Assembly (NCBI GenBank): GCA_020444425.1
Contig: JAHLLB010000001.1
Coordinates: 202,938-266,937 of the forward strand
Direction of reading: 5' to 3'
DNA: 64,000 nt
DNA from: a bacterium
GTDB lineage: Bacteria > Electryoneota > Electryoneia > Electryoneales > Electryoneaceae
The translations under genes and the position numbers were made by a program. The notes beneath the pieces are model-generated. The model saw nothing but the letters and a program-made list of their open reading frames with translations, was not told the DNA's origin and ran no database searches. Below, piece by piece: positions 1 to 64,000 of this stretch (position 1 is its first letter; the number at the start of each line of letters is the position of its first letter).

Positions 1-3000
1 AATTCTCACTGCCGTCGAAGATCGATTCATTGTGTTCGATCGTATCGACCAGCTCACCACGGACGGTGTAAATGCGAATGGTGCACTTCTTCGGCAGGTG
101 GTTGAACGTGACCCGGCGCTCCCCTCGTCCGGACGAATAGGGGTTGGATGGTTCCTGCACGTTCGCTGCCAGGTATGGATTCGGATACACCTTGATCCGG
201 TCGAGATCGACTTCATCCCGGTCGACTTTAGCCGATTCCGAATCGAAGTTGAACACATCTTCGGTGGCGATCATATTGTACTGGCTGAGCATCAGAACGT
301 CTCCTCCGCGAGGCGGATAGATATGGCCCAGCCCCCGCTCCTCGTTGACCACCTCCTGGAACAGGATGGCCCAGGTCGCCACCGTATCGATGTCGCCGTC
401 ACTGTCCGCGTCGTAGAGGTCAAGCAGCGAGATCTCACTCTTGTTGTTGATCTTGCCGTCGTTGATCTCGCCACCTTCCGGCGCCGTTTTGTCCGCAAAC
501 AGGATCAGCGGCTCGTTGCCCAGGGTGAGATTCTCAACCTTGAAATAGATCGGCATCGCCGTCCAGTTGGCAAAGAATCCCCTGTGCAATTCCATCGAAG
601 TGTCCACCACCTCATTGTAGAAGGTGACGCGGTAGTCGGATGCGGTCGAATCCCCGACGAAATTGTCCACCAGGTAGCTGATCGGACTCATGGTGTACGT
701 CAGCATCGAGTCTTCATCGACAGCGTTGTACAGATCCCAGTAGGATTGGGCGGAGATAAACCGTGCGGGCCGGCGTGGAAGCAGCATGAACGCGCGCAAC
801 CCTTCGAATACCGGGGTTTCCACGACGTCAAAGAAGCTTTCGACGTTCAATAGTCCGTCACCCGCACCGTAGGTCGAATCGAGGAAGGTGTCGTACATGT
901 CGAAGACGCGTTTCGAATTGAATCGGTCTGCCAACGACCCGTCTCTGATTACGGTTTTGTAGCCGCCCTGTGCGCCGTAGCGTGTGATCGTGTACCGCTT
1001 TGCCCTCCGCAGCGAATCAGGATCACTGAAGGTGAATTCGTAATCCTTGTTGTCCAGTACCAGCGTCGGATCGACGACTTCCACGTGGATGAACGCATCC
1101 GCAGATCCCGCAATCGGTTCTGCGCTACCCTCGACCGGGGCTTTGTAGCCGTTGGCCGTCGGGCTGGGGGTCACAACGACGGTGTTCTGGTCGGTTTTTA
1201 CCGTGCCGGTTTCGTCGACGAAGATGTACTTCGAGGTTTCCGCCGGGAACACGCCGGTGGAATCGTTGCCAAAGTCGTAGGATGTGACGGCATAGTAGTA
1301 CTGTTGCCCGTTTTCGACGGTCGAATCCGTCCACACGTGCTGCAACCCGCTGTCCTCGCCGAGGTAGAACGAGACACCGATATCACCGGTAGAGAAGAAT
1401 CCGGCCTTGCCATCCTTGAGGTCGAATTGTTCAATCGGCTTGTGGAATACCTTGCGGCCGAGACCGTCTGTGATGATATAATTCTCGAGGAAACCCGGGT
1501 CAGTCGCACGGTAGATCTTGTAGCCTTCAAAGTCGAACTTGTCCTCGACCGGCTGGGACGGGTCTTCCGAGAACTCAGCCTTGTCATCCCAATACAGAGT
1601 GACGTATCCGTCTCCCGCCACGGCGGTCACCGTCGGCTTCTCCGGTGGACGGGCAAAGTTGTAGTTGCTGTCGTAGATCTGCTGCACGGTTTTCTTGTTC
1701 AGGAACACGTCCACCGAGTCTTCCCCGAAGAACAGCGCGGTGGAGAAGCGTTGCGTGTTGCCGGACGGCAACGGGAAATACCCGGAGCCATACATGAAGT
1801 CACCGTCCATTGCCCGGCCGGGGACAACGTCGATGTTACCGGGTTTCATCCGGTTCCACATGTCGTTGTCGTTGCGCAGCCTCAATTCCGAGGCGGAATC
1901 GATGTCGAAGTAATCAAACGAGGTCAGGCCGATCTGGTCTGACTCATCGATGTCGGTCTTGTCAAAGTGGGGTTCACCGTTGTCAGGCTGGCCGTTGCCT
2001 TCGCCCTGGTCCTGTGTGCCTGCCTGGCCGTCAAAGCCGACGTCATCGGTTCTCGGATCCCAGTCACCGTCGTTGTCAATCCCATCGTTGCGGGCTTCGT
2101 CGATCATCGGATCGTTCAGCCCTGCACCGGTGAAGTAGTCGATGTAGGCATATCCGACGTGGTCAAGGCGCTGATCGACAGAATCTGACGGTGGTACGTA
2201 GCGTTCGTCGATCAACCCGTTGAAGTTGTCGTCAAAGTTGTTGTAACCATCCTCGATCAGCAGGCTGTCTGCGTACAGGATGCGGGTCTGGCCGCGGAAA
2301 TCGTACTCGAGTTCACCGGACTCGGGCATCGTGACGACAGAACGTTCGTAGGTGTTGTAGTCGATCAACACCAGTTCCGATCCGGGGTTGCGGTGAATTC
2401 CGTCTTCGGACCATTCACGGAGTTGCGCTTCCGTCAGAATCGGAGCGTTGCCTGTGTAGTCGCCATCATTGTCGATCCCGTCGAACTCGTTGCCCGGGGA
2501 TTCGAGGAAGGCGTACCCGATCCAACCGACATCATGGTCGTCGTTGACCGGCACCCAACCGTTGGTTCGCGAGGGGCCATTGTTTTCATCGTAGGAATAG
2601 GTAATGTCGTTGTCCGGATCGAAGAACGCGAGGTCGTCGTCCGTATCGCTGCGACCTCCAGCCAACGTGCCGACCACCATGCCGAAGGCAACCTTGTCGT
2701 AGTTGTAGTCGCTGATGTTGGTGATTTCATACTGCCAGACGATGGCGTCTTCCGCGAGGAAGTGTGACCACTGGAACCCTCGTGCGGCGACGCGAATCCC
2801 CATCCCGCCACGGCTGGTGTCGTCCTCGGTCGGGTAGTAGATCATTTCGATCGGGTTGTTTTCCTCGTCACGCACGATCTCGCCGGTTTCCGGATCTTTC
2901 AGGTATTCCATCCGGAATTCGCGGTCGGCGTTGTCATCCATCTGCCAGTAGGATTCCTGGTCAGCGTTGGTAACATCCTTGCCGAAGTAGCCGTTCCATT

Positions 3001-3535
3001 TACCCGCCCAGCCCGGGTCATTCGTGTCCATTTCCCAGAGGATGTCGCGCGGGTCGTCGTATTGCTTGTCCGGCCAGAAGCTCGGCCACGTTTCCGGTTG
3101 GTGGCTCATCGCAACGAGGCCCGCTTCGCCCGGATCGTCCGAGGCTTGATCCGGCGGGGCGCCGAACCCCGGCAACGCTTCAAATCCCCAGTGGACACCG
3201 TTCGGACTGACATCGTCAGTCCCTCGCGGCGATCGGCAGGTGACAACGGAATGAATGATGTCGTTGGATGGGTGCGTGTACTCGACTCCGACGCAGATGG
3301 TCACGTCGCCGACGTACTCGTTGCCCGTGCCTAAGGGCCACTCACCTGAGATTTCACTCAGGTTACCGACGAGGCCGTAGTTATAGAAAATCGTCCGGAC
3401 CTTGTTGCCGCTGTGGATGTTCTCATAGCTGTAGAGACGATTGCCCTTGTATTGCGGTGGCACCTGCGCCAGGCTCACCGGCAGGATCGCCAGGACAAAC
3501 AACAGCAGCAATCCCGTCACGAGTCGTTTGTTCAT
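1..3535 (-). CDS. Large secreted FnIII/YPNPY-domain protein, 3' end off window
   Basis: This gene is missing from the ORF track because it has no stop codon inside the window; I read 1178 codons from the ATG at 3535 without interruption. The N-terminus MNKRLVTGLLLLFVLAILPVSLAQ is a clear signal peptide. A long Asp-, Asn- and aromatic-rich region follows, then a fibronectin type III-like stretch (about residues 628-760, ending in GYKIYRA). Near residue 1116 VYPNPY opens a C-terminal beta-sandwich of the kind used as a type IX or related secretion signal; perhaps 30-40 residues of it lie beyond the edge. The start lies 62 bp behind the stop of the upstream TonB receptor gene, so the two are probably co-transcribed and this protein may be the receptor's surface or periplasmic partner. 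Function unknown; secretion is well supported, the specific export route is inferred. Confidence 0.85.
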   Translation of the reverse strand, partial: MNKRLVTGLLLLFVLAILPVSLAQVPPQYKGNRLYSYENIHSGNKVRTIFYNYGLVGNLSEISGEWPLGTGNEYVGDVTICVGVEYTHPSNDIIHSVVTCRSPRGTDDVSPNGVHWGFEALPGFGAPPDQASDDPGEAGLVAMSHQPETWPSFWPDKQYDDPRDILWEMDTNDPGWAGKWNGYFGKDVTNADQESYWQMDDNADREFRMEYLKDPETGEIVRDEENNPIEMIYYPTEDDTSRGGMGIRVAARGFQWSHFLAEDAIVWQYEITNISDYNYDKVAFGMVVGTLAGGRSDTDDDLAFFDPDNDITYSYDENNGPSRTNGWVPVNDDHDVGWIGYAFLESPGNEFDGIDNDGDYTGNAPILTEAQLREWSEDGIHRNPGSELVLIDYNTYERSVVTMPESGELEYDFRGQTRILYADSLLIEDGYNNFDDNFNGLIDERYVPPSDSVDQRLDHVGYAYIDYFTGAGLNDPMIDEARNDGIDNDGDWDPRTDDVGFDGQAGTQDQGEGNGQPDNGEPHFDKTDIDESDQIGLTSFDYFDIDSASELRLRNDNDMWNRMKPGNIDVVPGRAMDGDFMYGSGYFPLPSGNTQRFSTALFFGEDSVDVFLNKKTVQQIYDSNYNFARPPEKPTVTAVAGDGYVTLYWDDKAEFSEDPSQPVEDKFDFEGYKIYRATDPGFLENYIITDGLGRKVFHKPIEQFDLKDGKAGFFSTGDIGVSFYLGEDSGLQHVWTDSTVENGQQYYYAVTSYDFGNDSTGVFPAETSKYIFVDETGTVKTDQNTVVVTPSPTANGYKAPVEGSAEPIAGSADAFIHVEVVDPTLVLDNKDYEFTFSDPDSLRRAKRYTITRYGAQGGYKTVIRDGSLADRFNSKRVFDMYDTFLDSTYGAGDGLLNVESFFDVVETPVFEGLRAFMLLPRRPARFISAQSYWDLYNAVDEDSMLTYTMSPISYLVDNFVGDSTASDYRVTFYNEVVDTSMELHRGFFANWTAMPIYFKVENLTLGNEPLILFADKTAPEGGEINDGKINNKSEISLLDLYDADSDGDIDTVATWAILFQEVVNEERGLGHIYPPRGGDVLMLSQYNMIATEDVFNFDSESAKVDRDEVDLDRIKVYPNPYLAANVQEPSNPYSSGRGERRVTFNHLPKKCTIRIYTVRGELVDTIEHNESIFDGSEN

Positions 3536-3597
3536 CAATGTTATCCTCAGCTGAATCCGAGGGATTCCCATGTCTGATCCGTTCACGGTTAACCCCC

Positions 3598-6438
3598 TCA
3601 GAAGGAAAACTTGAAGCCAATTCGCACTTCACGCGGCCGGCTGTAGTACTGCGGCCGGTTGTACACTTCGTCCAGCGTATTGATGGACGGCTCTTCGGAC
3701 GGCAGGTTCTGGTAGTATTCCTGCGTGTACGTCGCCCGTCCGGTGTCGGTGAACACGTCGTTTTCGTTCAAGCGGTCGAACACGTTGCGTACCATCAGTT
3801 CGACACTGGCCGTGATGCCGGTTCCCTCGAACCACGGCAGGTAGTAGAACGCGTTCAGGTCGACATTGAAGTAGTCCGGCTTGCGGGCGTCGTTTTCGAA
3901 GGAGATTTCGACGTCCGCTTCTGTAGCCAGGTTTCTTGAGGTGTACGGCAGGCCCGAACCGTAGTAGGCGATCAGTGACGCACCCCAGATCCTTGGCTGG
4001 AAGTAGTTGAACGTCATGTTGATCGTGTGACGGCGGTCCCAGTCCAGCGGCAGCAGTTGCTTGATCGGTTCCTGGTCGCTTTTCTGCGCATTGAAGGCGT
4101 CCTGCGGGTCGGACGCGTTGCCTTCCGCGATCTGGTAGGTGTAGTTCAACTGCCCGGAGAAGCCGTTGGCGTAGCGTTTATCCAGCGACAGCACGATCCC
4201 CTTGACCTCGCCGAAGTCACGGTTGGTGTACTGGATGTACTTGGTGCCGGCGTCGTAGGTACTGATGATCCGGTCGGAGCTGACCAGGTTTCGGATATCG
4301 CGCTGGTACAGGCTCAGGCCCATCGACATGTCGTCGGTGATTCCCTGCTGCAGGCCGAACTCGTAGGAGATCGTCTTCTCTGCTTCGAGATCCGGATTGC
4401 CCATCAACGTACCGGTAGAGGAATTCGGATCCAGCTCCCATTCGGGGTTGGTGTACAGGTACTCGTAGCGGGGACGCTGGAAGAAGTGACCATACGCGAA
4501 GTGCAGCACGCCGGTCGGGCTGATCGGGTAGGCAACACCCAGTCGTGGTGACACCTGGTATTTCGCTGTTGCGTCATCCCACCAGTACGTGTGACGCGTC
4601 TTCAGCGGGTCATTGGCGTGACTTTCCAACAGCGGCGAATAGATGTTCGGATCGGCCGGATCTGCGAGGATCCTGGCGTCCGGATCGAAGTAGTCGAGAC
4701 GGACACCCGCGTTCACGATGAAGTTCTTGAACTCGATCTTGTCCTGGACATACACCGCCCCCTCGAACGGGTTGTTGAAATACTCATCGTGATCGAGGGT
4801 TGACGGGTCGCGGATGAAGAACTCGGAAGACGTTTCATCCTTGGGATCGAGACTGGCAAGGGTAAACTGCTTGTAGTGGATGGTGTTGAAGTTTGCGCTT
4901 ACACCGGCGACCACATAGTGTACACGGTTAGCTTGCCAGTTCAGCTTGATGGTGCCGTTGTGCGTGTCGGTAAAGCGGCGGAAGTGTTCATTGTTGGTTC
5001 CGCCCATCTTCAGTGTCACACCGGGGCTGAGGTCAGAGAAGAACGAACTGACATAGCGTTCGTCGTACGGATCTTCAAACGTATAGTGGTAGTATTCCTT
5101 GAAGGTGTTTGAATACCCGGTTTCGATGAACGCCGCCTGGCTCAGCGCCCATGTGGCGCGCAGCATGTTGGTCCGGCCACGGGAGAACCGTTGCAGAATA
5201 CCTTCCGGAACGTACCGCCAGTCGTTGTCGTAGTCCTTGTAGTTCCGGTCGTCCCACAGGCTGGAGTAGTTCAGCTTGATGTTGTCGGTCAGCTGGTAGG
5301 TCAGCTTTCCATACAGGTAGAGGTTCCGGTCGGGGTTCATTTCCACCGCGTCCCCGTCGCCGAAAATCGGGATCACGCCGACCGCGTCGTACACTTCCTG
5401 CGCACGGAGGGTATCGTAGTCTTCGGGAAAGGCATCCGGGAATTCACGGAAGACTTCGCCGATATCGAGGTCGGGGCGCACGACTGTCCCGTTGTCGGTT
5501 ACCGCGTAGTGCTCCAGCCCCCAGCGCCGCTGGCCGTAATACCAGCCGGAGTTATCATCCATGCGGCCGTTGAGGAAGAAGGTCAGCTTGTCGTTGGTGT
5601 ACGGCACCGGCCCGGACAAACTTCCTTCGTAGTCCTGGATCGCCATCGGACTGATATCGTCGATGTTGTAGAACACATCGTCATGGGTCGAGAGGTAGTC
5701 ACCATAGCGCGTGATCACCTGCCCGCCGTAGTCGCTGCCACCTTCCCGGGTGATCAGGTTGACCACACCGGACATCGCCTGTCCGTATTCGGCGTTGAAC
5801 GTACCGGAGATGACCTGCAACTCCTGCACCGCGCCCTGGTTCAACGTGGTCGCCTGGGAGTTGTCGTACGCGTCCTGCACCGGGATACCATCGACCAGGT
5901 ACACTACTTCGCCTGAACGTCCCCCACGGAAGTGTCCATCGACCACACCGGCCTGCAGGTTAACCGCTTCCTGCACTCGCGTGATCGGCATCGCTTCCAG
6001 GTCTTCGGCGCCAACAGAGGCCGTCGAGAACGTCCGGTCCATCTCGATAATCGGCTTCTCTGCCACGATCGTCACTTCTTCGCCCATGAAGGCGGACGGG
6101 TCCAGCTCGACGTCCAGCGTCGTCGTCTTGTCCACGTTCACCTCGACGCCGGTGATCGTCTTCGTCGCATACCCCAGCGACGAGACCACGATCGAATAGG
6201 AATCCGGCATCAGGTTGATGATGTAGTACTGGCCGTCCAGGTCGGTCGCCGCACCACGGGGCGTACCATCTACCAGCACGTTCGCCGCCGCGATCGGTTC
6301 ACCGGTCGACGCATCCCGCACCACACCCATGATCTTACCAGTCGTACCGGCAAGAACGGAGACAGGCAGCAGAAAGACGGCGAACAGGAGTGTGGAAAAG
6401 ACCAGGTACAACGGAACAGAACAGGATCGAAGGTTCAT
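3598..6438 (-). CDS. TonB-dependent outer-membrane receptor 1
   Basis: Outer-membrane active transporter of about 946 residues. After the signal peptide comes a CarboxypepD_reg-like domain (about residues 31-115, containing GAATDLDGQYYI), then a plug domain (about 120-250, with VVYLVDGIPV and GVVNLITREGG) and a long beta-barrel ending in GFKFSF, the terminal aromatic expected for BAM-assembled barrels. I prefer the ATG at 6438, which has AAGGTGA at good spacing; the track's GTG at 6447 overlaps that Shine-Dalgarno. The gene directly precedes the large secreted protein at the left edge. The ligand cannot be read from sequence; TonB and ExbBD are not in the window. Confidence 0.93.
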   Translation of the reverse strand: MNLRSCSVPLYLVFSTLLFAVFLLPVSVLAGTTGKIMGVVRDASTGEPIAAANVLVDGTPRGAATDLDGQYYIINLMPDSYSIVVSSLGYATKTITGVEVNVDKTTTLDVELDPSAFMGEEVTIVAEKPIIEMDRTFSTASVGAEDLEAMPITRVQEAVNLQAGVVDGHFRGGRSGEVVYLVDGIPVQDAYDNSQATTLNQGAVQELQVISGTFNAEYGQAMSGVVNLITREGGSDYGGQVITRYGDYLSTHDDVFYNIDDISPMAIQDYEGSLSGPVPYTNDKLTFFLNGRMDDNSGWYYGQRRWGLEHYAVTDNGTVVRPDLDIGEVFREFPDAFPEDYDTLRAQEVYDAVGVIPIFGDGDAVEMNPDRNLYLYGKLTYQLTDNIKLNYSSLWDDRNYKDYDNDWRYVPEGILQRFSRGRTNMLRATWALSQAAFIETGYSNTFKEYYHYTFEDPYDERYVSSFFSDLSPGVTLKMGGTNNEHFRRFTDTHNGTIKLNWQANRVHYVVAGVSANFNTIHYKQFTLASLDPKDETSSEFFIRDPSTLDHDEYFNNPFEGAVYVQDKIEFKNFIVNAGVRLDYFDPDARILADPADPNIYSPLLESHANDPLKTRHTYWWDDATAKYQVSPRLGVAYPISPTGVLHFAYGHFFQRPRYEYLYTNPEWELDPNSSTGTLMGNPDLEAEKTISYEFGLQQGITDDMSMGLSLYQRDIRNLVSSDRIISTYDAGTKYIQYTNRDFGEVKGIVLSLDKRYANGFSGQLNYTYQIAEGNASDPQDAFNAQKSDQEPIKQLLPLDWDRRHTINMTFNYFQPRIWGASLIAYYGSGLPYTSRNLATEADVEISFENDARKPDYFNVDLNAFYYLPWFEGTGITASVELMVRNVFDRLNENDVFTDTGRATYTQEYYQNLPSEEPSINTLDEVYNRPQYYSRPREVRIGFKFSF

Positions 6439-7032
6439 GAGCGTCACCTTGGATAATCCGTCTACAACCGCATCTCAGCCCTGCAGATCGTACGATTCCT
6501 CACTGCACACAACAGTCCCGCCGGGATACGACTTATCCCGCGCGATCTTTCAGGGTGCTGGTTGACGTAATCGGCTTGGGCACGGTGGCAGGCCGTGGTG
6601 TCACTGATCGTGCTTGTACGTGCCCGGGATACCGCCGGTCCCGCGATCGGCGGAGTGGTGTTCGTTGAGGGTGAATGGCGGACGTGATGGTCTTGTAAAC
6701 CCGCGCTATGATACCCGGCCGTCTCCAACGTACCTCTTGCACACGCCCTGTCTTCACCCAAAACGGCCAAGTCGTATAAAAGTATTGTGTTCTTTTGGTC
6801 CTACGCAACGCTTGGCTCGCTTTTTCACGTGGAAATGGGTCTCTTTTTGAGTAAAATGGGAGCAAACCGCTGTGAAGACTCCGTCATATACGAAAAACAC
6901 GAAGTGACTTCACCATGCAAAACGTACGTTCCACCAGATTTGTCGCTTGGATGAAGAAACAGACAGAAGGTAACTGATGTTATTGTCTTACTGAGCCCGC
7001 CGCATCCAGCCGTTTTTAGTCGTCCTTACGAA
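6439..7032. other. Intergenic region upstream of receptor 1
   Basis: About 590 bp between the receptor 1 start and the terminator of the next operon. It should hold the receptor 1 promoter on the minus strand. I found no confident promoter, operator or RNA gene; a short CCGCCG/CGGCGG inverted repeat lies near 6630-6653. The track ORFs here overlap each other on both strands and have no Shine-Dalgarno or recognisable domain. Confidence 0.5.
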
Positions 7033-7065
7033 AAAGCGCTCCTCCGAAATCTGGAGGAGCGCTTT
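7033..7065 (-). terminator. Intrinsic terminator of the lipoprotein operon
   Basis: A perfect 13-bp stem, AAAGCGCTCCTCC / GGAGGAGCGCTTT, with a 7-nt loop, followed on the minus strand by TTTTT. It sits about 25 bp behind the stop codon of the beta-helix lipoprotein gene and separates that operon from the receptor 1 operon. Confidence 0.92.
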
Positions 7066-7090
7066 ACCGTGTGCGTAACAATCAGGTGCG

Positions 7091-8830
7091 TCAGTTCTTC
7101 GCGCTGGTGGTCCAGTCGGCGATCCAGTTGAAACCGTCGCCCATGCCACCGATGTACTGCGCCTGATCGAACCATGCATCCATGGTGGTCGGATCCATCG
7201 CGTTGCCGGCGTCCAGCAGGATCGAACCGGCATTCGGGGTGAAGTTCGGCGCGTCCGTGTTCGCGGCATCCATCAGATCCGGATCGGTGCCGAACCAGTT
7301 GTTGGTCATCATGTCGCTGATGAAGTCTTCTTCGTCAATGCTGTCATCATCGTCCGACCAGTCGAGGCCGTCCTTGTCGATGGCGTTGTTAAAGAAGACG
7401 GTGTAGTCAACAACGAGGTCACCGTTCTCGGCGTTGTCCCACGTTGCGTCCTGGTCGATATCGATACCGAATTCGCCGAAGTTCATCACGACGGCGTTGT
7501 AGATGTAGGCGCCGGTACCTTCACGCAACAGCATGCCAAGGTCGGATTCGCCGTTCCCATTGCCCGCACCGATCAGGGTAAGGTTTGAGATCATCGGCAT
7601 CGACATCGGCGTGGCGGCGTTGTCGTCCGCGTTGCCGTCTGCTTCGATGCCCTGGTCTGCGTCGTCGGCGTACTGCTGGCAGATCCAGTACTGGCCCATG
7701 CCACGCCAGCCGTCGGTCCAGTCAAACTGGTCGTCCGCGCAGCCAGTGATGAATACATGCTTCGCGCTGGCGGTGCCGCCGAAGAACTCGATACCGTCGT
7801 CCTTGTTCATGTGAACCTGGACGTAGTCGATTTCTGTGCCGCTGCCGACGCCCTGCAACGCGAGACCGTTCAGCTCGTTGTCCGGGCTGATTTCACGGCC
7901 GGCGAACTCGATGCGCACATACTTGACGATGCCGGAATCGTCGGCGTCGTTCGTGCCACCATATACGCCGGTGTCGCCTTCGCCGTAGGCCTCGGCCCCG
8001 GAGTTCAGCGTCGCTTCACCGTTGATGATCACGCCACCCCAGTCACCACGTCCACGGCTGCCTTCCGCCTTGTCGGAGGTGAATACGATCGGGGCATTGG
8101 CGGTGCCTTCGGCCTCAATGCGGCCGCTGCGGCGGATGACCAGCATACCTTCCGTGGCGGACTCACCGTAGATGGTCACATTCGGCGGGATGCTGAGCGT
8201 AACTTCCGTCGCGTTCGGGTCGTCGCTGCCGACGAACACACCACCACGCAGGAGGTAGGTGTTTCCGGAGATCAGGGTCATATCGGTCGAGATCACACCT
8301 TCCAGGATTTGGTCCACGGACTTCGCTTCGGCGAACGGGGTGAAGGAACGCACCTCGGACCAACCGGTTTCGCTGCCGTCATCCCAGACGGTCGCGACAC
8401 GCCAGTAGTAGGTGTTGCCCACGACCCACTTGTTGACCTGCGGCTCGTAGTAGTCGTACAACAACACTTCGTCTTCGTCGCCATCGTCGTCGACGTCATC
8501 TTCGTCAACGAAGCTCATCTGGTAGAAGTCCTCGACCAGGGTGGTGACGCCGAAACCGTTGTCCGGGGCGATCTGGACACGGTAGCCGTCCGCCATGTCA
8601 ACCGGCTCCCAATCGAGCGTGAAAGAAACGCCCATGTCGGACAGGTCTTTCAGGTCGATGTCCGCGCCGTCTGCCGGGGCAATCAGTTCCGGAGCGTCTT
8701 CGTCGACCGTCGGTCCGACGGGACCATCATCATCATCATCGTCGCTGCAGCCAGCGAACGCGAAAATCATCAGGCCGAGTGCCAGGATGGCGGTCAGCCA
8801 GCTCATGCGGGTAAATGTCCCACGAAACAT
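7091..8830 (-). CDS. Surface lipoprotein with FnIII-like and right-handed beta-helix domains
   Basis: About 579 residues from the ATG at 8830, which has AGGAG at proper spacing; the track's longer form has no such site. The N-terminus carries a lipoprotein signal (IFAFAG then Cys) followed by S-D-D-D-D-D-D. An Asp run straight after Cys-Ser matches the Bacteroides-type lipoprotein export signal, so the protein is probably on the cell surface. An FnIII-like module (about residues 40-170, with YYWRVATVW) precedes a parallel beta-helix domain (about 190-520) rich in GGT/GGV turns. It lies 114 bp behind TonB receptor 2 and ends at a strong terminator, so the pair forms an operon; a partner role in substrate capture is inferred. 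No catalytic motif was seen. Confidence 0.88.
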   Translation of the reverse strand: MFRGTFTRMSWLTAILALGLMIFAFAGCSDDDDDDGPVGPTVDEDAPELIAPADGADIDLKDLSDMGVSFTLDWEPVDMADGYRVQIAPDNGFGVTTLVEDFYQMSFVDEDDVDDDGDEDEVLLYDYYEPQVNKWVVGNTYYWRVATVWDDGSETGWSEVRSFTPFAEAKSVDQILEGVISTDMTLISGNTYLLRGGVFVGSDDPNATEVTLSIPPNVTIYGESATEGMLVIRRSGRIEAEGTANAPIVFTSDKAEGSRGRGDWGGVIINGEATLNSGAEAYGEGDTGVYGGTNDADDSGIVKYVRIEFAGREISPDNELNGLALQGVGSGTEIDYVQVHMNKDDGIEFFGGTASAKHVFITGCADDQFDWTDGWRGMGQYWICQQYADDADQGIEADGNADDNAATPMSMPMISNLTLIGAGNGNGESDLGMLLREGTGAYIYNAVVMNFGEFGIDIDQDATWDNAENGDLVVDYTVFFNNAIDKDGLDWSDDDDSIDEEDFISDMMTNNWFGTDPDLMDAANTDAPNFTPNAGSILLDAGNAMDPTTMDAWFDQAQYIGGMGDGFNWIADWTTSAKN

Positions 8831-8944
8831 CGTCTTTCTCCTCTTCAGTCTCTTTAGATCCGTGCGTACGGATCCCATATCCGTTCAAGACGAACTGTCG
8901 TTGACTAGTGTTAGTTTGTTGTGAACTCTGGGTTCAGTTCTCGC

Positions 8945-11752
8945 TTAGCGTGTGTAGGTTACGCCCACTGACCAGGTGCGTCCGCGCTTGTACGTTTCGG
9001 TGATTTCACCACCCTGGGTGAATTCGTAATCGCTGTCCAGCATGTTCTTTGCAGCGAACTTCACCGCGAACTGCCGTCCAAGCGGTTGACGCGCGGTCAG
9101 GTCGACGTCGTGCCGGGAGGACTCCTTCACATCAGGCAGCCCGTTCGCGCCGGCGTTCGCAATGCGTTCGCCGAACGTGTTGTAGAACAGGTTGAGTTGT
9201 GTGCCATAATCCGGATGGATGTAGCTCAAGCCGAAGTTGGCCAGGTAGGGGGACTGGCCGACCAACGGACGGTTGGCCGAGGTCTGGATCTGACCGGCAC
9301 CGGAACCGACTTCGACTTCCGATTCGATCAGTGACAGGTTCGAGGTCACAGTCAGCGTGCGCAACTGATCATGCAGGATACCGAGGTTCTGCCGAATCTC
9401 GAACTCGACACCGTAGTTGGTCGCGCCAATGGCGTTGACATACGATTTGCGCGGCTGCGCGGTGTTCTCGATGATCATCTCGATCGGACTGTCGAAATCC
9501 TTGACGAACGCACTCACCGCGATCAGGTCGGCGACACCGTGGACCATCTCCCAGCGCAGGTCGTAGTTGCGAATCAGGGCCCGGTCAAGATCCGGATTAC
9601 CGACGACCGAATAATCGCCGATGAAATCGGTGAATTCGAACTCGGACAGCTCGCGGAAGTCCGGGCGGGACACTGTCTGGCTCGCCGCGAAGCGCAGGTT
9701 CATCCGCTGGCGCAGCGTGTAACGCATGCTGATCGCCGGCAGGACGTCACCGGTCGTCAGGTCGGACTTCGTCGGCGGGTTGTTCGAAATATAGGGGGTG
9801 AACGATTCGACCTTCTGTTCCGAATGCTCGTAGCGTGCGCCACCGGTAACAAACAGACGGCTGGTCACCGGCATCTCCGCCATCAGGTAGCCAGCGTAGA
9901 GTTGCTGCTTAGCGGTGTAACTGTCGGTGGGACGGGTGTACTCGGCAAGACGCCAACCACCGGCGTTGATGTTTTCCTCGGCGAACAGCACTTCCGGTTC
10001 CTGTGAGAGGAAGTCGGAATTGTTGAAGTTTACGTTCTCCGACGCCGCCTGCGTCATCTCGAACTCGTAGCGGTGATAGTCCGAAATGCGGTCCTTGTAC
10101 ATGCCGGACCCACCGGTCTTCAGCTCGAGGGAGCTGGTCCGGCCCAGCGGCTTGAACGTCCAGTCCAGGCCACCGCTGTACGTATCATCGCGCAGATCGT
10201 TGAAGATGCGGCTGCCGGAATAGGTTTCGTCGGCAAATTCAAAGATGCCGCCGCCGGTGTCTTCGTATTGGGTTTCGCGCGTGTCCGGTTCGTAGCGGGT
10301 GCCACGGCTGTACGTCGCCTGCCAGTTGAAGGTGGACGACATCAGATCCGGGGCTGCGATGTTGCCGAAGAGCTGGTTGGTCAACGTTTGCTCAGCAACA
10401 AACCGCAATCGGGTGGAACGGATATCCGTGCCACGGTCATCATTATACCCACCGAAGGTGCGAACCTCATCGCTCACGTCACGGCTGTAGAGCATGTTGA
10501 AGTTGATGCTGTTCAGGTCGCTGAGGTACCAGCGCATTGCAGCCATCGACCCGAGGCCGACCGACTGGGTGTAGCTTTTGTACGCGTAATCGTGCCACAA
10601 TTTGACAGTGCCCGGTGTGTTGCCGCCGGTGAAGATGTTCTTGTCACCGTCAATGAAGCTGCTGCCCTTGGAATACAGACCCGAGACCATGAACCCGAAC
10701 GGCTTGCCGGCGAGCTGGGTCTGGTTGCCGATGGACACGGAGTAGTTCATGTTCGGCATCGCCTGCATATCGGTGGGCGACCAGTTGTTGTCGAACGACT
10801 TGCCGAATTCGGCGACTTCGTTCGGATCGTACCCGCCTTCGCTGAACTGTCCCGACTCGGTGATTTTCTGAGCGGCATTGGCGACAATGTCCGGCAACGC
10901 GCGGCTACCATCGTCAAAGCCGATCCAATCCAGATTTCCACCCTGGTACGACTTGAAATCGTTGAACGTCGTCGCGGTGTTGTAGCTGAACGAACTCGAA
11001 CCGGTCACCTGCAGGTTTTTCGGCAGCGAAAGCGTGCTCATGTTGACCACGCCGCCCGCGAACTCGCCGTTCTGATCCGGCAGGAACGATTTGCTGATCG
11101 TGACCTGATCCATCAGGTTGGACGGGAACAATTCGAGCGACACCGCGCTGCGGTTCGGTTCGGTGCCGGAAATGGCGGCGTTGTTCAGCGTGACCTTGGA
11201 ATAGCGCACACCCAGACCACGCACGATCGGATCGCCCTTATCAACGGAAACACCCGTTGCACGGCGGACGACATTCGCGACATCCGGGTCCGGCAGCTTT
11301 TTCAGAACCTCTTTTGAAACGGCGTCGGTGATTGACGCTTCCTGCAGCCGTTCTTCCAACTCCCGTTCCTGGCTGCCCTGCTCGGAACCGGCGGTAAAGG
11401 TTACCGTTTCCAGCGTAACACTCGACGCGGTCAACGCCACCTCGAGGTTGTACGCGTGTTCATCGCTGACGTCTATCTGCGGTACGACCTTCATGTCGTA
11501 GCCGAGCATCGTGATCTTCGCGGAATATTGACCGGGGGCGACGTTGAAGATGACGAACATGCCATCCAGATCGGTCGCCGCGCCGCGCGCCGTGCCTTCC
11601 AGCACGATGTTCGCGCCGGTCAAGGGTTGACCCGTTTCCACATCGGTGATGACACCACGGACTGTGCCCGCGACTGCGGCGTTTCCAGCAACCAGCACCA
11701 GCAACGCCACCATCAGCAAACCAGCGAAACGCTTCAACTCGGTATATCGCAT
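8945..11752 (-). CDS. TonB-dependent outer-membrane receptor 2
   Basis: About 935 residues from the ATG at 11752 (signal peptide MRYTELKRFAGLLMVALLVL); the track start at 11794 is a TTG without good support. A CarboxypepD_reg-like domain (about residues 30-110, with GAATDLDGMFVIF) leads into a plug (LPDPDVANVVRRATGVSV, DPIVRGLGVRYSKVTLNN, GEFAGGVVNM) and a barrel. The plug resembles the subfamily of large receptors common in Xanthomonas and Caulobacter. The C-terminus is SVGVTYTR rather than a terminal Phe. It heads an operon with the beta-helix lipoprotein and lies directly downstream of the phoB-phoR-like pair; a Pho-box-like repeat lies about 250 bp before the start. Ligand unknown; a phosphate-related role is inference only. 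Confidence 0.92.
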   Translation of the reverse strand: MRYTELKRFAGLLMVALLVLVAGNAAVAGTVRGVITDVETGQPLTGANIVLEGTARGAATDLDGMFVIFNVAPGQYSAKITMLGYDMKVVPQIDVSDEHAYNLEVALTASSVTLETVTFTAGSEQGSQERELEERLQEASITDAVSKEVLKKLPDPDVANVVRRATGVSVDKGDPIVRGLGVRYSKVTLNNAAISGTEPNRSAVSLELFPSNLMDQVTISKSFLPDQNGEFAGGVVNMSTLSLPKNLQVTGSSSFSYNTATTFNDFKSYQGGNLDWIGFDDGSRALPDIVANAAQKITESGQFSEGGYDPNEVAEFGKSFDNNWSPTDMQAMPNMNYSVSIGNQTQLAGKPFGFMVSGLYSKGSSFIDGDKNIFTGGNTPGTVKLWHDYAYKSYTQSVGLGSMAAMRWYLSDLNSINFNMLYSRDVSDEVRTFGGYNDDRGTDIRSTRLRFVAEQTLTNQLFGNIAAPDLMSSTFNWQATYSRGTRYEPDTRETQYEDTGGGIFEFADETYSGSRIFNDLRDDTYSGGLDWTFKPLGRTSSLELKTGGSGMYKDRISDYHRYEFEMTQAASENVNFNNSDFLSQEPEVLFAEENINAGGWRLAEYTRPTDSYTAKQQLYAGYLMAEMPVTSRLFVTGGARYEHSEQKVESFTPYISNNPPTKSDLTTGDVLPAISMRYTLRQRMNLRFAASQTVSRPDFRELSEFEFTDFIGDYSVVGNPDLDRALIRNYDLRWEMVHGVADLIAVSAFVKDFDSPIEMIIENTAQPRKSYVNAIGATNYGVEFEIRQNLGILHDQLRTLTVTSNLSLIESEVEVGSGAGQIQTSANRPLVGQSPYLANFGLSYIHPDYGTQLNLFYNTFGERIANAGANGLPDVKESSRHDVDLTARQPLGRQFAVKFAAKNMLDSDYEFTQGGEITETYKRGRTWSVGVTYTR

Positions 11753-12214
11753 ATCTGTTTCCCAACCTTCATGTCGGTTCAAAAACGTTTTCAACGATCA
11801 GGCAAACGAAACTCTAATCGTTTCGTAATCTTTTCGTATCCAAAATCAAATGATTTCGGATGAAGGGTTAGTAAGTATCGTTCTCAGCCTTTAAACACTG
11901 TCAGAACGCGTGTACTTGCTTGGGCTGAAAACCACGCTGTCGCTTGAAAAATCCATCGTTTGAGTGGGTAGTTAGCGGGCGATTGATACGATTCGGTTGG
12001 GAAGTTGTTAGAGTTTGGTTAACACCTCCTGACGACCTAACCTATTGTTATTAAACACTCTATTGACGAGACCTCCAGAGACCTCAGCCTTTTCAGTCGC
12101 CAATCAAGAGAAGTGAACTCACAATTCAGCTGGCTGGCTGCGAGCACGGGAAGGGTGTGAATTGTTAGCGCAAGTGCGTTTGGTGAGTGCTTGAATCTGC
12201 CGATTGGGATCTGC
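11753..12214. other. Regulatory intergenic region between phoR-like gene and receptor 2
   Basis: About 460 bp, the only gap between the two-component genes and the receptor 2 operon, all on the minus strand. It contains the 11-bp-spaced repeat described separately. There is no convincing intrinsic terminator after the kinase gene, so some read-through into the receptor operon is possible. Confidence 0.55.
11993..12023 (-). promoter_or_regulatory. Candidate Pho box: three direct repeats with 11-bp period
   Basis: On the minus strand TTAAC, CTAAC and CCAAC occur with starts exactly 11 bp apart (plus-strand GTTGG at 11996, GTTAG at 12007, GTTAA at 12018). Read as octamers they resemble the cyanobacterial Pho box (three PyTTAAPyPy-type repeats separated by 3 bp) and the TTAACA repeats bound by Bacillus PhoP. 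A TATCAAT hexamer-like -10 follows at 11988-11982. The position between a PhoBR-like pair and the receptor 2 operon makes it a good operator candidate; binding is inferred, and the leader to the start codon would be about 220 nt. Confidence 0.5.
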
Positions 12215-14026
12215 TCAGAGGGATTCGAGCAAATCCAGCTGGTTAATGAGGTGTTCCGACTTCGGGATCTCGAGGGTGAAGGTTGTCCCGACGCCGATTT
12301 CACTTTCGAGGCTGACTGTACCGCCATGGGCGAGGGCGATGTGTTTCACGATCGCCAACCCGAGTCCGGTGCCACCTTCAGCGCGGCTGCGGCCCTTGTC
12401 GACTCGGTAGAAGCGTTCGAACACGCGTGGCAGGTGCTCCTGGGCGATGCCGACGCCTTCATCCGCGACCTGGAGCAGAATGCGTTTTTTCTTTTCAATG
12501 ACTCTTACGAGTACAGTGGTGCCGTTGTCGCTGTATTTAATCGCGTTGGTCAGTAGATTGATCAACGCCTGTTCGATCAACGGCGGGTTGACCACGGCGT
12601 GCACACCCTTCTGACCTTCTTTGACGATAGTCATCTGATGCGACTTCGCGACCTGATCAATGGAGGTAAGGGCGCTGTTCATAACATCGTCGAGGTTGGC
12701 TTCTACCAGTTCGATGCCCAATCCTTCAGCGTCACGTTCAATGCGGGCGAGGCTGAGCAGGTCCTCGATGATCCGTTCGAGGCGTTCGCTCTGGCGTAGC
12801 ACGATTTGCAGGAACTGGCGGGCTGCGTCGGGGTCTTCGCAAACCGTTTCCTCGAGTGTCTCGATGTAGCCAATGATCGAGGTGACCGGTGTGCGCAGTT
12901 CGTGGGACACATTGGCGACGAAATCCCGTCGTGCTTTTTCCAGCCGGCGCAAGCGGGTGACATCGTTGAGCACCACCACCGCGCCCATGATACGCCCGTC
13001 CTCATCCATTAGCGGCCGGCCATGGATCTGGATGTAGCGTGGATCGAGATCGCCCAGCAGCAGTTCGTCCTCGACTTCGTCCTCGGTTTGCAGCGATTTG
13101 CCGATGAAGTTGCGCAGGTCGGAATGTTCGATCACATCGCGCACTGTGCGGCCGCGAACCTTTGACCGTTTCAGGGAGAACATCCGCGCGGCGGCTTTGT
13201 TGATCGAGATCAGCAGCCCCTCGGCGTCCACCGCGAGCACGCCGTCCGAAATGGACGCGAAGACAGCGTCCTGCTCATTGCGTGTCCGTTCAATCACCCG
13301 GATGCGGTCGTCCAGTTGAATCAGCATCAGGTTGATCGCTTCGGCGAGCGCGGCAACCTCCTCCCCACCTTCCTCGGGCAACCGTCCCTCACGATCACCA
13401 GCCGCCACCCGGCGCGCGTACAGCTTCATCTGCTCCAGAGGTTGCGAGATGCGGCGGGCGTTGATCCAGCTGATTCCCGCGGCGGCGAGTGCGACGATCA
13501 ACGACCCGATACCAATCGTGATCAGCAGGACGCGGATGGTGTCGTTGACCGATTTCAACGATTTCGAGGTGCGGATGATCGCGAACACCGTGTCATTGTG
13601 GAATAAGGGCACCGCGACATACATCATATCGGTTTGCAGGGTGGCGGAAAACCTGCGGCTGCTGCCGGTTTCGCCACGCAGGGCGGTTTTTACCTCCGGA
13701 CGATTGTTGTGCAGGTCCATCTCGAGCGGATCGTGCTCAGAATCCGCCAGCACGACACCATCGGGATGGATGATGGTGATGCGCGTGTCGGACCGGTGGC
13801 CGAGTGTGCGCACGACATCATTCAGCGTGTCCGGTTGGCTCTTCTCGATCAGGGTCAGGATTTCCGGCTCGATCAGGCGTGCACGGGCCGCGAGGTTGTC
13901 CTCGGTTTCCGACATGAAGAACGAGTGCAGCATGCTGGCGGTGAAGATGGTCACCACCAGGATGGAGATCAGCGTAATCAGCAGGTAGGATGGAAATAAC
14001 TGCCAGACAATGCGGCGTCGCTTCAT
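12215..14026 (-). CDS. phoR: PhoR-like membrane sensor histidine kinase
   Basis: About 603 residues. TM helix 1 (about 9-30), a periplasmic sensor of some 130 residues, TM helix 2 (about 163-188), a HAMP linker, a PAS domain (SISDGVLAVDAEG), the HisKA box NVSHELRTPVTSI with the phosphorylated His, and an HATPase domain with the N box (NLLTNAIKY), DEGVGI and GTGLGL. PAS plus this HisKA type is the PhoR arrangement, although the periplasmic sensor is larger than in E. coli PhoR. The GTG at 14029 is an equally possible start. It starts within a few bases of the response-regulator stop, so the two are translationally linked. The signal sensed cannot be proven from sequence. Confidence 0.87.
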   Translation of the reverse strand: MKRRRIVWQLFPSYLLITLISILVVTIFTASMLHSFFMSETEDNLAARARLIEPEILTLIEKSQPDTLNDVVRTLGHRSDTRITIIHPDGVVLADSEHDPLEMDLHNNRPEVKTALRGETGSSRRFSATLQTDMMYVAVPLFHNDTVFAIIRTSKSLKSVNDTIRVLLITIGIGSLIVALAAAGISWINARRISQPLEQMKLYARRVAAGDREGRLPEEGGEEVAALAEAINLMLIQLDDRIRVIERTRNEQDAVFASISDGVLAVDAEGLLISINKAAARMFSLKRSKVRGRTVRDVIEHSDLRNFIGKSLQTEDEVEDELLLGDLDPRYIQIHGRPLMDEDGRIMGAVVVLNDVTRLRRLEKARRDFVANVSHELRTPVTSIIGYIETLEETVCEDPDAARQFLQIVLRQSERLERIIEDLLSLARIERDAEGLGIELVEANLDDVMNSALTSIDQVAKSHQMTIVKEGQKGVHAVVNPPLIEQALINLLTNAIKYSDNGTTVLVRVIEKKKRILLQVADEGVGIAQEHLPRVFERFYRVDKGRSRAEGGTGLGLAIVKHIALAHGGTVSLESEIGVGTTFTLEIPKSEHLINQLDLLESL

Positions 14027-14032
14027 CACTTG

Positions 14033-14722
14033 CTATTCCCGGAAACGGTAGCCGACGCCACGAACAGTCTCAATCAAATCAGCGGCGGATTTCAGTTTTT
14101 TGCGCAGACCGACGATCTGCACGTCCACGCTGCGATCCGACACCGGATGATCCTCGCCACGGACGGCGTCCACAATCTGGTAGCGCGTGAACACCCAGCC
14201 AGGTCGTTTCGCGAGCAGATGCAGGATCTTGAACTCGGTGTAGGTCAGGTCAATCACTTCGCCATCGACCGCGACTTCGTGCCGTCCCGGGTGAATCTTC
14301 AACCCTTCGCGCTCGATGATCGCCTCCTCGTTGGAGGTCTCTTCCCCCACACCGCGACGCAACACAGCTTTAACGCGTGCAATCAGCACACGCGGGCGGA
14401 ACGGCTTGGTGATGTAATCGTCGGCGCCAAGTTCGAGGCCGGTGACAATGTCCGGCTCCTCACCCTTGGCGGTGAGGATGATGACACGGATGTTTCTCAA
14501 TTCTGGATCATTGCGCACGGACTTGCAAACTTCCAGCCCATCCATGCCGGGCAGCATCAGGTCGAGGATCAGTAGGTCCGGCTGGCGATCAGCGCAGATG
14601 CGGAGCCCTTCTTCGCCGGTCGGGACATCGCTGACCGTATACCCTTCCCGTTCGAGGTTGTATTTGATCAACCCGCGGATGTCGTCTTCGTCCTCAACGA
14701 TGAGGATATGATCCTTCGGCAT
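14033..14722 (-). CDS. phoB: PhoB/OmpR-family response regulator
   Basis: A 229-residue DNA-binding regulator. The receiver domain (about 1-120) has the acidic pair EDEDD, the phosphoacceptor Asp in LLILDLMLPGMDGLEV and the conserved Lys in ILTAKGEE. The winged-helix domain (about 130-229) has the OmpR-type LTYTEFKILHLLAKRPG and ends in VRGVGYRFRE. It is the first gene of the pair with the PhoR-like kinase. Assignment to the PhoB/PhoP branch rests on the receiver and wing motifs and on the neighbouring kinase; other OmpR-family roles remain possible. Confidence 0.88.
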   Translation of the reverse strand: MPKDHILIVEDEDDIRGLIKYNLEREGYTVSDVPTGEEGLRICADRQPDLLILDLMLPGMDGLEVCKSVRNDPELRNIRVIILTAKGEEPDIVTGLELGADDYITKPFRPRVLIARVKAVLRRGVGEETSNEEAIIEREGLKIHPGRHEVAVDGEVIDLTYTEFKILHLLAKRPGWVFTRYQIVDAVRGEDHPVSDRSVDVQIVGLRKKLKSAADLIETVRGVGYRFRE

Positions 14723-14972
14723 GGTTGCTCCGTGGTACGGTACGCCTGTTCACGTGTTAAAAACCAGTGCGAGTCGGAATCTAGCTAACAAGTGTACTCG
14801 AATCCAATCGTCCGGTTTTTTCCTTCTGGATGGGAGTATATTCTACCGCTGGTGCGGCATTCCTTCCAACCGTTGTCGGGTGGAAAGAGTCCACGCATTG
14901 TTGAGAACATGTTAGGGCCACATTAACCTCTTGTACGTTCTCAGTTCGGGTAAACCCTACGGATTGCAGGCC

Positions 14973-15662
14973 ATGGATCGCGAGACAACCCTGAAAGTGC
15001 TGGATTATCTGAACGGCTACATCACCGAAAACAAGCGGCGGAAGTTTGAGCAGGTGCTGGACCAGCGCACGCGTCACATCACCGTCGTGCTCGAGGACAT
15101 CTACCAGCCGCACAACGCGTCGGCCGTCATCCGCAGCCTGGACTGTTTCGGCATCCAGGACCTGCACATCATTGAGAACAAGAACCGGTTCACGTTGAAC
15201 CCGAATGTCTCGGCGGGTGCGTCCAAGTGGACCACCATGCACCGTTACAACAAGCGGGACACGAACAACACGCCGGCGTGCGTCGAAACGTTAAAGGAAC
15301 GCGGCTATCGCATCTACGCGACCACGCCGCATGTGGACGATGTCGATTTGCCGGACTTGTCGATCGAGGAACCGCTCGCGTTGGTTTTTGGCACCGAGGA
15401 AACCGGCGTAACGCAGGAGCTGCTCGAGGTGGTAGACGGCTTCGTGCGCATCCCGATGTTCGGCTTCACCGAGAGCTTCAACATCTCGGTGTCGGTTGCG
15501 TTGTCGTTGTACGACCTGACCACCCGCCTGCACCGTAGCGAGGTGGACTGGGGCTTGAGCGACGACGAGAAGCTCGAGCTACGTCTGACCTGGGCACGGA
15601 AGGTGCTGGCCCGTCACAAGGGCCTGGAACAACGCTTCCTCGAAGAACAAGGGCTGGTGTAA
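14973..15662 (+). CDS. trmH: tRNA (guanosine-2'-O)-methyltransferase TrmH
   Basis: SpoU-family methyltransferase predicted to methylate G18 in the tRNA D-loop using S-adenosylmethionine. From the ATG at 14973 it is 229 residues, the same length as E. coli TrmH; the track's upstream TTG start is less likely. The three SPOUT motifs are visible: HNASAVIRSLDCFGI (motif 1, with the catalytic Arg), LALVFGTEETGV (motif 2) and FTESFNISVSVALSLYDL (motif 3, knot). It is divergent from phoB and monocistronic. Its stop is followed directly by a heptamer repeat array. Confidence 0.92.
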   Translation: MDRETTLKVLDYLNGYITENKRRKFEQVLDQRTRHITVVLEDIYQPHNASAVIRSLDCFGIQDLHIIENKNRFTLNPNVSAGASKWTTMHRYNKRDTNNTPACVETLKERGYRIYATTPHVDDVDLPDLSIEEPLALVFGTEETGVTQELLEVVDGFVRIPMFGFTESFNISVSVALSLYDLTTRLHRSEVDWGLSDDEKLELRLTWARKVLARHKGLEQRFLEEQGLV

Positions 15663-15663
15663 C

Positions 15664-15688
15664 GCGGGCTGCGGGCTGCGGACTGCGG
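15664..15688. repeat. Heptamer array behind trmH
   Basis: GCGGGCT, GCGGGCT, GCGGACT and a partial GCGG form a 7-bp tandem array that begins two or three bases after the trmH stop codon. It belongs to the heptamer family seen at other gene ends in this window. Confidence 0.8.
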
Positions 15689-15734
15689 TAGAAGATAGTG
15701 CCCGTGTCAAAAAAACTTGCCGACGCGGACGTGA

Positions 15735-15836
15735 GGGGACATCTGTGGCACTGGCTGACGGTGGAGGTCGTGAGTTGCCAGATCGTTCCAGCAGGGATTC
15801 CCATCGCACAGAACAGCGTGTGCCACAGTTGTCCCC
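15735..15836. repeat. GGGGACA hairpin element 1
   Basis: A 102-bp element bounded by GGGGACATCTGTGGCAC and GTGCCACAGTTGTCCCC; the arms pair at 16 of 17 positions. The only mismatch is at arm position 8, as in element 2. REPIN-like organisation. Confidence 0.75.
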
Positions 15837-15852
15837 GATTTGCTAACAATCC

Positions 15853-15955
15853 GGGGACAAGTGAACGGTTTGACCGTCCGATCAACGAATCGTGACCCGG
15901 TAGCGATCCCGCCCGTCACATCGATACACCGGTCCCGATCCGTTCACATGTCCCC
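15853..15955. repeat. GGGGACA hairpin element 2
   Basis: A 103-bp element with arms GGGGACAAGTGAACGG and CCGTTCACATGTCCCC, matching at 15 of 16 positions. The inner arm differs from element 1 but is matched by its own partner arm. It lies 16 bp after element 1. Confidence 0.75.
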
Positions 15956-16160
15956 TCCCGGTTTGGTTTACCTGCGGATAAGCCCTGCTGGCGGAGCCAT
16001 CAGGGGCACGTTGGACGGACCTCATTCACCGGACGGATCCCACCATACCAACGGACAACCCGCGATAGCCGCCGATACACACCGGCGAACGATCACGGGC
16101 ACCAACACTTCGCTCCTGCCCGTGGTGCAAGAAACGACAACGCGGACGTGAATCCCTGAA

Positions 16161-16266
16161 GGGGACATCTGGCGGCACTTGGTGACGGTCGTTCGGTGAG
16201 TCTTCCCAAGATCGTCATCCATCGGAGATTCGATGTGAGGCTCGGCTTGTGCCGACAGGTGTCCCC
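16161..16266. repeat. GGGGACA hairpin element 3 (in tandem unit 1)
   Basis: A 106-bp element with arms GGGGACATCTGGCGGCAC and GTGCCGACAGGTGTCCCC, pairing at 16 of 18 positions. The same element recurs in the next two units. Confidence 0.75.
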
Positions 16267-16383
16267 GGCACCTGCGGATGACCCGCGATAGCCGCCGAAA
16301 CACACCGGCGGTCAATCACGGGCACCAACACTTCGCTCCTGCCCGTGGTGCAAAAAACGACAACGCGGACGTGAATCCCTGAA

Positions 16384-16489
16384 GGGGACGTCTGGCGGCA
16401 GTCGGTGACGGTCGTTCGGTGAGTCATAACATGATCGTCATCCATCGAAGATTCGATGTGAGGCTGGTCTTGTGCCGACAGGTGTCCCC
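16384..16489. repeat. GGGGACA hairpin element 4 (in tandem unit 2)
   Basis: Copy of element 3 with arms GGGGACGTCTGGCGGCAG and GTGCCGACAGGTGTCCCC. Confidence 0.72.
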
Positions 16490-16606
16490 GGAACCTGCAG
16501 ATAAGCCGAGATAGCCGCCGAAACACACCGGCGGTCAATCACGGGCACCAACACTTCGCTCCTGCCCGTGGTGCAAGAAATGACAACACGGATGTGAATC
16601 CCTGAA

Positions 16607-16712
16607 GGGGACATCTGGCGGCACTCGGTCACGGTCGTCCGGTGAGTCATAACATGATCGTCATCCATCGGAGATTCGATGTGAGGCTGGTCTTGTGCCG
16701 ACAGTTGTCCCC
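16607..16712. repeat. GGGGACA hairpin element 5 (in tandem unit 3)
   Basis: Copy of element 3 with arms GGGGACATCTGGCGGCAC and GTGCCGACAGTTGTCCCC. Confidence 0.72.
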
Positions 16713-16792
16713 CGAACCTGCGGATGAGCCGCGATAGCCGCCGAAACCGACCGGCGGTAAATCACAGGCAGCTGTCGTTGAAACGGCTTTTC

Positions 16793-16872
16793 ATCCCGGA
16801 CTGAAGTCCGAGGACGTGGGTACGGTGAAACCTTGTATCTCAACCAATCCCGGGCTGAAGCCCGAGGGCATG
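16793..16872. repeat. Pair of CGGRCT palindromes
   Basis: CCCGGACTGAAGTCCGAGGAC (about 16796-16816) and CCCGGGCTGAAGCCCGAGGGCATG (about 16849-16872) lie in the same orientation 53 bp apart. Each is a short near-perfect palindrome. The same two variants recur as pairs at 25.9, 41.1 and 61.9 kb. Confidence 0.8.
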
Positions 16873-16929
16873 CCGGTCCTGCTCCGAGCGGCGCTGGATT
16901 ATTGATCCAAAACCAGAATCTCAAGCCCC

Positions 16930-16952
16930 TGAACTGAGGACTCAGGACTGAC
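16930..16952. repeat. Heptamer array behind the beta-helix gene
   Basis: CTGAACT, GAGGACT, CAGGACT and GAC form three heptamers that end at the stop codon of the minus-strand gene at 16954. Confidence 0.7.
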
Positions 16953-16953
16953 G

Positions 16954-18528
16954 TTATTTGAGATACACCACCTTCCGAGACGCCTGCTGACCTCCGCCAC
17001 TCATCCGCAACAGGTACACCCCCGACGCCAGCCCGTCCGGCGCGGTCCAGGAGATCGTCTGATGTCCGGATCGTTGACCGAGTGAGATCGTGTTGACACG
17101 TTGTCCCGTGATCGTGTACACGGCCATCTCAACGGAGGATGGTGTAGGCAAAGTGAAGGCAATCGTCACGGTCGAATTGAACGGATTCGGGTAGGCACGA
17201 ATGATTCCAAAATCGTGAGGATTAGGCGACAGTCTCCGGTTGTCCCAAACCGCGCTGCCCTGGTCGTAATAGTGCATGCCGATGTCGGCGATGGTGCTGT
17301 CCGGGTCGTGCGGATTGTCGGGATCGCCGGCGTCAATGGCGGGCGAAGTGGAAAGCAGATGGAATAGATCCTCGGATTCTGGGTCGAACTCAGGGTCCAT
17401 GAATAAGTTGAAATGAGGATCGCAGGAATCGCCGTTGACGTTGACCATCGTGATTTCTTCGAAATGAATGACTGGTGATCGCGGTTCCTCGGTCAGCATG
17501 TTTTCACAATTGTTGTAAAAGATGTTATAGTAGGGTATTGTACCATTACCATAGGAATAAATCGCTGCATCACCGATATTATTAGAAATTATGCAATTAC
17601 GTATTTGCGAAGCATCGAAGTAGAATACAGAACCATGCTGACCGGCTGTGTTATTCACCAACACACAGTTTTCTACACTAGTTGTTCCGTATAATGGCCT
17701 GTAGAAGACGCCACCATCGTATGTTGCTGAGTTGTTCTCAAACAGGGAATAGGTGGCGGAGAAGTGACCTTGCGCATAAACAGCCCCTCCATTTGCTGCA
17801 GTATTATTCGTGAAACGACAACTATCTGCTACTACACCAGCGCTTCCATTGTAAACCGCTGAATTCTGATTCGAGTCAAATACTGTCTTGTCACAATAAA
17901 CAGTTGAACCGACCACCGCTAGTCCACGTCCCGCGTTATTCGCGATTACAGACTCACGAAGTTTGAGGGTGACAAAGTAACCGTAATAACCATCGCCGTC
18001 ATTGTTTGTCAGATCGGAATAGAATACAGTGTCATAAAATGCCGATTGGCAATAGATCCCGCCGCCTTCTTCCGTGTCATCTGAATTGTAGGATACTCGG
18101 CTGTGTGTCAGCTTCAGAATACTGGAGTAGCAATAAATCCCGTTGTCGTCACTTCCGGTCACAACCGTGTGATCCAGACCGATGTACGAATAGTCCAGTA
18201 CGTCGATACCGCTCCACGCTTGATCTTCATCGTACCGCGTGAAGTAGACGCTGTCGTCTTCAGCTCCGTTTGCGACCAGCGTGCCGTTCACCAGGCAGCG
18301 TGTGCCCGGATAGAACCGCAGGTGCACACCGGCGGACAAGGACCACTGGTGGCCGTCGGCAACCGATACGTCGCCGATCACGTCGTACACGCCAGCGGCC
18401 AATGTCCCCGACTGCGGGCCGGAGAGTTCCTGCTGGGCGTGGAGGGTGAGAGGGATGCAGGCAAGGATGGTTGCGCAGAGAATCAACCCTGGTAATGTGT
18501 GAGGCCGTTTGTGGGAATACGTGGTCAT
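16954..18528 (-). CDS. Secreted right-handed beta-helix protein with YPNPFN C-terminal domain
   Basis: About 524 residues from the ATG at 18528, preceded by GGGGGA; the track form adds 37 unlikely residues. A signal peptide (about 1-32, ending LTLHAQ) leads into repeating Asn-, Tyr- and Ser-rich coils typical of parallel beta-helix or pectate-lyase-like folds (about 50-400). The C-terminal 85 residues start with AYPNPFNSTVTIAF and end in SRKVVYLK, a sorting-type domain of the Bacteroidetes type IX kind. The coding stretch about 17480-18080 is clearly more AT-rich than the flanks. No catalytic site was recognised; it may be a surface carbohydrate-binding or carbohydrate-active protein. Confidence 0.87.
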   Translation of the reverse strand: MTTYSHKRPHTLPGLILCATILACIPLTLHAQQELSGPQSGTLAAGVYDVIGDVSVADGHQWSLSAGVHLRFYPGTRCLVNGTLVANGAEDDSVYFTRYDEDQAWSGIDVLDYSYIGLDHTVVTGSDDNGIYCYSSILKLTHSRVSYNSDDTEEGGGIYCQSAFYDTVFYSDLTNNDGDGYYGYFVTLKLRESVIANNAGRGLAVVGSTVYCDKTVFDSNQNSAVYNGSAGVVADSCRFTNNTAANGGAVYAQGHFSATYSLFENNSATYDGGVFYRPLYGTTSVENCVLVNNTAGQHGSVFYFDASQIRNCIISNNIGDAAIYSYGNGTIPYYNIFYNNCENMLTEEPRSPVIHFEEITMVNVNGDSCDPHFNLFMDPEFDPESEDLFHLLSTSPAIDAGDPDNPHDPDSTIADIGMHYYDQGSAVWDNRRLSPNPHDFGIIRAYPNPFNSTVTIAFTLPTPSSVEMAVYTITGQRVNTISLGQRSGHQTISWTAPDGLASGVYLLRMSGGGQQASRKVVYLK

Positions 18529-18790
18529 AGGTCCCCCGCTGGTTGCTGTAACTTTGCATCCGGAGGGTTCGCATGCAAGTGGTCCTTGTGGATCGTTTAA
18601 TGCGGGGCATGGACGGGTTTGTGGTTTGCAGTCCTCCACAACCGCGAATCCGGTATTATCTTGTGGGATCGGTGGTGTCCGGGTTGACGATCAGCGCAGC
18701 CTCGGAGCCCGGAGCCCGTCCCTGAGCGACCGATTGGAGTGACCGAGCGTCCTGTGGTTGAAAGCAACACACGTGTGGTGCAAGAAACAG

Positions 18791-19309
18791 ATGAAAACGT
18801 TTGAAGAGTTGCTGAAACCTGTGTACCCCGAACTCGTGCGGTATTCGCGTGCGATGGCTGGCTCGAGTGCGGATGGTGACGACCTGTTGCAGGACGCTCT
18901 GCTGAACGCGTGGCGGAAGGTTCACACGTTGCGTGACCCGGACGGCTTCAAGTTCTGGATGTTGAAGATCATCAAGAACGCGAACATCAGCCGCGAACGG
19001 TCACGAAAGTTCAAGAGCTGGATTGGGCTGGAGGCGATCCAACGAATTCCGGCTTCAGAACCGATGTCTTATGAGGACAAGGATCTGGTGCGGACCGCGT
19101 TGGCGAAGGTGCCGAAGGACCAGCGTGAAGCGGTCATCTTGTACGAGATCCTCGGGATGTCGGTGAAGGAGATCGCGAAGCAACAGAAAGCGAGTGAGTC
19201 GGCGGTGAAGAACCGGCTGTCGCGTGGACGCAAGCGTCTGCGGGTCGAGGTGTCAGCACTCACAACATTGGAGAAGGGTCATGGACAAGCGTTTGCCGAA
19301 AGCTGTTGA
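18791..19309 (+). CDS. ECF-type RNA polymerase sigma factor
   Basis: About 172 residues from the ATG at 18791; the track TTG start 33 nt upstream is less likely. Sigma region 2 is seen at DLLQDALLNAWRKV and following residues (about 25-95), and region 4 at LPKDQREAVILYEILGMSVKEIA with the helix-turn-helix SESAVKNRLSRGRKRLR (about 105-160). Two-domain architecture without region 3 defines the ECF group. Its 3' end overlaps the next gene by 29 nt, which suggests translational coupling with that membrane protein as its anti-sigma factor. The regulon is unknown. Confidence 0.9.
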   Translation: MKTFEELLKPVYPELVRYSRAMAGSSADGDDLLQDALLNAWRKVHTLRDPDGFKFWMLKIIKNANISRERSRKFKSWIGLEAIQRIPASEPMSYEDKDLVRTALAKVPKDQREAVILYEILGMSVKEIAKQQKASESAVKNRLSRGRKRLRVEVSALTTLEKGHGQAFAESC

Positions 19310-20045
19310 GCATGGGCTGCACGAGCTGTCCGAGGAACAACCGGACGACTTCCAGCTCGAACGTTCCCTGGCCCGAGTGCGTCAACACCACTCCCACAGG
19401 AGAACCCGATTCATGAACAAGACTTGGATTCCGGTCGCGGTTGTCGCGGTGATTTTCGCCGCCCTGTTGCTGATCCCGGCGACGTACACGGTCACAGTTG
19501 GTTCGATTGTCGAGATTTCCATCCCGAGTTCGGATGCCTCGCTGGCGCAAACCATCGCCGATGCGACTAGCGACCTGCCCGGCGTGCAAAGCGCCAACAT
19601 GATGATGACCCCGGACGGTCTGACCTTGCGTTTCGCCAGTTCGGAGACAAACCAGTCTGCGGTCAAGCACACCATTCTCGATGCGACTGAATCCATGCTT
19701 GCCGGCATGGACTACGATGTCAGCACCGAAGCGGTGACGGTTGAACGTGGTGGCAACGCCCTCGCGGCGATCACCGGCGGAACGATCCGGATCAATGTGG
19801 ACGGCATGAGCGATAACGAAATCGAAGCCGCGATTGCGTCCGCGATTGTCGGCCAGGGCATGACACCGACGATGGTCGATGTACAGACCTCGGCGGATGG
19901 CACCCAGCGTGAGATCCAGATCGAGATGGAAGGCGATATCCCGGAAGGTGAAGAACGAACCTTCCAGTTCGAATTCCAGGGAGAAGGCGAAGGGGCCGAT
20001 GTCCAGGCTCAGCGCCAGATCGAATGGCACGAAGAGACGGAATAA
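19281..20045 (+). CDS. Putative membrane anti-sigma factor
   Basis: About 254 residues from the ATG at 19281, preceded by GGAGAAGG; the track form adds 19 residues that overlap the sigma gene further. A cytoplasmic N-terminal part of about 45 residues contains a charged amphipathic stretch (FQLERSLARVRQHHSHRR), one TM helix follows (about 48-70, IPVAVVAVIFAALLLIP), then an extracytoplasmic domain of about 180 residues with two similar halves and an acidic end. There is no Cys/His zinc motif of the ZAS class. The anti-sigma role is inferred from topology and the overlap with the ECF gene; the outer domain matches nothing I recognise. Confidence 0.7.
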   Translation: MDKRLPKAVEHGLHELSEEQPDDFQLERSLARVRQHHSHRRTRFMNKTWIPVAVVAVIFAALLLIPATYTVTVGSIVEISIPSSDASLAQTIADATSDLPGVQSANMMMTPDGLTLRFASSETNQSAVKHTILDATESMLAGMDYDVSTEAVTVERGGNALAAITGGTIRINVDGMSDNEIEAAIASAIVGQGMTPTMVDVQTSADGTQREIQIEMEGDIPEGEERTFQFEFQGEGEGADVQAQRQIEWHEETE

Positions 20046-20074
20046 CCCACACCGTCAACGTGTCATGGAACCGG

Positions 20075-20104
20075 AAAAGGCCACTGCTATCGCGGTGGTC
20101 TTTT
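20075..20104 (+). terminator. Intrinsic terminator after sigma/anti-sigma operon
   Basis: A stem AAAAGGCCACTG / CGGTGGTCTTTT (two G-T pairs) with a 6-nt loop and a plus-strand TTTTCTT tail, 30 bp behind the stop codon. Confidence 0.8.
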
Positions 20105-20116
20105 CTTGTGGACAAC

Positions 20117-20218
20117 GGGGACATGTGGCCGGAGTGAGGAGATGTGTTCGGTGAGAAACGTTGATCATTGACGAAGCTGGATTTGATGCGTTTCAAGTCA
20201 AGCCGGACACGTGTCCCC
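20117..20218. repeat. GGGGACA hairpin element 6
   Basis: A 102-bp element with arms GGGGACATGTGGCCGG and CCGGACACGTGTCCCC, 14 of 16 positions matching, 4 kb away from the main cluster and with a different inner arm. Confidence 0.72.
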
Positions 20219-20236
20219 CTCCCTGCCAATGATTCC

Positions 20237-20339
20237 GGGGATACCTGCCGGCACGCACGCCTCTCTCACGGAATCCACGGTCTCAAGCTACAGACCCTCT
20301 CACACCGACGATCCATTGTCCAGTGCCGCAGATGTCCCC
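20237..20339. repeat. GGGGACA hairpin element 7
   Basis: A 103-bp element with arms GGGGATACCTGCCGGCAC and GTGCCGCAGATGTCCCC. It follows element 6 after 18 bp, the same pair arrangement as elements 1 and 2. Its right end lies 16 bp from the nadE stop codon. Confidence 0.65.
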
Positions 20340-20354
20340 ATGCCGTAATGCCTG

Positions 20355-22013
20355 CTACTTCTTCCACGACACCCGCGCGGCGATGGGCATCCGCCGCCCC
20401 GCCCCGAACGCCTTCTGGCTGACACGCAACCCGGGCGCCGCCTGCCAGCGCTTGTACTCGTTGATCTGCACCGTGCGTACCACCCACTCCACGATCTCGC
20501 GGTCGAATCCGCGTGAGACGATTTCCTCCGGCCCCGCGCCTTCCTCGAGGAACGCTGCGAGGATACCGTCGAGGATGTCGTACTCCGGCAGGGAATCCTG
20601 ATCCTTCTGATCCGGTGCCAGTTCGGCGGAGGGCGCCTTGGTGATGATGATGTCCGGAATGATCTCACGGTCACGGTTGTACCAGCGCGCGAGACGGTAG
20701 ACATTCGTCTTCAGCAGGTCGCTGATCACCGCGAGGCCGCCGTCCATGTCACCGTACAGCGTGCAGTATCCCACCGCCAGCTCGCTCTTGTTGCCGGTGG
20801 TCAGCAATAAGGCGCCGGTCTTGTTCGAGAATGCCATCAAGAGCGTGCCACGGATACGCGCCTGCAGGTTTTCCTCGGTCACATTCGGTGCCATTCCGGC
20901 GAACGGTTCGGCCAGCGCATCGTTGAACGAGTTGAAAATGGGCGCGATGGGAACGGTGTCGCAGCGAATCCCGAGGTTTTTCGCCAGCTGGATCGAATCG
21001 TCAACCGATCCGGCGGACGAGATGTGCGAAGGCATGGTTACGCCGCGCACGTTTTCCGCACCCAGCGCGTCCACGGCGATGCACGCGGTCAGCGCGCTGT
21101 CGATCCCGCCGGAAAGGCCGATGACGGCGTGCTTGAATCCGCACTTGCGCATGTAGTCCTTCAATCCGAGCACCAGAGCACGCCGCAACGACTCGAGTTC
21201 GGGCAGATCCTCGGCGACTTCCGGAGCGTTCGTGGCGGAGGTATTGACCACACGGACGTCTGATTCGAACGCCGGCAGCAGCTCGATCAACCGCCCCTCA
21301 CGGTCGCAGAGGTTGGATCGACCGTCGAAGATGAGTTCATCGTTCGCCCCGACCTGGCACACGGAGAGGAACGGCACACCGTGCTTGCGAGCGTGGAAAC
21401 CGTTCCGCTCGAAGCGATTGACTTCCTTGTGCATGTTGTAGGGTGAGGCGGTGATGTTGATTAACAGTGTCGCGCCTTGCTCCGCTAGATCCTGAATCGG
21501 GTTGTCGGCGTAGATCAGAGTCTGCTCGAACTCGGGATCATTCCACGCGTCCTCACAGATGCCAACCCCCAGCTTCTCACCGGCAAACTCAACGACGTGG
21601 TAGTTGTCTTCCCCGCCGGAATCGAAGTAGCGGAGTTCGTCGAAAACGTCATACGTCGGCAACAACCACTTGTGCTGCTCGAGCAGGATCTCGCCATTCT
21701 GGATCAACAGGGCCGCGTTGGCCAATCCCTTGCCGCGCGAGTTGCCGTTCCGCCGTGGCGCACCAAACAAGAGGCCGAGCTGCGGGTAGCGTCGTGACAA
21801 CTCGAGCATCTCCTCTACCCCGCTCTCGACGAGGTCGAGGAACCAGCGGAATGTGACCAGGTCGCGTGGTGGATAGCCGGACAATACCAGCTCCGGGTAG
21901 ACGACGAGGTCAACATTCGAGGTGTCGAGAGTGGTGAGGGCGTCGGCCATGCGGCGGACGTTGCCATGCACGTCTCCGACAACAGGATTGATCTGCGCGA
22001 CTGCGATACGCAT
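20355..22013 (-). CDS. nadE: Glutamine-hydrolysing NAD+ synthetase
   Basis: Makes NAD+ from deamido-NAD+, ATP and glutamine. From the ATG at 22013 (MRIAVAQINPVVGDV) it is 552 residues. The N-terminal nitrilase-type glutaminase (about 1-250) shows the catalytic triad: Glu in VVYPELVLSGYPPRDL, Lys in EQHKWLLPTYDVFDE and Cys in GVGICEDAW. The synthetase domain (about 270-552) has the P-loop LSGGIDSALTA and LLTTGNKSELAVGYCTLYGD. The 20 extra N-terminal residues of the track ORF have no support. Monocistronic; its 3' end abuts repeat elements. Confidence 0.95.
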   Translation of the reverse strand: MRIAVAQINPVVGDVHGNVRRMADALTTLDTSNVDLVVYPELVLSGYPPRDLVTFRWFLDLVESGVEEMLELSRRYPQLGLLFGAPRRNGNSRGKGLANAALLIQNGEILLEQHKWLLPTYDVFDELRYFDSGGEDNYHVVEFAGEKLGVGICEDAWNDPEFEQTLIYADNPIQDLAEQGATLLINITASPYNMHKEVNRFERNGFHARKHGVPFLSVCQVGANDELIFDGRSNLCDREGRLIELLPAFESDVRVVNTSATNAPEVAEDLPELESLRRALVLGLKDYMRKCGFKHAVIGLSGGIDSALTACIAVDALGAENVRGVTMPSHISSAGSVDDSIQLAKNLGIRCDTVPIAPIFNSFNDALAEPFAGMAPNVTEENLQARIRGTLLMAFSNKTGALLLTTGNKSELAVGYCTLYGDMDGGLAVISDLLKTNVYRLARWYNRDREIIPDIIITKAPSAELAPDQKDQDSLPEYDILDGILAAFLEEGAGPEEIVSRGFDREIVEWVVRTVQINEYKRWQAAPGLRVSQKAFGAGRRMPIAARVSWKK

Positions 22014-22558
22014 CGGGGTGAGGTCTCCGCAAACTGTGTTCGGACGTTGGGAAAGTACGCGTGGCTGCGTCACAACTCAGCCTCGGACAAGGTTCCGGAG
22101 AGCAGGCAGAATGTCAAGAGGCAGCTCGGGGAAGGTGCTCCGGGTTGACGCTCGGTTCAGCACGTTGAGGCGACCGGAATGCTCCCCTACCACTCGCGAA
22201 GACGGTGACAGAGCGGACAACAAGAAGTCGGGTTCGTTCGTCAATAGCGAGACCGAGAGCCGTTTTTCCAGTCCCTCTCTTGTGGATTTGGGCGCTGGCA
22301 TTGGCACGAATTCAGCTCGTATGTTGTTTTCGTTGAACCTGAACCGAATTCTCAGCGTATTCGCTTACGTTAGAGATTGCGAATGATGCTGACAGCGGAT
22401 CGTTGTTGAGATTACAGTTCTGGTTGTGCGGGCTGTCCGCAGACTTCTCAGCGCATTATCTTCTGCGGATATCATGGGATTCAGCCGTGGCAGGCTGAAG
22501 GGAGATGACCAGGCGGGTCGACAGTACGGCACCCGTCTGCAACGGGAGAAGGGGACGC
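22014..22558. other. Divergent intergenic region nadE / outer-membrane barrel gene
   Basis: About 545 bp between two divergent starts, so it should hold both promoters. I could not assign them with confidence. A 76-codon minus-strand ORF (22077-22307) has no recognisable domain. No repeat family member was found here. Confidence 0.45.
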
Positions 22559-24016
22559 ATGCGACTCGAGACTGGTCGGTTGCTGCTGCTGTTAATCCTC
22601 GTAGGACTTGCCTCAACTGCTTTTGCGGACATTCCCATCAACGAACGGGTCAGTATTGACGGGAACCTGCGTTTCCGCGGCTTCATCGACGATCGTGACT
22701 TCGATTCGGTGAACACCGATCCCGCGTATTATGCCACCATGCGGACCATGATCGGGTTCAAGATCCAGGCGACGGACGATGTGTTGTTCCGTGCCAAGAT
22801 CCGCGACTCCCGTTATGTCGGCGTGCCGTACACGAATACCGTCCCAGGTGGTGCGGACGCGACCACAGTCAACACTCAATCCTCGAGTCAGCTTGAACTG
22901 CAGGAAGGGTATCTGTTTGCCAATGATATCCTCGGCACCCGTCTCGACCTCCAGATCGGCCGGTTTGAGATGGAGTACGGCCGCGGGCGACTGCTCGGCG
23001 CGTCCGGGTGGAACGTTGCAGGACCGCGCGCGTACGACGGTTTCCGCTTCATGTGGCACAAACCCGGTTTCCAACTGGATGTGTTCGCCTCGATCATCCG
23101 GGACTATTCGTTTGGCACGATTTGGCCGAACTACCGACCCCCAAACGGCTGGGTCGGTGGGATCTACCAGTACTCGGAAAATGCTGGCTACAACGAACAG
23201 AAACGCTACCTCGCCGGTGTTGCCGCCAGCTTCATGGACGGCGCGCTGCAACCGTTATTGTTGATCGACTACGACACGTTCGACAACACCTATACCTACG
23301 AGTCCGGTGACTGGGTGCCGGGCACCATCGCAGCGCAGAAAGAACAGGAATTCTGGATTACTCCGGCGCTGTACACCAACTTCACGTTCAGTGAAGACGG
23401 CGGCAGCCGCTGGGAACTGGAAGGTGATTTTGCGGCACAGATGGGCGCGACCAACGACAACGGTGCCTATCCGGACAGTTACAGCCTGCTGAGTTTTCTC
23501 GCGGCGCTGGAAGTCCGTGTACATGGAAACGATAACAGCGAACCGTTCGTCGGAATCGGCGCGGACTACACCGGTGTCGGCGAAGGGGATGGCGACCCGC
23601 AGGACGTATACGTGTTCTACCAGGATTATTACACGCAGCACGCGTTCCGTGGTGCGATGGATTATTTCTGGAACGTGAACAACGGCCTCATCGACGGGTT
23701 CATCACTTTTGGCGCCACGCCAACCGATTGGCTGTGCCTCAAGGCGGACATCCACAACTTCAGCTTCGCGACCTCGCAGGGACGTGTCCGTCCCAACGGC
23801 AAGGTGGAAAACCTGAAGCAGCTGGGGCAGGAACTGGACCTGCTGGCGGGCTTCAAGATCAAGAAGGGGTTCCGTCTCGACGCCGGTTACAACATGTTCT
23901 TCCCGACGCAAGAGTTTGCGATGCGTCTGAACCAGACGGTGTACACGCCGGGCGTGCCGAACCAGTCGGACGCGTTCAGCTACTATGCGTACCTCGTGTT
24001 CACAACGATGTTCTAA
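22559..24016 (+). CDS. Alginate-export-type outer-membrane beta-barrel protein
   Basis: About 485 residues from the ATG at 22559, preceded by GGAGAAGGGG. A signal peptide (about 1-24, LLLLLILVGLASTAFA) precedes alternating amphipathic strands over the whole length, with LELQEGYLFAND, LDLQIGRFEMEYGRGRLLG and a terminal TMF aromatic residue. The IGRxxxxYGxxRL pattern after an early LxEAY/LQEGY segment is typical of the alginate_exp porin family (AlgE-like), many members of which are not tied to alginate. Probably a diffusion channel in the outer membrane; substrate unknown. No alginate genes occur nearby. Confidence 0.8.
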   Translation: MRLETGRLLLLLILVGLASTAFADIPINERVSIDGNLRFRGFIDDRDFDSVNTDPAYYATMRTMIGFKIQATDDVLFRAKIRDSRYVGVPYTNTVPGGADATTVNTQSSSQLELQEGYLFANDILGTRLDLQIGRFEMEYGRGRLLGASGWNVAGPRAYDGFRFMWHKPGFQLDVFASIIRDYSFGTIWPNYRPPNGWVGGIYQYSENAGYNEQKRYLAGVAASFMDGALQPLLLIDYDTFDNTYTYESGDWVPGTIAAQKEQEFWITPALYTNFTFSEDGGSRWELEGDFAAQMGATNDNGAYPDSYSLLSFLAALEVRVHGNDNSEPFVGIGADYTGVGEGDGDPQDVYVFYQDYYTQHAFRGAMDYFWNVNNGLIDGFITFGATPTDWLCLKADIHNFSFATSQGRVRPNGKVENLKQLGQELDLLAGFKIKKGFRLDAGYNMFFPTQEFAMRLNQTVYTPGVPNQSDAFSYYAYLVFTTMF

Positions 24017-24021
24017 CGGCG

Positions 24022-24112
24022 GGCTTTAGGCTTTAGGCTTTAGGCTATGGGCTATGGGCTATGGGCTATGGGCTGTGGGTCATAGGTTATAGGCTATAGC
24101 CTATGAGCTCTG
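24022..24112. repeat. Thirteen-heptamer array behind the barrel gene
   Basis: In strict 7-bp register: GGCTTTA x3, GGCTATG x4, GGCTGTG, GGTCATA, GGTTATA, GGCTATA, GCCTATG, AGCTCTG. The array begins 6 bp after the stop codon. The drifting units keep their length exactly, which argues for slippage or conversion by 7-nt steps. Confidence 0.88.
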
Positions 24113-24122
24113 TAAGATATGT

Positions 24123-24148
24123 GGCCGTGTCTGTTTACAGACGCGGCC
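24123..24148 (+). terminator. Hairpin, possible terminator of the barrel gene
   Basis: GGCCGTGTCTG-TTTA-CAGACGCGGCC, an 11-bp stem with one G-T pair. The downstream sequence has only scattered T residues, so termination is uncertain. Confidence 0.5.
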
Positions 24149-24220
24149 CTGTTGCTCTGGGACACCTGGATCGAAACAATCTTGCCCGTGTTGGCTTCGA
24201 CAACGCGGGTTTGTTGCTCA

Positions 24221-24274
24221 GCGGGTTGCGAACTGCGGGTTGCGAGCTGCGAGCTGCGAGCTGCGAGCTGCGGG
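24221..24274. repeat. Heptamer array GCGAGCT
   Basis: GCGGGTT, GCGAACT, GCGGGTT, then GCGAGCT x4 and a partial GCGGG, all in 7-bp register. Confidence 0.85.
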
Positions 24275-24373
24275 AAGGAAAACATATGTCACAGACTTAA
24301 GTCCGTGGTACTTTGTTTGGTGTCATCCTGAACGCAGTGAAGGATCTCCAATATATCTACACTTGAAAGTCAC

Positions 24374-24463
24374 GTCATTCTGAACGAAGTGAAGAAGATC
24401 GGGTTTGATTAACCGTTATCGAAGCTGGATCTTCTTCATTCCACTTCGTTCCATTCAGAATGA
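24374..24463. repeat. GTCATTCTGA inverted-repeat element, copy A
   Basis: About 90 bp beginning GTCATTCTGAACGAAGTGAAGAAGATC and ending with the imperfect inverse, ...CTTCGTTCCATTCAGAATGAC. A lone GTCATCCTGAACGCAGTGAAGGATCTCC half lies just before it at 24322. MITE-like layout, no ORF. Confidence 0.8.
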
Positions 24464-24503
24464 CACACATTTACAGTCAAACAGGTACCGATCGCTGGCT
24501 TGC

Positions 24504-24585
24504 ATTCACCACCAACCACCTACCGACCACCAACCAACCAACCACCTACCGACCACCGACAACCGACCACAGACAACCGGCTACC
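24504..24585. repeat. Heptamer array overlapping the O-antigen ligase stop codon
   Basis: ATTCACC, ACCAACC, ACCTACC, GACCACC, a 12-nt AACC run, then ACCTACC, GACCACC, GACAACC, GACCACA, GACAACC, GGCTACC. The last unit contains the stop codon (TAG on the minus strand) of the gene at 24581. Confidence 0.78.
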
Positions 24586-25822
24586 GTCCGCCGAGATCCG
24601 GCTTACGGCTCAGCCCAAGTGTGTAGCCAAGGAACAGCCCCATCGCAATCATGATCTCGCCGTCCAGCAGGTAGCACTGGGTCAACCCGGCGATCACCAA
24701 CCCGCCGAAGCCGAGCACTCCCCCCTGTGCCAGCAGGGACGGCAGGTCGCCGTGATCCGGCGTCAGCCAGAACAGGCGTACGCCGAGCACAACCACACTT
24801 CCGACCACCAGCAGCATCAGGATCAAGCCCGGATAACCGCTGACCGACAGCAACCAGAGTGGGTCGCTGTGCGGGTGTGCGAGGGAGACGAAATCGTGGT
24901 TGGGATCAACGCGTTGCTCTGCCTGTGTCCGCCACTGCCCCGGCCCGACACCGGTAACCGGGTTCTCCTGTCCCATCTCCAGCGACGCCTGCCACATCAG
25001 CACCCGGTCCTGCTCGCTGTGGGTGGACAGATTCGCGGCGTCCAGGATGCGGGTACGGAAACCATCGGAAAATGTGAACAGCCCGGCGATCAGCACCACT
25101 CCGGCGATCAGCGAAATGATCGCGACCTTCTTGTTGCGGGTAAGCAGGAACAGGACCAGCATCCCCGCAAGTCCCATCCACGGGCCACGCCGGAACGCGA
25201 GCACGACCGACAACAGGATGATCACCATCCCGGCCCACGCCCAGAACGCCTGCGCCTTGCGTTGTTTCACCGCCCACGGCAGCAACGCGAGGAAGAACAG
25301 CATCTGCATCCCGGCGAAGGTCAACGCCATGTTGAGCAGGCCGACCGGCAGGTAGAACGGGACGACCTCGTCGGGCATCGTCTCGATGAACTGGCCGTAG
25401 AGGAAATCGGTGCCGGTGAAGTATTGCACGATCCCGTTCAGGGCGCTGAACACACCTGCAATCATCAACGCCGGAATCAGCCAACGGATCGCGCCGTGTT
25501 GCTGAACAAGGTGGTAGGCGGCGTAGAATCCGAGCAATGCGACGAGAAACTTGGTCTGTAGAAAGTTCAGGCTGTCCATTGGATCCGGTGAGGCGATGGC
25601 AGCGATCACCAGCCACAGCAGCAGCGCGGCGATCAGGTAGTGCGTCGGAGTGAGCTTGCTGCGTGGTGTCCACCCGTTGAACAAGCCGATCACAGCGACG
25701 AGGAAGCCGATGCCGGCGAACACCTGCGCAAGGAAAATCCCGGTGACAATCGAGAACGCGAACGCCGCCAGCCATGCGGCGGTGAGCCAGGGTGTTTTCG
25801 CGGAGTGTGCTTTGGCAGTCAT
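24581..25822 (-). CDS. O-antigen ligase / polymerase family membrane protein
   Basis: About 413 residues from the ATG at 25822. Ten or more hydrophobic helices fill the chain, with the large periplasmic loop expected of the WaaL/Wzy_C superfamily between about residues 265 and 340; it contains QDRVLMWQASLEMGQENPVTGVGPGQW and a nearby His-Pro-His (LAHPHSDPLWLL), the usual signature where the conserved Arg and His act in sugar transfer. It probably joins O-antigen or another glycan to lipid A core in the inner membrane. Neighbouring glycosyltransferase and heptose genes fit. The name WaaL versus Wzy cannot be decided by sequence alone. Confidence 0.82.
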   Translation of the reverse strand: MTAKAHSAKTPWLTAAWLAAFAFSIVTGIFLAQVFAGIGFLVAVIGLFNGWTPRSKLTPTHYLIAALLLWLVIAAIASPDPMDSLNFLQTKFLVALLGFYAAYHLVQQHGAIRWLIPALMIAGVFSALNGIVQYFTGTDFLYGQFIETMPDEVVPFYLPVGLLNMALTFAGMQMLFFLALLPWAVKQRKAQAFWAWAGMVIILLSVVLAFRRGPWMGLAGMLVLFLLTRNKKVAIISLIAGVVLIAGLFTFSDGFRTRILDAANLSTHSEQDRVLMWQASLEMGQENPVTGVGPGQWRTQAEQRVDPNHDFVSLAHPHSDPLWLLSVSGYPGLILMLLVVGSVVVLGVRLFWLTPDHGDLPSLLAQGGVLGFGGLVIAGLTQCYLLDGEIMIAMGLFLGYTLGLSRKPDLGGR

Positions 25823-26243
25823 AGGTCGCTCGGACGGTTTCAACAGTTGCGCGCCAATATAGCACCTAAGACACACCTATTGCCCTCGGGCTTTAGCCCG
25901 GGATAACCCGTCGTCCAAGCATCCACCGCACCCATGCCCTCGGACTTCAGTCCGGGACAGCCTACCGTCCAAGAAAAATGACTTATAAGTCGTTCAATCT
26001 TCTCCAACCCCGGACTGAAGTCCGAGGACGTAAATACTCGGTCACATACAGTTCATTCGATCCCGGGCTAAAGCCCGAGGGCATGTCGTGCCAACCTTTT
26101 CGACAATAGATGTGTGTGACTCAATAGCAGGCAGGTATGTCGACCAATCGTCCGGCTCCGGTGCGTGTGTGACCGGCACGCGTTGCCGTGATCCGCTCTC
26201 GCCCGTACCTTGTCGCGAAATCGTCTCACAGATCGCGTGAACC
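25823..26243. other. Divergent intergenic region with four palindromes
   Basis: About 420 bp between the divergent ligase and glycosyltransferase genes. It carries four CGGRCT palindromes (next entry). The remaining sequence should hold the promoters, which I cannot assign. Confidence 0.5.
25881..26085. repeat. Symmetric cluster of four CGGRCT palindromes
   Basis: GCCCTCGGGCTTTAGCCCGGGAT (about 25882-25904) and CATGCCCTCGGACTTCAGTCC (25933-25957) are followed in reverse orientation by CCCGGACTGAAGTCCGAGGAC (about 26009-26029) and TCCCGGGCTAAAGCCCGAGGGCATG (26061-26085). The four form a mirror arrangement G-type, A-type, A-type, G-type. Confidence 0.85.
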
Positions 26244-27419
26244 ATGGCCGACAACCGTTGCCGCATCCTCATTTTCACCCAGAACGACTGGTTCTTCCAC
26301 CTGCACTTTCTCGCGTTGGGGCAGGCGTTGGCGGACACCGGCGCGGAGGTGTCGCTGGCGTGCCTGGTGGACGAACACGGCGAACGGCTGGAAGCGGCGG
26401 GTTTGCGTGTGCTCGCACTCAGCAGCCTCGATGTGCGCAGCCTCGGGCTGAAAGCACAGGCGAAAACGGTGGTCGAGCTGGTGCGGCTGATCCGGCGCGA
26501 ACAGCCGGATATGGTGCTGACCATCTCGCCGAAACCGGCGGTATTGGGCTCATTTGCGGCAAAACTGGCGGGGGTGCCGTCGATTCTGAGCCTGATGACC
26601 GGGCTCGGCTTCCTGTTCGCTGGCGAAAACGAGCGATTACAGACACTGCGGCGGGTAGTCCTCGGCGCGTTGAAGTGGGCGCATACTGGCGCCGGCAGCC
26701 GCATCCTGTTTCAGAATTCCATGGATCGGGAGTTGTTGATCAAGTCGGGCGTGATCCCGGGAAGCAAGGCGCCGCTGGTCGGCGGAGTCGGCACGGACCT
26801 TGACAAATTCAAACCGGGCCCGCGCAAGAATGAGGTTCCGGTGATTGTCTTCGGCGCACGAATGATCCGTGACAAGGGCGTGCTCGATTTGGTCGAGGCG
26901 GCGCACATCCTGCATGAGCAAGGGTTGAGATTCCGAGTCCTGCTCTGTGGCGATCCCGACCCCGGCAACCCGAACTCGTTGACGACGGACGAGCTGGTCG
27001 AGATCCACGAGGAACGGTTCGTTGACTGGCTCGGGCATGTCAGCGATATCGAGCGAATCCTCGCCGGCGCGGACATTGCCTGCCTCCCCACCTACTACCG
27101 CGAGGGAATGCCGAAATTCCTGCTCGACAGCGCGGCGGCGGGGCTACCGTTGGTGACGACAAACGCGCCCGGCTGCACGGACGTCGTGACCCACGGCGAG
27201 AACGGCCTGATTGTGCCGCAACGCAGCCCGGTGGCGTTGGCGGATGCGCTGCGGCAACTGATCGTGGATCGTGATCGGCGTCAGGCGATGGGCCGTGCCA
27301 GCCGCAAGCGCGCGGAAGCGGAATTTTCGGCGGACGCATTCGTCGAACGCGTCTTCGCTGTGTTCGACGACGCGGCGGTCGCCGCGGGCCGTCCCGGCTG
27401 CGTCTTCTCCACCCGGTAG
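26244..27419 (+). CDS. Family 4 glycosyltransferase
   Basis: 391 residues with the GT-B fold. The N-terminal half (about 1-190) binds the acceptor and includes TGLGFLFAGENERL; the C-terminal GT4 domain starts at VPVIVFGARMIRDKGVLDLVEAA and has the nucleotide-sugar-binding EGMPKFLLDSAAAGLPLVTT with the family E-x7-E pattern in relaxed form, and GENGLIVP. The type resembles N,N'-diacetylbacillosaminyl- or galactosyltransferases of O-antigen and capsule loci. Adjacent to the ligase gene, hence a likely role in surface glycan assembly. Donor and acceptor sugars cannot be named. Confidence 0.86.
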   Translation: MADNRCRILIFTQNDWFFHLHFLALGQALADTGAEVSLACLVDEHGERLEAAGLRVLALSSLDVRSLGLKAQAKTVVELVRLIRREQPDMVLTISPKPAVLGSFAAKLAGVPSILSLMTGLGFLFAGENERLQTLRRVVLGALKWAHTGAGSRILFQNSMDRELLIKSGVIPGSKAPLVGGVGTDLDKFKPGPRKNEVPVIVFGARMIRDKGVLDLVEAAHILHEQGLRFRVLLCGDPDPGNPNSLTTDELVEIHEERFVDWLGHVSDIERILAGADIACLPTYYREGMPKFLLDSAAAGLPLVTTNAPGCTDVVTHGENGLIVPQRSPVALADALRQLIVDRDRRQAMGRASRKRAEAEFSADAFVERVFAVFDDAAVAAGRPGCVFSTR

Positions 27420-27532
27420 ATCTCCTTCCACTCTCGCTGACCGGAGTTGACTCTCAAAGTTCAAGTAACCGCTCAAGGTTGAAACCTGCGATCCCGATAG
27501 AGGAAATGAGGTTGTCTCTGTTCGGGAGTATC

Positions 27533-28528
27533 ATGCGCAGGTTGGTTGTTCCACTCATCGTGCTGCTGCTGGCGTCAACGGTGCTGGCAAAAACGGACAT
27601 CGTGATCGATCCGGATTACGATCCGCGCATCCCCCTGCGTGTGGTGGTCCTCCCCGCGCTGAAGGAACGCAGCCTGAAGCGGGTGAACGAGCGCACCGTC
27701 TCCGCGATGCTTAGCACCGAACTGTTGAAGCTGTACGAGGTGACCGATTTGCTTCGTTTCGAGGCAGCGCTGAGCGCTCAACGCTTGAGCCTGGACAACG
27801 CATTCACCGCCAACTCTCGGGAAACAATTCGCGACGTGACCGGTGTCGACGCGGTGATCAATGTTGAGGTGTACCGCTGGGAGGAAGGCACCGGCGGGAT
27901 TCCGTTCCTCGGACGCAAGAGCGGCACCATCGCCATGCGGATCAACATGCTCGATCCGTATACCGGCCGCGCGTACTGGAGTGTTAACCGTCTCGAAGAC
28001 GTGAAACCGGGGACGGTGTTCCTCGACCGCACCACCGAACTGTTTCGAGACCTGGTCGATGAACTGGGTGACGAATTGACCGACATCGCCGAAGAGTTGA
28101 GCGAGGCGGACTCGTACGCCGAACTCGCAGCGACGCGGGAACCGTGGCAGCGGATGGAAGGCTACAGCCGTCGCACCTATGACGGCCAGGACGGTGTCGA
28201 GCGTGGCTTCATGCCGTACATGACGCCGGAAGCGGCCTACATCGAAGCCTACCGCGGCTACGGCTACCAGCCGGACACCGACAAGCAGGCGTACGAGGCA
28301 CCAATCTCACCGGACACGCGCTACGAGGACATTGAGGGTGAACAGGTGCCGGTATTGCCGGACATGGGATATGAGGCGGAGTTGTACGACCGGGCGTTCC
28401 ACGCCGCGCTGGATTCGTTGATCCAGTGGTCGAAACGGGATTCGTTGGGACAAGTGATCGTGCCGCCGAACCTGCCGCCGTTTGAATTGCAGGAGATGCC
28501 CGAGGACTCGGTGGGGGTGGAAAACTAG
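27533..28528 (+). CDS. Periplasmic protein with CsgG/LpoB-like domain
   Basis: About 331 residues from the ATG at 27533, preceded by CGGGAG; an ATG at 27506 is a second option. The signal peptide MRRLVVPLIVLLLASTVLA lacks a lipobox. The region about 30-170 (RVVVLPALKERSLKRVNERTVS..., EVTDLLRFEAAL, GVDAVINVEVYRW, MRINMLDPYTGRAYW) follows the CsgG/LpoB/GNA1162-like pattern of periplasmic proteins that sense or tie into the envelope. The C-terminal 130 residues are Tyr- and Asp-rich. Its stop codon overlaps that of tatA on the other strand. Precise role unknown. Confidence 0.65.
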   Translation: MRRLVVPLIVLLLASTVLAKTDIVIDPDYDPRIPLRVVVLPALKERSLKRVNERTVSAMLSTELLKLYEVTDLLRFEAALSAQRLSLDNAFTANSRETIRDVTGVDAVINVEVYRWEEGTGGIPFLGRKSGTIAMRINMLDPYTGRAYWSVNRLEDVKPGTVFLDRTTELFRDLVDELGDELTDIAEELSEADSYAELAATREPWQRMEGYSRRTYDGQDGVERGFMPYMTPEAAYIEAYRGYGYQPDTDKQAYEAPISPDTRYEDIEGEQVPVLPDMGYEAELYDRAFHAALDSLIQWSKRDSLGQVIVPPNLPPFELQEMPEDSVGVEN

Positions 28529-28956
28529 TCCTGCTGTTTCGGTTCAGAACTGGATGACGATTCCGGGTGAGAGCTGCCGCTTTCGCCCGTTTTCGTTGGC
28601 GAAGTCTTGTACGGCGCGGGATCGTCGGGCCTGCGTTGTGGCTCGATGGCGTCCGGGTACGGAAGCTCGGGCGGGACATATTTTCCCTCGGCGTCCGGCT
28701 GGGGTTCGCGGGAAGCGGTGGGGGCGTCAGGTTTGCGCGGTCCACGGATCGGGTTGCCCTTCATCATGGACGCGGCATCCTTCATTTCCTCTTCGATGCC
28801 GATGCGGTTGATTTCACGGCGGACCTCATTCAGCGAGCGGCGCATCGTCGAGGACCATTTCCCCATCATGCGCGCCACACGTGGTAATTCCTTTCCGCCG
28901 AACAACAGCAGCACGACGAACAGGATCAGCAGGACTTCACCGCCACCGGGAAACAC
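28525..28956 (-). CDS. tatA: Twin-arginine translocase subunit TatA/TatB
   Basis: 143 residues. A short periplasmic start and one TM helix (about 7-21, EVLLILFVVLLLFG), the FGGKELP hinge and an amphipathic helix are the TatA/B hallmark; the C-terminal 90 residues are Pro-, Asp- and Ser-rich and probably disordered, long for TatA. It follows tatC by 3 bp. Its TAG stop shares the four bases CTAG with the stop of the convergent plus-strand gene. Whether it works as TatA or TatB cannot be settled; single TatA-type proteins often do both. Confidence 0.9.
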   Translation of the reverse strand: MFPGGGEVLLILFVVLLLFGGKELPRVARMMGKWSSTMRRSLNEVRREINRIGIEEEMKDAASMMKGNPIRGPRKPDAPTASREPQPDAEGKYVPPELPYPDAIEPQRRPDDPAPYKTSPTKTGESGSSHPESSSSSEPKQQD

Positions 28957-28959
28957 GGA

Positions 28960-30045
28960 TTATGCCTTCCGTTCCGGGTTATCATCAACGTTTCCGGCTG
29001 GGCCGGACCCGTCACCATCGGTTTCATCATCGCCGGTCTCATCGGGTTCGAATCCTTCGGGCGGATCGAGTTCCCCGCGTTCCTTCATCCGGCGAATGCG
29101 TTCATCCCTAATATCCTCAACCGTGAGCCCGCGCGCCTCTTTCTTCGCCGGTTGCGGCTCGGAGGAAACAGCGTCTGACTCGCGCGGAACCGTATTGACA
29201 TCATCCTCGAGGTCGGAATAGTCTTCTTCGGGTTGTTTTTTGTCTGAATCCGAGCCTGCTCCATCCCCTTCCCCATCGCCGTTGCCGTCATCCGCCATGA
29301 ATTCGGCGTGTTTCTTCTCGTACTGTTTCCGCGCGACGATGGCGAGCAGGATGCTGGCCTCGTACAGGATGACCATCGGCAGCGTAAGCACCGCCTGGGT
29401 GAACACGTCCGGCGGCGTGATCAATGCCGCCAGCAGCAGGAAGGCGACGATCATATGCCGACGGTATTTCCGCAGGAACGCCGGTGTGACAACGCCGAAG
29501 CGTGCGAGGAAGTAGATCAGCAGCGGCAGTTCGAAGACGACGCCGAACGCGAGCAATAGCCTCAGCACGAAGTCGACGTATTTCCCCAGCGACCACGCGT
29601 TCTGAATCTCCTGTGTGCCAAAGCTGAGGAAGAAGCGGGTGGCGTACGGCAGCACATACAGCGAAAATGCCGCCCCGGTGATGAACAACAGGCTGGAGAA
29701 GAACACGACCGGGAGGACCAACTTGCGCTCGTGCTCGAACAATCCGGGCGCGACGAACGCCCAGACCTGGTAAAACACCCACGGCGCGGCGGCAACCAAC
29801 CCGGCAACAAGCGCGATCTTGAGCCGAACAATGAAGCCTTCCGCGGGTGCAAGTAGTGCTAGGCTGGCGGAGGTCTCGTTCTCGAACGGAATCAGCAGCC
29901 AGCCCTGGAAAATCGGGGCAAAGTAGTAACAAACGGAAGCAGCGAGAAAAATCCCGACCAACGCCCGCCACAGGGACGACCGCAGTTCATCGAGATGATC
30001 GAAGAACGTCATCTCGGCGGGAGTTTTTTTCTCGCGTTTGCTCAT
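28960..30045 (-). CDS. tatC: Twin-arginine translocase core subunit TatC with acidic C-terminal extension
   Basis: 361 residues. Residues 1-255 form the usual six-helix Tat[17 protein letters not shown] at the N-terminus with the conserved HLx[19 protein letters not shown] in the first cytoplasmic loop and [20 protein letters not shown] near helices 5-6. About 105 further residues are highly acidic and Gly/Pro-rich ([17 protein letters not shown] and beyond), not part of the family core. It exports folded proteins with RR signal peptides together with TatA. Overlaps purQ by 4 bp upstream and is 3 bp from tatA. Confidence 0.95.
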
Positions 30046-30737
30046 GCGTTCACGAATTGATCAATAACCGACTCGAAGATCGCCCGGCCGTCATCGTGGA
30101 CAATCAACGCGTCGCAGCGGCGTTCCGGGTGCGGCATCATGCCGAGCACGTTCCCGCCTTCGTTGATGATCCCTGCGATGTTGTTCACCGACCCGTTCGG
30201 GTTGGACTCCGCATCCACATCCCCGCTCAACGAACAGTAGCGGAACAGCACACCGTTGCGGTCTTCCAGCCGTTTCAGCTCATCCTCGGCGAGGAAATAC
30301 GATCCTTCATGGTGCGCGATCGGGATGCGCAGTACCTGCTGCGGTGTACACGCGTTGGTGAAGCGGGTGTCGGTGCGTTCGACACGGACCGGCTGATCCT
30401 GGCAGATGAACCGCAGGCTGTGGTTCTGCCGTAACGCTCCCGGCAGCAGTCCGGACTCGGTCAGCATCTGGAAGCCGTTGCAGATCCCGATCACGATTCC
30501 GCCCTTGTTCGCAAAGGCGATGACTTCGTTCATCACCGGGCTGAAGCGTGCGATGGCACCGGAACGGAGATAATCGCCGTAGGAGAATCCGCCCGGCAGC
30601 AGGATGCCGTCAACGTCGCCGAGTTCGGTTTCCTTGTGCCAGATAAAGCGCACGTCCTGGCCGAAAACGCGGCCCAGCACGTCGTATGCGTCCCGGTCAC
30701 AATTGGAACCGGGAAAGACGATCACACCCCACTTCAT
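30042..30737 (-). CDS. purQ: Phosphoribosylformylglycinamidine synthase, glutaminase subunit
   Basis: 231 residues; supplies ammonia from glutamine to PurL in step 4 of purine synthesis. The triad amidotransferase motifs are clear: start [14 protein letters not shown], oxyanion [15 protein letters not shown], nucleophile elbow GICNGFQML with catalytic Cys, and the catalytic His-Glu in [10 protein letters not shown]. It follows purS with a 4-bp overlap and overlaps tatC by 4 bp. The large subunit PurL is outside the window, so this is the three-part (PurS/Q/L) enzyme. Confidence 0.96.
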
Positions 30738-30985
30738 GCGATCTCCTCGGCAACGTGCACCTTGAAGCCCTCGACGTTCTCGTTTGCCAGCAACGTGTCC
30801 GCCATTTCTTCGGCGCGTTTGATTGCGGTGGCTGCGTCCGTCTCGTTGACATCGAGCACGATGCGTTTGCCGACGCGCACTCCGTTCACTTCGTCATAGC
30901 CGAGCTGGTGCAGAGCCTGCATCACGGCTTTGCCCTGCGGATCGAGGATGCCCTCTTTCGGCATGACTTCGACAATTACTCTCAT
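30734..30985 (-). CDS. purS: Phosphoribosylformylglycinamidine synthase subunit PurS
   Basis: 83 residues, standard for the family. [20 protein letters not shown] and [14 protein letters not shown] are the usual PurS segments. It bridges PurQ and PurL in the enzyme complex that makes FGAM. Start codon ATG with a 4-bp gap to pssA upstream and a 4-bp overlap with purQ. Confidence 0.95.
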
Positions 30986-30989
30986 GGTA

Positions 30990-31676
30990 TCACTCTCCGG
31001 GACGGTCTGAGTCCTCTTGCAGACGATGGAATTTGTGCATCAGGGATGGCCCGAGGAAGGCGTACACGACCATCAATGACAGCGCCGCGAGACCGGGCGA
31101 CAGGAAGAACAGGACAATGTGCACACCCCAGATCAGGTATGTCAGTGGCCGGGACAGCAGCCCCAGCGACGGGTGCGTCAGTTTGCCGTATGGCAGTTTG
31201 CACACGGCCAACGATGAGAACGCAGCGGCAGTTACCGGCGGCAGCCACGCGAGGTATTTGTGCTTCTGCGCCAAGGCACAGGAACCGGTCACCGCGATCG
31301 CAGTCGCCGGGGACGGCATGCCGGTGAACCAGCCCGGTCCTCCGCCACCTGTAGCGAAGCGGAACAGGCGGAACAGAATCGACCCCGGGTACAGCCAGCT
31401 GACGAAACGGTAAGATTTCGCCTTGTTCAGGGATAGCAGCATGAACGCCGGCACGAGGCCGAAGCTGGTCATGTCGGCGGTGGAATCGAGCTCACTGCCG
31501 CGCCGTCCGACGGTGCCACTTTTGCGTGCCGCCCAACCGTCGAGGACATCCAGGATACCGGCGACGACCATCGCGACCACGGCCGCGCCGGACTTTTTCC
31601 GGCGAAACAGCAGCAAACTGATCAAGCCGGAGCCGACATTGCCGAGGGTGAACCAGGTCGCTGTGTTGCGATTCAC
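30990..31676 (-). CDS. pssA: CDP-diacylglycerol-serine O-phosphatidyltransferase
   Basis: 228 residues. A membrane CDP-alcohol phosphatidyltransferase making phosphatidylserine. The full motif DG-x2-AR-x8-G-x3-D-x3-D is present in DGWAARKSGTVGRRGSELDSTAD at about residues 46-68. Several TM helices follow. The GTG start overlaps the psd stop by 4 bp, so the product is handed to the adjacent decarboxylase to make phosphatidylethanolamine. Confidence 0.94.
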   Translation of the reverse strand: MNRNTATWFTLGNVGSGLISLLLFRRKKSGAAVVAMVVAGILDVLDGWAARKSGTVGRRGSELDSTADMTSFGLVPAFMLLSLNKAKSYRFVSWLYPGSILFRLFRFATGGGGPGWFTGMPSPATAIAVTGSCALAQKHKYLAWLPPVTAAAFSSLAVCKLPYGKLTHPSLGLLSRPLTYLIWGVHIVLFFLSPGLAALSLMVVYAFLGPSLMHKFHRLQEDSDRPGE

Positions 31677-32341
31677 TGTGAACCACCCCCGTCTGGTACT
31701 GACATTGGTGCATCCCGGCCTCCACCTTCCGCGACAAGAGTGACGCCGGCGTGCACCTCGTCTCCTTTCGTGACCAGCACCTTCATGCCTGGTGGAAGGA
31801 TGATCTCGCTCCGTGACCCGAAGCGGACGAACCCGATCCGTTGTCCGGCCAGCAGTTCGTCTCCGATGTTGACAGGGACCACGACCCGCCGCGCGACCGC
31901 GCCAGTCATTGCGGAAAACTGCAGTGGACCGTACATGGTCATCATATCGACAGTGACGCGCTGGTTTGAGTCGATCGATTCCGGGGTGTTGGCTGGAAGG
32001 AACGTGCCGGGAACAAACTCATAACCCGTGACAACACCGGACGCTGGCGCGCGTAAGGCGTGAACATCAAGCAGCGAGATATACACGTTGATCCTGATGC
32101 GCCCGTCCGCTAGGGGTCGGACTTCATCAATCACCCCGTCTGACACAGCGACGACTGCCTGTGGATCGGGTTGTGGCCGAGCGGGGTCTCGGAAGAAAAA
32201 GAGCATGATCATCCACAGCAACAAAAAGAGCCCGGCAGGTAGAAACAGCCAGGCTTTCTTGCGCCAGATCCCGATAAACACGCTGCCGAGGAACAGCAGC
32301 ATCGGGAGGATGACAAACCAGAATCCTTCCGCGGCAATCAT
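31673..32341 (-). CDS. psd: Phosphatidylserine decarboxylase, short type
   Basis: 222 residues, the short proenzyme form. Two N-terminal TM helices (about 8-50), then a barrel-sandwich-like domain with VYISLLDVHALRAPASG and RFGSRSEIILPPG. The enzyme cleaves itself at a Gly-Ser to form a pyruvoyl group; here the site is GSRS, as in the archaeal-type family, instead of LGST. Converts phosphatidylserine to phosphatidylethanolamine. Linked to pssA by overlap and to purC by a 10-bp gap. Confidence 0.93.
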   Translation of the reverse strand: MIAAEGFWFVILPMLLFLGSVFIGIWRKKAWLFLPAGLFLLLWMIMLFFFRDPARPQPDPQAVVAVSDGVIDEVRPLADGRIRINVYISLLDVHALRAPASGVVTGYEFVPGTFLPANTPESIDSNQRVTVDMMTMYGPLQFSAMTGAVARRVVVPVNIGDELLAGQRIGFVRFGSRSEIILPPGMKVLVTKGDEVHAGVTLVAEGGGRDAPMSVPDGGGSQ

Positions 32342-32351
32342 CGTTGTTGAC

Positions 32352-33059
32352 CTACGCTGAGACGATCCGTTCCAGCAATTCCTGGTAGACCTTGTCCACC
32401 CGGCCCATGTCGTAGCGGAACCGGTCCTTGTCCATCTTCTTGTTGGTCTTGCGGTCCCAGATGCGGCAGGTGTCCGGGCTGACCTCGTCCGCGATCAGGA
32501 TGTTTCGATCATGCTTGCCGAACTCGAGCTTGAAGTCGACGAGCATCAGGCTGCGGCGGTCGAAGAACGATTTCAGGATCGCGTTCACCTTGGATGCGAT
32601 GCGGCTGATCATCTTCATTTCTTCCGGAGTCGCGTGACCCATCGCGTACGCGTGGTGCTCATTGATCATCGGGTCGCCGAGCCGGTCGCTCTTGAGGCGG
32701 TATTCGATGATCGGGTACTTGAGCGTGCTGCCCTCTTCGAGATCATAGGTTTTCGCAAGGCTGGCGGTGGCGACATTGCGCACCACGACCTCGATCGGAA
32801 TCATCTCGAGACGGCGCACCAGCATTTCGTTGTCGCTCAGCTTGCGCGTGAAATGCGTGCCAACGTGGTAATTTTCAAGGTACTGGAAGAGGTACGTGGA
32901 TACCGAGTTGCAGAGCGCACCCTTCCCGTCAAAGCGGCCGCGTTTCGTGCCATGGAAGGCGGTGAGCTCATCCTTGAACACCATGATGAGCTGATTGACG
33001 TCTTCGGTGATGAAAAGCTGCTTGGCCTTACCTTCGTAGAGAAGATCCTTCCGTTCCAA
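32352..33059 (-). CDS. purC: Phosphoribosylaminoimidazole-succinocarboxamide synthase
   Basis: 235 residues, typical for the bacterial form. ATP-dependent ligation of aspartate to CAIR in purine synthesis. Family segments: LLYEGKAKQLF, LTAFHGTKRGRFDGKG, MIPIEVVVRNVATASL, and LMLVDFKLEFGKHD followed by ILIADEVSPDTCRIWD (ATP/Mg binding). It lies 35 bp behind purB and leads to psd, so purine and phospholipid genes alternate in the operon. Confidence 0.96.
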   Translation of the reverse strand: MERKDLLYEGKAKQLFITEDVNQLIMVFKDELTAFHGTKRGRFDGKGALCNSVSTYLFQYLENYHVGTHFTRKLSDNEMLVRRLEMIPIEVVVRNVATASLAKTYDLEEGSTLKYPIIEYRLKSDRLGDPMINEHHAYAMGHATPEEMKMISRIASKVNAILKSFFDRRSLMLVDFKLEFGKHDRNILIADEVSPDTCRIWDRKTNKKMDKDRFRYDMGRVDKVYQELLERIVSA

Positions 33060-33094
33060 CGTGTATCCTCCCGTAAGGAACTTCGAAACCGGGT

Positions 33095-34393
33095 TTATTC
33101 GGCGAACCCGATCCGCTGATAGATGGTGTTGGTGTGGCGCAGGGCGTGGCGCACGTCGAATGCCTGTTCGACCTGTTCCCTGCCAATACGTTCCACCAGC
33201 TCGCTGTTGGCGAGCGCGGCCTCCTTGACCGATGCGCCGCGATCGACGGCGTCATGCGCGATGCGCTGCACCAGTGCGTACCCCTCCTCCCGGGTCAGCC
33301 CGGAACGCACCAATGCGAGCAACAAACCTTCGGAAAAAACAGCGCCGCGAGTCAGGTCGAGCACTTCCTGCACTCGTACCTCATCAACGACGAGGTTCTT
33401 CACCAGCCGTGTGGTCAGGTTGAGCAGATAATCCAACGCGATGGTCGAATCCGGCAGGATCACCCGTTCCACGGAACTGTGCGAGATGTCTCGTTCATGC
33501 CACAGCGCGATATCATCGAACGCGGTGTGCATGTTGGCACGCAGCAGCCGTGCCATCCCGCAGATCTTTTCCGCATTGATCGGGTTCCGCTTGTGCGGCA
33601 TCGCGGAAGAACCCTTCTGCCCCTTGGCGAATCCTTCACGCGCTTCCCTGACCTCGGTCCGTTGCAAATGCCGTACTTCGAGCGCAATGGATTCTAAGAT
33701 GGAGCCAATTAACGAAATAGCCGCGAGGAAGTCTGCATGACGGTCTCTCGAGACGATCTGCGAGGAGATCGGAGCAGCGGTCAAACCCAGCTCCGCCATG
33801 ACTTCCAGTTCCATATCGGGGTCGAGATGGACATACATCCCGACCGCCCCGGACAATTTCCCGGTGCAAACCCAGTCATACCCTGACGCGAGCCGTTGCC
33901 TCGCCCGTTCGAGCTGCTCATGGAATCGAGCCCAGCGTAACCCGAACGATACCGGTTCGGCGTGAACGCCGTGCGTGCGTCCAATGGACGGCAGATCCTT
34001 GTACTCCAGCGCCTTTTCGCGCAATGCCTCGAGCAGTGGATCAACGCCGTCGAGCAGGATTTTGCCCGCCGCCTTCAGCTGCAACGCCAGCGCGGTATCG
34101 AGCATGTCGGACGAGGTCATGCCAAGGTGCACCCAGCGTGATGCCGGGCCGACGTGTTCTGCGACCGATGTCAGGAATGCGATCACGTCGTGGTGCGTCG
34201 TGCGTTCGATTTCGTCAATGCGGGCGATGTCGTAGCCGGCCTTGGCGTGAATCGTGTCGCGATCTTCCTGCGGAATGATGCCGCGTTTGGTCCACGCGTT
34301 GACCACGGCCAACTCGACCTGTAACCACGAATCGTACTTGCCTTTGTCCGTCCAGATCGCACCGATTTCCGGGCGAGTGTACCGATCAATCAT
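33095..34393 (-). CDS. purB: Adenylosuccinate lyase
   Basis: 432 residues. Fumarase/aspartase superfamily enzyme that cleaves SAICAR and adenylosuccinate. The signature loop GSSAMPHKRNPINAEKI is intact (about residues 262-278) and the region THHDVIAFLT, HLGMTSSDMLDTALALQ and IGRTHGVHAEP hold the other active-site blocks. The start ATG overlaps the stop of the HtrA gene upstream by 4 bp. Confidence 0.96.
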   Translation of the reverse strand: MIDRYTRPEIGAIWTDKGKYDSWLQVELAVVNAWTKRGIIPQEDRDTIHAKAGYDIARIDEIERTTHHDVIAFLTSVAEHVGPASRWVHLGMTSSDMLDTALALQLKAAGKILLDGVDPLLEALREKALEYKDLPSIGRTHGVHAEPVSFGLRWARFHEQLERARQRLASGYDWVCTGKLSGAVGMYVHLDPDMELEVMAELGLTAAPISSQIVSRDRHADFLAAISLIGSILESIALEVRHLQRTEVREAREGFAKGQKGSSAMPHKRNPINAEKICGMARLLRANMHTAFDDIALWHERDISHSSVERVILPDSTIALDYLLNLTTRLVKNLVVDEVRVQEVLDLTRGAVFSEGLLLALVRSGLTREEGYALVQRIAHDAVDRGASVKEAALANSELVERIGREQVEQAFDVRHALRHTNTIYQRIGFAE

Positions 34394-35631
34394 GACTGAG
34401 GAACCTCCACCAACTGCATGTGTACTACCTCGGAATCGCCGTCCCGGAAAATCTCAAAGTCCAGGACGTCACCCACGCGCAGGTCATGGTTTTTGAAGTA
34501 CCGGTCCAGCGACCGGATGCTGGCGATCTTCACGCCGTTCACCGCCATAATGATATCACCGGGTAACATCCCGGCATCGTCCGCCGGACCGTCTGGCTCA
34601 ATGCTCATAACGATGACACCCGCGAGCGACGGGTAGCGCAAACTATTCGCCACCGGCCAGTTAAGGTTGTCAATCACCATTCCGGTCCAGACTGCGTCAT
34701 CGATTTCCGCTCGTGCCCGGAGGTTATCGACAACGTGCAGGACGGTTGGCGCCGGGATCGCGAAACCAATACCGATGGAACCCGTTGATCCGTCTCCGCC
34801 GGTGAAGATAAACGTGTTCACCCCGATGACCACACTTTCGGTGTTGATCAATGGCCCGCCGGAATTGCCCGGGTTAATCGCGGCGTCGGTCTGGATCATG
34901 TCGGTGTACTGGCGGCCATCTTCCTGGCGGTTGAACGTGCGCCCCAGTGCGGACACGACGCCGACAGACACACTCGGCTGGTCGTTCACCTTGAACAGCC
35001 CGAACGGGTTGCCGATCGACATCACCCACTCGCCAACAAGCAGATCTTCCTCGTCCGCCACCCGCAGCCACGGCAGATCCTTGCCGTTGACCTTCAGCAA
35101 TGCGATATCGGTGTCGTAATCCGTGCCCAGCACTTCGGCGACGAAGGTGCGGCCGTCGTTTAATGCGACGATGATCGAGTCGGCATCATTGACCACGTGT
35201 TCGTTGGTGACGACGTAGCCGTCCGGCGCGATAATGAAGCCGGAGCCGTAGTTCTCGATCTGCCGCTCATAAATCCGCTGCGGAAAGAAGCGGAAGAAGC
35301 GCTGGTAGAACGGATCGTCCGCCATCGGACTGCGTTGCCGTACGGTCCGTGTCTTGGTAACGGTAATTCCGACCACCGCCGGGGACGCCTTGCGTATCGC
35401 TTCGGTGATTTCGGTCCGGCGGCCGACCTCGTGAACCTCCGGCAGCTCCTGCGAGACATGTTCATCGCGGAGCGTATCCGGAAGCTCGATCTGCTGCGAG
35501 ATTTCCTCGACGGCAGACGGTCCTCGTTCCCATCGGGTGCGCTCGATTTCCATCCCCGTCCACAACAAGCCGACGGCGAATGCACCGAACACAAACCCGA
35601 AGAGAAACCAGCGCCAGACTTTACTCTTCAA
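34390..35631 (-). CDS. HtrA/DegP-type periplasmic serine protease with PDZ domain
   Basis: 413 residues. A TM anchor near the N-terminus (about 6-26) is followed by a trypsin-like domain with the triad His in VVTNEHVVNDAD, Asp in DYDTDIALLKV and Ser in NPGNSGGPL, then one PDZ domain (about 320-405, GVIVMSIEPDGPADDAGMLPGDIIMAVNG). Membrane-anchored with a single PDZ, it resembles DegS/HhoA types. The TTG start has AAGGGG eight bases upstream, inside the end of the preceding gene. Role in envelope quality control or signalling is inferred; it might act on the ECF anti-sigma factor, but nothing in the sequence shows it. Confidence 0.92.
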   Translation of the reverse strand: MKSKVWRWFLFGFVFGAFAVGLLWTGMEIERTRWERGPSAVEEISQQIELPDTLRDEHVSQELPEVHEVGRRTEITEAIRKASPAVVGITVTKTRTVRQRSPMADDPFYQRFFRFFPQRIYERQIENYGSGFIIAPDGYVVTNEHVVNDADSIIVALNDGRTFVAEVLGTDYDTDIALLKVNGKDLPWLRVADEEDLLVGEWVMSIGNPFGLFKVNDQPSVSVGVVSALGRTFNRQEDGRQYTDMIQTDAAINPGNSGGPLINTESVVIGVNTFIFTGGDGSTGSIGIGFAIPAPTVLHVVDNLRARAEIDDAVWTGMVIDNLNWPVANSLRYPSLAGVIVMSIEPDGPADDAGMLPGDIIMAVNGVKIASIRSLDRYFKNHDLRVGDVLDFEIFRDGDSEVVHMQLVEVPQS

Positions 35632-35635
35632 CCGT

Positions 35636-36286
35636 TTACCCCTTCTGCGGAGTCTTCTTCGCGTCCGCGAGGAATTTTTGCAGACCGATATCGGTCAACG
35701 GATGCTTCATCAACTGCTTGATCACGCCGAACGGCACAGTGGCAACGTCCGCCCCCATGCGGGCAGATTCAACCAGGTGGATCGGGTTACGCACGCTGGC
35801 GACGAGAACTTCCGTCTCGAACATGTAGTTCGAATAGATCTGCACGATCGTGTCAATCAGCTCCATTCCGTCCTGGCTGATGTCGTCCAGCCGTCCGACA
35901 AACGGGCTGATGTATGCCGCGCCCGCCTTGGCGGCAAGCATCGCCTGCATCGGCGAGAAACACAGCGTGTTGTTCACCTTGATGCCCTGATCGGAAAGCG
36001 TCTTGGTCGCTTTAAGGCCGTCCAGGATCAACGGGATCTTGATCACGACGTTATCGCCATACTTCATCAGCTCTTCGGCTTCACGGATCATCCCGTCGTA
36101 ATCGGTCGCGAGCACTTCCAGCGACACCGGACCGTCAACCATCTCGACGATTTCCTGCGCGACCTCCTCAAAGGTACGGCCGGTCTTGGCGACGAGGGAC
36201 GGGTTGGTGGTGACGCCGTCCAGCACGCCCATGTCCTTCGCTTCCTGAATCTCTCGAATGTCCGCCGAATCGATGAACAGCTTCAT
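35636..36286 (-). CDS. Transaldolase / fructose-6-phosphate aldolase family protein
   Basis: 216 residues from the ATG at 36286 ([14 protein letters not shown]), which has GAGGA six bases upstream; the track form adds 36 residues overlapping truA. Single-domain TIM barrel of the short transaldolase class: [12 protein letters not shown], Schiff-base Lys in [28 protein letters not shown] and [11 protein letters not shown]. Short members work as transaldolase (TalC-like) or fructose-6-phosphate aldolase; the sequence alone does not decide. Follows truA by 80 bp. Confidence 0.92.
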
Positions 36287-36366
36287 CTGCTTCCTCAAGG
36301 CTAAGGTGGATCTGTCAGGTTCAAGTCTTTCCCGCCATTCGGCGTCAGAAAGAGCTAAAATACGCA

Positions 36367-37155
36367 TCAGGGTTGAGCAAGATAGCCGTTCCACAGAGAG
36401 GCCGGGGGTTGATCGAGACGGTCATCGTCGTCATACACAACCCGCAGCAGGGCCAATCCCTGCGGTGGCGCCGGGGGCGGCACCCGCCCCTCCGCCTCGT
36501 TCAACGCGGCATTCAGTGGTTCAGGCTCTGCTGTCCCGCTCGCCAGCGCGACAATCGCGCCGGTCAAGGTTCGTACCAGCCGCCGGATGAACCGGTCGGC
36601 CTCGATGATCATCACCCAGCCGAAGGCGTCTTCCCGCCATTCGATGCGGCGCACATCGCAGACGGTGCTCTCATCGGCTTCCGGGCTGGTCGCATACGCA
36701 CGGAAATCGTGTTCGCCAAGAAACAGGGCGGACGCCTCGTCCAGCTTCGCCGGGTCGAATCGTGTGTCAATCGCCCAACCGTACCGTCTCAGGTACAGGT
36801 CCGGCGTGCGCAGCAGGCGGTACGCATAGGTCCGGCCCCGTGCGTCGAACCGGGCGTGGAAATCGTCTGCGACTGTCCGTGCCCGCCAGACGTGCACATC
36901 GTCCGGCAGCAGCGAATTCATCGCCTTGACGATGACCGCGTCCTCACGCTCGACTGGCGCGTCGTAATGAATCACCTGCATCACAGCGTGTACACCCGCG
37001 TCCGTACGGCCGGAGGCATAGGTACGCGTTTCAATCCCACCATGGAGCTGCGTCAGCGCCGTCTCGACCTCGCCCTGGATGGTGCGACCGGTCGGCTGAA
37101 TCTGCCAGCCGAGGAAGTCGGTGCCATCGTAGGAAAGGTTGAGCCGAACGCGCAT
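36367..37155 (-). CDS. truA: tRNA pseudouridine synthase A
   Basis: 262 residues. Modifies U38-U40 in the tRNA anticodon arm. The catalytic Asp lies in [11 protein letters not shown] (about residue 52); [12 protein letters not shown] and [10 protein letters not shown] are family blocks, and [14 protein letters not shown] closes the core. It follows ecfT, the same order as in the ecfA1-ecfA2-ecfT-truA cluster of Firmicutes. Confidence 0.95.
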
Positions 37156-37210
37156 TGGGCAGGGTGCTCCAGTTACCGCAGGTCAGAGGGAAGATAACCG
37201 CAATCTCGAG

Positions 37211-38029
37211 TCAGGCAAGTGCCGCGAGCACCCCCCACAGCGCCAGCGGCAGCAGCGACGCCAGTGTGATCGCAGTGTCCGCACCGCGCCAGTCGGAGAG
37301 CCCGTACCGTGTTCGCACCGCACGCGGGTCATACCCGCGCAGAACCAGCGTCTCTGCCAGATCATCCGCCCGGCGGAGTGCATTTGCCAACAGCGGGATG
37401 AACAGCGGAATCCACGCCTTCACGCGCGATAGAATGCCCTTGCCCGGATCCCAGCCCCGTGCGCGAAGTGCCTTGCGCAAGGTGAGCGCCTCCTCGTACA
37501 ACGTCGGCACGAAGCGTAGCGTCATCCCGAGCAGCAGGGAAAATGATCCGACCGGAACGTTCAATCTCGCCAGCGGAGACAACAGCACGTCCATCGCGCG
37601 GATCGCTTCCAAAGCCGTGACCGCCAGCGACAGCGTCACACCGAGCAGCACCAGCGCGGATAGCCGTCCCGCGAGCAACCCGCCGTTGATCAACCCTTCT
37701 CGTGTGAGATTCCACTCGAGTCCGGGGACTGTCCACAAGATGTGGCCGGGTGTGGTGAACGCGTGCAGCAGCAGCGTCAAGCCCAGCATCCACGCGACCG
37801 CGACCAGCCCCAGCGCCAGCCGGGCGAGCGGTGGTCTGCCAGCGTAGACGTAGCCGCCAATAAACACCGCGACCAGCGTCAGACCCCACCCCAGCGGCAG
37901 CATCACCGTCTGGACGATGAGCAGCAGACCCACGAGCAAACGGGCTCGCGGGTCGAAACGTTTCAGCGGAGCGGTCGCGTTGTCCAGCGCGACAGCCTCC
38001 CCGGCCGATGTGGCGGTGACCTCACTCAC
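37211..38029 (-). CDS. ecfT: Energy-coupling factor transporter transmembrane protein EcfT
   Basis: About 272 residues from the GTG at 38029; the long track ORF runs into the upstream gene in another frame. The GTG overlaps the upstream stop by 8 bp. About five TM helices and the two Ala-Arg-Gly-like coupling motifs, LRARGWDPGKG and LVLRGYDPR, near the C-terminus contact the ATPases in ECF importers. No ecfA ATPase genes are in the window; an S-component-like gene lies at 57.1 kb. Vitamin or metal uptake is the expected role. Confidence 0.87.
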   Translation of the reverse strand: MSEVTATSAGEAVALDNATAPLKRFDPRARLLVGLLLIVQTVMLPLGWGLTLVAVFIGGYVYAGRPPLARLALGLVAVAWMLGLTLLLHAFTTPGHILWTVPGLEWNLTREGLINGGLLAGRLSALVLLGVTLSLAVTALEAIRAMDVLLSPLARLNVPVGSFSLLLGMTLRFVPTLYEEALTLRKALRARGWDPGKGILSRVKAWIPLFIPLLANALRRADDLAETLVLRGYDPRAVRTRYGLSDWRGADTAITLASLLPLALWGVLAALA

Positions 38030-40364
38030 GGACAACGGCAACCTTTCCGGTTTTGCTCGAACCGTCCGGTCCGGTGACGACGACATAGTAGACGCCGCTG
38101 CCGACAAACTCGCCGTCCTCGTTGCGACCGTCCCAGCCTTCTGCGGACGCCTCGGTGAAGTCAATGGTGCGCACCAGGCGTCCCGATAGTGTGAAGAACC
38201 GGATGTCAGCATCCGCCACCAGGCTTGCACTGCCGAAACGCAGCCGGTCAGACGATTTCCCGACCAGGAACGGTTGCGGTGCGACCTCAATATCGCCCAA
38301 CTCATCCGCAAAATCACGGTAGGGTGTGGTGACGACGGACAGCCCGATATTTGTACCGACGTACATCTTACCCGTTCTGGAATCAATCGTCAGCGCGGTG
38401 ATCTGGTTGTCCACCAGCCCGCTCGGGTAGGCGCCTTCCTCGGTGGTGTAGTGCTCAATCCAGGTAAAGCGGTCACGTCCGAGCACGCCGATCCCGAAGT
38501 CGGTTCCGACCCAGATCTGGTCCAGCGGATCGATCTCCAGTGCGGTGATCGACTCACCCAGCGCACCGTAGACACGCGTGAAAACGACGTTATCGGCGGG
38601 CAAATTCGTGTCGATGTAGAAGAGCCCTTCCGGTGTGCCCAGCCACAGCAGCCCGTCTGCGCTCATCTTCATGTCGTTGACATGATCGTAATCTGCACCA
38701 TCACCCGTGGAGTAATACTTGAACTCGTCATCCTCGGTGTATTCCGGGGTGCCGTTCGGGTTGAACATGATCAAGGGATAATCCGCTTCGGCACGCAGGG
38801 AGGCGATCCACAACCGGCCCTGGCTGTCCATTTCCATCACGCTGACATCGGTGGAATACATCCCTTGCTGCGGTCCGAAGCGCACCCAGTCGTTCATGTC
38901 CCAGCTGTCCGGACCTTGAAAGAACCATCGTTCCGGGATGTAGACCAGCGTGCTGTCGTTGAAGGCTGCCATATTCCCCGCCCACAACCCACCGCTGGGG
39001 TCTTTTTCAAAGCCGTTGACGACGACGTAGTTGTTCGGCGGCATACCCACTGGGGAGAATTCCGACGTGGTCGCGTCCAACACGATCAGGGTGTCGGTCC
39101 CTTCCACGGACGGGCGAATGTAGTAAACACCGTTACCCCACGTCCCGATCCACGTTCCGCCATAGGCGTCGAAGTCAATCGCCGTCATTGCAGTGGATTG
39201 GCCCCATGCGCCTTGCGGGTTGTTCGCTTCGGCGTAGGGGTACCATGTACCATCTGACAGACGATAAACGCCGCCGATTCGCGAACTACGCGCTGCCAAC
39301 CAGACATCGCCGTTCGGTGAGGTGTCAAGGCGCAGGACTTGATCGCCGCCGGGGGAATTCGGCAGGTAGTAGGTGTAGTTGTCACCATCCCAGCTGACAA
39401 TGCCGCCGAAGTACTCGAGGTTGGTGTCGATCGCGCCCCAGACGAGATCATCCTGCACAGCCAGCGCCCAGAACTTGGCAGTGTAGTTTTCATTGACCAG
39501 CCCGAAATCGCTGTTGCCCGGGCCTTTGCTGAACAAACCGCCGCCCCGTCCGGCATAAAGGGTGCCATCAGACATCGCGGTCAGATCATAAATGCCGCGG
39601 GTGCTGGTGAATGCGTCGAACGAACTGCCATTCCACTTGAACATGTCGCCTAAGTAGTAAGCGAAATACAGCTCGCCCTGAATGACCTTGAGGAATTGGA
39701 CCCCATCGGTCTCAATCCCGGGCAGGATGTCCTGGTTGCCGAAGATGTCCCAGACGTTCACATCGAGCAGATTCGCATCCAGATCCGCCCGGGCGATGCC
39801 GCGGCTGCTGGCGACAAATACGTCTCCATCCAGGATTGCGATGTCGGTGATCTCGGTCGGACGTGACCAACTGGCGAATCCGCGGTAGGTTTCCAGCACC
39901 ACCCACAGGTCTTCATTTTCGAAACGCTCGAGACGGGACAGCCCCTGGCTGGTGCCGACAAAGATGCGACCGTTCGAGATGTGGATGTCGTTGATGCCTT
40001 CGACCGACTGGTCATTGTAGAAATCGCGCAGCGTAAACACGACATCCTTGTCAACCGGGTCCAGAATGTCGATGCCGCCGTTGGTATGCCCAATCCACAA
40101 ATAGCCAGTGCTGGAATCATACTCGATGTCGGTGAGGAAGTTGGAAAACAGGCCGTCGTCAATGTTCAGCACCTCGAGCGCCTGAGTTTCCGGGTCGACG
40201 TGCAGTAGCCCGCCTTCGGACGAGGCCCAGATGTCATCATTGGCAACGAGGATGTGTTCCGGCCGCCAGCCAGAGGTGATCGTTTCCCAGTGTTCTGCGT
40301 GGGCAGAGCTCACCAGCAACAGCAGCATGGTGATAAGGACGATGAGAGAGAGATGAGATTTCAT
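38022..40364 (-). CDS. Secreted beta-propeller protein with C-terminal sorting-type domain
   Basis: About 780 residues from the ATG at 40364. A signal peptide (about 1-23, ending SSAHA) is followed by many two-component-regulator-propeller-type blades (WIGHTNGGIDILD, IFVGTSQGLSRLE, VWLAARSSRIGGVYRL, LWLGTPEGLFYI, IWVGTDFGIGVL) and a C-terminal beta-sandwich (IRFFTLSGRLVRTIDF, GSGVYYVVVTG, KVAVVR) as in FlgD-like or type IX sorting domains. It resembles PorZ-type secretion accessory proteins in layout, but lacks anything specific enough to name it. It sits between ribH and ecfT in the same operon. Confidence 0.82.
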   Translation of the reverse strand: MKSHLSLIVLITMLLLLVSSAHAEHWETITSGWRPEHILVANDDIWASSEGGLLHVDPETQALEVLNIDDGLFSNFLTDIEYDSSTGYLWIGHTNGGIDILDPVDKDVVFTLRDFYNDQSVEGINDIHISNGRIFVGTSQGLSRLERFENEDLWVVLETYRGFASWSRPTEITDIAILDGDVFVASSRGIARADLDANLLDVNVWDIFGNQDILPGIETDGVQFLKVIQGELYFAYYLGDMFKWNGSSFDAFTSTRGIYDLTAMSDGTLYAGRGGGLFSKGPGNSDFGLVNENYTAKFWALAVQDDLVWGAIDTNLEYFGGIVSWDGDNYTYYLPNSPGGDQVLRLDTSPNGDVWLAARSSRIGGVYRLSDGTWYPYAEANNPQGAWGQSTAMTAIDFDAYGGTWIGTWGNGVYYIRPSVEGTDTLIVLDATTSEFSPVGMPPNNYVVVNGFEKDPSGGLWAGNMAAFNDSTLVYIPERWFFQGPDSWDMNDWVRFGPQQGMYSTDVSVMEMDSQGRLWIASLRAEADYPLIMFNPNGTPEYTEDDEFKYYSTGDGADYDHVNDMKMSADGLLWLGTPEGLFYIDTNLPADNVVFTRVYGALGESITALEIDPLDQIWVGTDFGIGVLGRDRFTWIEHYTTEEGAYPSGLVDNQITALTIDSRTGKMYVGTNIGLSVVTTPYRDFADELGDIEVAPQPFLVGKSSDRLRFGSASLVADADIRFFTLSGRLVRTIDFTEASAEGWDGRNEDGEFVGSGVYYVVVTGPDGSSKTGKVAVVRE

Positions 40365-40434
40365 GCCGCGCAAGCTCCTCGCTGATCGTTCAACGTGAGT
40401 GTTCTGAGGATGCACCGGGCGGCCGTGGTATGCC

Positions 40435-40908
40435 TTACAACTTCGCCAATTTGCCGTACAGGTTCGCCATTTCGACGGCGGTCTGTGCGGCGTTGAAACC
40501 ACGGTTGCCGGCCTTGGTGCCCGCGCGTTCGATCGCCTGTTCGATGGTTTCGGCGGTCAAGATACCGAAGATCACCGGAATCTGGCCTTCCATCGCGGTC
40601 TGCGCCAGCCCCTTCGTCACCTCAGCAGCAACGAGATCGTAGTGCGATGTCGCACCGCGAATCAACGCGCCAATGCCAATGACGGCGTCCACCTTGCCAC
40701 TCTTCGCAAGACGGCGGGCGACTCCCGGAATCTCGAAGGATCCCGGCACCCAGGCGACAGTCACGTCGTCCTCGGACCCACCCATGCGGCGAATGGCGTC
40801 CAACGCACCATCCAGCAGCTTGTTGGTGATGAACTCGTTGAATCGGCTGACCACGATGCCGAAGCGTAAGCCCTTGGCATCCAGTACACCCTCTATCACC
40901 TGCGGCAT
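40435..40908 (-). CDS. ribH: 6,7-dimethyl-8-ribityllumazine synthase
   Basis: 157 residues from the ATG at 40908, which has GGAGA at seven bases; the track ATG at 40914 abuts that site. Makes the riboflavin precursor lumazine. Family blocks: [48 protein letters not shown] with the catalytic His, and PVIFGILT. It is separated from ribBA by a glycosyltransferase gene and a repeat cluster, and heads the long minus-strand array. Confidence 0.96.
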
Positions 40909-41070
40909 GAACATTCTCCGTGATGTTCCCGAACTCCGCCGGAGCGGAACGGTATCCTGGTTAACTTACACGTCTGAGCCCGCCATCCCAAACGGTTTGA
41001 CGGAGCCATCCACCCTCTACCCTGCCTCTCTCTTGCAGTCGTCTCACGTGTCACAAGTGCTTCTTCACAA

Positions 41071-41262
41071 ATGCCCTCGGGCTTTAGCCCGGGATTTGCT
41101 GGAACTCACAAACTTCACCGCACTCGACGACCTCGGACTTCAGTCCGGGATGATCCTTTTCTCAAACTACCACCGAACCTCATGCCCTCGGGCTTTAGCC
41201 CGGGATTTGCTGGAACTCACAAACTTCACCGCACTCGACGACCTCGGACTTCAGTCCGGGAT
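41071..41262. repeat. Two tandem copies of a palindrome pair, 111-bp period
   Basis: ATGCCCTCGGGCTTTAGCCC...CCTCGGACTTCAGTCCGGGATGATCC occurs at 41071 and again at 41182, the shared 86 bp being identical. Each copy holds one G-type (CGGGCT) and one A-type (CGGACT) palindrome in the same order. Confidence 0.9.
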
Positions 41263-41292
41263 GATCCGCGTTTGCAAGCAAACACGGGCACG
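41254..41292. repeat. ATCCGCG hairpin, copy 1
   Basis: GGGATGATCCGCGTTTGCAA followed by GCAAACACGGGCAC; GTTTGC-AA-GCAAAC forms a 6-bp stem (41270-41283). The second copy at 44.1 kb keeps the stem with different bases. Confidence 0.7.
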
Positions 41293-41309
41293 ACAGGTTA
41301 TTGGGCACG

Positions 41310-42518
41310 TCAGGTTGTTTTAGCGATCCGGTTTTGTCCGTTGTGCCCAAGCGAACTGCTCAGCACCAGCAACACCGCCGCCGGAAGCAGGATCGGCAGC
41401 AAGTACTTCTCCCAGTTCTGGTACGACAGCGGCAGCACAATGACATAACTGACAATCAACAGCAGCAGCCGTGAACCGGCACTGGTGAACCCTGCCCGAG
41501 ATGCGTCCCAGTGAGACCATATCAGGTTGAACACAACGAGGCAACCCAACACGAACGCGACCAGCAGCACTCCCTGCACGATGAGATCTGGCAGCACCGT
41601 TCTCATTGCCTTGTGGGCCAGCCCGACGGTATCAATCCCCATCTGCGCCACCGTCACCTGCGACGCCCTGACCGGAAACAGCAGGTAAAGCATGGCGGCG
41701 ACCGGGATGATCCATACGGAACGTTTCGTCACCGGGATCGTCCTCCACCCCAGCAGCAGCAACGGCGTGCTGTACACCACCAGCATCGCGATCAGCGTGG
41801 TGAACGTGTGCGGATTCCAGCGCAATGGTTCGTCCAGCGTCCATTTCGCCAGCACCGCCGGTGGACTCAATCCACCCCACTGCAGCATCAACAGCAGCAA
41901 CGGAAGCATCGGCAGAACCGCTGCGATCAGCCACCGGACTCCTTGCCGTTTCTCACCACGCCAGAAACCCAGCAGCCCAATCAAGCCAGCGGCAAGCAGG
42001 AACGATACCGCGTATTGCCGTGTCAGCATTGCCAGCGCGGCAGTCACGATGAACCACAGCGGCCTGTCATTGAGCAATGCGAGGATCATCGCGAGCACAA
42101 ACACCTGAAACAGCATGTCGGTGTAGATGAACGCGCCGGCGCCGGTGAAATACGGATTGACCACCAGCCACGCAACGACCACCAGCGCCTGCCAGGCTTG
42201 CTTCGTAAACCGTCGCAGCACGATAAAACTCAGCAGCGACGCGATCCCAGCCACTAGCATCGACAGCGGGCGCAGATTCGCCAGATCAGTGCCAAAGAGC
42301 CTGCCCCAGGCTGAGTACGCGACAAACGTCAGCGGCGGCACAACCTCGGGATAATCCCACTGCTCAACCTCACCGTGCGCAAACAGCAGAACCGTGTCGT
42401 AGAAGTGGCCCTCGTCGCCCCACGGCGGACGGTCCAGCCCACCGGTCGCGACGAGCAAGGCGCTCGCGGTCATGATCGGCAACAGGAACGCCGCCACCAT
42501 CCACAGGGTCCGAGTCAC
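41310..42518 (-). CDS. GT-C type membrane glycosyltransferase
   Basis: 402 residues with some ten TM helices. The first luminal/periplasmic loop has WGDEGHFYDTVLLF and PEVVPPLTFVAYSAWGRLFG, matching the Asp-Glu plus PP pattern of GT-C enzymes that use polyprenyl-phosphate sugars, and is closest in feel to the ALG10/DIE2-like branch (DE...H, then W-x-P...PP). It probably adds a sugar to a lipid-linked or surface glycan on the periplasmic face. It is inserted between riboflavin genes and lies 35 bp from ribBA, so it may share their transcript. Substrate unknown. Confidence 0.72.
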   Translation of the reverse strand: MTRTLWMVAAFLLPIMTASALLVATGGLDRPPWGDEGHFYDTVLLFAHGEVEQWDYPEVVPPLTFVAYSAWGRLFGTDLANLRPLSMLVAGIASLLSFIVLRRFTKQAWQALVVVAWLVVNPYFTGAGAFIYTDMLFQVFVLAMILALLNDRPLWFIVTAALAMLTRQYAVSFLLAAGLIGLLGFWRGEKRQGVRWLIAAVLPMLPLLLLMLQWGGLSPPAVLAKWTLDEPLRWNPHTFTTLIAMLVVYSTPLLLLGWRTIPVTKRSVWIIPVAAMLYLLFPVRASQVTVAQMGIDTVGLAHKAMRTVLPDLIVQGVLLVAFVLGCLVVFNLIWSHWDASRAGFTSAGSRLLLLIVSYVIVLPLSYQNWEKYLLPILLPAAVLLVLSSSLGHNGQNRIAKTT

Positions 42519-42553
42519 GGTTCAGCCGTTGTCACAGGATTCAAGTGAGCTGA

Positions 42554-43855
42554 CTACGCGTTTTCGATCAAATGCCCCATCTTGTCCCGCTTGGTGCGCA
42601 GGTAGCCGAGGTTCTTCTCATTCGGCTTGATATCGATCGGTACCCGGTCGACCACTTCCAGCCCATACCCCTGCAGCCCGACGATCTTCTTCGGATTGTT
42701 GGTCATCAGCCGGATTTTGCACACGCCAAGATTCGAGAGAATCTGTGCTCCGACACCGTAGGTGCGCAGGTCCGCCGCGAATCCGAGCAACACATTCGCC
42801 TCGACGGTGTCGTGCCCCTGGTCCTGCAGCTTGTAGGCGTGCAGCTTGGCTTCGAGCCCGATGCCACGCCCCTCTTGCCGCATGTAGAGGAAGACGCCTT
42901 TGCCTTCCTGTTCGATCATCTCCAGCGCGCGGTCACGTTGCTCGCCGCAGTCGCAACGCTGGCTGCCGAGCACATCACCCGTAAGGCACTCGCTGTGGAC
43001 ACGGACCAGCACCGGTTCACCCGGTTCCCACGTGCCCTTCACCAACGCGACATGTTCCTTATTGTTACCCAATTCGCGGAAGTGAACGAGATTGAACTCA
43101 CCGTGCTTGGACGGCAGCGGCACCTCGACCCGGCGTTCAACCAGGCGTTCGAAATGTCGGCGGTACTCGATCAGATCTTTGATCGTGTACATCCGAATGC
43201 CGGTCCGTTTGCTCATCTCGGTCAGTTCTGGAACGCGTGACATGCTGCCGTCGTCGTTCATGATCTCGCAGATGACAGCCAGCGAGTTGAGTCCGGCGAG
43301 ACGGGCCAGATCGGTGGATCCCTCGGTGTGTCCGGCACGGCGCAGCACGCCGCCATCCACCGCGATAATCGGGTGGATGTGGCCGGGGCGGGCGAAGTCT
43401 TCCGGACGCGAGGTCGGGTCGGCAGCCTTCAGCACAGTCGCGGCACGGTCGGGCGCGGAAATGCCGGTGGTTGTTACCCCGACGGCGTCGATGGTGATGG
43501 TGAAGTTGGTGCTGTGCAGCGCGGTGTTGTTCGACACCATCTGCTGCAGGTCGAGTTCGGCGGCACGTTTCGTATCCAGGGAGAGGCAGATCATCCCACG
43601 GCCTTCTTTCGCCATGAAGTTGATCGCTTCCGGGGTGATTTTCTCTGCCGCCATCACGAGGTCGCCCTCGTTTTCCCGGTCTTCGTCGTCCACGAGAATG
43701 ATCATGCGGCCTTCGCGCATATCCTCGATGGCTTTCTCAATCGGGTGAAAGACGGTTTCGTTGACTGAATTGGCAGCCTTGTTGTCAGCGGTGCCGTTTG
43801 TACTGGAATCGTGGCTCATGTCACGGTTCGTCTCGTTGTGAGTGTTCTCACTCAT
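42554..43855 (-). CDS. ribBA: Bifunctional DHBP synthase / GTP cyclohydrolase II
   Basis: About 433 residues from the ATG at 43855 (MSENTHNE), after GGGAG; the track form runs 86 codons upstream into low-complexity DNA. An N-terminal Ser/Asn-rich lead of about 35 residues precedes the DHBP synthase domain (about 38-235: VDDEDRENEGDLVMAAE, GRGMICLSL, HTEGSTDLARLAGL). The GTP cyclohydrolase II domain (about 240-433) has the zinc Cys set in VHSECLTGDVLGSQRCDCGEQR, the catalytic MRQEGRGIGL and TYGVGAQIL. Both enzymes open the riboflavin pathway. It lies 260 bp behind ribE with hairpin repeats between. Confidence 0.95.
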   Translation of the reverse strand: MSENTHNETNRDMSHDSSTNGTADNKAANSVNETVFHPIEKAIEDMREGRMIILVDDEDRENEGDLVMAAEKITPEAINFMAKEGRGMICLSLDTKRAAELDLQQMVSNNTALHSTNFTITIDAVGVTTTGISAPDRAATVLKAADPTSRPEDFARPGHIHPIIAVDGGVLRRAGHTEGSTDLARLAGLNSLAVICEIMNDDGSMSRVPELTEMSKRTGIRMYTIKDLIEYRRHFERLVERRVEVPLPSKHGEFNLVHFRELGNNKEHVALVKGTWEPGEPVLVRVHSECLTGDVLGSQRCDCGEQRDRALEMIEQEGKGVFLYMRQEGRGIGLEAKLHAYKLQDQGHDTVEANVLLGFAADLRTYGVGAQILSNLGVCKIRLMTNNPKKIVGLQGYGLEVVDRVPIDIKPNEKNLGYLRTKRDKMGHLIENA

Positions 43856-44114
43856 CCTGCCACTCCCATGACTGTATCGTGAATCAAGCTGTCGTTGTGA
43901 CTGTATCGTGGTAAAGCAGTTGCTGCTGTTTTGTTTGGCACGCCAAATTCGCGCCAGTTTTCTATGCTGTGTGCCCGTGTGCCCGTGTGTCTGTGTGTCT
44001 GTGTGTCTGTGTGCCCCGACCAGCTTGCTGGTCGGGATTATCCGCTGTTCACCGTGCCCCTGATGGCTGTGCCAGCAGGGATTATCCGCGTCCGCAAGCG
44101 GACACGGGCACAAT
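43856..44114. repeat. GT-rich and hairpin-rich gap between ribE and ribBA
   Basis: A GTGTGTCT/GTGTGCCC low-complexity run (about 43968-44017) is followed by three hairpins: CCCGACCAGC-TT-GCTGGTCGGG (44015-44036), CCCTGATGGC-TGT-GCCAGCAGGG (44058-44080, one mismatch) and GTCCGC-AA-GCGGAC (44090-44103). GGGATTATCCGC follows the first two. The middle hairpin is also found at about 15986-16013 in inverse orientation. Confidence 0.8.
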
Positions 44115-44753
44115 TCAGAATCCCGCCTGCCGCAGTTTGTCCATCGTCAGTCCGCCGCCGGTGTGCGGGCCGAGCATGTTGCGGACATACTTCGCGATCA
44201 GGTCCCACTCGACGTGCACCTTCTCACCCGGTTTCAACAGGTGCAGCGTGGTCTGCTGCCAGGTGTGCGGGATAATCTCCACCTCGAACGCGTCGTCCAA
44301 CCGTTTCGCGACGGTCAAGCTGACACCGTGCAACGCGACTGATCCCTTCTCCACAATGAACGGTGCGTCCGGTTCCGGCAGCTCCAGCCGCAAGCGCGTC
44401 GAACCGGCCAGGGGCTTCACGTTCAGCAATTTGATCATGCCGTCCACGTGCCCCTGCACCAGGTGGCCACCGAGCCGGTCTGTCGGCCGCATCGCCCGTT
44501 CCAGGTTGACCGGATCGCCGGGCTTGAACTCGCCGAGGCGGGTGCGGTGCAACGTTTCGCGCACAACCTCCACGGTAAACAGGTTCTTCTCCAGCGTGAC
44601 CACGGTCTGGCAGGCACCGTTCAGCGCGATGCTGTCCCCGATCTTGACACTGCTGTCGAGGATGTCATGTGCCTCGACGGTAATCGTCGCGCCCTCACCC
44701 CGGGGGCGATTTCCACGGATGACGCCGACTTCTTCAATCAGTCCGGTGAACAT
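44115..44753 (-). CDS. ribE: Riboflavin synthase alpha subunit
   Basis: 212 residues from the ATG at 44753 (MFTGLIEEVG), which shares one base with the ribD stop (TGATG); the track form adds 21 unsupported residues. Two lumazine-binding barrels are visible, each beginning with a similar segment (GDSIALNGACQTVV and GSVALHGVSLTVA). It dismutates two lumazine molecules to give riboflavin. Part of the FMN-riboswitch-led operon. Confidence 0.95.
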   Translation of the reverse strand: MFTGLIEEVGVIRGNRPRGEGATITVEAHDILDSSVKIGDSIALNGACQTVVTLEKNLFTVEVVRETLHRTRLGEFKPGDPVNLERAMRPTDRLGGHLVQGHVDGMIKLLNVKPLAGSTRLRLELPEPDAPFIVEKGSVALHGVSLTVAKRLDDAFEVEIIPHTWQQTTLHLLKPGEKVHVEWDLIAKYVRNMLGPHTGGGLTMDKLRQAGF

Positions 44754-45874
44754 CAGCGGTTCTCCCGGTGAATGACCCGTGCGGCGACATGCAGATCGTT
44801 GCCAATCTTGCGCCACTGCATCGGCGCGAGACGGATCGCGTCATGCACCTTCAGAATGCCCAGGTCGCTGATCGCTTCGATACCGGTTCCGATGAACATC
44901 GGTGCGACCACCACCTCCACTTTGTCGACCAGATCGAGGTCGAGGAACGACGTCCAGATCCGGCTGCCACCCTCCACCAGCAACGATCCGACACCCAGCT
45001 CGCTGATGATGTTGTGAACTTCACGCAGATCGACGCGACCATTGCCATCCGGATCAGTATGAAACAGCGACACGTTTGGATTGTTCGCCCAGTCGGGCAC
45101 CGGCGCATCCTTTAGGCCGAAGACCCAGGTCGGGGCGTCCTCCGGCGTGTTGATGATTTTCGAGTCTGGATCGATGCGGAACTGGCTGTCAATCACGATC
45201 CGCACCGGATTGCGGCCCGGAACGTGGCGTACGGTCAACTGGCAATCGTCCGCGGCGACTGTACCCGATCCGACCAGTACGGCGTCGTGCATCGCGCGTA
45301 ACAGGTGGGCGTAGCGCAGGCTCTGCTTTCCGGAAATCCACTGGCTGTGGCCGGTGATGGCGGCGATGCGGCCGTCCAGGGATTGAGCGATCTTAAGCGT
45401 GACCCATGTCCGGCCGGTTGCCGCTTTCTTCAGGTACGGCTGGTTGAGCAGTGCGGCTTCGTCCGCGAGCAGGCCGACCTCGACCGCCACGCCTGCGTCC
45501 AGCAGCTGTTGAAATCCCTTGCCGGACACTTTCGGATTCGGATCTTCAATCGCGGCAACGACGCGTGCGACGCCGGACTCGAGGATGCGCCTGGTGCAGG
45601 GCGGTGTTTTACCGTAATGACAACAGGGCTCGAGGTTGACGTACAACGTCGCGCCCTGGGCCAGCTTGCTGGCTTTTTTCAGCGCATGCACCTCGGCGTG
45701 CGGACCGCCGAACCGCCGGTGGTATCCTTCCCCGACGATGACACCGTCCCTGACCACCACTGCGCCAACCATCGGGTTCGGTGCAACCCAGGCCCGGCCG
45801 CGGCGCGCAAGCACGATTGCCCGCGCCATCATCTGCTCGTCGAATGTCTTTTCTTTCAGCGTAGAATCCCTCAC
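44753..45874 (-). CDS. ribD: Bifunctional riboflavin deaminase/reductase
   Basis: Up to 373 residues. The deaminase domain (about 15-150) has the zinc site HAEVHAL...EPCCHYGKTPPC; the reductase domain (about 155-370) has TLKIAQSLDGRIA and GSLLVEGGSRIWTSFL. It performs steps 2 and 3 of riboflavin synthesis. The GTG start at 45874 lies immediately behind the terminator T-tract of the riboswitch; an ATG at 45832 is an alternative that would better match E. coli RibD, whose N-terminus aligns with DEQMMARA. First gene of the riboflavin operon. Confidence 0.94.
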   Translation of the reverse strand: MRDSTLKEKTFDEQMMARAIVLARRGRAWVAPNPMVGAVVVRDGVIVGEGYHRRFGGPHAEVHALKKASKLAQGATLYVNLEPCCHYGKTPPCTRRILESGVARVVAAIEDPNPKVSGKGFQQLLDAGVAVEVGLLADEAALLNQPYLKKAATGRTWVTLKIAQSLDGRIAAITGHSQWISGKQSLRYAHLLRAMHDAVLVGSGTVAADDCQLTVRHVPGRNPVRIVIDSQFRIDPDSKIINTPEDAPTWVFGLKDAPVPDWANNPNVSLFHTDPDGNGRVDLREVHNIISELGVGSLLVEGGSRIWTSFLDLDLVDKVEVVVAPMFIGTGIEAISDLGILKVHDAIRLAPMQWRKIGNDLHVAARVIHRENR

Positions 45875-45881
45875 AAATACA

Positions 45882-45912
45882 AAAGCCCCAACGGTTTGCT
45901 ACCGTCGGGGCT
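45882..45912 (-). terminator. Riboswitch expression-platform terminator
   Basis: AGCCCCGACGGT-AGCAA-ACCGTTGGGGCTTTTG on the minus strand, a 12-bp stem with one mismatch and a T-tract, ending within ten bases of the ribD start. Formation is expected when FMN binds the aptamer. Confidence 0.88.
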
Positions 45913-45993
45913 GAGATGGACACAGACAGGGAGCCCGTCTCACATGGAGACGACCTCTCCACGCATCCCGAGAGATGCGTATCGTTGTGGTCC

Positions 45994-46009
45994 GGGGACA
46001 CGTGTCCCC
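45994..46009. repeat. Perfect 16-bp palindrome GGGGACACGTGTCCCC
   Basis: It lies one or two bases behind the P1 stem of the FMN aptamer and matches the outer arms of the GGGGACA hairpin elements fused head to head without a loop. A second hairpin, ACGCATC/GATGCGT (45961-45980), follows. Confidence 0.8.
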
Positions 46010-46010
46010 T

Positions 46011-46160
46011 GTCTTCTCCCATCCGGACTTTCACCGTCGGCACCGGAATTTCACCGGTCCAGCCTGTGGAGGGTTAACGAGCCACACTGGCTCTCGGGCT
46101 CCTCCATTCAGGGTCGCGGGCTTTCACCGCCGGTCTGGAATTGCACCAGGCCCCGAAGAC
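46011..46160 (-). ncRNA. FMN riboswitch (RFN element)
   Basis: Minus-strand reading gives P1 GTCTTC...GAAGAC closing the structure, the RFN consensus blocks CCGGCGGTGAAAGCCCGCGACCC, GGACCGGTGAAATTCCGGTGCCGACGGTGAAAGTCCGGATGGGAGAA, and variable P3-P5 arms (GAGGAGCCCGAGAGCCAGTGTGGCTC). It senses FMN and precedes ribD, with the terminator above as the switching element. Confidence 0.96.
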
Positions 46161-46166
46161 GTGAAA

Positions 46167-46196
46167 AATATAGCTGTGTTCAGGGTCACGGCGCAA
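46167..46196 (-). promoter_or_regulatory. Likely promoter of the riboflavin operon
   Basis: TTGCGC (46196-46191) and TATATT (46172-46167) with an 18-bp spacer on the minus strand. Transcription would start at about 46160, the first base of the riboswitch P1 stem. Confidence 0.7.
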
Positions 46197-46482
46197 TCCG
46201 CCGAGAGATACCATCTTTCGTGAAACTTGAGGCTCTTGTCATTTTCTTGGATCTCAAGAGTGTATACTTACAACCGACAAGAAAAAGTGAGCATCGGGTC
46301 TTGCTTGCCGGGAGCATGTAACGTACGTTCGGTGCGGCGTGGAAGGTGCACGGCTGAGGGGGACCCCACCTTCTTGTCTCACGGGATAGCAGATTGCTTC
46401 CATTTTCGGCTCACCCGGACTTGGATGCGGACTGCGAATCTGGTTAGCTTGGCCGTGTAGGCGCTGGAGGAGCATTGTTCAG

Positions 46483-47016
46483 ATGAGTAAAGTGAGTACC
46501 GCGACTTCAGTGGAACACACATCCTCAGAGCAGGATTCGGATGTGAAGGATTCGTCTTCCAGTCAGGCCAGCAGATCCTCGAACACAGATACTGTGTCTC
46601 GTCCAGGTAGCAACGGTCATACACCGGATAAGACGTTGGACAACAATTCCGCAACGGCATACATGCAGGTTTCCGGACCACAGCAACCCGGCCAGCCAAA
46701 GTTGATTGAGAAGGCCGGTAACATCTTCGGCACGTTCGGCAAGTTCATGTACAACGCGTTCAGTTTCGCCATGTACATGGTTGGCTTGTTCGGATTCCTC
46801 TGCGGTGCGTCAGTTCCGATCGTAACGCTGTGGTTCTTCCTAAACGTGGACGTCACCATCCGTTGGTGGCACATCATCCTCGGTGTCGGTGGCAACATCG
46901 GGATCTTCATTGTCTCGATGAACATGATCCGGGATCTGTATGTGCAACCGCTGATCGAAAAGATCGAAGCGGCCCAGTCCAAGGCGATGTGGGGCGAACG
47001 GCCGTCACGCTACTGA
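46483..47016 (+). CDS. Hypothetical membrane protein
   Basis: 177 residues, start ATG with GGAGGAG about ten bases upstream. The first 65 residues are Ser-, Thr- and Asp-rich and probably disordered. Two or three hydrophobic helices follow (about 88-112, MYNAFSFAMYMVGLFGFLCG and VPIVTLWFFL, and about 122-145, WWHIILGVGGNIGIFIVSM), then a short charged tail with LIEKIEAAQSKAMWG. No family recognised. Monocistronic, with its own terminator. Confidence 0.75.
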   Translation: MSKVSTATSVEHTSSEQDSDVKDSSSSQASRSSNTDTVSRPGSNGHTPDKTLDNNSATAYMQVSGPQQPGQPKLIEKAGNIFGTFGKFMYNAFSFAMYMVGLFGFLCGASVPIVTLWFFLNVDVTIRWWHIILGVGGNIGIFIVSMNMIRDLYVQPLIEKIEAAQSKAMWGERPSRY

Positions 47017-47042
47017 GATACGCCGGTTGTGAAACGACTTCG

Positions 47043-47068
47043 ACGCCCCTGCCGGGGCGTTTTCTTTT
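47043..47068 (+). terminator. Intrinsic terminator of the hypothetical membrane protein gene
   Basis: ACGCCCC-TGCC-GGGGCGT followed by TTTTCTTTT on the plus strand, 27 bp behind the stop codon. Confidence 0.9.
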
Positions 47069-47315
47069 GCCCTCCGGGATTCGGCGGGAGCGTGTTTTGA
47101 TGTGTACATTACCGTGCAGATGAGTTACGCATAAAGTGTTCCGAAACGAACGAGCCCTGTCTGTTCTCCGGGAATCTCGATTAATAGCGAGATCGGAGTG
47201 GAATTCCGGATCTGCTGGTGCTTATGTTAGGAACACTTAACTAGCTGAGAAGCATAACGATGTCCCGAGCCCCCCAATGGCACGGGCACTGATTTCTAAC
47301 GTGGAGATGCGCCCG

Positions 47316-47675
47316 ATGAAGAACGTATTTGTGCTCTTGCTCGCGATTGTGATGACTGGTGGACTGTTGGTTGGTGCGAATGCGGTGAACGCCGGAAACG
47401 CCGTGACCAAGGCGGACAACGGTAGTTGTTGCCCGTCCACGACCACGACGATTCAGAAAATGGACAGCGGACATTGCACGGGTGAAGCGATTCAGGCTCA
47501 GAAGACTGACGCCTGCTGCCCGGGTGAAGCTGCTCCGATCACGGCTGAGAAGGAATCCAGCTGCCACGACGACCTTCAGGTCAAGACCATCTCGGGTGAA
47601 GAGTGCCCGTCTGCGGGTCACTGCCCGGATTCCGGCAAGTCCCAGACGGCAAGCCCGAGCAAAAAGTCGATCTAA
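47316..47675 (+). CDS. Small cysteine-rich secreted protein
   Basis: 119 residues from the ATG at 47316 (GGAG ten bases upstream). A signal peptide (about 1-26, FVLLLAIVMTGGLLVGANA) is followed by a mature part with eight Cys in repeated small motifs: SCCPS, GHCTG, ACCPG, SCHDD, ECPSAGHCP. The CC-P repeats suggest metal binding or disulfide cross-links, but I recognise no family. Followed by two GC-rich terminators. Monocistronic. Confidence 0.7.
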   Translation: MKNVFVLLLAIVMTGGLLVGANAVNAGNAVTKADNGSCCPSTTTTIQKMDSGHCTGEAIQAQKTDACCPGEAAPITAEKESSCHDDLQVKTISGEECPSAGHCPDSGKSQTASPSKKSI

Positions 47676-47705
47676 CCCGATTGACGCACTGATTCTTGAG
47701 CTACC

Positions 47706-47730
47706 AAAGCCCCGCGATGCGGGGCTTTTT
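47706..47730 (+). terminator. Intrinsic terminator of the cysteine-rich protein gene
   Basis: AAAGCCCCGC-GAT-GCGGGGCTTT, 10-bp perfect stem, followed by TTCAG on the plus strand; the run is TTTTT. Confidence 0.9.
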
Positions 47731-47762
47731 CAGATCGTTGACAAACCCCGGATCGCCAGGGG

Positions 47763-47870
47763 TGTCATTCTGAGCGAAGCGAAGAAGGTCCAGCTTTGCT
47801 GCCAACCAATAATCCTAACCCATTGATAATCTGGATCTTCTTCACTTCTCTTCGTTCCGTTCAGAATGAC
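47763..47870. repeat. GTCATTCTGA inverted-repeat element, copy B
   Basis: About 108 bp from GTCATTCTGAGCGAAGCGAAGAAGGTCCAG to CTGGATCTTCTTCACTTCTCTTCG...TTCAGAATGAC. It lies between two near-identical terminators. Same family as copies A and C. Confidence 0.82.
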
Positions 47871-47925
47871 GCGACAGCCGAATTTTCCTTGAATCCCGAA
47901 CGTTGCCACTTTGTCAGCAGTCTGC

Positions 47926-47950
47926 AAAACCCCGCGATGCGGGGCTTTTT
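47926..47950. terminator. Second CCCCGCGATGCGGGG terminator
   Basis: ACCCCGC-GAT-GCGGGGCTTTTT; the same core as the terminator at 47706. On the minus strand GGGGTTTTGC follows the stem, so it can serve the minus-strand rluB gene ending at 47983 as well as plus-strand read-through. Confidence 0.75.
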
Positions 47951-47982
47951 GAGTCTCATGAAACTGGCCGGCAGTGCGACGT

Positions 47983-48723
47983 TCACTTGTTGAAGCTGGC
48001 GATTTCCTGTTTCGACAGCTTACGGTAGCCGGCGGGTTTGAGCGATCCCAGCTGGACGTCCCCGATCCGCACTCGCACCAGTTCCTTCACCTCGAGGTCA
48101 ATCGTATCCGCCAGGCGGCGAATGTGATTCTTGCGGCCTTCCTTGAGGATCACGCGCACATACGACCCCACCGGTTCCGCGCTTTCACAGCCAAACGTGC
48201 GGCCATCTTCCTCGAAGGTCGCGGTCGCGAGGCGTTTTGCGGACGGCGTCGGCCGGCTGCCCTTGAAGCGCACGAGGTACTCTTTCTCTTTCTCGAAGCT
48301 GGGGTGCATCACGTGGTTCGCCCAATCTCCATCGCTCGTGAGCAATAACAGGCCAGACGATGCCCGGTCGAGCCGTCCCGCAGGAAACAAACGGCGCTCA
48401 AACGGGATCACCGCCTGCAGCGTCTGCCCCTTCTCTTTCCCCTTGATGAAGGTTGAGAGCACGCCCGGCGGCTTGTGCAGTGCGAGGTAGATGTGCGCTT
48501 GTTCGCGGGGGATGATCTTGCCGTCCACTTCGATGCTCGCCTCGCCCGGATCGACCTTGCTGCCCAGTTCACGGACCGGTTTGCCATCGACGAGGACTCG
48601 CCCTTCGACCATCATCTGCTCGGCCTGGCGGCGGGACGCGACCCCTCGTTTCGAGAGCAGCGCGCTGAGCCGGATGAGGCCGTCATCGGGTTTCGATTTC
48701 GGTTTCGGTTTTTGTTTTGCCAT
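47983..48723 (-). CDS. rluB: Pseudouridine synthase of the RsuA/RluB family
   Basis: 246 residues. An N-terminal S4 domain (about 17-65, RLSALLSKRGVASRRQAEQMM) precedes the synthase domain with the catalytic Asp in FPAGRLDRASSGLLLLTSDG. A Lys/Pro-rich lead opens the chain. It modifies 23S or 16S rRNA uridine; RluB, RluE and RsuA cannot be separated with certainty. Last gene of the operon that starts at the YchF-like gene, 8 bp behind the hydrolase-like gene. Confidence 0.9.
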   Translation of the reverse strand: MAKQKPKPKSKPDDGLIRLSALLSKRGVASRRQAEQMMVEGRVLVDGKPVRELGSKVDPGEASIEVDGKIIPREQAHIYLALHKPPGVLSTFIKGKEKGQTLQAVIPFERRLFPAGRLDRASSGLLLLTSDGDWANHVMHPSFEKEKEYLVRFKGSRPTPSAKRLATATFEEDGRTFGCESAEPVGSYVRVILKEGRKNHIRRLADTIDLEVKELVRVRIGDVQLGSLKPAGYRKLSKQEIASFNK

Positions 48724-48731
48724 GCTGGAAA

Positions 48732-49520
48732 CTACTGCTCGGAGGCGAAGACTTGCTCGAGGAATTGGTCAATGGTCTCGCGGGCCTGTTCCGCGAGATC
48801 GGGATCGTACGCCGCGCCACGGACAGTCGTCGGAGCGTCCGGATCCATGAATCCGCGCTGGGCACGCCCATACACGACGAGTTCGTAATCCACCCCGCCC
48901 TCACGCATCTCGTCGATGAACTCGTGCAACTCAGATTTGCCGAGGTACGGGTCGGAGTCGGCATGCAGGACGAGGACCCGTCCTTGAATTTTGCGGCCAT
49001 CGCTGGCGGACGCCGGCTTGATCGAGGCGTTAATGGCGATGGTTCCGGCCAACCTCGCGCCGGTACGCGCGAGTTCGAGCGCGGCGGTTCCTCCGAACGC
49101 CTGTCCCATCACAGCGACCCGTTTCGCGTCCACGATCCAGTACTCTTTGGTGAAGGCGTCGAAGGAACGAAACGCGCGTTTTCGGAAGAAATCGCGGTCG
49201 GCGTACAACTCACGGGTGGCTTCCTTCGCCTGCTCGGCGTTGCGGGGACGAACGTCACGGCCAAACAGGTCGGCGACCATCACGATATAGCCCGCACCGG
49301 CATACTCACGGGCGAGCGCGATGTCCTTCGGTTGCGGACCGCGCCAGTCGTGGAAAATGATCAAGCCGGGGCGTTTGTTGTCGGCGGCATCATTGTAGAC
49401 GACGGTTGCTTCGAGCGGGACGCCGTTGTGGTCATACTCCAGCGGTTCTTCACGGATGGATGCGAAACCGGCCTGCGCGAGCAGGAGGAACAGGGTCGAA
49501 ACGATCAGCAGGTTGCGCAT
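48732..49520 (-). CDS. Secreted dienelactone-hydrolase-like protein lacking catalytic residues
   Basis: 262 residues with a signal peptide (about 1-20). The alpha/beta-hydrolase fold aligns well with dienelactone hydrolases over GLIIFHDWRGPQPKDIALAREYA, VADLFGRDVRP, RVAVMGQAFGGTAALELA and VLVLHADSDPY. The nucleophile elbow is GQAFGG where the family has G-x-C-F-G-G, and the catalytic His region reads YGRAQRGFMDPDA where the family has YGGAVHSFT; the Asp (ADSDPY) remains. So Cys becomes Ala and His becomes Arg, verified in the nucleotide sequence. Probably not a hydrolase; a binding role is possible. Between spoIID and rluB, 8-12 bp gaps. Confidence 0.85.
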   Translation of the reverse strand: MRNLLIVSTLFLLLAQAGFASIREEPLEYDHNGVPLEATVVYNDAADNKRPGLIIFHDWRGPQPKDIALAREYAGAGYIVMVADLFGRDVRPRNAEQAKEATRELYADRDFFRKRAFRSFDAFTKEYWIVDAKRVAVMGQAFGGTAALELARTGARLAGTIAINASIKPASASDGRKIQGRVLVLHADSDPYLGKSELHEFIDEMREGGVDYELVVYGRAQRGFMDPDAPTTVRGAAYDPDLAEQARETIDQFLEQVFASEQ

Positions 49521-49532
49521 GATGACGGCCAG

Positions 49533-51251
49533 TTACCAGATCTTGTCGATCTCGGCGCCGGTGTAAAAGCGCTTGAGGATTTCGTCGTAGCTCATGCCAT
49601 CCGCGGCCATCGCGCCGGTGGCGGTCTGGTCGAGGCCGACGCCGTGTCCGAATCCCGCGCCAATCAGGGTGAGTTCGACCGGTTCGCCCATGTCGCCCAT
49701 CACCATGTCAACGACAAAGCAAGAGCTGTACAACGCGCTTTCGCTCAGCGCACGGCGGATGTTCAGCTCACCGTGAATGATGTGGTTGCGATGGCTGCCG
49801 AGCAGTTCGAGTTCGACGATTCGTCCGGACACGCCTCGTTTGATCGGATGCACGGCGATCAGTGTGCCAATATCAAAGCCGAGCTTGCGCTTGAGGATAT
49901 CTTCCAGTTCACGTCTGGCGTACGATACTTCCCAGCGGAAATAGCGGGCATTGCGGTCGAGAATGTCGATCCCGGTGCCGCGCGGATTGGACCACGAAAC
50001 CGGGTGTGAGCGAATCCACTTGTTGACGTCGTCTTCGTTCGTCAAATCATACGTGAACTTCTTCGGATCCTTGACCACGGGAATGCCAGTCAGATATGGC
50101 ACCGCGGGCGGGTTCCAGAATTCCTGGCTTTCGGTGTGGCCGCCGCTATTTGCGCAGAAAAACGCCTCGCAGACAAGATCGCCGGATTTCAGAACCTGGC
50201 CTGCAGTTTCTACAACGGCGCGCGTGGTAATGTCGTGATGCCGCGTGGTTCCGGAATACACCTGGAAGGCGACCGTCGCCGGGAAATCCGCCGTGTCGGA
50301 CGCCGGTCGCGTAGACAGTGTCGAAACGGTGTAGCTGCGCGCCGCAACCGCCTGCGCCTTCAACGCTTCAAGCGGGTAGCTGTGATGCATCTCGGACGGA
50401 ATCACGCCCTTGAGGTATTCGTCCAAAGGCAGCTCGTTGATCGCCATCAGGTTGCCGGTGTTGCCGATCAATACTTCGAGCGCACCCTTGTAGGTACGAT
50501 CCTCAGTGTGTTCCCAGTGGAAGCCAACCCCGACCCGGATCGAATAAACCGTGATTTCGGCGTCGCCGTCCGGTTCAATTCGGAAGCCCTGCTTGACGAT
50601 GGCGGAACGATCATACTCGGAATCATAGACCTCGACGGTGCCTTGTGCCTTGGTGATGCGGTGGCGAAGCACGTGCGGTGTCCATGTGGTGTCAATATCA
50701 TACAGCGTGTCGATCATCGGCCGGGCATCACTCTCACGTTCGAACGCGCCGAGGATGACTCGCCAGACCTGGCCGTGATGGACGAGAGTGCCGCCGATTC
50801 TGATGTCGCGTCCGAGCGGAAGCACACGAGCCTGATGGCCCTTGCTGGTCAACAATTCAGCGATTTGCCGGGCTTCATCTTCATCGGCCAGTGTGTCAAC
50901 GAGGACGCTGTAGACGTACTTGGCGGGCTCGGATTGGTCAACCTTGCTGCGCCAGAGGAGGTCGGATTCAATGCCGGAGAAGATCTTTTCACCGGCGAGG
51001 TTGAAAATGCTGAAGGATCCGGAAATGCGGAAATCGACGTGGTTGTAGCGCTCGAGCAGACGCACGCGCACCGTGGGTTCGGCCGCCGTCTCGACTGCCG
51101 CATCAAGTTGCGTGGCATTGGAGTCGTGGTCCGGGGGAGAACTACCGGGTTGCTTTTTTGTCGACGCCATACTCGTCTCCAGCGCGAGGACCGTCCATAG
51201 CATCATGCATGCGAGCAGAGTGATGATAAACCGTTTGTCAAACAATCGCAT
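49533..51251 (-). CDS. SpoIID/LytB-type protein with SPOR-like domain
   Basis: About 572 residues from the ATG at 51251; the track form adds 32. An N-terminal signal anchor (about 7-27) precedes a SPOR-like repeat region that should bind denuded peptidoglycan (about 110-190, VYSVLVDTLADEDEARQIAELL and WRVILGAFERESDARPMID) and the SpoIID domain (about 270-560: ELPLDEYLKGVIPSEM, LKAQAVAARSYTV, CEAFFCANSGGHTE, GAGFGHGVGLDQTATGAMA). SpoIID-type enzymes are lytic transglycosylases acting on stem-less glycans. Non-sporulating diderms also carry them as division or amidase-linked factors. 12 bp from the next gene. Confidence 0.88.
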   Translation of the reverse strand: MRLFDKRFIITLLACMMLWTVLALETSMASTKKQPGSSPPDHDSNATQLDAAVETAAEPTVRVRLLERYNHVDFRISGSFSIFNLAGEKIFSGIESDLLWRSKVDQSEPAKYVYSVLVDTLADEDEARQIAELLTSKGHQARVLPLGRDIRIGGTLVHHGQVWRVILGAFERESDARPMIDTLYDIDTTWTPHVLRHRITKAQGTVEVYDSEYDRSAIVKQGFRIEPDGDAEITVYSIRVGVGFHWEHTEDRTYKGALEVLIGNTGNLMAINELPLDEYLKGVIPSEMHHSYPLEALKAQAVAARSYTVSTLSTRPASDTADFPATVAFQVYSGTTRHHDITTRAVVETAGQVLKSGDLVCEAFFCANSGGHTESQEFWNPPAVPYLTGIPVVKDPKKFTYDLTNEDDVNKWIRSHPVSWSNPRGTGIDILDRNARYFRWEVSYARRELEDILKRKLGFDIGTLIAVHPIKRGVSGRIVELELLGSHRNHIIHGELNIRRALSESALYSSCFVVDMVMGDMGEPVELTLIGAGFGHGVGLDQTATGAMAADGMSYDEILKRFYTGAEIDKIW

Positions 51252-51350
51252 GCGACCGAGGCTGTACTCTCCTGGTCTCACCGACGTGTGAACCCTCCCC
51301 CCGGATAGCCCCACACGTTGGAAAAGTGTGTATGTGGCATAAGCCACGTT

Positions 51351-52463
51351 CTACTCTTCGTTTTTGCGCGCGAGCCATCCTTTTTCGAGGAAGGCAGCGT
51401 GCAGAACGCGGACCGCTTCGTCCGCCTGATCCCGGGGCACGGCCAACCACAGCTCCGCCCCGGCGGAAACGATGCCCGCCACCGGAATGTTCGCGTCGAA
51501 CAAGGTAACCGTCACGCAACGGTGCAGACCCGGGGTGTTCTCTCGCGCTTGAACGATGGTCAGCCCGCTGTAAATGCCCTCCTCTTTCGAGGCGGAAACT
51601 TCCCAGCAGAGCCAGGTTCCATCGCTGTGAATCAGGCGTTCCAGCTTGTACGCATTTTCGGGTTCGACATCCTGACGCGTCAACTTCAACCCATCGCGCC
51701 GGGCAATGCCGACAATCGTCGGGCAACCGTAGGGGCGGTTCGTGATGATCGTCCCCACCTTGTCCGTGGTGGTCCTCCCGATACGCAAAGGTACTTGCTG
51801 CTCTCCTGCCAGTCGAGCCGCTTCGCTCTGGAGCACGCTGGAACCCCCACGCGCCATGCGTTGAGCGGTCTCATAGTCAATTTCGGACAACAATTGCGCC
51901 TGTTCGACGATATGTGGATCGGCAGTGAACATGCCGTCCACATCCTTCATCAGCTCGCAACGTTCGGCTCCGATCGCCTTCGCCAGTGCGATCGCGGTCA
52001 GGTCGCTGCCACCCCGGCCAAGGGTGGTGATTTCCTTATGGATGGACACACCCTGGAAGCCGGCGACAACAACGACCTGGTCGTTTTCCAGCGCTTCTAG
52101 CAGCCGCACCGGGCGAACATCGACAATATGCGCTTCGCCGTGGGCGGTATCTGTGATGATGCCCACTTGGCTTCCGGTGTAGCTCACCGCTTTGACACCC
52201 TCGGCGTCCAGCGCCATCGCCAGTAATGAACAGGAGATCCGCTCTCCCACGGACAGCAGCATGTCCATTTCACGTTTCGGCGGGTTCGGGTGCAACGTGT
52301 TCGCCAGTGAGATGAACTCGTCCGTTGTCGCAGCCATCGCGGAGACGACCACGACCACATCGTTGCCTTCCTTTTTCAAGTCGGCAATGTGTTTCGCGAC
52401 CAGCTTGATCTGCTCCGGCTGACGCAGACTCGAGCCACCGTATTTGCGAACGATGCGGCTCAT
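51351..52463 (-). CDS. lysC: Aspartate kinase
   Basis: 370 residues; phosphorylates aspartate at the head of the lysine/threonine/methionine branch. The N-terminal kinase domain has KYGGSS (family K-F/Y-GG-T/S-S), GFQGVSIHKEITTLGRGGSDLTA and DVDGMFTADPHIV. The C-terminal regulatory part is ACT-like (about 290-365). Overlaps dapB by 4 bp, placing it in the lysine operon. Shorter than the usual 400-450 residues, mostly in the regulatory part. Confidence 0.93.
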   Translation of the reverse strand: MSRIVRKYGGSSLRQPEQIKLVAKHIADLKKEGNDVVVVVSAMAATTDEFISLANTLHPNPPKREMDMLLSVGERISCSLLAMALDAEGVKAVSYTGSQVGIITDTAHGEAHIVDVRPVRLLEALENDQVVVVAGFQGVSIHKEITTLGRGGSDLTAIALAKAIGAERCELMKDVDGMFTADPHIVEQAQLLSEIDYETAQRMARGGSSVLQSEAARLAGEQQVPLRIGRTTTDKVGTIITNRPYGCPTIVGIARRDGLKLTRQDVEPENAYKLERLIHSDGTWLCWEVSASKEEGIYSGLTIVQARENTPGLHRCVTVTLFDANIPVAGIVSAGAELWLAVPRDQADEAVRVLHAAFLEKGWLARKNEE

Positions 52464-53173
52464 GCGTCCAACCCCAGCACATCCGCCATCGTGTATGCGC
52501 CGGACGTTTTGCCCTTCATGAAGCGAACGGCAGGCGCCACTCCGCGCGCGAGGGCGGAACGGGAGGTGGCACGGTGCACCAGCTCAAGCGTCTCCCCTTC
52601 CGCTGCAAAAATGACGTGATGTTCGCCAACAACCTCACCGATACGCTGCGAGGTCGTCTGCGATTCGGCTCCGACCGCGAGCAGCATCTCGTAGATCTTC
52701 TTCGCCGTGCCGGACGGTTGATCCAGCTTGTGCCGGTGGTGGACGTCGTGAATGCCGATATCGTAGTCTTTGAGCGCCTTTGCCGCACGGGTAGCGAGGT
52801 CGAAGAGAACGTTCATCCCCTGCGAGAGGTTCGGCGCGATCAGGTGGGCGTTGGTCAGGGAATTGAGTGTTGCCAGTTGGTCGTCGTTGAATCCGGTCGC
52901 ACCGATCACGATCGGGATACCGTGCTGCTGCGCGCGCAGCGCGTGCTCGACCGCCCCCTCGGCGAGGGTGACATCGACCCAGACATCGGCCTCGAATCCG
53001 GCGTCAGGCGAGTCCGCCTCGATGGTGCAGCCGGCAATGGTCTTTCCGGTGTTGGCGTCGATGTCGACGGCGTGCGCGACGACGATGTCGTCTTCTTTCG
53101 CCAGCGACGTCAGCACCTCGCTGCCCATTCGGCCCGCAGCACCAAACAGGCTGATCCGGATGGCTTCGCTCAT
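52460..53173 (-). CDS. dapB: 4-hydroxy-tetrahydrodipicolinate reductase
   Basis: 237 residues. Reduces the DapA product with NAD(P)H. Rossmann motif GAAGRMGSEV at the N-terminus, VWVDVTLAEGAVEHALRAQQHGIPIVIGATGF, and the catalytic HDVHHRHKLDQPSGTAKKI. Ten bp behind dapA, overlaps lysC by 4 bp. Confidence 0.95.
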   Translation of the reverse strand: MSEAIRISLFGAAGRMGSEVLTSLAKEDDIVVAHAVDIDANTGKTIAGCTIEADSPDAGFEADVWVDVTLAEGAVEHALRAQQHGIPIVIGATGFNDDQLATLNSLTNAHLIAPNLSQGMNVLFDLATRAAKALKDYDIGIHDVHHRHKLDQPSGTAKKIYEMLLAVGAESQTTSQRIGEVVGEHHVIFAAEGETLELVHRATSRSALARGVAPAVRFMKGKTSGAYTMADVLGLDA

Positions 53174-53182
53174 ACGTTTCCC

Positions 53183-54088
53183 TCAGAGCAGACCGAGTTT
53201 ACGCAGATCGTTCTCGACGATTTCAACGTGGGTCGGGTTGGTCAGCGGCGCCAGCGGCATGCGCACCGGCCCCGACGGCAGCCCGAGACGGGACAACACG
53301 TATTTCGCCGGCGAGGGGCTGGTTTCGATGAACAGGCTGCGTGACAATGCGGCAAAACGCTGGTGCAGCTCGAATGCGCGGCTGTGGTCGCCCTTTTCAT
53401 GCGCGTTAAACTGCTCCACGACCAGGTCCGGCACCACGTTCGATAGGACCGATACCGCGCCGTGTCCACCCACCTCCCAGATCGGCAGGTTGATGCCATC
53501 CTCGCCGGACAGAATCGGGGTCAGGTGGCCGAAGCGATGCGTCGCCTCCCACACCTGCGTCAGGTTGCCGGACGCTTCCTTCAGGGCAGCGATCTCCTGG
53601 ATTTCCAGCAGCCGCTCGTAGGCGTTCGGGGACAGGTTGAGAGCGGTGCGGCCGGGAACGTTGTATACCATCATCGGGAAGCCGGGGTTGACCTCCGCGA
53701 CGTGGCCGAAGTGCCGCAGCAAACCGTCCGCCGTCGGTTTGTTGTAGTAGGGTGTGATCACCAATCCGCCGTCCGCGCCGAGTTCCTTCGCTTTCGCGGT
53801 GCGCGATGCGCTGGCTTCGGTGTTGTTGGTACCAGTTCCGGCGATAACCCACGCCTTGCCGTCCGCAAGCTCAACGGCGATTTCAATCACCTTCACCCAT
53901 TCATCGTGCGTCAGCGCCGGTGTTTCACCAGTTGTCCCACAAGGCACGAGCCCGTGAATGCCGGCGTCGAGCTGGCGTTTAATCAACGTCCGCAAGCCCG
54001 GTTCATCCAGCGCGCCGGATTCGGTGAACGGCGTGACGATGGCCGTGAAAACGCCCTTCCACGGGGCGCGCTTCGGTGTCGCGGTCAT
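53183..54088 (-). CDS. dapA: 4-hydroxy-tetrahydrodipicolinate synthase
   Basis: 301 residues. Condenses pyruvate and aspartate semialdehyde. TIM-barrel motifs: GLVPCGTTGETPALTHDEW, catalytic Tyr in MVYNVPGRTAL, Schiff-base Lys in IAALKEASGN. Twenty-four bp behind glnB, ten bp before dapB. Confidence 0.96.
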   Translation of the reverse strand: MTATPKRAPWKGVFTAIVTPFTESGALDEPGLRTLIKRQLDAGIHGLVPCGTTGETPALTHDEWVKVIEIAVELADGKAWVIAGTGTNNTEASASRTAKAKELGADGGLVITPYYNKPTADGLLRHFGHVAEVNPGFPMMVYNVPGRTALNLSPNAYERLLEIQEIAALKEASGNLTQVWEATHRFGHLTPILSGEDGINLPIWEVGGHGAVSVLSNVVPDLVVEQFNAHEKGDHSRAFELHQRFAALSRSLFIETSPSPAKYVLSRLGLPSGPVRMPLAPLTNPTHVEIVENDLRKLGLL

Positions 54089-54112
54089 GGTGCTCCTTCA
54101 GACCCTGAAAGG

Positions 54113-55530
<1,418 letters not shown>

Positions 55531-55833
55531 GGATGTTTCCGTTTCTTGCGAGGGTTAGTTCAACTTCCGAAGGCTATCCGATTACCAGTGGTCGAAGGTT
55601 CTCCGACTACCAATAGCTGTCAATTGGCGGGGTGTCATCCTGAACGAAGTGAAGGATCTCCAGATTCTCCATACGTCTGATCTTCTGGAGATTCTTCACA
55701 TCGCTTCGCAATGTTCAGAATGACACTTCCAGTCGGCAATCCCGCCGGTGGGGCAAAATAGACGCCTGCCCGGGTACAGGCAAGCGATGCGCGGGTATGA
55801 TTCTCCGGATGGAAACGGCGATACGACGACGCA
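55531..55833. other. Intergenic region upstream of the YchF-led operon
   Basis: About 300 bp. It holds element copy C of the GTCATTCTGA family and should contain the operon promoter, which I cannot place. The sequence before the element has a short imperfect direct repeat (GAAGGTATCCGATTACCA-like and GAAGGTTCTCCGACTACCA). Confidence 0.5.
55633..55724. repeat. GTCATTCTGA inverted-repeat element, copy C
   Basis: About 92 bp from GTCATCCTGAACGAAGTGAAGGATCTCCAG to CTGGAGATTCTTCACATCGC...GTTCAGAATGAC. Confidence 0.8.
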
Positions 55834-57009
55834 TCAGTGCCAGAGCAGATGCATTTGGCCCTCGTCATTGAAGTTCGCGTGGATCGGATCGATTTCGAGT
55901 CCCTGCGGGTCGTGCGTCAGGTAAATCTCTTTTACCAGTGCTCCGCCGCCATGCTCACTTGCCCGCCGCACGATGCCGGAAAAGCCAAGGTACCTTCCGG
56001 TGCTGTTGGACTTGATCTTGACCCGGCTGCCGATGGGGAATCGCTGCAACATCAGGCACAGCGTTTCCATGGCGTAGGTGTTGTAGACCTGCTCGTTACC
56101 GGCGGCCATCTGCTCGACGCAGGTCAGCAGGTCGCAGGAGAGTTCGGTGACCGGATCTTTGCGCAACCGTTCGAACCCGATGGCCGTGTTGACCAGTTCA
56201 GCTTGCGGCAGCATCGTCGACGGGGACAGCCGCCGTTGCGGACGCGGCGGTTGATCCGCACCCTTCAGGCCGCTGGGGAATCCCCGGCCGCTGTACCGTT
56301 CCTCCTGTTGCAGAATGATCTGGTTCTCGAGATCAGCCTCCGGGTTGCTGCCACGCACAATCATGCTCGCAAAGGTGGGGTGCTCGCGTGCGACGACCTT
56401 CTCCAGATCGGTCTGGCTGGTTTCTTCGATGGCGTAGGATTCAAACACTGTCCGGCCGATGAAGTGGATCAGCGCCGCCGAGGCGACGGCAGCCATGTCG
56501 CGGACGGGATAATTGAACTCATGGGCGAGGATCAGGCTCAGGCTGGCGCAACGGACCCCGAATTCGATCCATGGATCCGGCGGAACCTTCGGCATGGAAA
56601 TCAGCGTGGTCACCTGCTGGTGGGCTGCCTCGATCAGGATGTCCTGCAGCTTGCTCAGGGTGGTGTTGTCGAGCGTGCTGCCTTCGCGGGCCGGATGCTT
56701 GACCAAAGCGTCCGTCAACGCATTATCCGCCCAGTATTTGGTCACTGTCTCCGGTTTCGGCTGCTCACTCATGCTGAGGCTGAGATCAATATTCCGGGCG
56801 ACAATCTCCCGAATGATCATCCCGGGATAGACAGCTTCCTCCCCGAGATCCATCACCGGCACACGTCCGGCGCTCAGTTCAGCCAGGCGGCTCAGATGCT
56901 TCTTCTGCAAACGGAAACCGGCGGGCGCAATAATAAGTCCATCATTGTCAAATTGGGTGCGACCGAGAACATCACCTTCCTTCAGTTCACCGACGGCGAT
57001 CAGATGCAT
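55834..57009 (-). CDS. Degenerate HD-GYP-type protein
   Basis: 391 residues. A DUF3391-like N-terminal lead (MHLIAVGELKEGDVLGRTQF...) precedes an HD-GYP-like helical domain (about 140-300). Where active enzymes have HDIGK, this has IHFIGRTVF (Asp to Phe); HHERWDGSGYP becomes QQEERYSGRGFPSGLKG (His-His to Gln-Gln, GYP to GFP). REHPTFAS keeps one His. The metal site for cyclic-di-GMP hydrolysis is therefore largely lost. The C-terminal 90 residues include a PilZ-unlike beta-rich segment. Probably a binding or scaffold protein. 100 bp from the ECF S gene. Confidence 0.75.
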   Translation of the reverse strand: MHLIAVGELKEGDVLGRTQFDNDGLIIAPAGFRLQKKHLSRLAELSAGRVPVMDLGEEAVYPGMIIREIVARNIDLSLSMSEQPKPETVTKYWADNALTDALVKHPAREGSTLDNTTLSKLQDILIEAAHQQVTTLISMPKVPPDPWIEFGVRCASLSLILAHEFNYPVRDMAAVASAALIHFIGRTVFESYAIEETSQTDLEKVVAREHPTFASMIVRGSNPEADLENQIILQQEERYSGRGFPSGLKGADQPPRPQRRLSPSTMLPQAELVNTAIGFERLRKDPVTELSCDLLTCVEQMAAGNEQVYNTYAMETLCLMLQRFPIGSRVKIKSNSTGRYLGFSGIVRRASEHGGGALVKEIYLTHDPQGLEIDPIHANFNDEGQMHLLWH

Positions 57010-57110
57010 CCCATTCCCCCATCTTCCCCGTAGACCCGAACCCTAAATAGTGTCATCCTCAGAAGGACAAAGGTAGAACGTGAAACGGCCCGGGGAAAGT
57101 GGGAGCAGGG

Positions 57111-57668
57111 TTACTCGGCGAAACCGGGAAGCTTTCGCAATCGGCTGACCGCGAGAGGGACGACGAGGGCAAAGATGAGAGTGTTGATCGCAATCTGGGT
57201 CAGACTGAAGAGGATACCGCCGATCAGGAATCCGATCAGCGTCGTCTCCGCCATCGGGGCAAACAGGTAGAAGGACAGCGACAGGATCACCTGGTACAGC
57301 AGGGTGACAAACAGTCCCATCAACGCGAACAGGGCGATGCGGAGCTGGCCGGTTGAGCGGTTGAGGGGATGACGGACGAGACCGAACAACAGGCCGTTGA
57401 TGCCCTGGCCGAGCATTTGCGCGACCCACATGGACGGAATCGCCATGCTTGATCCGAGCGGGTTCAGCGCGCCAAAGACTGCATACGCGACAACTCCGAC
57501 CGCGAATCCGAAACCGGGCCCGAGCAACAAACCGGCGACCGCAACAGTGGCGGTCACCAGTTCGACATTTGGAATCGCAAAAAAGAGGTAGCCGAACGCC
57601 ACTGCGGCAGCGGCGAGCATGGCTGCGCGGCTGACACGGCGTGCGAGCTGTGAGTCAAGGGACGGCAT
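57111..57668 (-). CDS. ECF-transporter S-component-like membrane protein
   Basis: 185 residues with five or six TM helices. The N-terminal SRAAMLAAAAVAFGYLFFAIPNVELVTATVAVAGLLLGP and VVAYAVFGALNPLGS are typical of S components (small substrate-binding proteins that dock on EcfT), including the helix-1 Ala-rich patch. Substrate unknown. It may use the EcfT encoded at 37.2 kb. It trails the ffh-rplS operon by 15 bp, so it could be co-transcribed. Confidence 0.78.
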   Translation of the reverse strand: MPSLDSQLARRVSRAAMLAAAAVAFGYLFFAIPNVELVTATVAVAGLLLGPGFGFAVGVVAYAVFGALNPLGSSMAIPSMWVAQMLGQGINGLLFGLVRHPLNRSTGQLRIALFALMGLFVTLLYQVILSLSFYLFAPMAETTLIGFLIGGILFSLTQIAINTLIFALVVPLAVSRLRKLPGFAE

Positions 57669-57683
57669 GGGTGCCGCCTGTGA

Positions 57684-58052
57684 TTAACCCTTGCTCTTCT
57701 GCGGAGCGGCCTTCTCGCGAATGCGCGCGGCCTTACCGACACGATCACGCAGGTAATACAGCTTCGCGCGACGGACACGGCCCTGGCGTTCGAGTTCGAT
57801 CTTCGCGATAGTCGGGCTGTTGAACGGGAAAACACGTTCCACGCCGATGCCGCTGGAGATCTTGCGAACGGTGAAGCTGCCGTGACCCAGACGGCCGCGG
57901 ATACGGATGACCGTACCACGGAAAATCTGGATACGTTCCTTGTTGCCTTCAATAACTCGCGTGTGCACGCTGACGGTGTCTCCGGGGCCGAATTCGGGAA
58001 TGTCAACAATCGCTTCCCGGCGTTCGATCTCCTGAATCAGCAGGTCCGCCAT
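57684..58052 (-). CDS. rplS: 50S ribosomal protein L19
   Basis: 122 residues. ALL family blocks are intact: [62 protein letters not shown] and [18 protein letters not shown]. It is the last gene of the conserved ffh-rpsP-rimM-trmD-rplS order, 33 bp after trmD. Confidence 0.98.
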
Positions 58053-58085
58053 GATCTCACCTTCTATGCTGTGTGTTCTTCGATA

Positions 58086-58808
58086 TCACTTGTTCTCGCC
58101 GCTGCCGTCCTGTTGACGGTCCAGCCAGCGCTGGTACAAATCCGGACGTAAACGCTTCGTCCGCACAATCCGTTGTTCCAACCGCCATTTTGCCACATTG
58201 GCGTGATGGCCGCTGGTTAAAACATCCGGCGCCGTTTCGCCATCCCACTCCGCGGGTTGCGTGTAGTGCGGATGGTCGAGCAATCCGGAACTGAAGCTGT
58301 CTCCCGCCGCGGAATCGGGATCACCGAGCACACCGGGCAGCAAACGTACGACAGAATCAACGATCACCGCCGCCGGCAGCTCTCCGCCGGTGAGGATGTA
58401 GTCGCCGATGCTCAGCTCCTCATCCACAAACCGGTCGATCGCCCGCTGGTCAACTCCCTTGTAGTGGCCGCAAAGGAACGTCAATCGTTCACGTTGCGTC
58501 AACTCCTCGGCGATGTCCTGCGTCAATACCCGTCCCTGGGGACTGGTCAGGATCACATGCGGCTTCGGTTCCGGACGTTTCTCACGCAGATCCGCCAACG
58601 CCTTCGCGATCGGTTCCGCCTTGAGCACCATCCCGGGACCACCACCGAGGGGCCGGTCATCCGTGGTCGAATGCTTGTCCGTGGCATAATCACGGAGCTG
58701 AATCAGGTCAAACTCGACCGATCCCGCCGCGACCGCCCGTTTCAGCATCGACTCGTTGAGAATCGCCCCAATGCCTTCGGGAAACAGCGTTAAGATTTCA
58801 ATGATCAT
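58086..58808 (-). CDS. trmD: tRNA (guanine-N1)-methyltransferase
   Basis: 240 residues. Methylates G37 of tRNA. SPOUT knot motifs: LTLFPEGIGAILNESMLKRA, RPLGGGPGMVLKAEP, LTSPQGRVLTQ, LCGHYKGVDQRAIDRFVDEELSIGDYILTGGELPA. Overlaps rimM by 11 bp. Confidence 0.97.
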   Translation of the reverse strand: MIIEILTLFPEGIGAILNESMLKRAVAAGSVEFDLIQLRDYATDKHSTTDDRPLGGGPGMVLKAEPIAKALADLREKRPEPKPHVILTSPQGRVLTQDIAEELTQRERLTFLCGHYKGVDQRAIDRFVDEELSIGDYILTGGELPAAVIVDSVVRLLPGVLGDPDSAAGDSFSSGLLDHPHYTQPAEWDGETAPDVLTSGHHANVAKWRLEQRIVRTKRLRPDLYQRWLDRQQDGSGENK

Positions 58809-59517
58809 CGGGCGGCTCTGGCTTTTCTTCCCGCCGCTCGGGCCGTGGGATCCGGTGCCGTGAACGGGTAGAACTCCGTCCGCTGCCCCGAACCTCGGGA
58901 TCCGCTTTCTGTTTTTCTTCCGGTAGCAAACCTTCGAGCAATGTCACCCGGATTTGCTTCTTTTCGATGTCGATCTCTTCGATCACGTCCTGGATCGCCG
59001 GGATCAACACCTCGCCGTGCGGACCATCCACCTGCCACACATCGTTCGCGGGCAGGTCCATCACATCGTTGATCGTGCCGAGGTCGCCGTTCACCGTGCA
59101 GGTGACATGGCAACCAACCAGATCGTCGATGTAGTACAGATCATCCGGGAGCTCGTCCCGGTCAGCATGATCAATAAACAGGCGTCCGTTGATTAAGGGT
59201 TCAACGAACTCCCGAACCGGCGCTTCCTTGAACCTCAGGTAGACCGCGCCGGGTTCGATGCGCACACGTTTCGGTGTCAGCCAGTGGATGCGGCCGTCAA
59301 CACTCTCCAGCCACACTCCGTCGAGCTCGGCAAACCGTTCCGGCCGCCATGTCAACGGCTGCACCTTCAGATCTCCCTTCAGGCCATGTGCCTTCACCAC
59401 CTGGCCGATGGTTACCCTTCGGTCAGGCTCAGGCGGCTCCGGAACGTCGATTTCGGGAGAAGTATCTTCCGGATCGACCGGAAACCCGGGCGGGAAATCG
59501 TCACGCGTATTCATCAT
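58798..59517 (-). CDS. rimM: Ribosome maturation factor RimM
   Basis: 239 residues. The N-terminal RimM domain (about 33-115, TIGQVVKAHGLKGDLKVQPLT, LVYLRFKEAPVREFVEPLINGRLFI) and the PRC-barrel (about 125-205, YYIDDLVGCHV, DLGTINDVMDLPANDVWQV, VLIPAIQDVIEEIDIEKKQI, LLEGLL) are clear. An acidic N-terminal lead of 30 residues and a basic C-terminal tail of 30 are extra. Needed for 16S maturation with S19. Confidence 0.94.
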   Translation of the reverse strand: MMNTRDDFPPGFPVDPEDTSPEIDVPEPPEPDRRVTIGQVVKAHGLKGDLKVQPLTWRPERFAELDGVWLESVDGRIHWLTPKRVRIEPGAVYLRFKEAPVREFVEPLINGRLFIDHADRDELPDDLYYIDDLVGCHVTCTVNGDLGTINDVMDLPANDVWQVDGPHGEVLIPAIQDVIEEIDIEKKQIRVTLLEGLLPEEKQKADPEVRGSGRSSTRSRHRIPRPERREEKPEPPDDH

Positions 59518-59532
59518 TGGAATCGGACGAGC

Positions 59533-60243
59533 TTACTCGCTCTTCTTCTCGTCCTTGTCGCCGTCGGCCTTCTTCTCTTCAGCCTTGGCTTCATCCTTTT
59601 TCTCTTCAGCCTTCGGCTTTTCGGCGGCTTCCTTGGCCGGAGCTTCTTCCTTCTTCTCCTCGGCCTTGGCTTCCTTCTTCGGCTCTTCCGGCTTTTCCTC
59701 GGCCTTCTCTTCAGCCTTGGCATCAGCCTTCTCGGCAGGCTTGTCGTCCGCCTTCTCTTCAGCCTTGGCTTCTTCCTTCTTCTCTTCAGCCTTGGCTTCT
59801 TCCTTCTTCTCTTCAGCCTTCGGCTCTTCGGCGGCTTCAGCCTTTTTGTCCTTCTTCGGCTCCGGCGGTTCGATCGGTTCCGGATCCTTCGGGACGTACT
59901 TATCCTTGGCCTTCGGCTGCGGATTCTTCTTTTCCCGGTGCTGCTGCACCTGGGCTTCGATCTCCGGCTGCGCGGTTTCCTGCTTGACCAGGTCCCAACG
60001 CAACATGACGCCGTCCTTGGTGAACAAGCGCTTGACGGTGTCGCTCATCTGCGCGCCGACCTCGAGCCACTTGATCGCGGCGTCGTGGTCCACGACCAGG
60101 GTGATCGGGTTGGTGAGCGGGTCGTAATGACCGATCTTCTCGATGTACTTGCCGTCACGGCGCGTACGTTTGTCGAGGGCGACGATCCGGTAGAATGGAC
60201 GCTTTTTCCGGCCCATCCGGGTCAGTCTCAGCATGACTGCCAC
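59533..60243 (-). CDS. rpsP: 30S ribosomal protein S16 with a long Lys/Glu/Ala tail
   Basis: 236 residues from the GTG at 60243 (GAGGAGG at 7-8 bases); typical S16 is 80-110. Residues 1-88 are ordinary S16 (MLRLTRMGRKKRPFYRIVALDKRT, HYDPLTNP). The remaining ~148 residues contain long EEKKEEAKAEEKK-type repeats of low complexity, mirrored in the DNA by a pyrimidine-rich plus strand with repeating TCTTCAGCCTTGGCTTCTT units. The tail is charge-balanced and probably disordered. It lies between rimM and ffh as usual. Confidence 0.93.
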   Translation of the reverse strand: MAVMLRLTRMGRKKRPFYRIVALDKRTRRDGKYIEKIGHYDPLTNPITLVVDHDAAIKWLEVGAQMSDTVKRLFTKDGVMLRWDLVKQETAQPEIEAQVQQHREKKNPQPKAKDKYVPKDPEPIEPPEPKKDKKAEAAEEPKAEEKKEEAKAEEKKEEAKAEEKADDKPAEKADAKAEEKAEEKPEEPKKEAKAEEKKEEAPAKEAAEKPKAEEKKDEAKAEEKKADGDKDEKKSE

Positions 60244-60254
60244 GTGCTTCCTCC

Positions 60255-61604
60255 TCAGCTGGGTGGGAATGGAAGATTCTTCGGGATCATACCCTTCGGC
60301 ATGCCCCGCATCTTCTTTTGGCCACCCATTTTCTTCATCATTTTTTTCATCGCGGTAAACTGGTTCAACAGGCGATTGACATCCTGCACTTTCATGCCGC
60401 TGCCCGCCGCAATCCGTTTCCGGCGGCTGCCGCGGATGATGCCCGGTTTTTGCCGTTCTTCCGGGGTCATCGACAGAATGATCGCCTCGGTGCGCTTCAG
60501 CTCGCTGCCATCCAGTTCGATGTTCTTCAGCGCCTTGTTGGCGCCGGGAATCATCTTCAACAGACCCTCAAGCGGGCCCATCTTTTTGATCTGGCGGATT
60601 TGCTTGAGAAAATCCTCCAGGTCGAACTGCTGCGACTGCATCTTCTGTGCAAGCTTCAGCGCTTCTTTCTCGTCGACAGCTTCCTGCGCCTTTTCGACGA
60701 GCGAGACCACATCCCCGAGTCCAAGAATGCGATCGGCCATCCGGTTCGGATGGAATTCTTCAAACTCATCCAGCTTCTCGCCGATACCGGCAAAACGGAT
60801 CGGCACGCCGGTGACTTCACGAATTGAAAGAGCCGCACCGCCGCGCGCATCGCCGTCCAGCTTGGTCAGGATGACACCGGTCACCCCAAGCTGGTTCGCG
60901 AACGCCTGTGCGGAATTGACGGCGTCCTGCCCGGTCATGCCATCCGCGACGAACAGAATTTCCGACGGACGCAGCTGCTTCTTGATCTCGCGCAGCTCAT
61001 CCATCAACGCTTCGTCGATGTGCAGACGGCCGGCGGTATCGACGATCAGCGTGTCGCGCCCCTTCTGACGGGCTTCGTCACGCGCGGCCATCGCCGTCTT
61101 CACCGGGTCTTTGTGTTCACGCTGTGCGTGAACCGGCACATTGACCTGTTCGCCGACGCGTTCGAGCTGATCGACCGCCGCCGGGCGCTGCAGGTCGCAG
61201 GCCGCAAGCATGGGACGCAGCCCACGCTTAGTCATGTACATGCCGAGCTTACCGGAGCTGGTCGTCTTACCCGACCCCTGCAAACCGACCATCATGACAA
61301 CAGTCGGCGTATCTTTGCTCCGGCGCAGTGGTTCGAAGGTCTGTCCGAGCAGGTGGACCAGTTCATCATGGATGATCTTGATCACCTGCTGGCCCGGTGT
61401 GACCGACTTCGTCACTTCCTGGCCGACTGCCCTCTCTTCCACCTTCTTCAGGAACGACTTGGCGACCTTGAAGTTAACGTCCGCTTCGAGCAGAATGCGC
61501 CGTACCTCGCGCAATGCTGCCTGAACGTCCTCTTCGTTCAGCCGGCCACGGCCTTTAATCGTTTGAAAAAAGCCGTCTAATTTGTCCTGAAGTTCACCAA
61601 ACAT
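60255..61604 (-). CDS. ffh: Signal recognition particle protein Ffh
   Basis: 449 residues from the ATG at 61604; the track form adds 15 residues in a heptamer repeat. N domain, then the GTPase G domain with VGLQGSGKTTSSGKLG (G1), DTAGRLHIDEALMDEL (G3), TKLDGDARGGAAL (G4), and the Met-rich M domain near the C-terminus (about 330-440, GSRRKRIAAGSGMKVQDVN, MKKMMKKMGGQKKMRGMPKGMIP) for signal-sequence and 4.5S RNA binding. First gene of the ffh-rpsP-rimM-trmD-rplS operon. Confidence 0.97.
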   Translation of the reverse strand: MFGELQDKLDGFFQTIKGRGRLNEEDVQAALREVRRILLEADVNFKVAKSFLKKVEERAVGQEVTKSVTPGQQVIKIIHDELVHLLGQTFEPLRRSKDTPTVVMMVGLQGSGKTTSSGKLGMYMTKRGLRPMLAACDLQRPAAVDQLERVGEQVNVPVHAQREHKDPVKTAMAARDEARQKGRDTLIVDTAGRLHIDEALMDELREIKKQLRPSEILFVADGMTGQDAVNSAQAFANQLGVTGVILTKLDGDARGGAALSIREVTGVPIRFAGIGEKLDEFEEFHPNRMADRILGLGDVVSLVEKAQEAVDEKEALKLAQKMQSQQFDLEDFLKQIRQIKKMGPLEGLLKMIPGANKALKNIELDGSELKRTEAIILSMTPEERQKPGIIRGSRRKRIAAGSGMKVQDVNRLLNQFTAMKKMMKKMGGQKKMRGMPKGMIPKNLPFPPS

Positions 61605-61766
61605 GGAAACCAGTTGTGAGCGGTGAGCCATGAGCTCTGAGCTCAACAACTCCTTATCGTCTTACGTCCTGGGTCCAGAGTCTTGAGTCCTGAGCAAAAC
61701 AACAACCCACAGCCTCAATTTCTCAGGATCTGTATCGTCACACCTTGGATTTTCGTCAAGGTGTTT

Positions 61767-61888
61767 GACTCAATCTCGTTGACTCAATCTCGTTGACTCG
61801 ATCTCGTTGACTCAATCTCGTTGACTCAATCTCGTTGACTCGATCTCGTTGACTCAATCTCGTTGACTCAATCTCGTTGACTCAATCA
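61767..61888. repeat. 14-bp tandem array GACTCAATCTCGTT
   Basis: Eight full units plus a partial (GACTCAATCACA). Units 3 and 6 carry GACTCGATCTCGTT, so variants recur every third unit and imply a 42-bp higher-order step. The unit is two heptamer lengths. Confidence 0.93.
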
Positions 61889-61904
61889 CATCTTCTCTAG
61901 TGAT

Positions 61905-61980
61905 CATGCCCTCGGACTTTAGTCCGGGATCACCAACGGTGCAAGGAACCAAGGTATTCATGCCTCGGACTTCAGTCCGA
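61905..61980. repeat. Pair of CGGACT palindromes
   Basis: CATGCCCTCGGACTTTAGTCC (with GGGATCACC) at about 61905-61930 and ATGCCTCGGACTTCAGTCCGAG at about 61959-61981. Confidence 0.8.
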
Positions 61981-62023
61981 GTTTTCACTGTCCTGTGCCG
62001 AAATCCGGGGGTCTTTTGTTTTT

Positions 62024-62051
62024 CAAGACTCAGGACTCAAGACTCAGGACT
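62024..62051. repeat. Heptamer array at the hldC stop codon
   Basis: CAAGACT, CAGGACT, CAAGACT, CAGGACT in 7-bp register. The last unit contains the hldC stop codon (TGA on the minus strand). Confidence 0.85.
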
Positions 62052-62529
62052 GACAATACCGTTTCACCACTTCCGCGATGACATTGGTCGTCGAACGGCC
62101 CGCAACCAGCGGCACGATCTCGACCCGGCCACCGTGTGCCTCGACGACGTCCTTGCCGACGACATCTTCCGGCTTCCAGTCGCCGCCCTTGACCAGCACA
62201 TCCGGTCTGAGTGTCTCGATCAGCTCGAAGGGTGTGTCCTGTTCGAACAATGTGACACGGTCAACCGCCTTCAGGGCTCCCATCACTCGTGCACGATCAG
62301 CTTCCGGCACAACCGGCCGGTTCTCGCCTTTCAAGCGGCGAACGCTGGCGTCCGAATTTAGCCCGAGGATCAGCGCATCTCCAAAATTACGCGCAAGTTC
62401 CAAGAGCTCAACATGGCCCGCGTGCAGAATGTCAAAGCAACCGTTGGTAAACACCACGCTCTTGCCTTCGGAGCGCATTTGTTCACGCCATTGGCGCGCT
62501 TCGTCCCATGAAACCGTCACGCTATTCAT
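62044..62529 (-). CDS. hldC: D-glycero-beta-D-manno-heptose 1-phosphate adenylyltransferase
   Basis: 161 residues; the separate nucleotidyltransferase half of the HldE reaction, making ADP-heptose for [23 protein letters not shown] is the cytidylyltransferase motif with HxGH, and [22 protein letters not shown] and [16 protein letters not shown] follow. Its stop codon is supplied by a heptamer repeat. The kinase half is encoded at 62907 on the same strand. Confidence 0.94.
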
Positions 62530-62581
62530 CGTGGGATCTCCGGGCTAAGCCGGGGTGCGCGCCGCCCGGCCATCACAGAAA

Positions 62582-62604
62582 GAAGGCCCCACGCTGGAGC
62601 CTTC
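62582..62604 (-). terminator. Likely terminator of tRNA-Val
   Basis: GAAGGCTCC-AGCG-TGGGGCCTTC with TTTCT after it on the minus strand, about 95 bp behind the tRNA end and 53 bp before hldC. Confidence 0.6.
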
Positions 62605-62700
62605 ATCGCTTCAAACCGTTACTATGGCGCGGGATGACTACCTCAGGCTGACCTCATGCTGTTGTGCTCCCTCAGCGTGATGAACCCCGGCCAACGGGTG

Positions 62701-62774
62701 TGGGCGATACAAGAATCGAACTTGTGACCTCTGGTATGTGAGACCAGCGCTCTAACCAACTGAGCTAATCGCCC
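62701..62774 (-). tRNA. tRNA-Val (anticodon CAC)
   Basis: A 74-nt cloverleaf: acceptor GGGCGAT/ATCGCCC, D arm GCTCAGTTGGTTAGAGC, anticodon stem CTGGT/ACCAG with loop CTCACAT (anticodon CAC, codon GUG), T arm TTCGATTC, discriminator A. CCA is not encoded. It lies between the hldE-kinase and hldC genes. Confidence 0.95.
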
Positions 62775-62906
62775 GTATGCTTGATTGAAACAGGCTTCGA
62801 GCGGATTATCCTTCCACGCGCACCGGTTCCTCTTCAAGGCAACGAATGTACGACGAGAGCTCCACTTGCGCAAGACGGTGCAGCTTTCCGCGAGGCGTGG
62901 CTCTCC

Positions 62907-63890
62907 TCAGTCCTGCAGCTCTTCCAGCAGCGCCGCCGGGGTAATCGGAACCACACCGACCCGTCCGACCACATATTCCGCTGCCATGGTCGCCAACCGT
63001 GCCGCCTGCTCCGGCCCAAGCCCACTGACAAGGGCCAGCGTGATCGTGCTGATGACAGTGTCGCCCGCGCCGGAGACGTCGGAAATGCGGCGCGGTTTGG
63101 TTCCGATGTGAACCGGATCGTGTTCGTTCTCAAGGATTGTCATGCCCTGCGAACCACGGGTAATAAGCACGTGCTCGGCGTTCAAACGGCGCTTCAGTTC
63201 ACGGCAGGCGTGTTCGACGTCTTCATCCGAAACGATCTCCCGGCCCAGCGCATTGGACGCTTCCCTCAGGTTCGGCTTGAACAGGGTCGAATCGACGTAG
63301 TCAAAGAAATGGCTCGACTTCGGATCAACGGTGACAGGTACCCCCTTCTCCCGCGCCAGCGAAATGCTCTCACGGATCAGGGTTCGCGTCAACAGGCCCT
63401 TGTTGTAGTCTTGTAAGATGACTGCGTCCGCACCGCGCAACGACTGGCTCATCCGGTCCATCACTTCGTCCTGGATCGCCTGCGGCGCGAGGCCGGTCCG
63501 TTCCCGGTCCACACGCAGCAATTGCTGGTTACCGGAAATGACACGGGTCTTGACGGTCGTCGGACGATCGTCGCTGACTACCAGCCCGTTCGGGCTCGCC
63601 CCCTGGCTGCTCAGCAGCTCGGCCAGCTCGCGGCCGTTGTCATCGTTGCCGATCAACCCGATCGGGATGCAATTCGCGCCCAGGCTGGTCAGGTTGAGCA
63701 CCACGTTTCCCGCACCGCCGGGCCGCTGCTGGTCTTCACTGACCTCGACGACAGGTACCGGCGCCTCCGGGCTGATGCGTTTGACCGCACCCCAGATGTA
63801 ACGGTCAAGCATGAAGTCGCCGACAACGACGATACGTTTTCCGCGCATCGTGCGCAGCGTGGTTTGAACAAGCTCCCTATCCAAACTCAT
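62907..63890 (-). CDS. hldE: D-glycero-beta-D-manno-heptose 7-phosphate kinase
   Basis: About 327 residues from the ATG at 63890 (GAGG seven bases upstream); the track TTG is four codons earlier. PfkB-family kinase: VVVGDFMLDRYIWG, EVSEDQQRPGGAGNVVLNLTSLGA, QDYNKGLLT, VTVDPKSSHFF and DVSGAGDTVISTITLAL with the catalytic Asp. It phosphorylates heptose-7-phosphate at C1. Only the kinase half of HldE is present; the adenylyltransferase half is hldC. Nothing further is recognisable in the last 110 bp of the window. Confidence 0.93.
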   Translation of the reverse strand: MSLDRELVQTTLRTMRGKRIVVVGDFMLDRYIWGAVKRISPEAPVPVVEVSEDQQRPGGAGNVVLNLTSLGANCIPIGLIGNDDNGRELAELLSSQGASPNGLVVSDDRPTTVKTRVISGNQQLLRVDRERTGLAPQAIQDEVMDRMSQSLRGADAVILQDYNKGLLTRTLIRESISLAREKGVPVTVDPKSSHFFDYVDSTLFKPNLREASNALGREIVSDEDVEHACRELKRRLNAEHVLITRGSQGMTILENEHDPVHIGTKPRRISDVSGAGDTVISTITLALVSGLGPEQAARLATMAAEYVVGRVGVVPITPAALLEELQD

Positions 63891-64000
63891 CAGAGACCTC
63901 AAAAGAATTCAGTCAGGTCAACGGCCACACCAATTAACAACGACCCGGGATTCGATTGAAACCCTAAACTCATCGCAGTGTTCTTACCTGGAAGTTTATA

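What the first reader, a model, noticed from the sequence alone, without database searches (positions are those of the whole stretch)
15735..20339. Seven GGGGACA hairpin elements with co-varying arms
Elements at 15735-15836, 15853-15955, 16161-16266, 16384-16489, 16607-16712, 20117-20218 and 20237-20339 are 102-106 bp, start with GGGGACA (GGGGATA, GGGGACG once each) and end with TGTCCCC. Inner arm sequences differ between the loci (TGTGGCAC, TGAACGG, TGGCCGG, TGCCGGCAC) but each is matched by its own partner. Arm position 8 tends to be unpaired. This co-variation implies selection for a hairpin, in the style of REPINs mobilised by RAYT (Y1/TnpA-REP) enzymes; none is in the window. Paired spacing of 16-18 bp in both main pairs suggests double units.
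Basis: partly seen in the sequence, partly recalled or inferred. Interest (0 to 1): 0.68.

Follow-up and report, generated by a model that had tools for sequence, protein, structure and literature searches.

The report
Paired RAYT-linked GGGGACA hairpin repeats
The seven hairpins belong to a family of at least 73 short repeats scattered through this bacterium's genome, often in pairs, that most likely spread as single-stranded DNA with the help of a transposase-like enzyme whose gene sits between pairs of the same repeats; this is a new variant of a known kind of bacterial mobile repeat.

Summary
All seven elements are at the stated coordinates. The strict oriented form occurs 69 times in the 4.48 Mb genome, 0 times in the reversed-pattern control and 0 times in 38 other genomes of its phylum. 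Arm pairing covaries strongly: cells paired 95.8%, against 78.7% in shuffles and at most 52% when slid.

A RAYT-type Y1 gene elsewhere in the genome (contig C44) lies between two near-identical element doublets. This 1,020-bp island sits between two regulatory genes that adjoin in two related genera.

Each unit is a 15-16 bp stem around a roughly 70-nt, length-conserved, unstructured interior. Arm position 8 is a conserved T.T or T.G mismatch, so units are oriented. All 17 tight doublets (14-22 bp apart) have T-arms outside and two different stems. Doublet boundaries are exact, and no target duplication is seen.

The best reading is non-autonomous single-stranded-DNA elements mobilised by a RAYT, closest to the GGGGWSAS "TIRtron/TIRYT" repeats of Di Nocera 2013. 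They differ in long loop, oriented mismatch and always-heterotypic pairing. GTAG and the subclass 2.1 C-terminal helix-turn-helix are absent. Transposition itself was not shown.

The parts
15735..15836 (+). unit 1, C-type, arms GGGGACA-T/A-CTGTGGCAC, T-arm on the left
   Evidence: sequence
15837..15852 (.). 16-bp spacer of doublet A
15853..15955 (-). unit 2, G-type, arms GGGGACA-T/A-GTGAACGG, T-arm on the right
15735..15955 (-). doublet A (C-type + G-type, T-arms outside); 77% identical over exactly these coordinates to the doublet at C10:58262-58484, whose flanks differ
16161..16266 (+). unit 3, C-type TGGCGGCAC, first copy of a 223-bp tandem repeat
16384..16489 (+). unit 4, same class, second tandem copy (GGGGACG start)
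16607..16712 (+). unit 5, same class, third tandem copy
20117..20218 (+). unit 6, G-type TGGCCGG/TGTCCGG, T-arm on the left
20219..20236 (.). 18-bp spacer of doublet B
20237..20339 (-). unit 7, C-type TGCGGCAC (degenerate left arm GGGGATACCTGCCGGCAC)
20117..20339 (+). doublet B, filling most of the intergenic gap between two convergent genes (stops at 20045 and 20355); same-genus genome G001 keeps this gene pair without the doublet

Best explanation
These are non-autonomous mobile repeats of the REP/RAYT type. Each 102-106 bp unit folds, when single-stranded, into a 15-16 bp stem with a fixed T.T or T.G mismatch at pair 8 and a roughly 70-nt unstructured loop. A Y1/HUH transposase of the RAYT kind, most likely the one on contig C44, is proposed to read the common outer sequence GGGGACAT-STG and to need only pairing, not sequence, in the inner 5 bp. 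The mismatch tells it which strand it has. It would then cut and join single strands, so that units, and above all inverted doublets of two different units, are copied to new sites without target duplication. SHOWN: genome-wide family, paired arms, fixed mismatch and orientation, doublet geometry, exact doublet boundaries, RAYT between near-identical doublets, empty site in related genera, no target duplication. INFERRED: that this RAYT recognises and moves them, that single-stranded DNA is the substrate, and that the mismatch is the strand code.
For: Genome-wide family: 69 strict copies, 0 in controls, 0 in 38 other genomes of the phylum. Covariation. Outer stem in the minimum-energy DNA fold of 44/47 units, while interiors fold no better than shuffles (mean z 0.02). 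Oriented mismatch. All 17 tight doublets have T-arms outside and different stems. Doublet alignment ends exactly at both outer GGGG ends. RAYT at C44:110726-111262 between doublets 219/220 identical. Its best NCBIfam match is REP_Tyr_transpos, 67 bits, below the 80-bit cut-off; a profile of it and four relatives hits E. coli TnpA-REP (PDB 4er8) best in the PDB; HxH and Tyr invariant. The genes on either side of the island adjoin in G004 (0 bp unaligned) and G006 (about 85 bp) against 1,104-1,191 bp here. No target duplication beyond chance. Relatives' RAYTs in the phylum have GGGGACAG- or GGGACAG-type TIRs. The genome's other RAYT (C64, 42% identical) is flanked by 28-bp GGGGACACTT hairpins, 72 copies. 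In Aminicenantota, four RAYT loci lie between pairs of 22-bp GGGGACA hairpins, three with a full pair on each side. A bulge in the stem is required by E. coli TnpA-REP (PMC8266576).
Against: The RAYT-flanking doublets carry stems (TGACGGC/TGACGACC) that no other copy in the genome shares exactly, so the commonest subfamilies have no cognate RAYT in this 91%-complete assembly. No GTAG-like guide tetranucleotide is seen beside the units. Doublet folding does not clearly favour two separate hairpins over one long cruciform. No excision or intermediate was observed.
Confidence: 0.8

Rival explanations
1. Each 103-bp unit is itself a REPIN (two 16-23 bp inverted REP arms plus a variable spacer), and the doublets are merely two REPINs inserted side by side. 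This differs from the best explanation only in what the unit of recognition and movement is.
For: Conserved 16-bp ends with a variable, length-conserved spacer are the definition of REPINs in Pseudomonas fluorescens (PMC3116915). Conserved asymmetric bases extend beyond the stem to about position 22. About 39 units are single.
Against: Doublets are not random pairs: 17/17 have T-arms outside, gaps of 14-22 bp and different stems, and some recur with their spacer (GGTTGACGTGGACTCAGC at five places). RAYT genes in another phylum are flanked by doublets of short hairpins, which equates one hairpin with one unit.
Confidence: 0.4
2. They are MITEs of an ordinary DDE transposase with GGGGACA terminal inverted repeats.
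For: Short inverted ends, many copies, mostly convergent or co-directional intergenic sites.
Against: No target site duplication of 2-9 bp above chance in 55 insertions. A Y1/HUH gene lies between the copies. A fixed mismatch and orientation are unexpected for such TIRs.
Confidence: 0.05
3. They are host RNA or DNA elements (terminators, mRNA 3' stabilisers, nucleoid sites) kept for function; the RAYT association is incidental.
For: 25 of 74 sites lie between convergent genes and only 4 between divergent ones; REPs can acquire such roles.
Against: Absent from all 38 other genomes of the phylum, including the same genus and the same gene pair. Interiors are unstructured, and no Rfam family matches.
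Confidence: 0.1

Closest known systems
TIRtrons/TIRYT repeats with GGGGWSAS motif (Di Nocera et al. 2013, PMC3733652)
   Same: RAYT-like gene flanked by inverted repeats beginning GGGG(A)(C)A; the repeats spread through the genome, often as dimers or clusters.
   Different: Here the flank is a doublet of 103-bp hairpin units with a conserved oriented mismatch and about 70-nt loop. Position 8 is T/A/C, so the last S of GGGGWSAS fits only the C arms. No description of this exact layout was found in the papers read.
REPINs and RAYTs (Bertels and Rainey 2011, PMC3116915)
   Same: Two conserved inverted ends, variable spacer of fixed length, extragenic, clusters beside the RAYT gene.
   Different: Ends are GGGGACA without GTAG; the tight doublets are always heterotypic.
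E. coli REP/BIME and TnpA-REP
   Same: Heterodimers of different REPs (Y with Z), a required stem mismatch, and a Y1 single-strand enzyme (PMC8266576).
   Different: E. coli REPs are 29-37 nt with small loops and a GTAG guide; these units are 102-106 nt, with no GTAG.
28-bp GGGGACACTT hairpins of the same genome and 22-bp GGGGACA hairpins of Aminicenantota
   Same: GGGGACA ends, RAYT flanked by the hairpins, some doublets.
   Different: Loops of a few bases, no oriented mismatch seen.

Membership tests
REPIN / REP-RAYT system | two conserved inverted ends around a variable spacer, many extragenic copies | tested here: met
   about 63 of 74 sites outside heuristically predicted ORFs
REPIN / REP-RAYT system | RAYT (Y1, HUH) gene in the genome flanked by the same repeats | tested here: met
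   C44 RAYT between two doublets
REPIN / REP-RAYT system | GTAG (or CGTC) tag beside the hairpin foot | tested here: not met
   no conserved tetranucleotide in 55 outer flanks; only a weak GAA preference
REPIN / REP-RAYT system | RAYT-dependent cleavage or mobilisation | not testable with these tools
   needs protein and single-stranded substrates
TIRtron / TIRYT | RAYT flanked by TIRs with GGGGWSAS, repeated in the genome | tested here: inconclusive
   GGGGACA fits; the eighth base is T/A/C, so the final S fits only C arms. Flanks are doublets, not one TIR pair
TnpA-REP subclass 2.1 (PMC6006769) | C-terminal HTH domain after the Y1 core | tested here: not met
   Pfam finds only Y1_Tnp in the 179-aa protein; 218-221 aa relatives carry a longer C-terminus
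NCBIfam REP_Tyr_transpos (NF047646) | score above 80 bits | tested here: not met
   67.2 bits, best and only NCBIfam hit
DDE-transposase MITE | target site duplication | tested here: not met

The most novel reading that the evidence does not exclude
The heterotypic doublet is a minimal single-stranded-DNA transposon: the G-type and C-type hairpins serve as distinct left and right ends, a T.T/T.G mismatch eight bases from each tip is the strand code, and different stems are required so that the two ends fold separately. This would explain why REP dimers tend to be heterodimers.
Probability: 0.3. Interest if true: 0.6.

Novelty: new variant of a known kind. Interest (0 to 1): 0.42.

Why it matters
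GGGGACA-tagged TIRYT repeats have been catalogued, but no dissection of them turned up in the papers searched. This genome offers a natural comparison: two RAYT paralogues, 42% identical, each with its own GGGGACA hairpin family, one with 8-nt loops and one with about 70-nt loops. The data separate what is fixed in sequence (outer 11 nt, mismatch), what is fixed only in pairing (inner 5 bp) and what is free (loop sequence, but not its length). They also bear on the unexplained preference for heterodimers noted by Di Nocera et al..

Tried and rejected
Conserved structure inside the loop: interiors fold no better than shuffles; only weak sequence motifs remain, such as TTC..G near position 31. 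Guide tetranucleotide beside the units: none. Target duplications: none. Two separate hairpins versus one long hairpin in doublets: undecided, since linear folding gives both with close energies. RAYT protein scan of genome contigs found no close relative. The clean empty site is for the RAYT island; for window doublet B the same-genus genome has 1.3 kb of other sequence at that place, so it shows absence, not a clean empty site.

Full report
WHAT IS THERE. Units 3-5 are copies of one 223-bp tandem repeat. The window lies on contig C71 of a 4.48 Mb, 74-contig, 91%-complete genome. In that genome GGGGACAN{75,105}TGTCCCC has 84 matches and the backward-read control has none. The stricter form with NNTG inside each arm has 69 matches, none in the control and none in 38 other genomes of the phylum, including one of the same genus. 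Allowing one arm mismatch, 73 real units were catalogued in the stretches fetched.

ANATOMY OF A UNIT. Length is 102-106 bp. Across 47 units with interiors under 75% alike, the outer GGGGACA and the TG at positions 10-11 are nearly invariant, while position 9 and positions 12-16 vary together on the two arms. On 27 distinct arm pairs, 95.8% of cells pair, against 78.7% when partners are shuffled and at most 52% when slid; the covariation score is 0.377 against 0.090. Position 8 never forms a Watson-Crick pair in these 47: T.T in 26, T.G in 21. Because one arm has T and the other A or C in 69 of 73 units, each unit has a direction. The outer stem appears in the lowest-energy DNA fold of 44 of 47 units; the roughly 70-nt interior is no more structured than shuffles (mean z 0.02) although its length is kept.

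DOUBLETS. Seventeen neighbouring pairs lie 14-22 bp apart. All 17 have the T-arms outside, and all 17 join two different stems; 15 join a G-type (position 9 G) with a C-type. Several of these are copies of one another, so independent cases are about ten to twelve. Window doublet A aligns to the doublet at C10 at 77% over exactly 15735-15955, with unrelated sequence outside. A near-identical doublet with the same spacer recurs at five places; some of those share flanking repeats, so they are weaker evidence of movement. No target duplication of 2-9 bp exceeds chance in 55 insertion units. About 63 of 74 sites are outside predicted genes, mostly between convergent or co-directional genes (heuristic gene calls).

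THE ENZYME. Seven Y1_Tnp genes are in the genome. One, C44:110726-111262, lies between two doublets that differ at one base in 220, in direct orientation. The 179-aa protein keeps the HxH motif and the catalytic Tyr region shared by its relatives. It matches Pfam Y1_Tnp and NCBIfam REP_Tyr_transpos at 67 bits, under that model's cut-off of 80. A profile of it and four relatives finds E. coli TnpA-REP (4er8) as the best chain in the PDB. The whole 1,020-bp island lies between an NtrC-like regulator gene and a histidine-kinase gene (named here from reading the translations) that directly adjoin in two related genera: an empty site.

COMPARISON. A second RAYT (C64, 42% identical) is flanked by 28-bp hairpins GGGGACACTT-N8-AAGTGTCCCC, of which the genome has 72. 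RAYTs in related genera have TIRs beginning GGGGACAG or GGGACAG. In Aminicenantota, RAYT genes stand between pairs of 22-bp GGGGACA hairpins; three of four loci have a full pair on each side, as at C44, and the fourth a single hairpin on one side. The literature describes RAYT-like genes with GGGGWSAS TIRs that form genomic repeats, dimers and clusters (PMC3733652; PMC6006769) and the requirement of E. coli TnpA-REP for a stem bulge (PMC8266576).

MECHANISM. Best reading: non-autonomous single-stranded-DNA elements mobilised by a RAYT. The pattern of constraint suggests sequence reading of the outer 11 nt, a strand code in the mismatch, and shape-only reading of the inner stem. None of the enzymology was observed. 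Two mappings to known anatomy remain open: unit = REP and doublet = REPIN, or unit = REPIN. I lean to the first because of doublet geometry and the Aminicenantota layout.

VERDICT. Real, well supported, and a new variant of a known kind rather than a new kind.

Noticed in passing
window 15970-16010; genome-wide, e.g. C31:7923-8891: Palindromic repeat CTGCTGGCGGAGCCATCAGGGGCAC, 125 places with up to 2 mismatches and 0 in the control; copies lie on both sides of the Y1 gene at C31:8135-8428, which looks like a third RAYT-repeat pair in this genome.
   Followed up: partly
window 16270-16330, 16495-16550, 16718-16775: Another hairpin repeat, GCGATAGCCGCCGAAAC..CCGGCGG..AATCACGGGCACC, 11 exact copies in the genome. 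It or the previous repeat often follows TGGCGGCAC units at about 15 bp, as if replacing the missing doublet partner.
   Followed up: partly
genome, 72 places, e.g. C2:64694-64765, C11:35594-35665: 28-bp hairpins GGGGACACTT-N8-AAGTGTCCCC of two stem types, sometimes 16 bp apart as heterotypic doublets, flanking the C64 RAYT.
   Followed up: partly
L085, L109, L123, L127 (Acidobacteria CTSoil_010): GGGGACAGCTGACTTCACAG repeats, several per genome, with an internal third TGTCCCC copy; possibly another GGGGACA TIR family.
   Followed up: no
window 45994-46009: Short palindrome GGGGACACGTGTCCCC overlapping the 3' edge of an FMN riboswitch (46007-46164, minus strand).
   Followed up: no
L018 (C29:4921-5262 Y1 gene): Y1 gene beside a roughly 93-bp tandem repeat containing GGGGACGAATTTGAATAGCTCCGGGTGTCA and TGTTGTCCCC.
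   Followed up: no
window 61765-61887: 14-bp unit TTGACTCAATCTCG repeated 8.8 times at 96% match.
   Followed up: no
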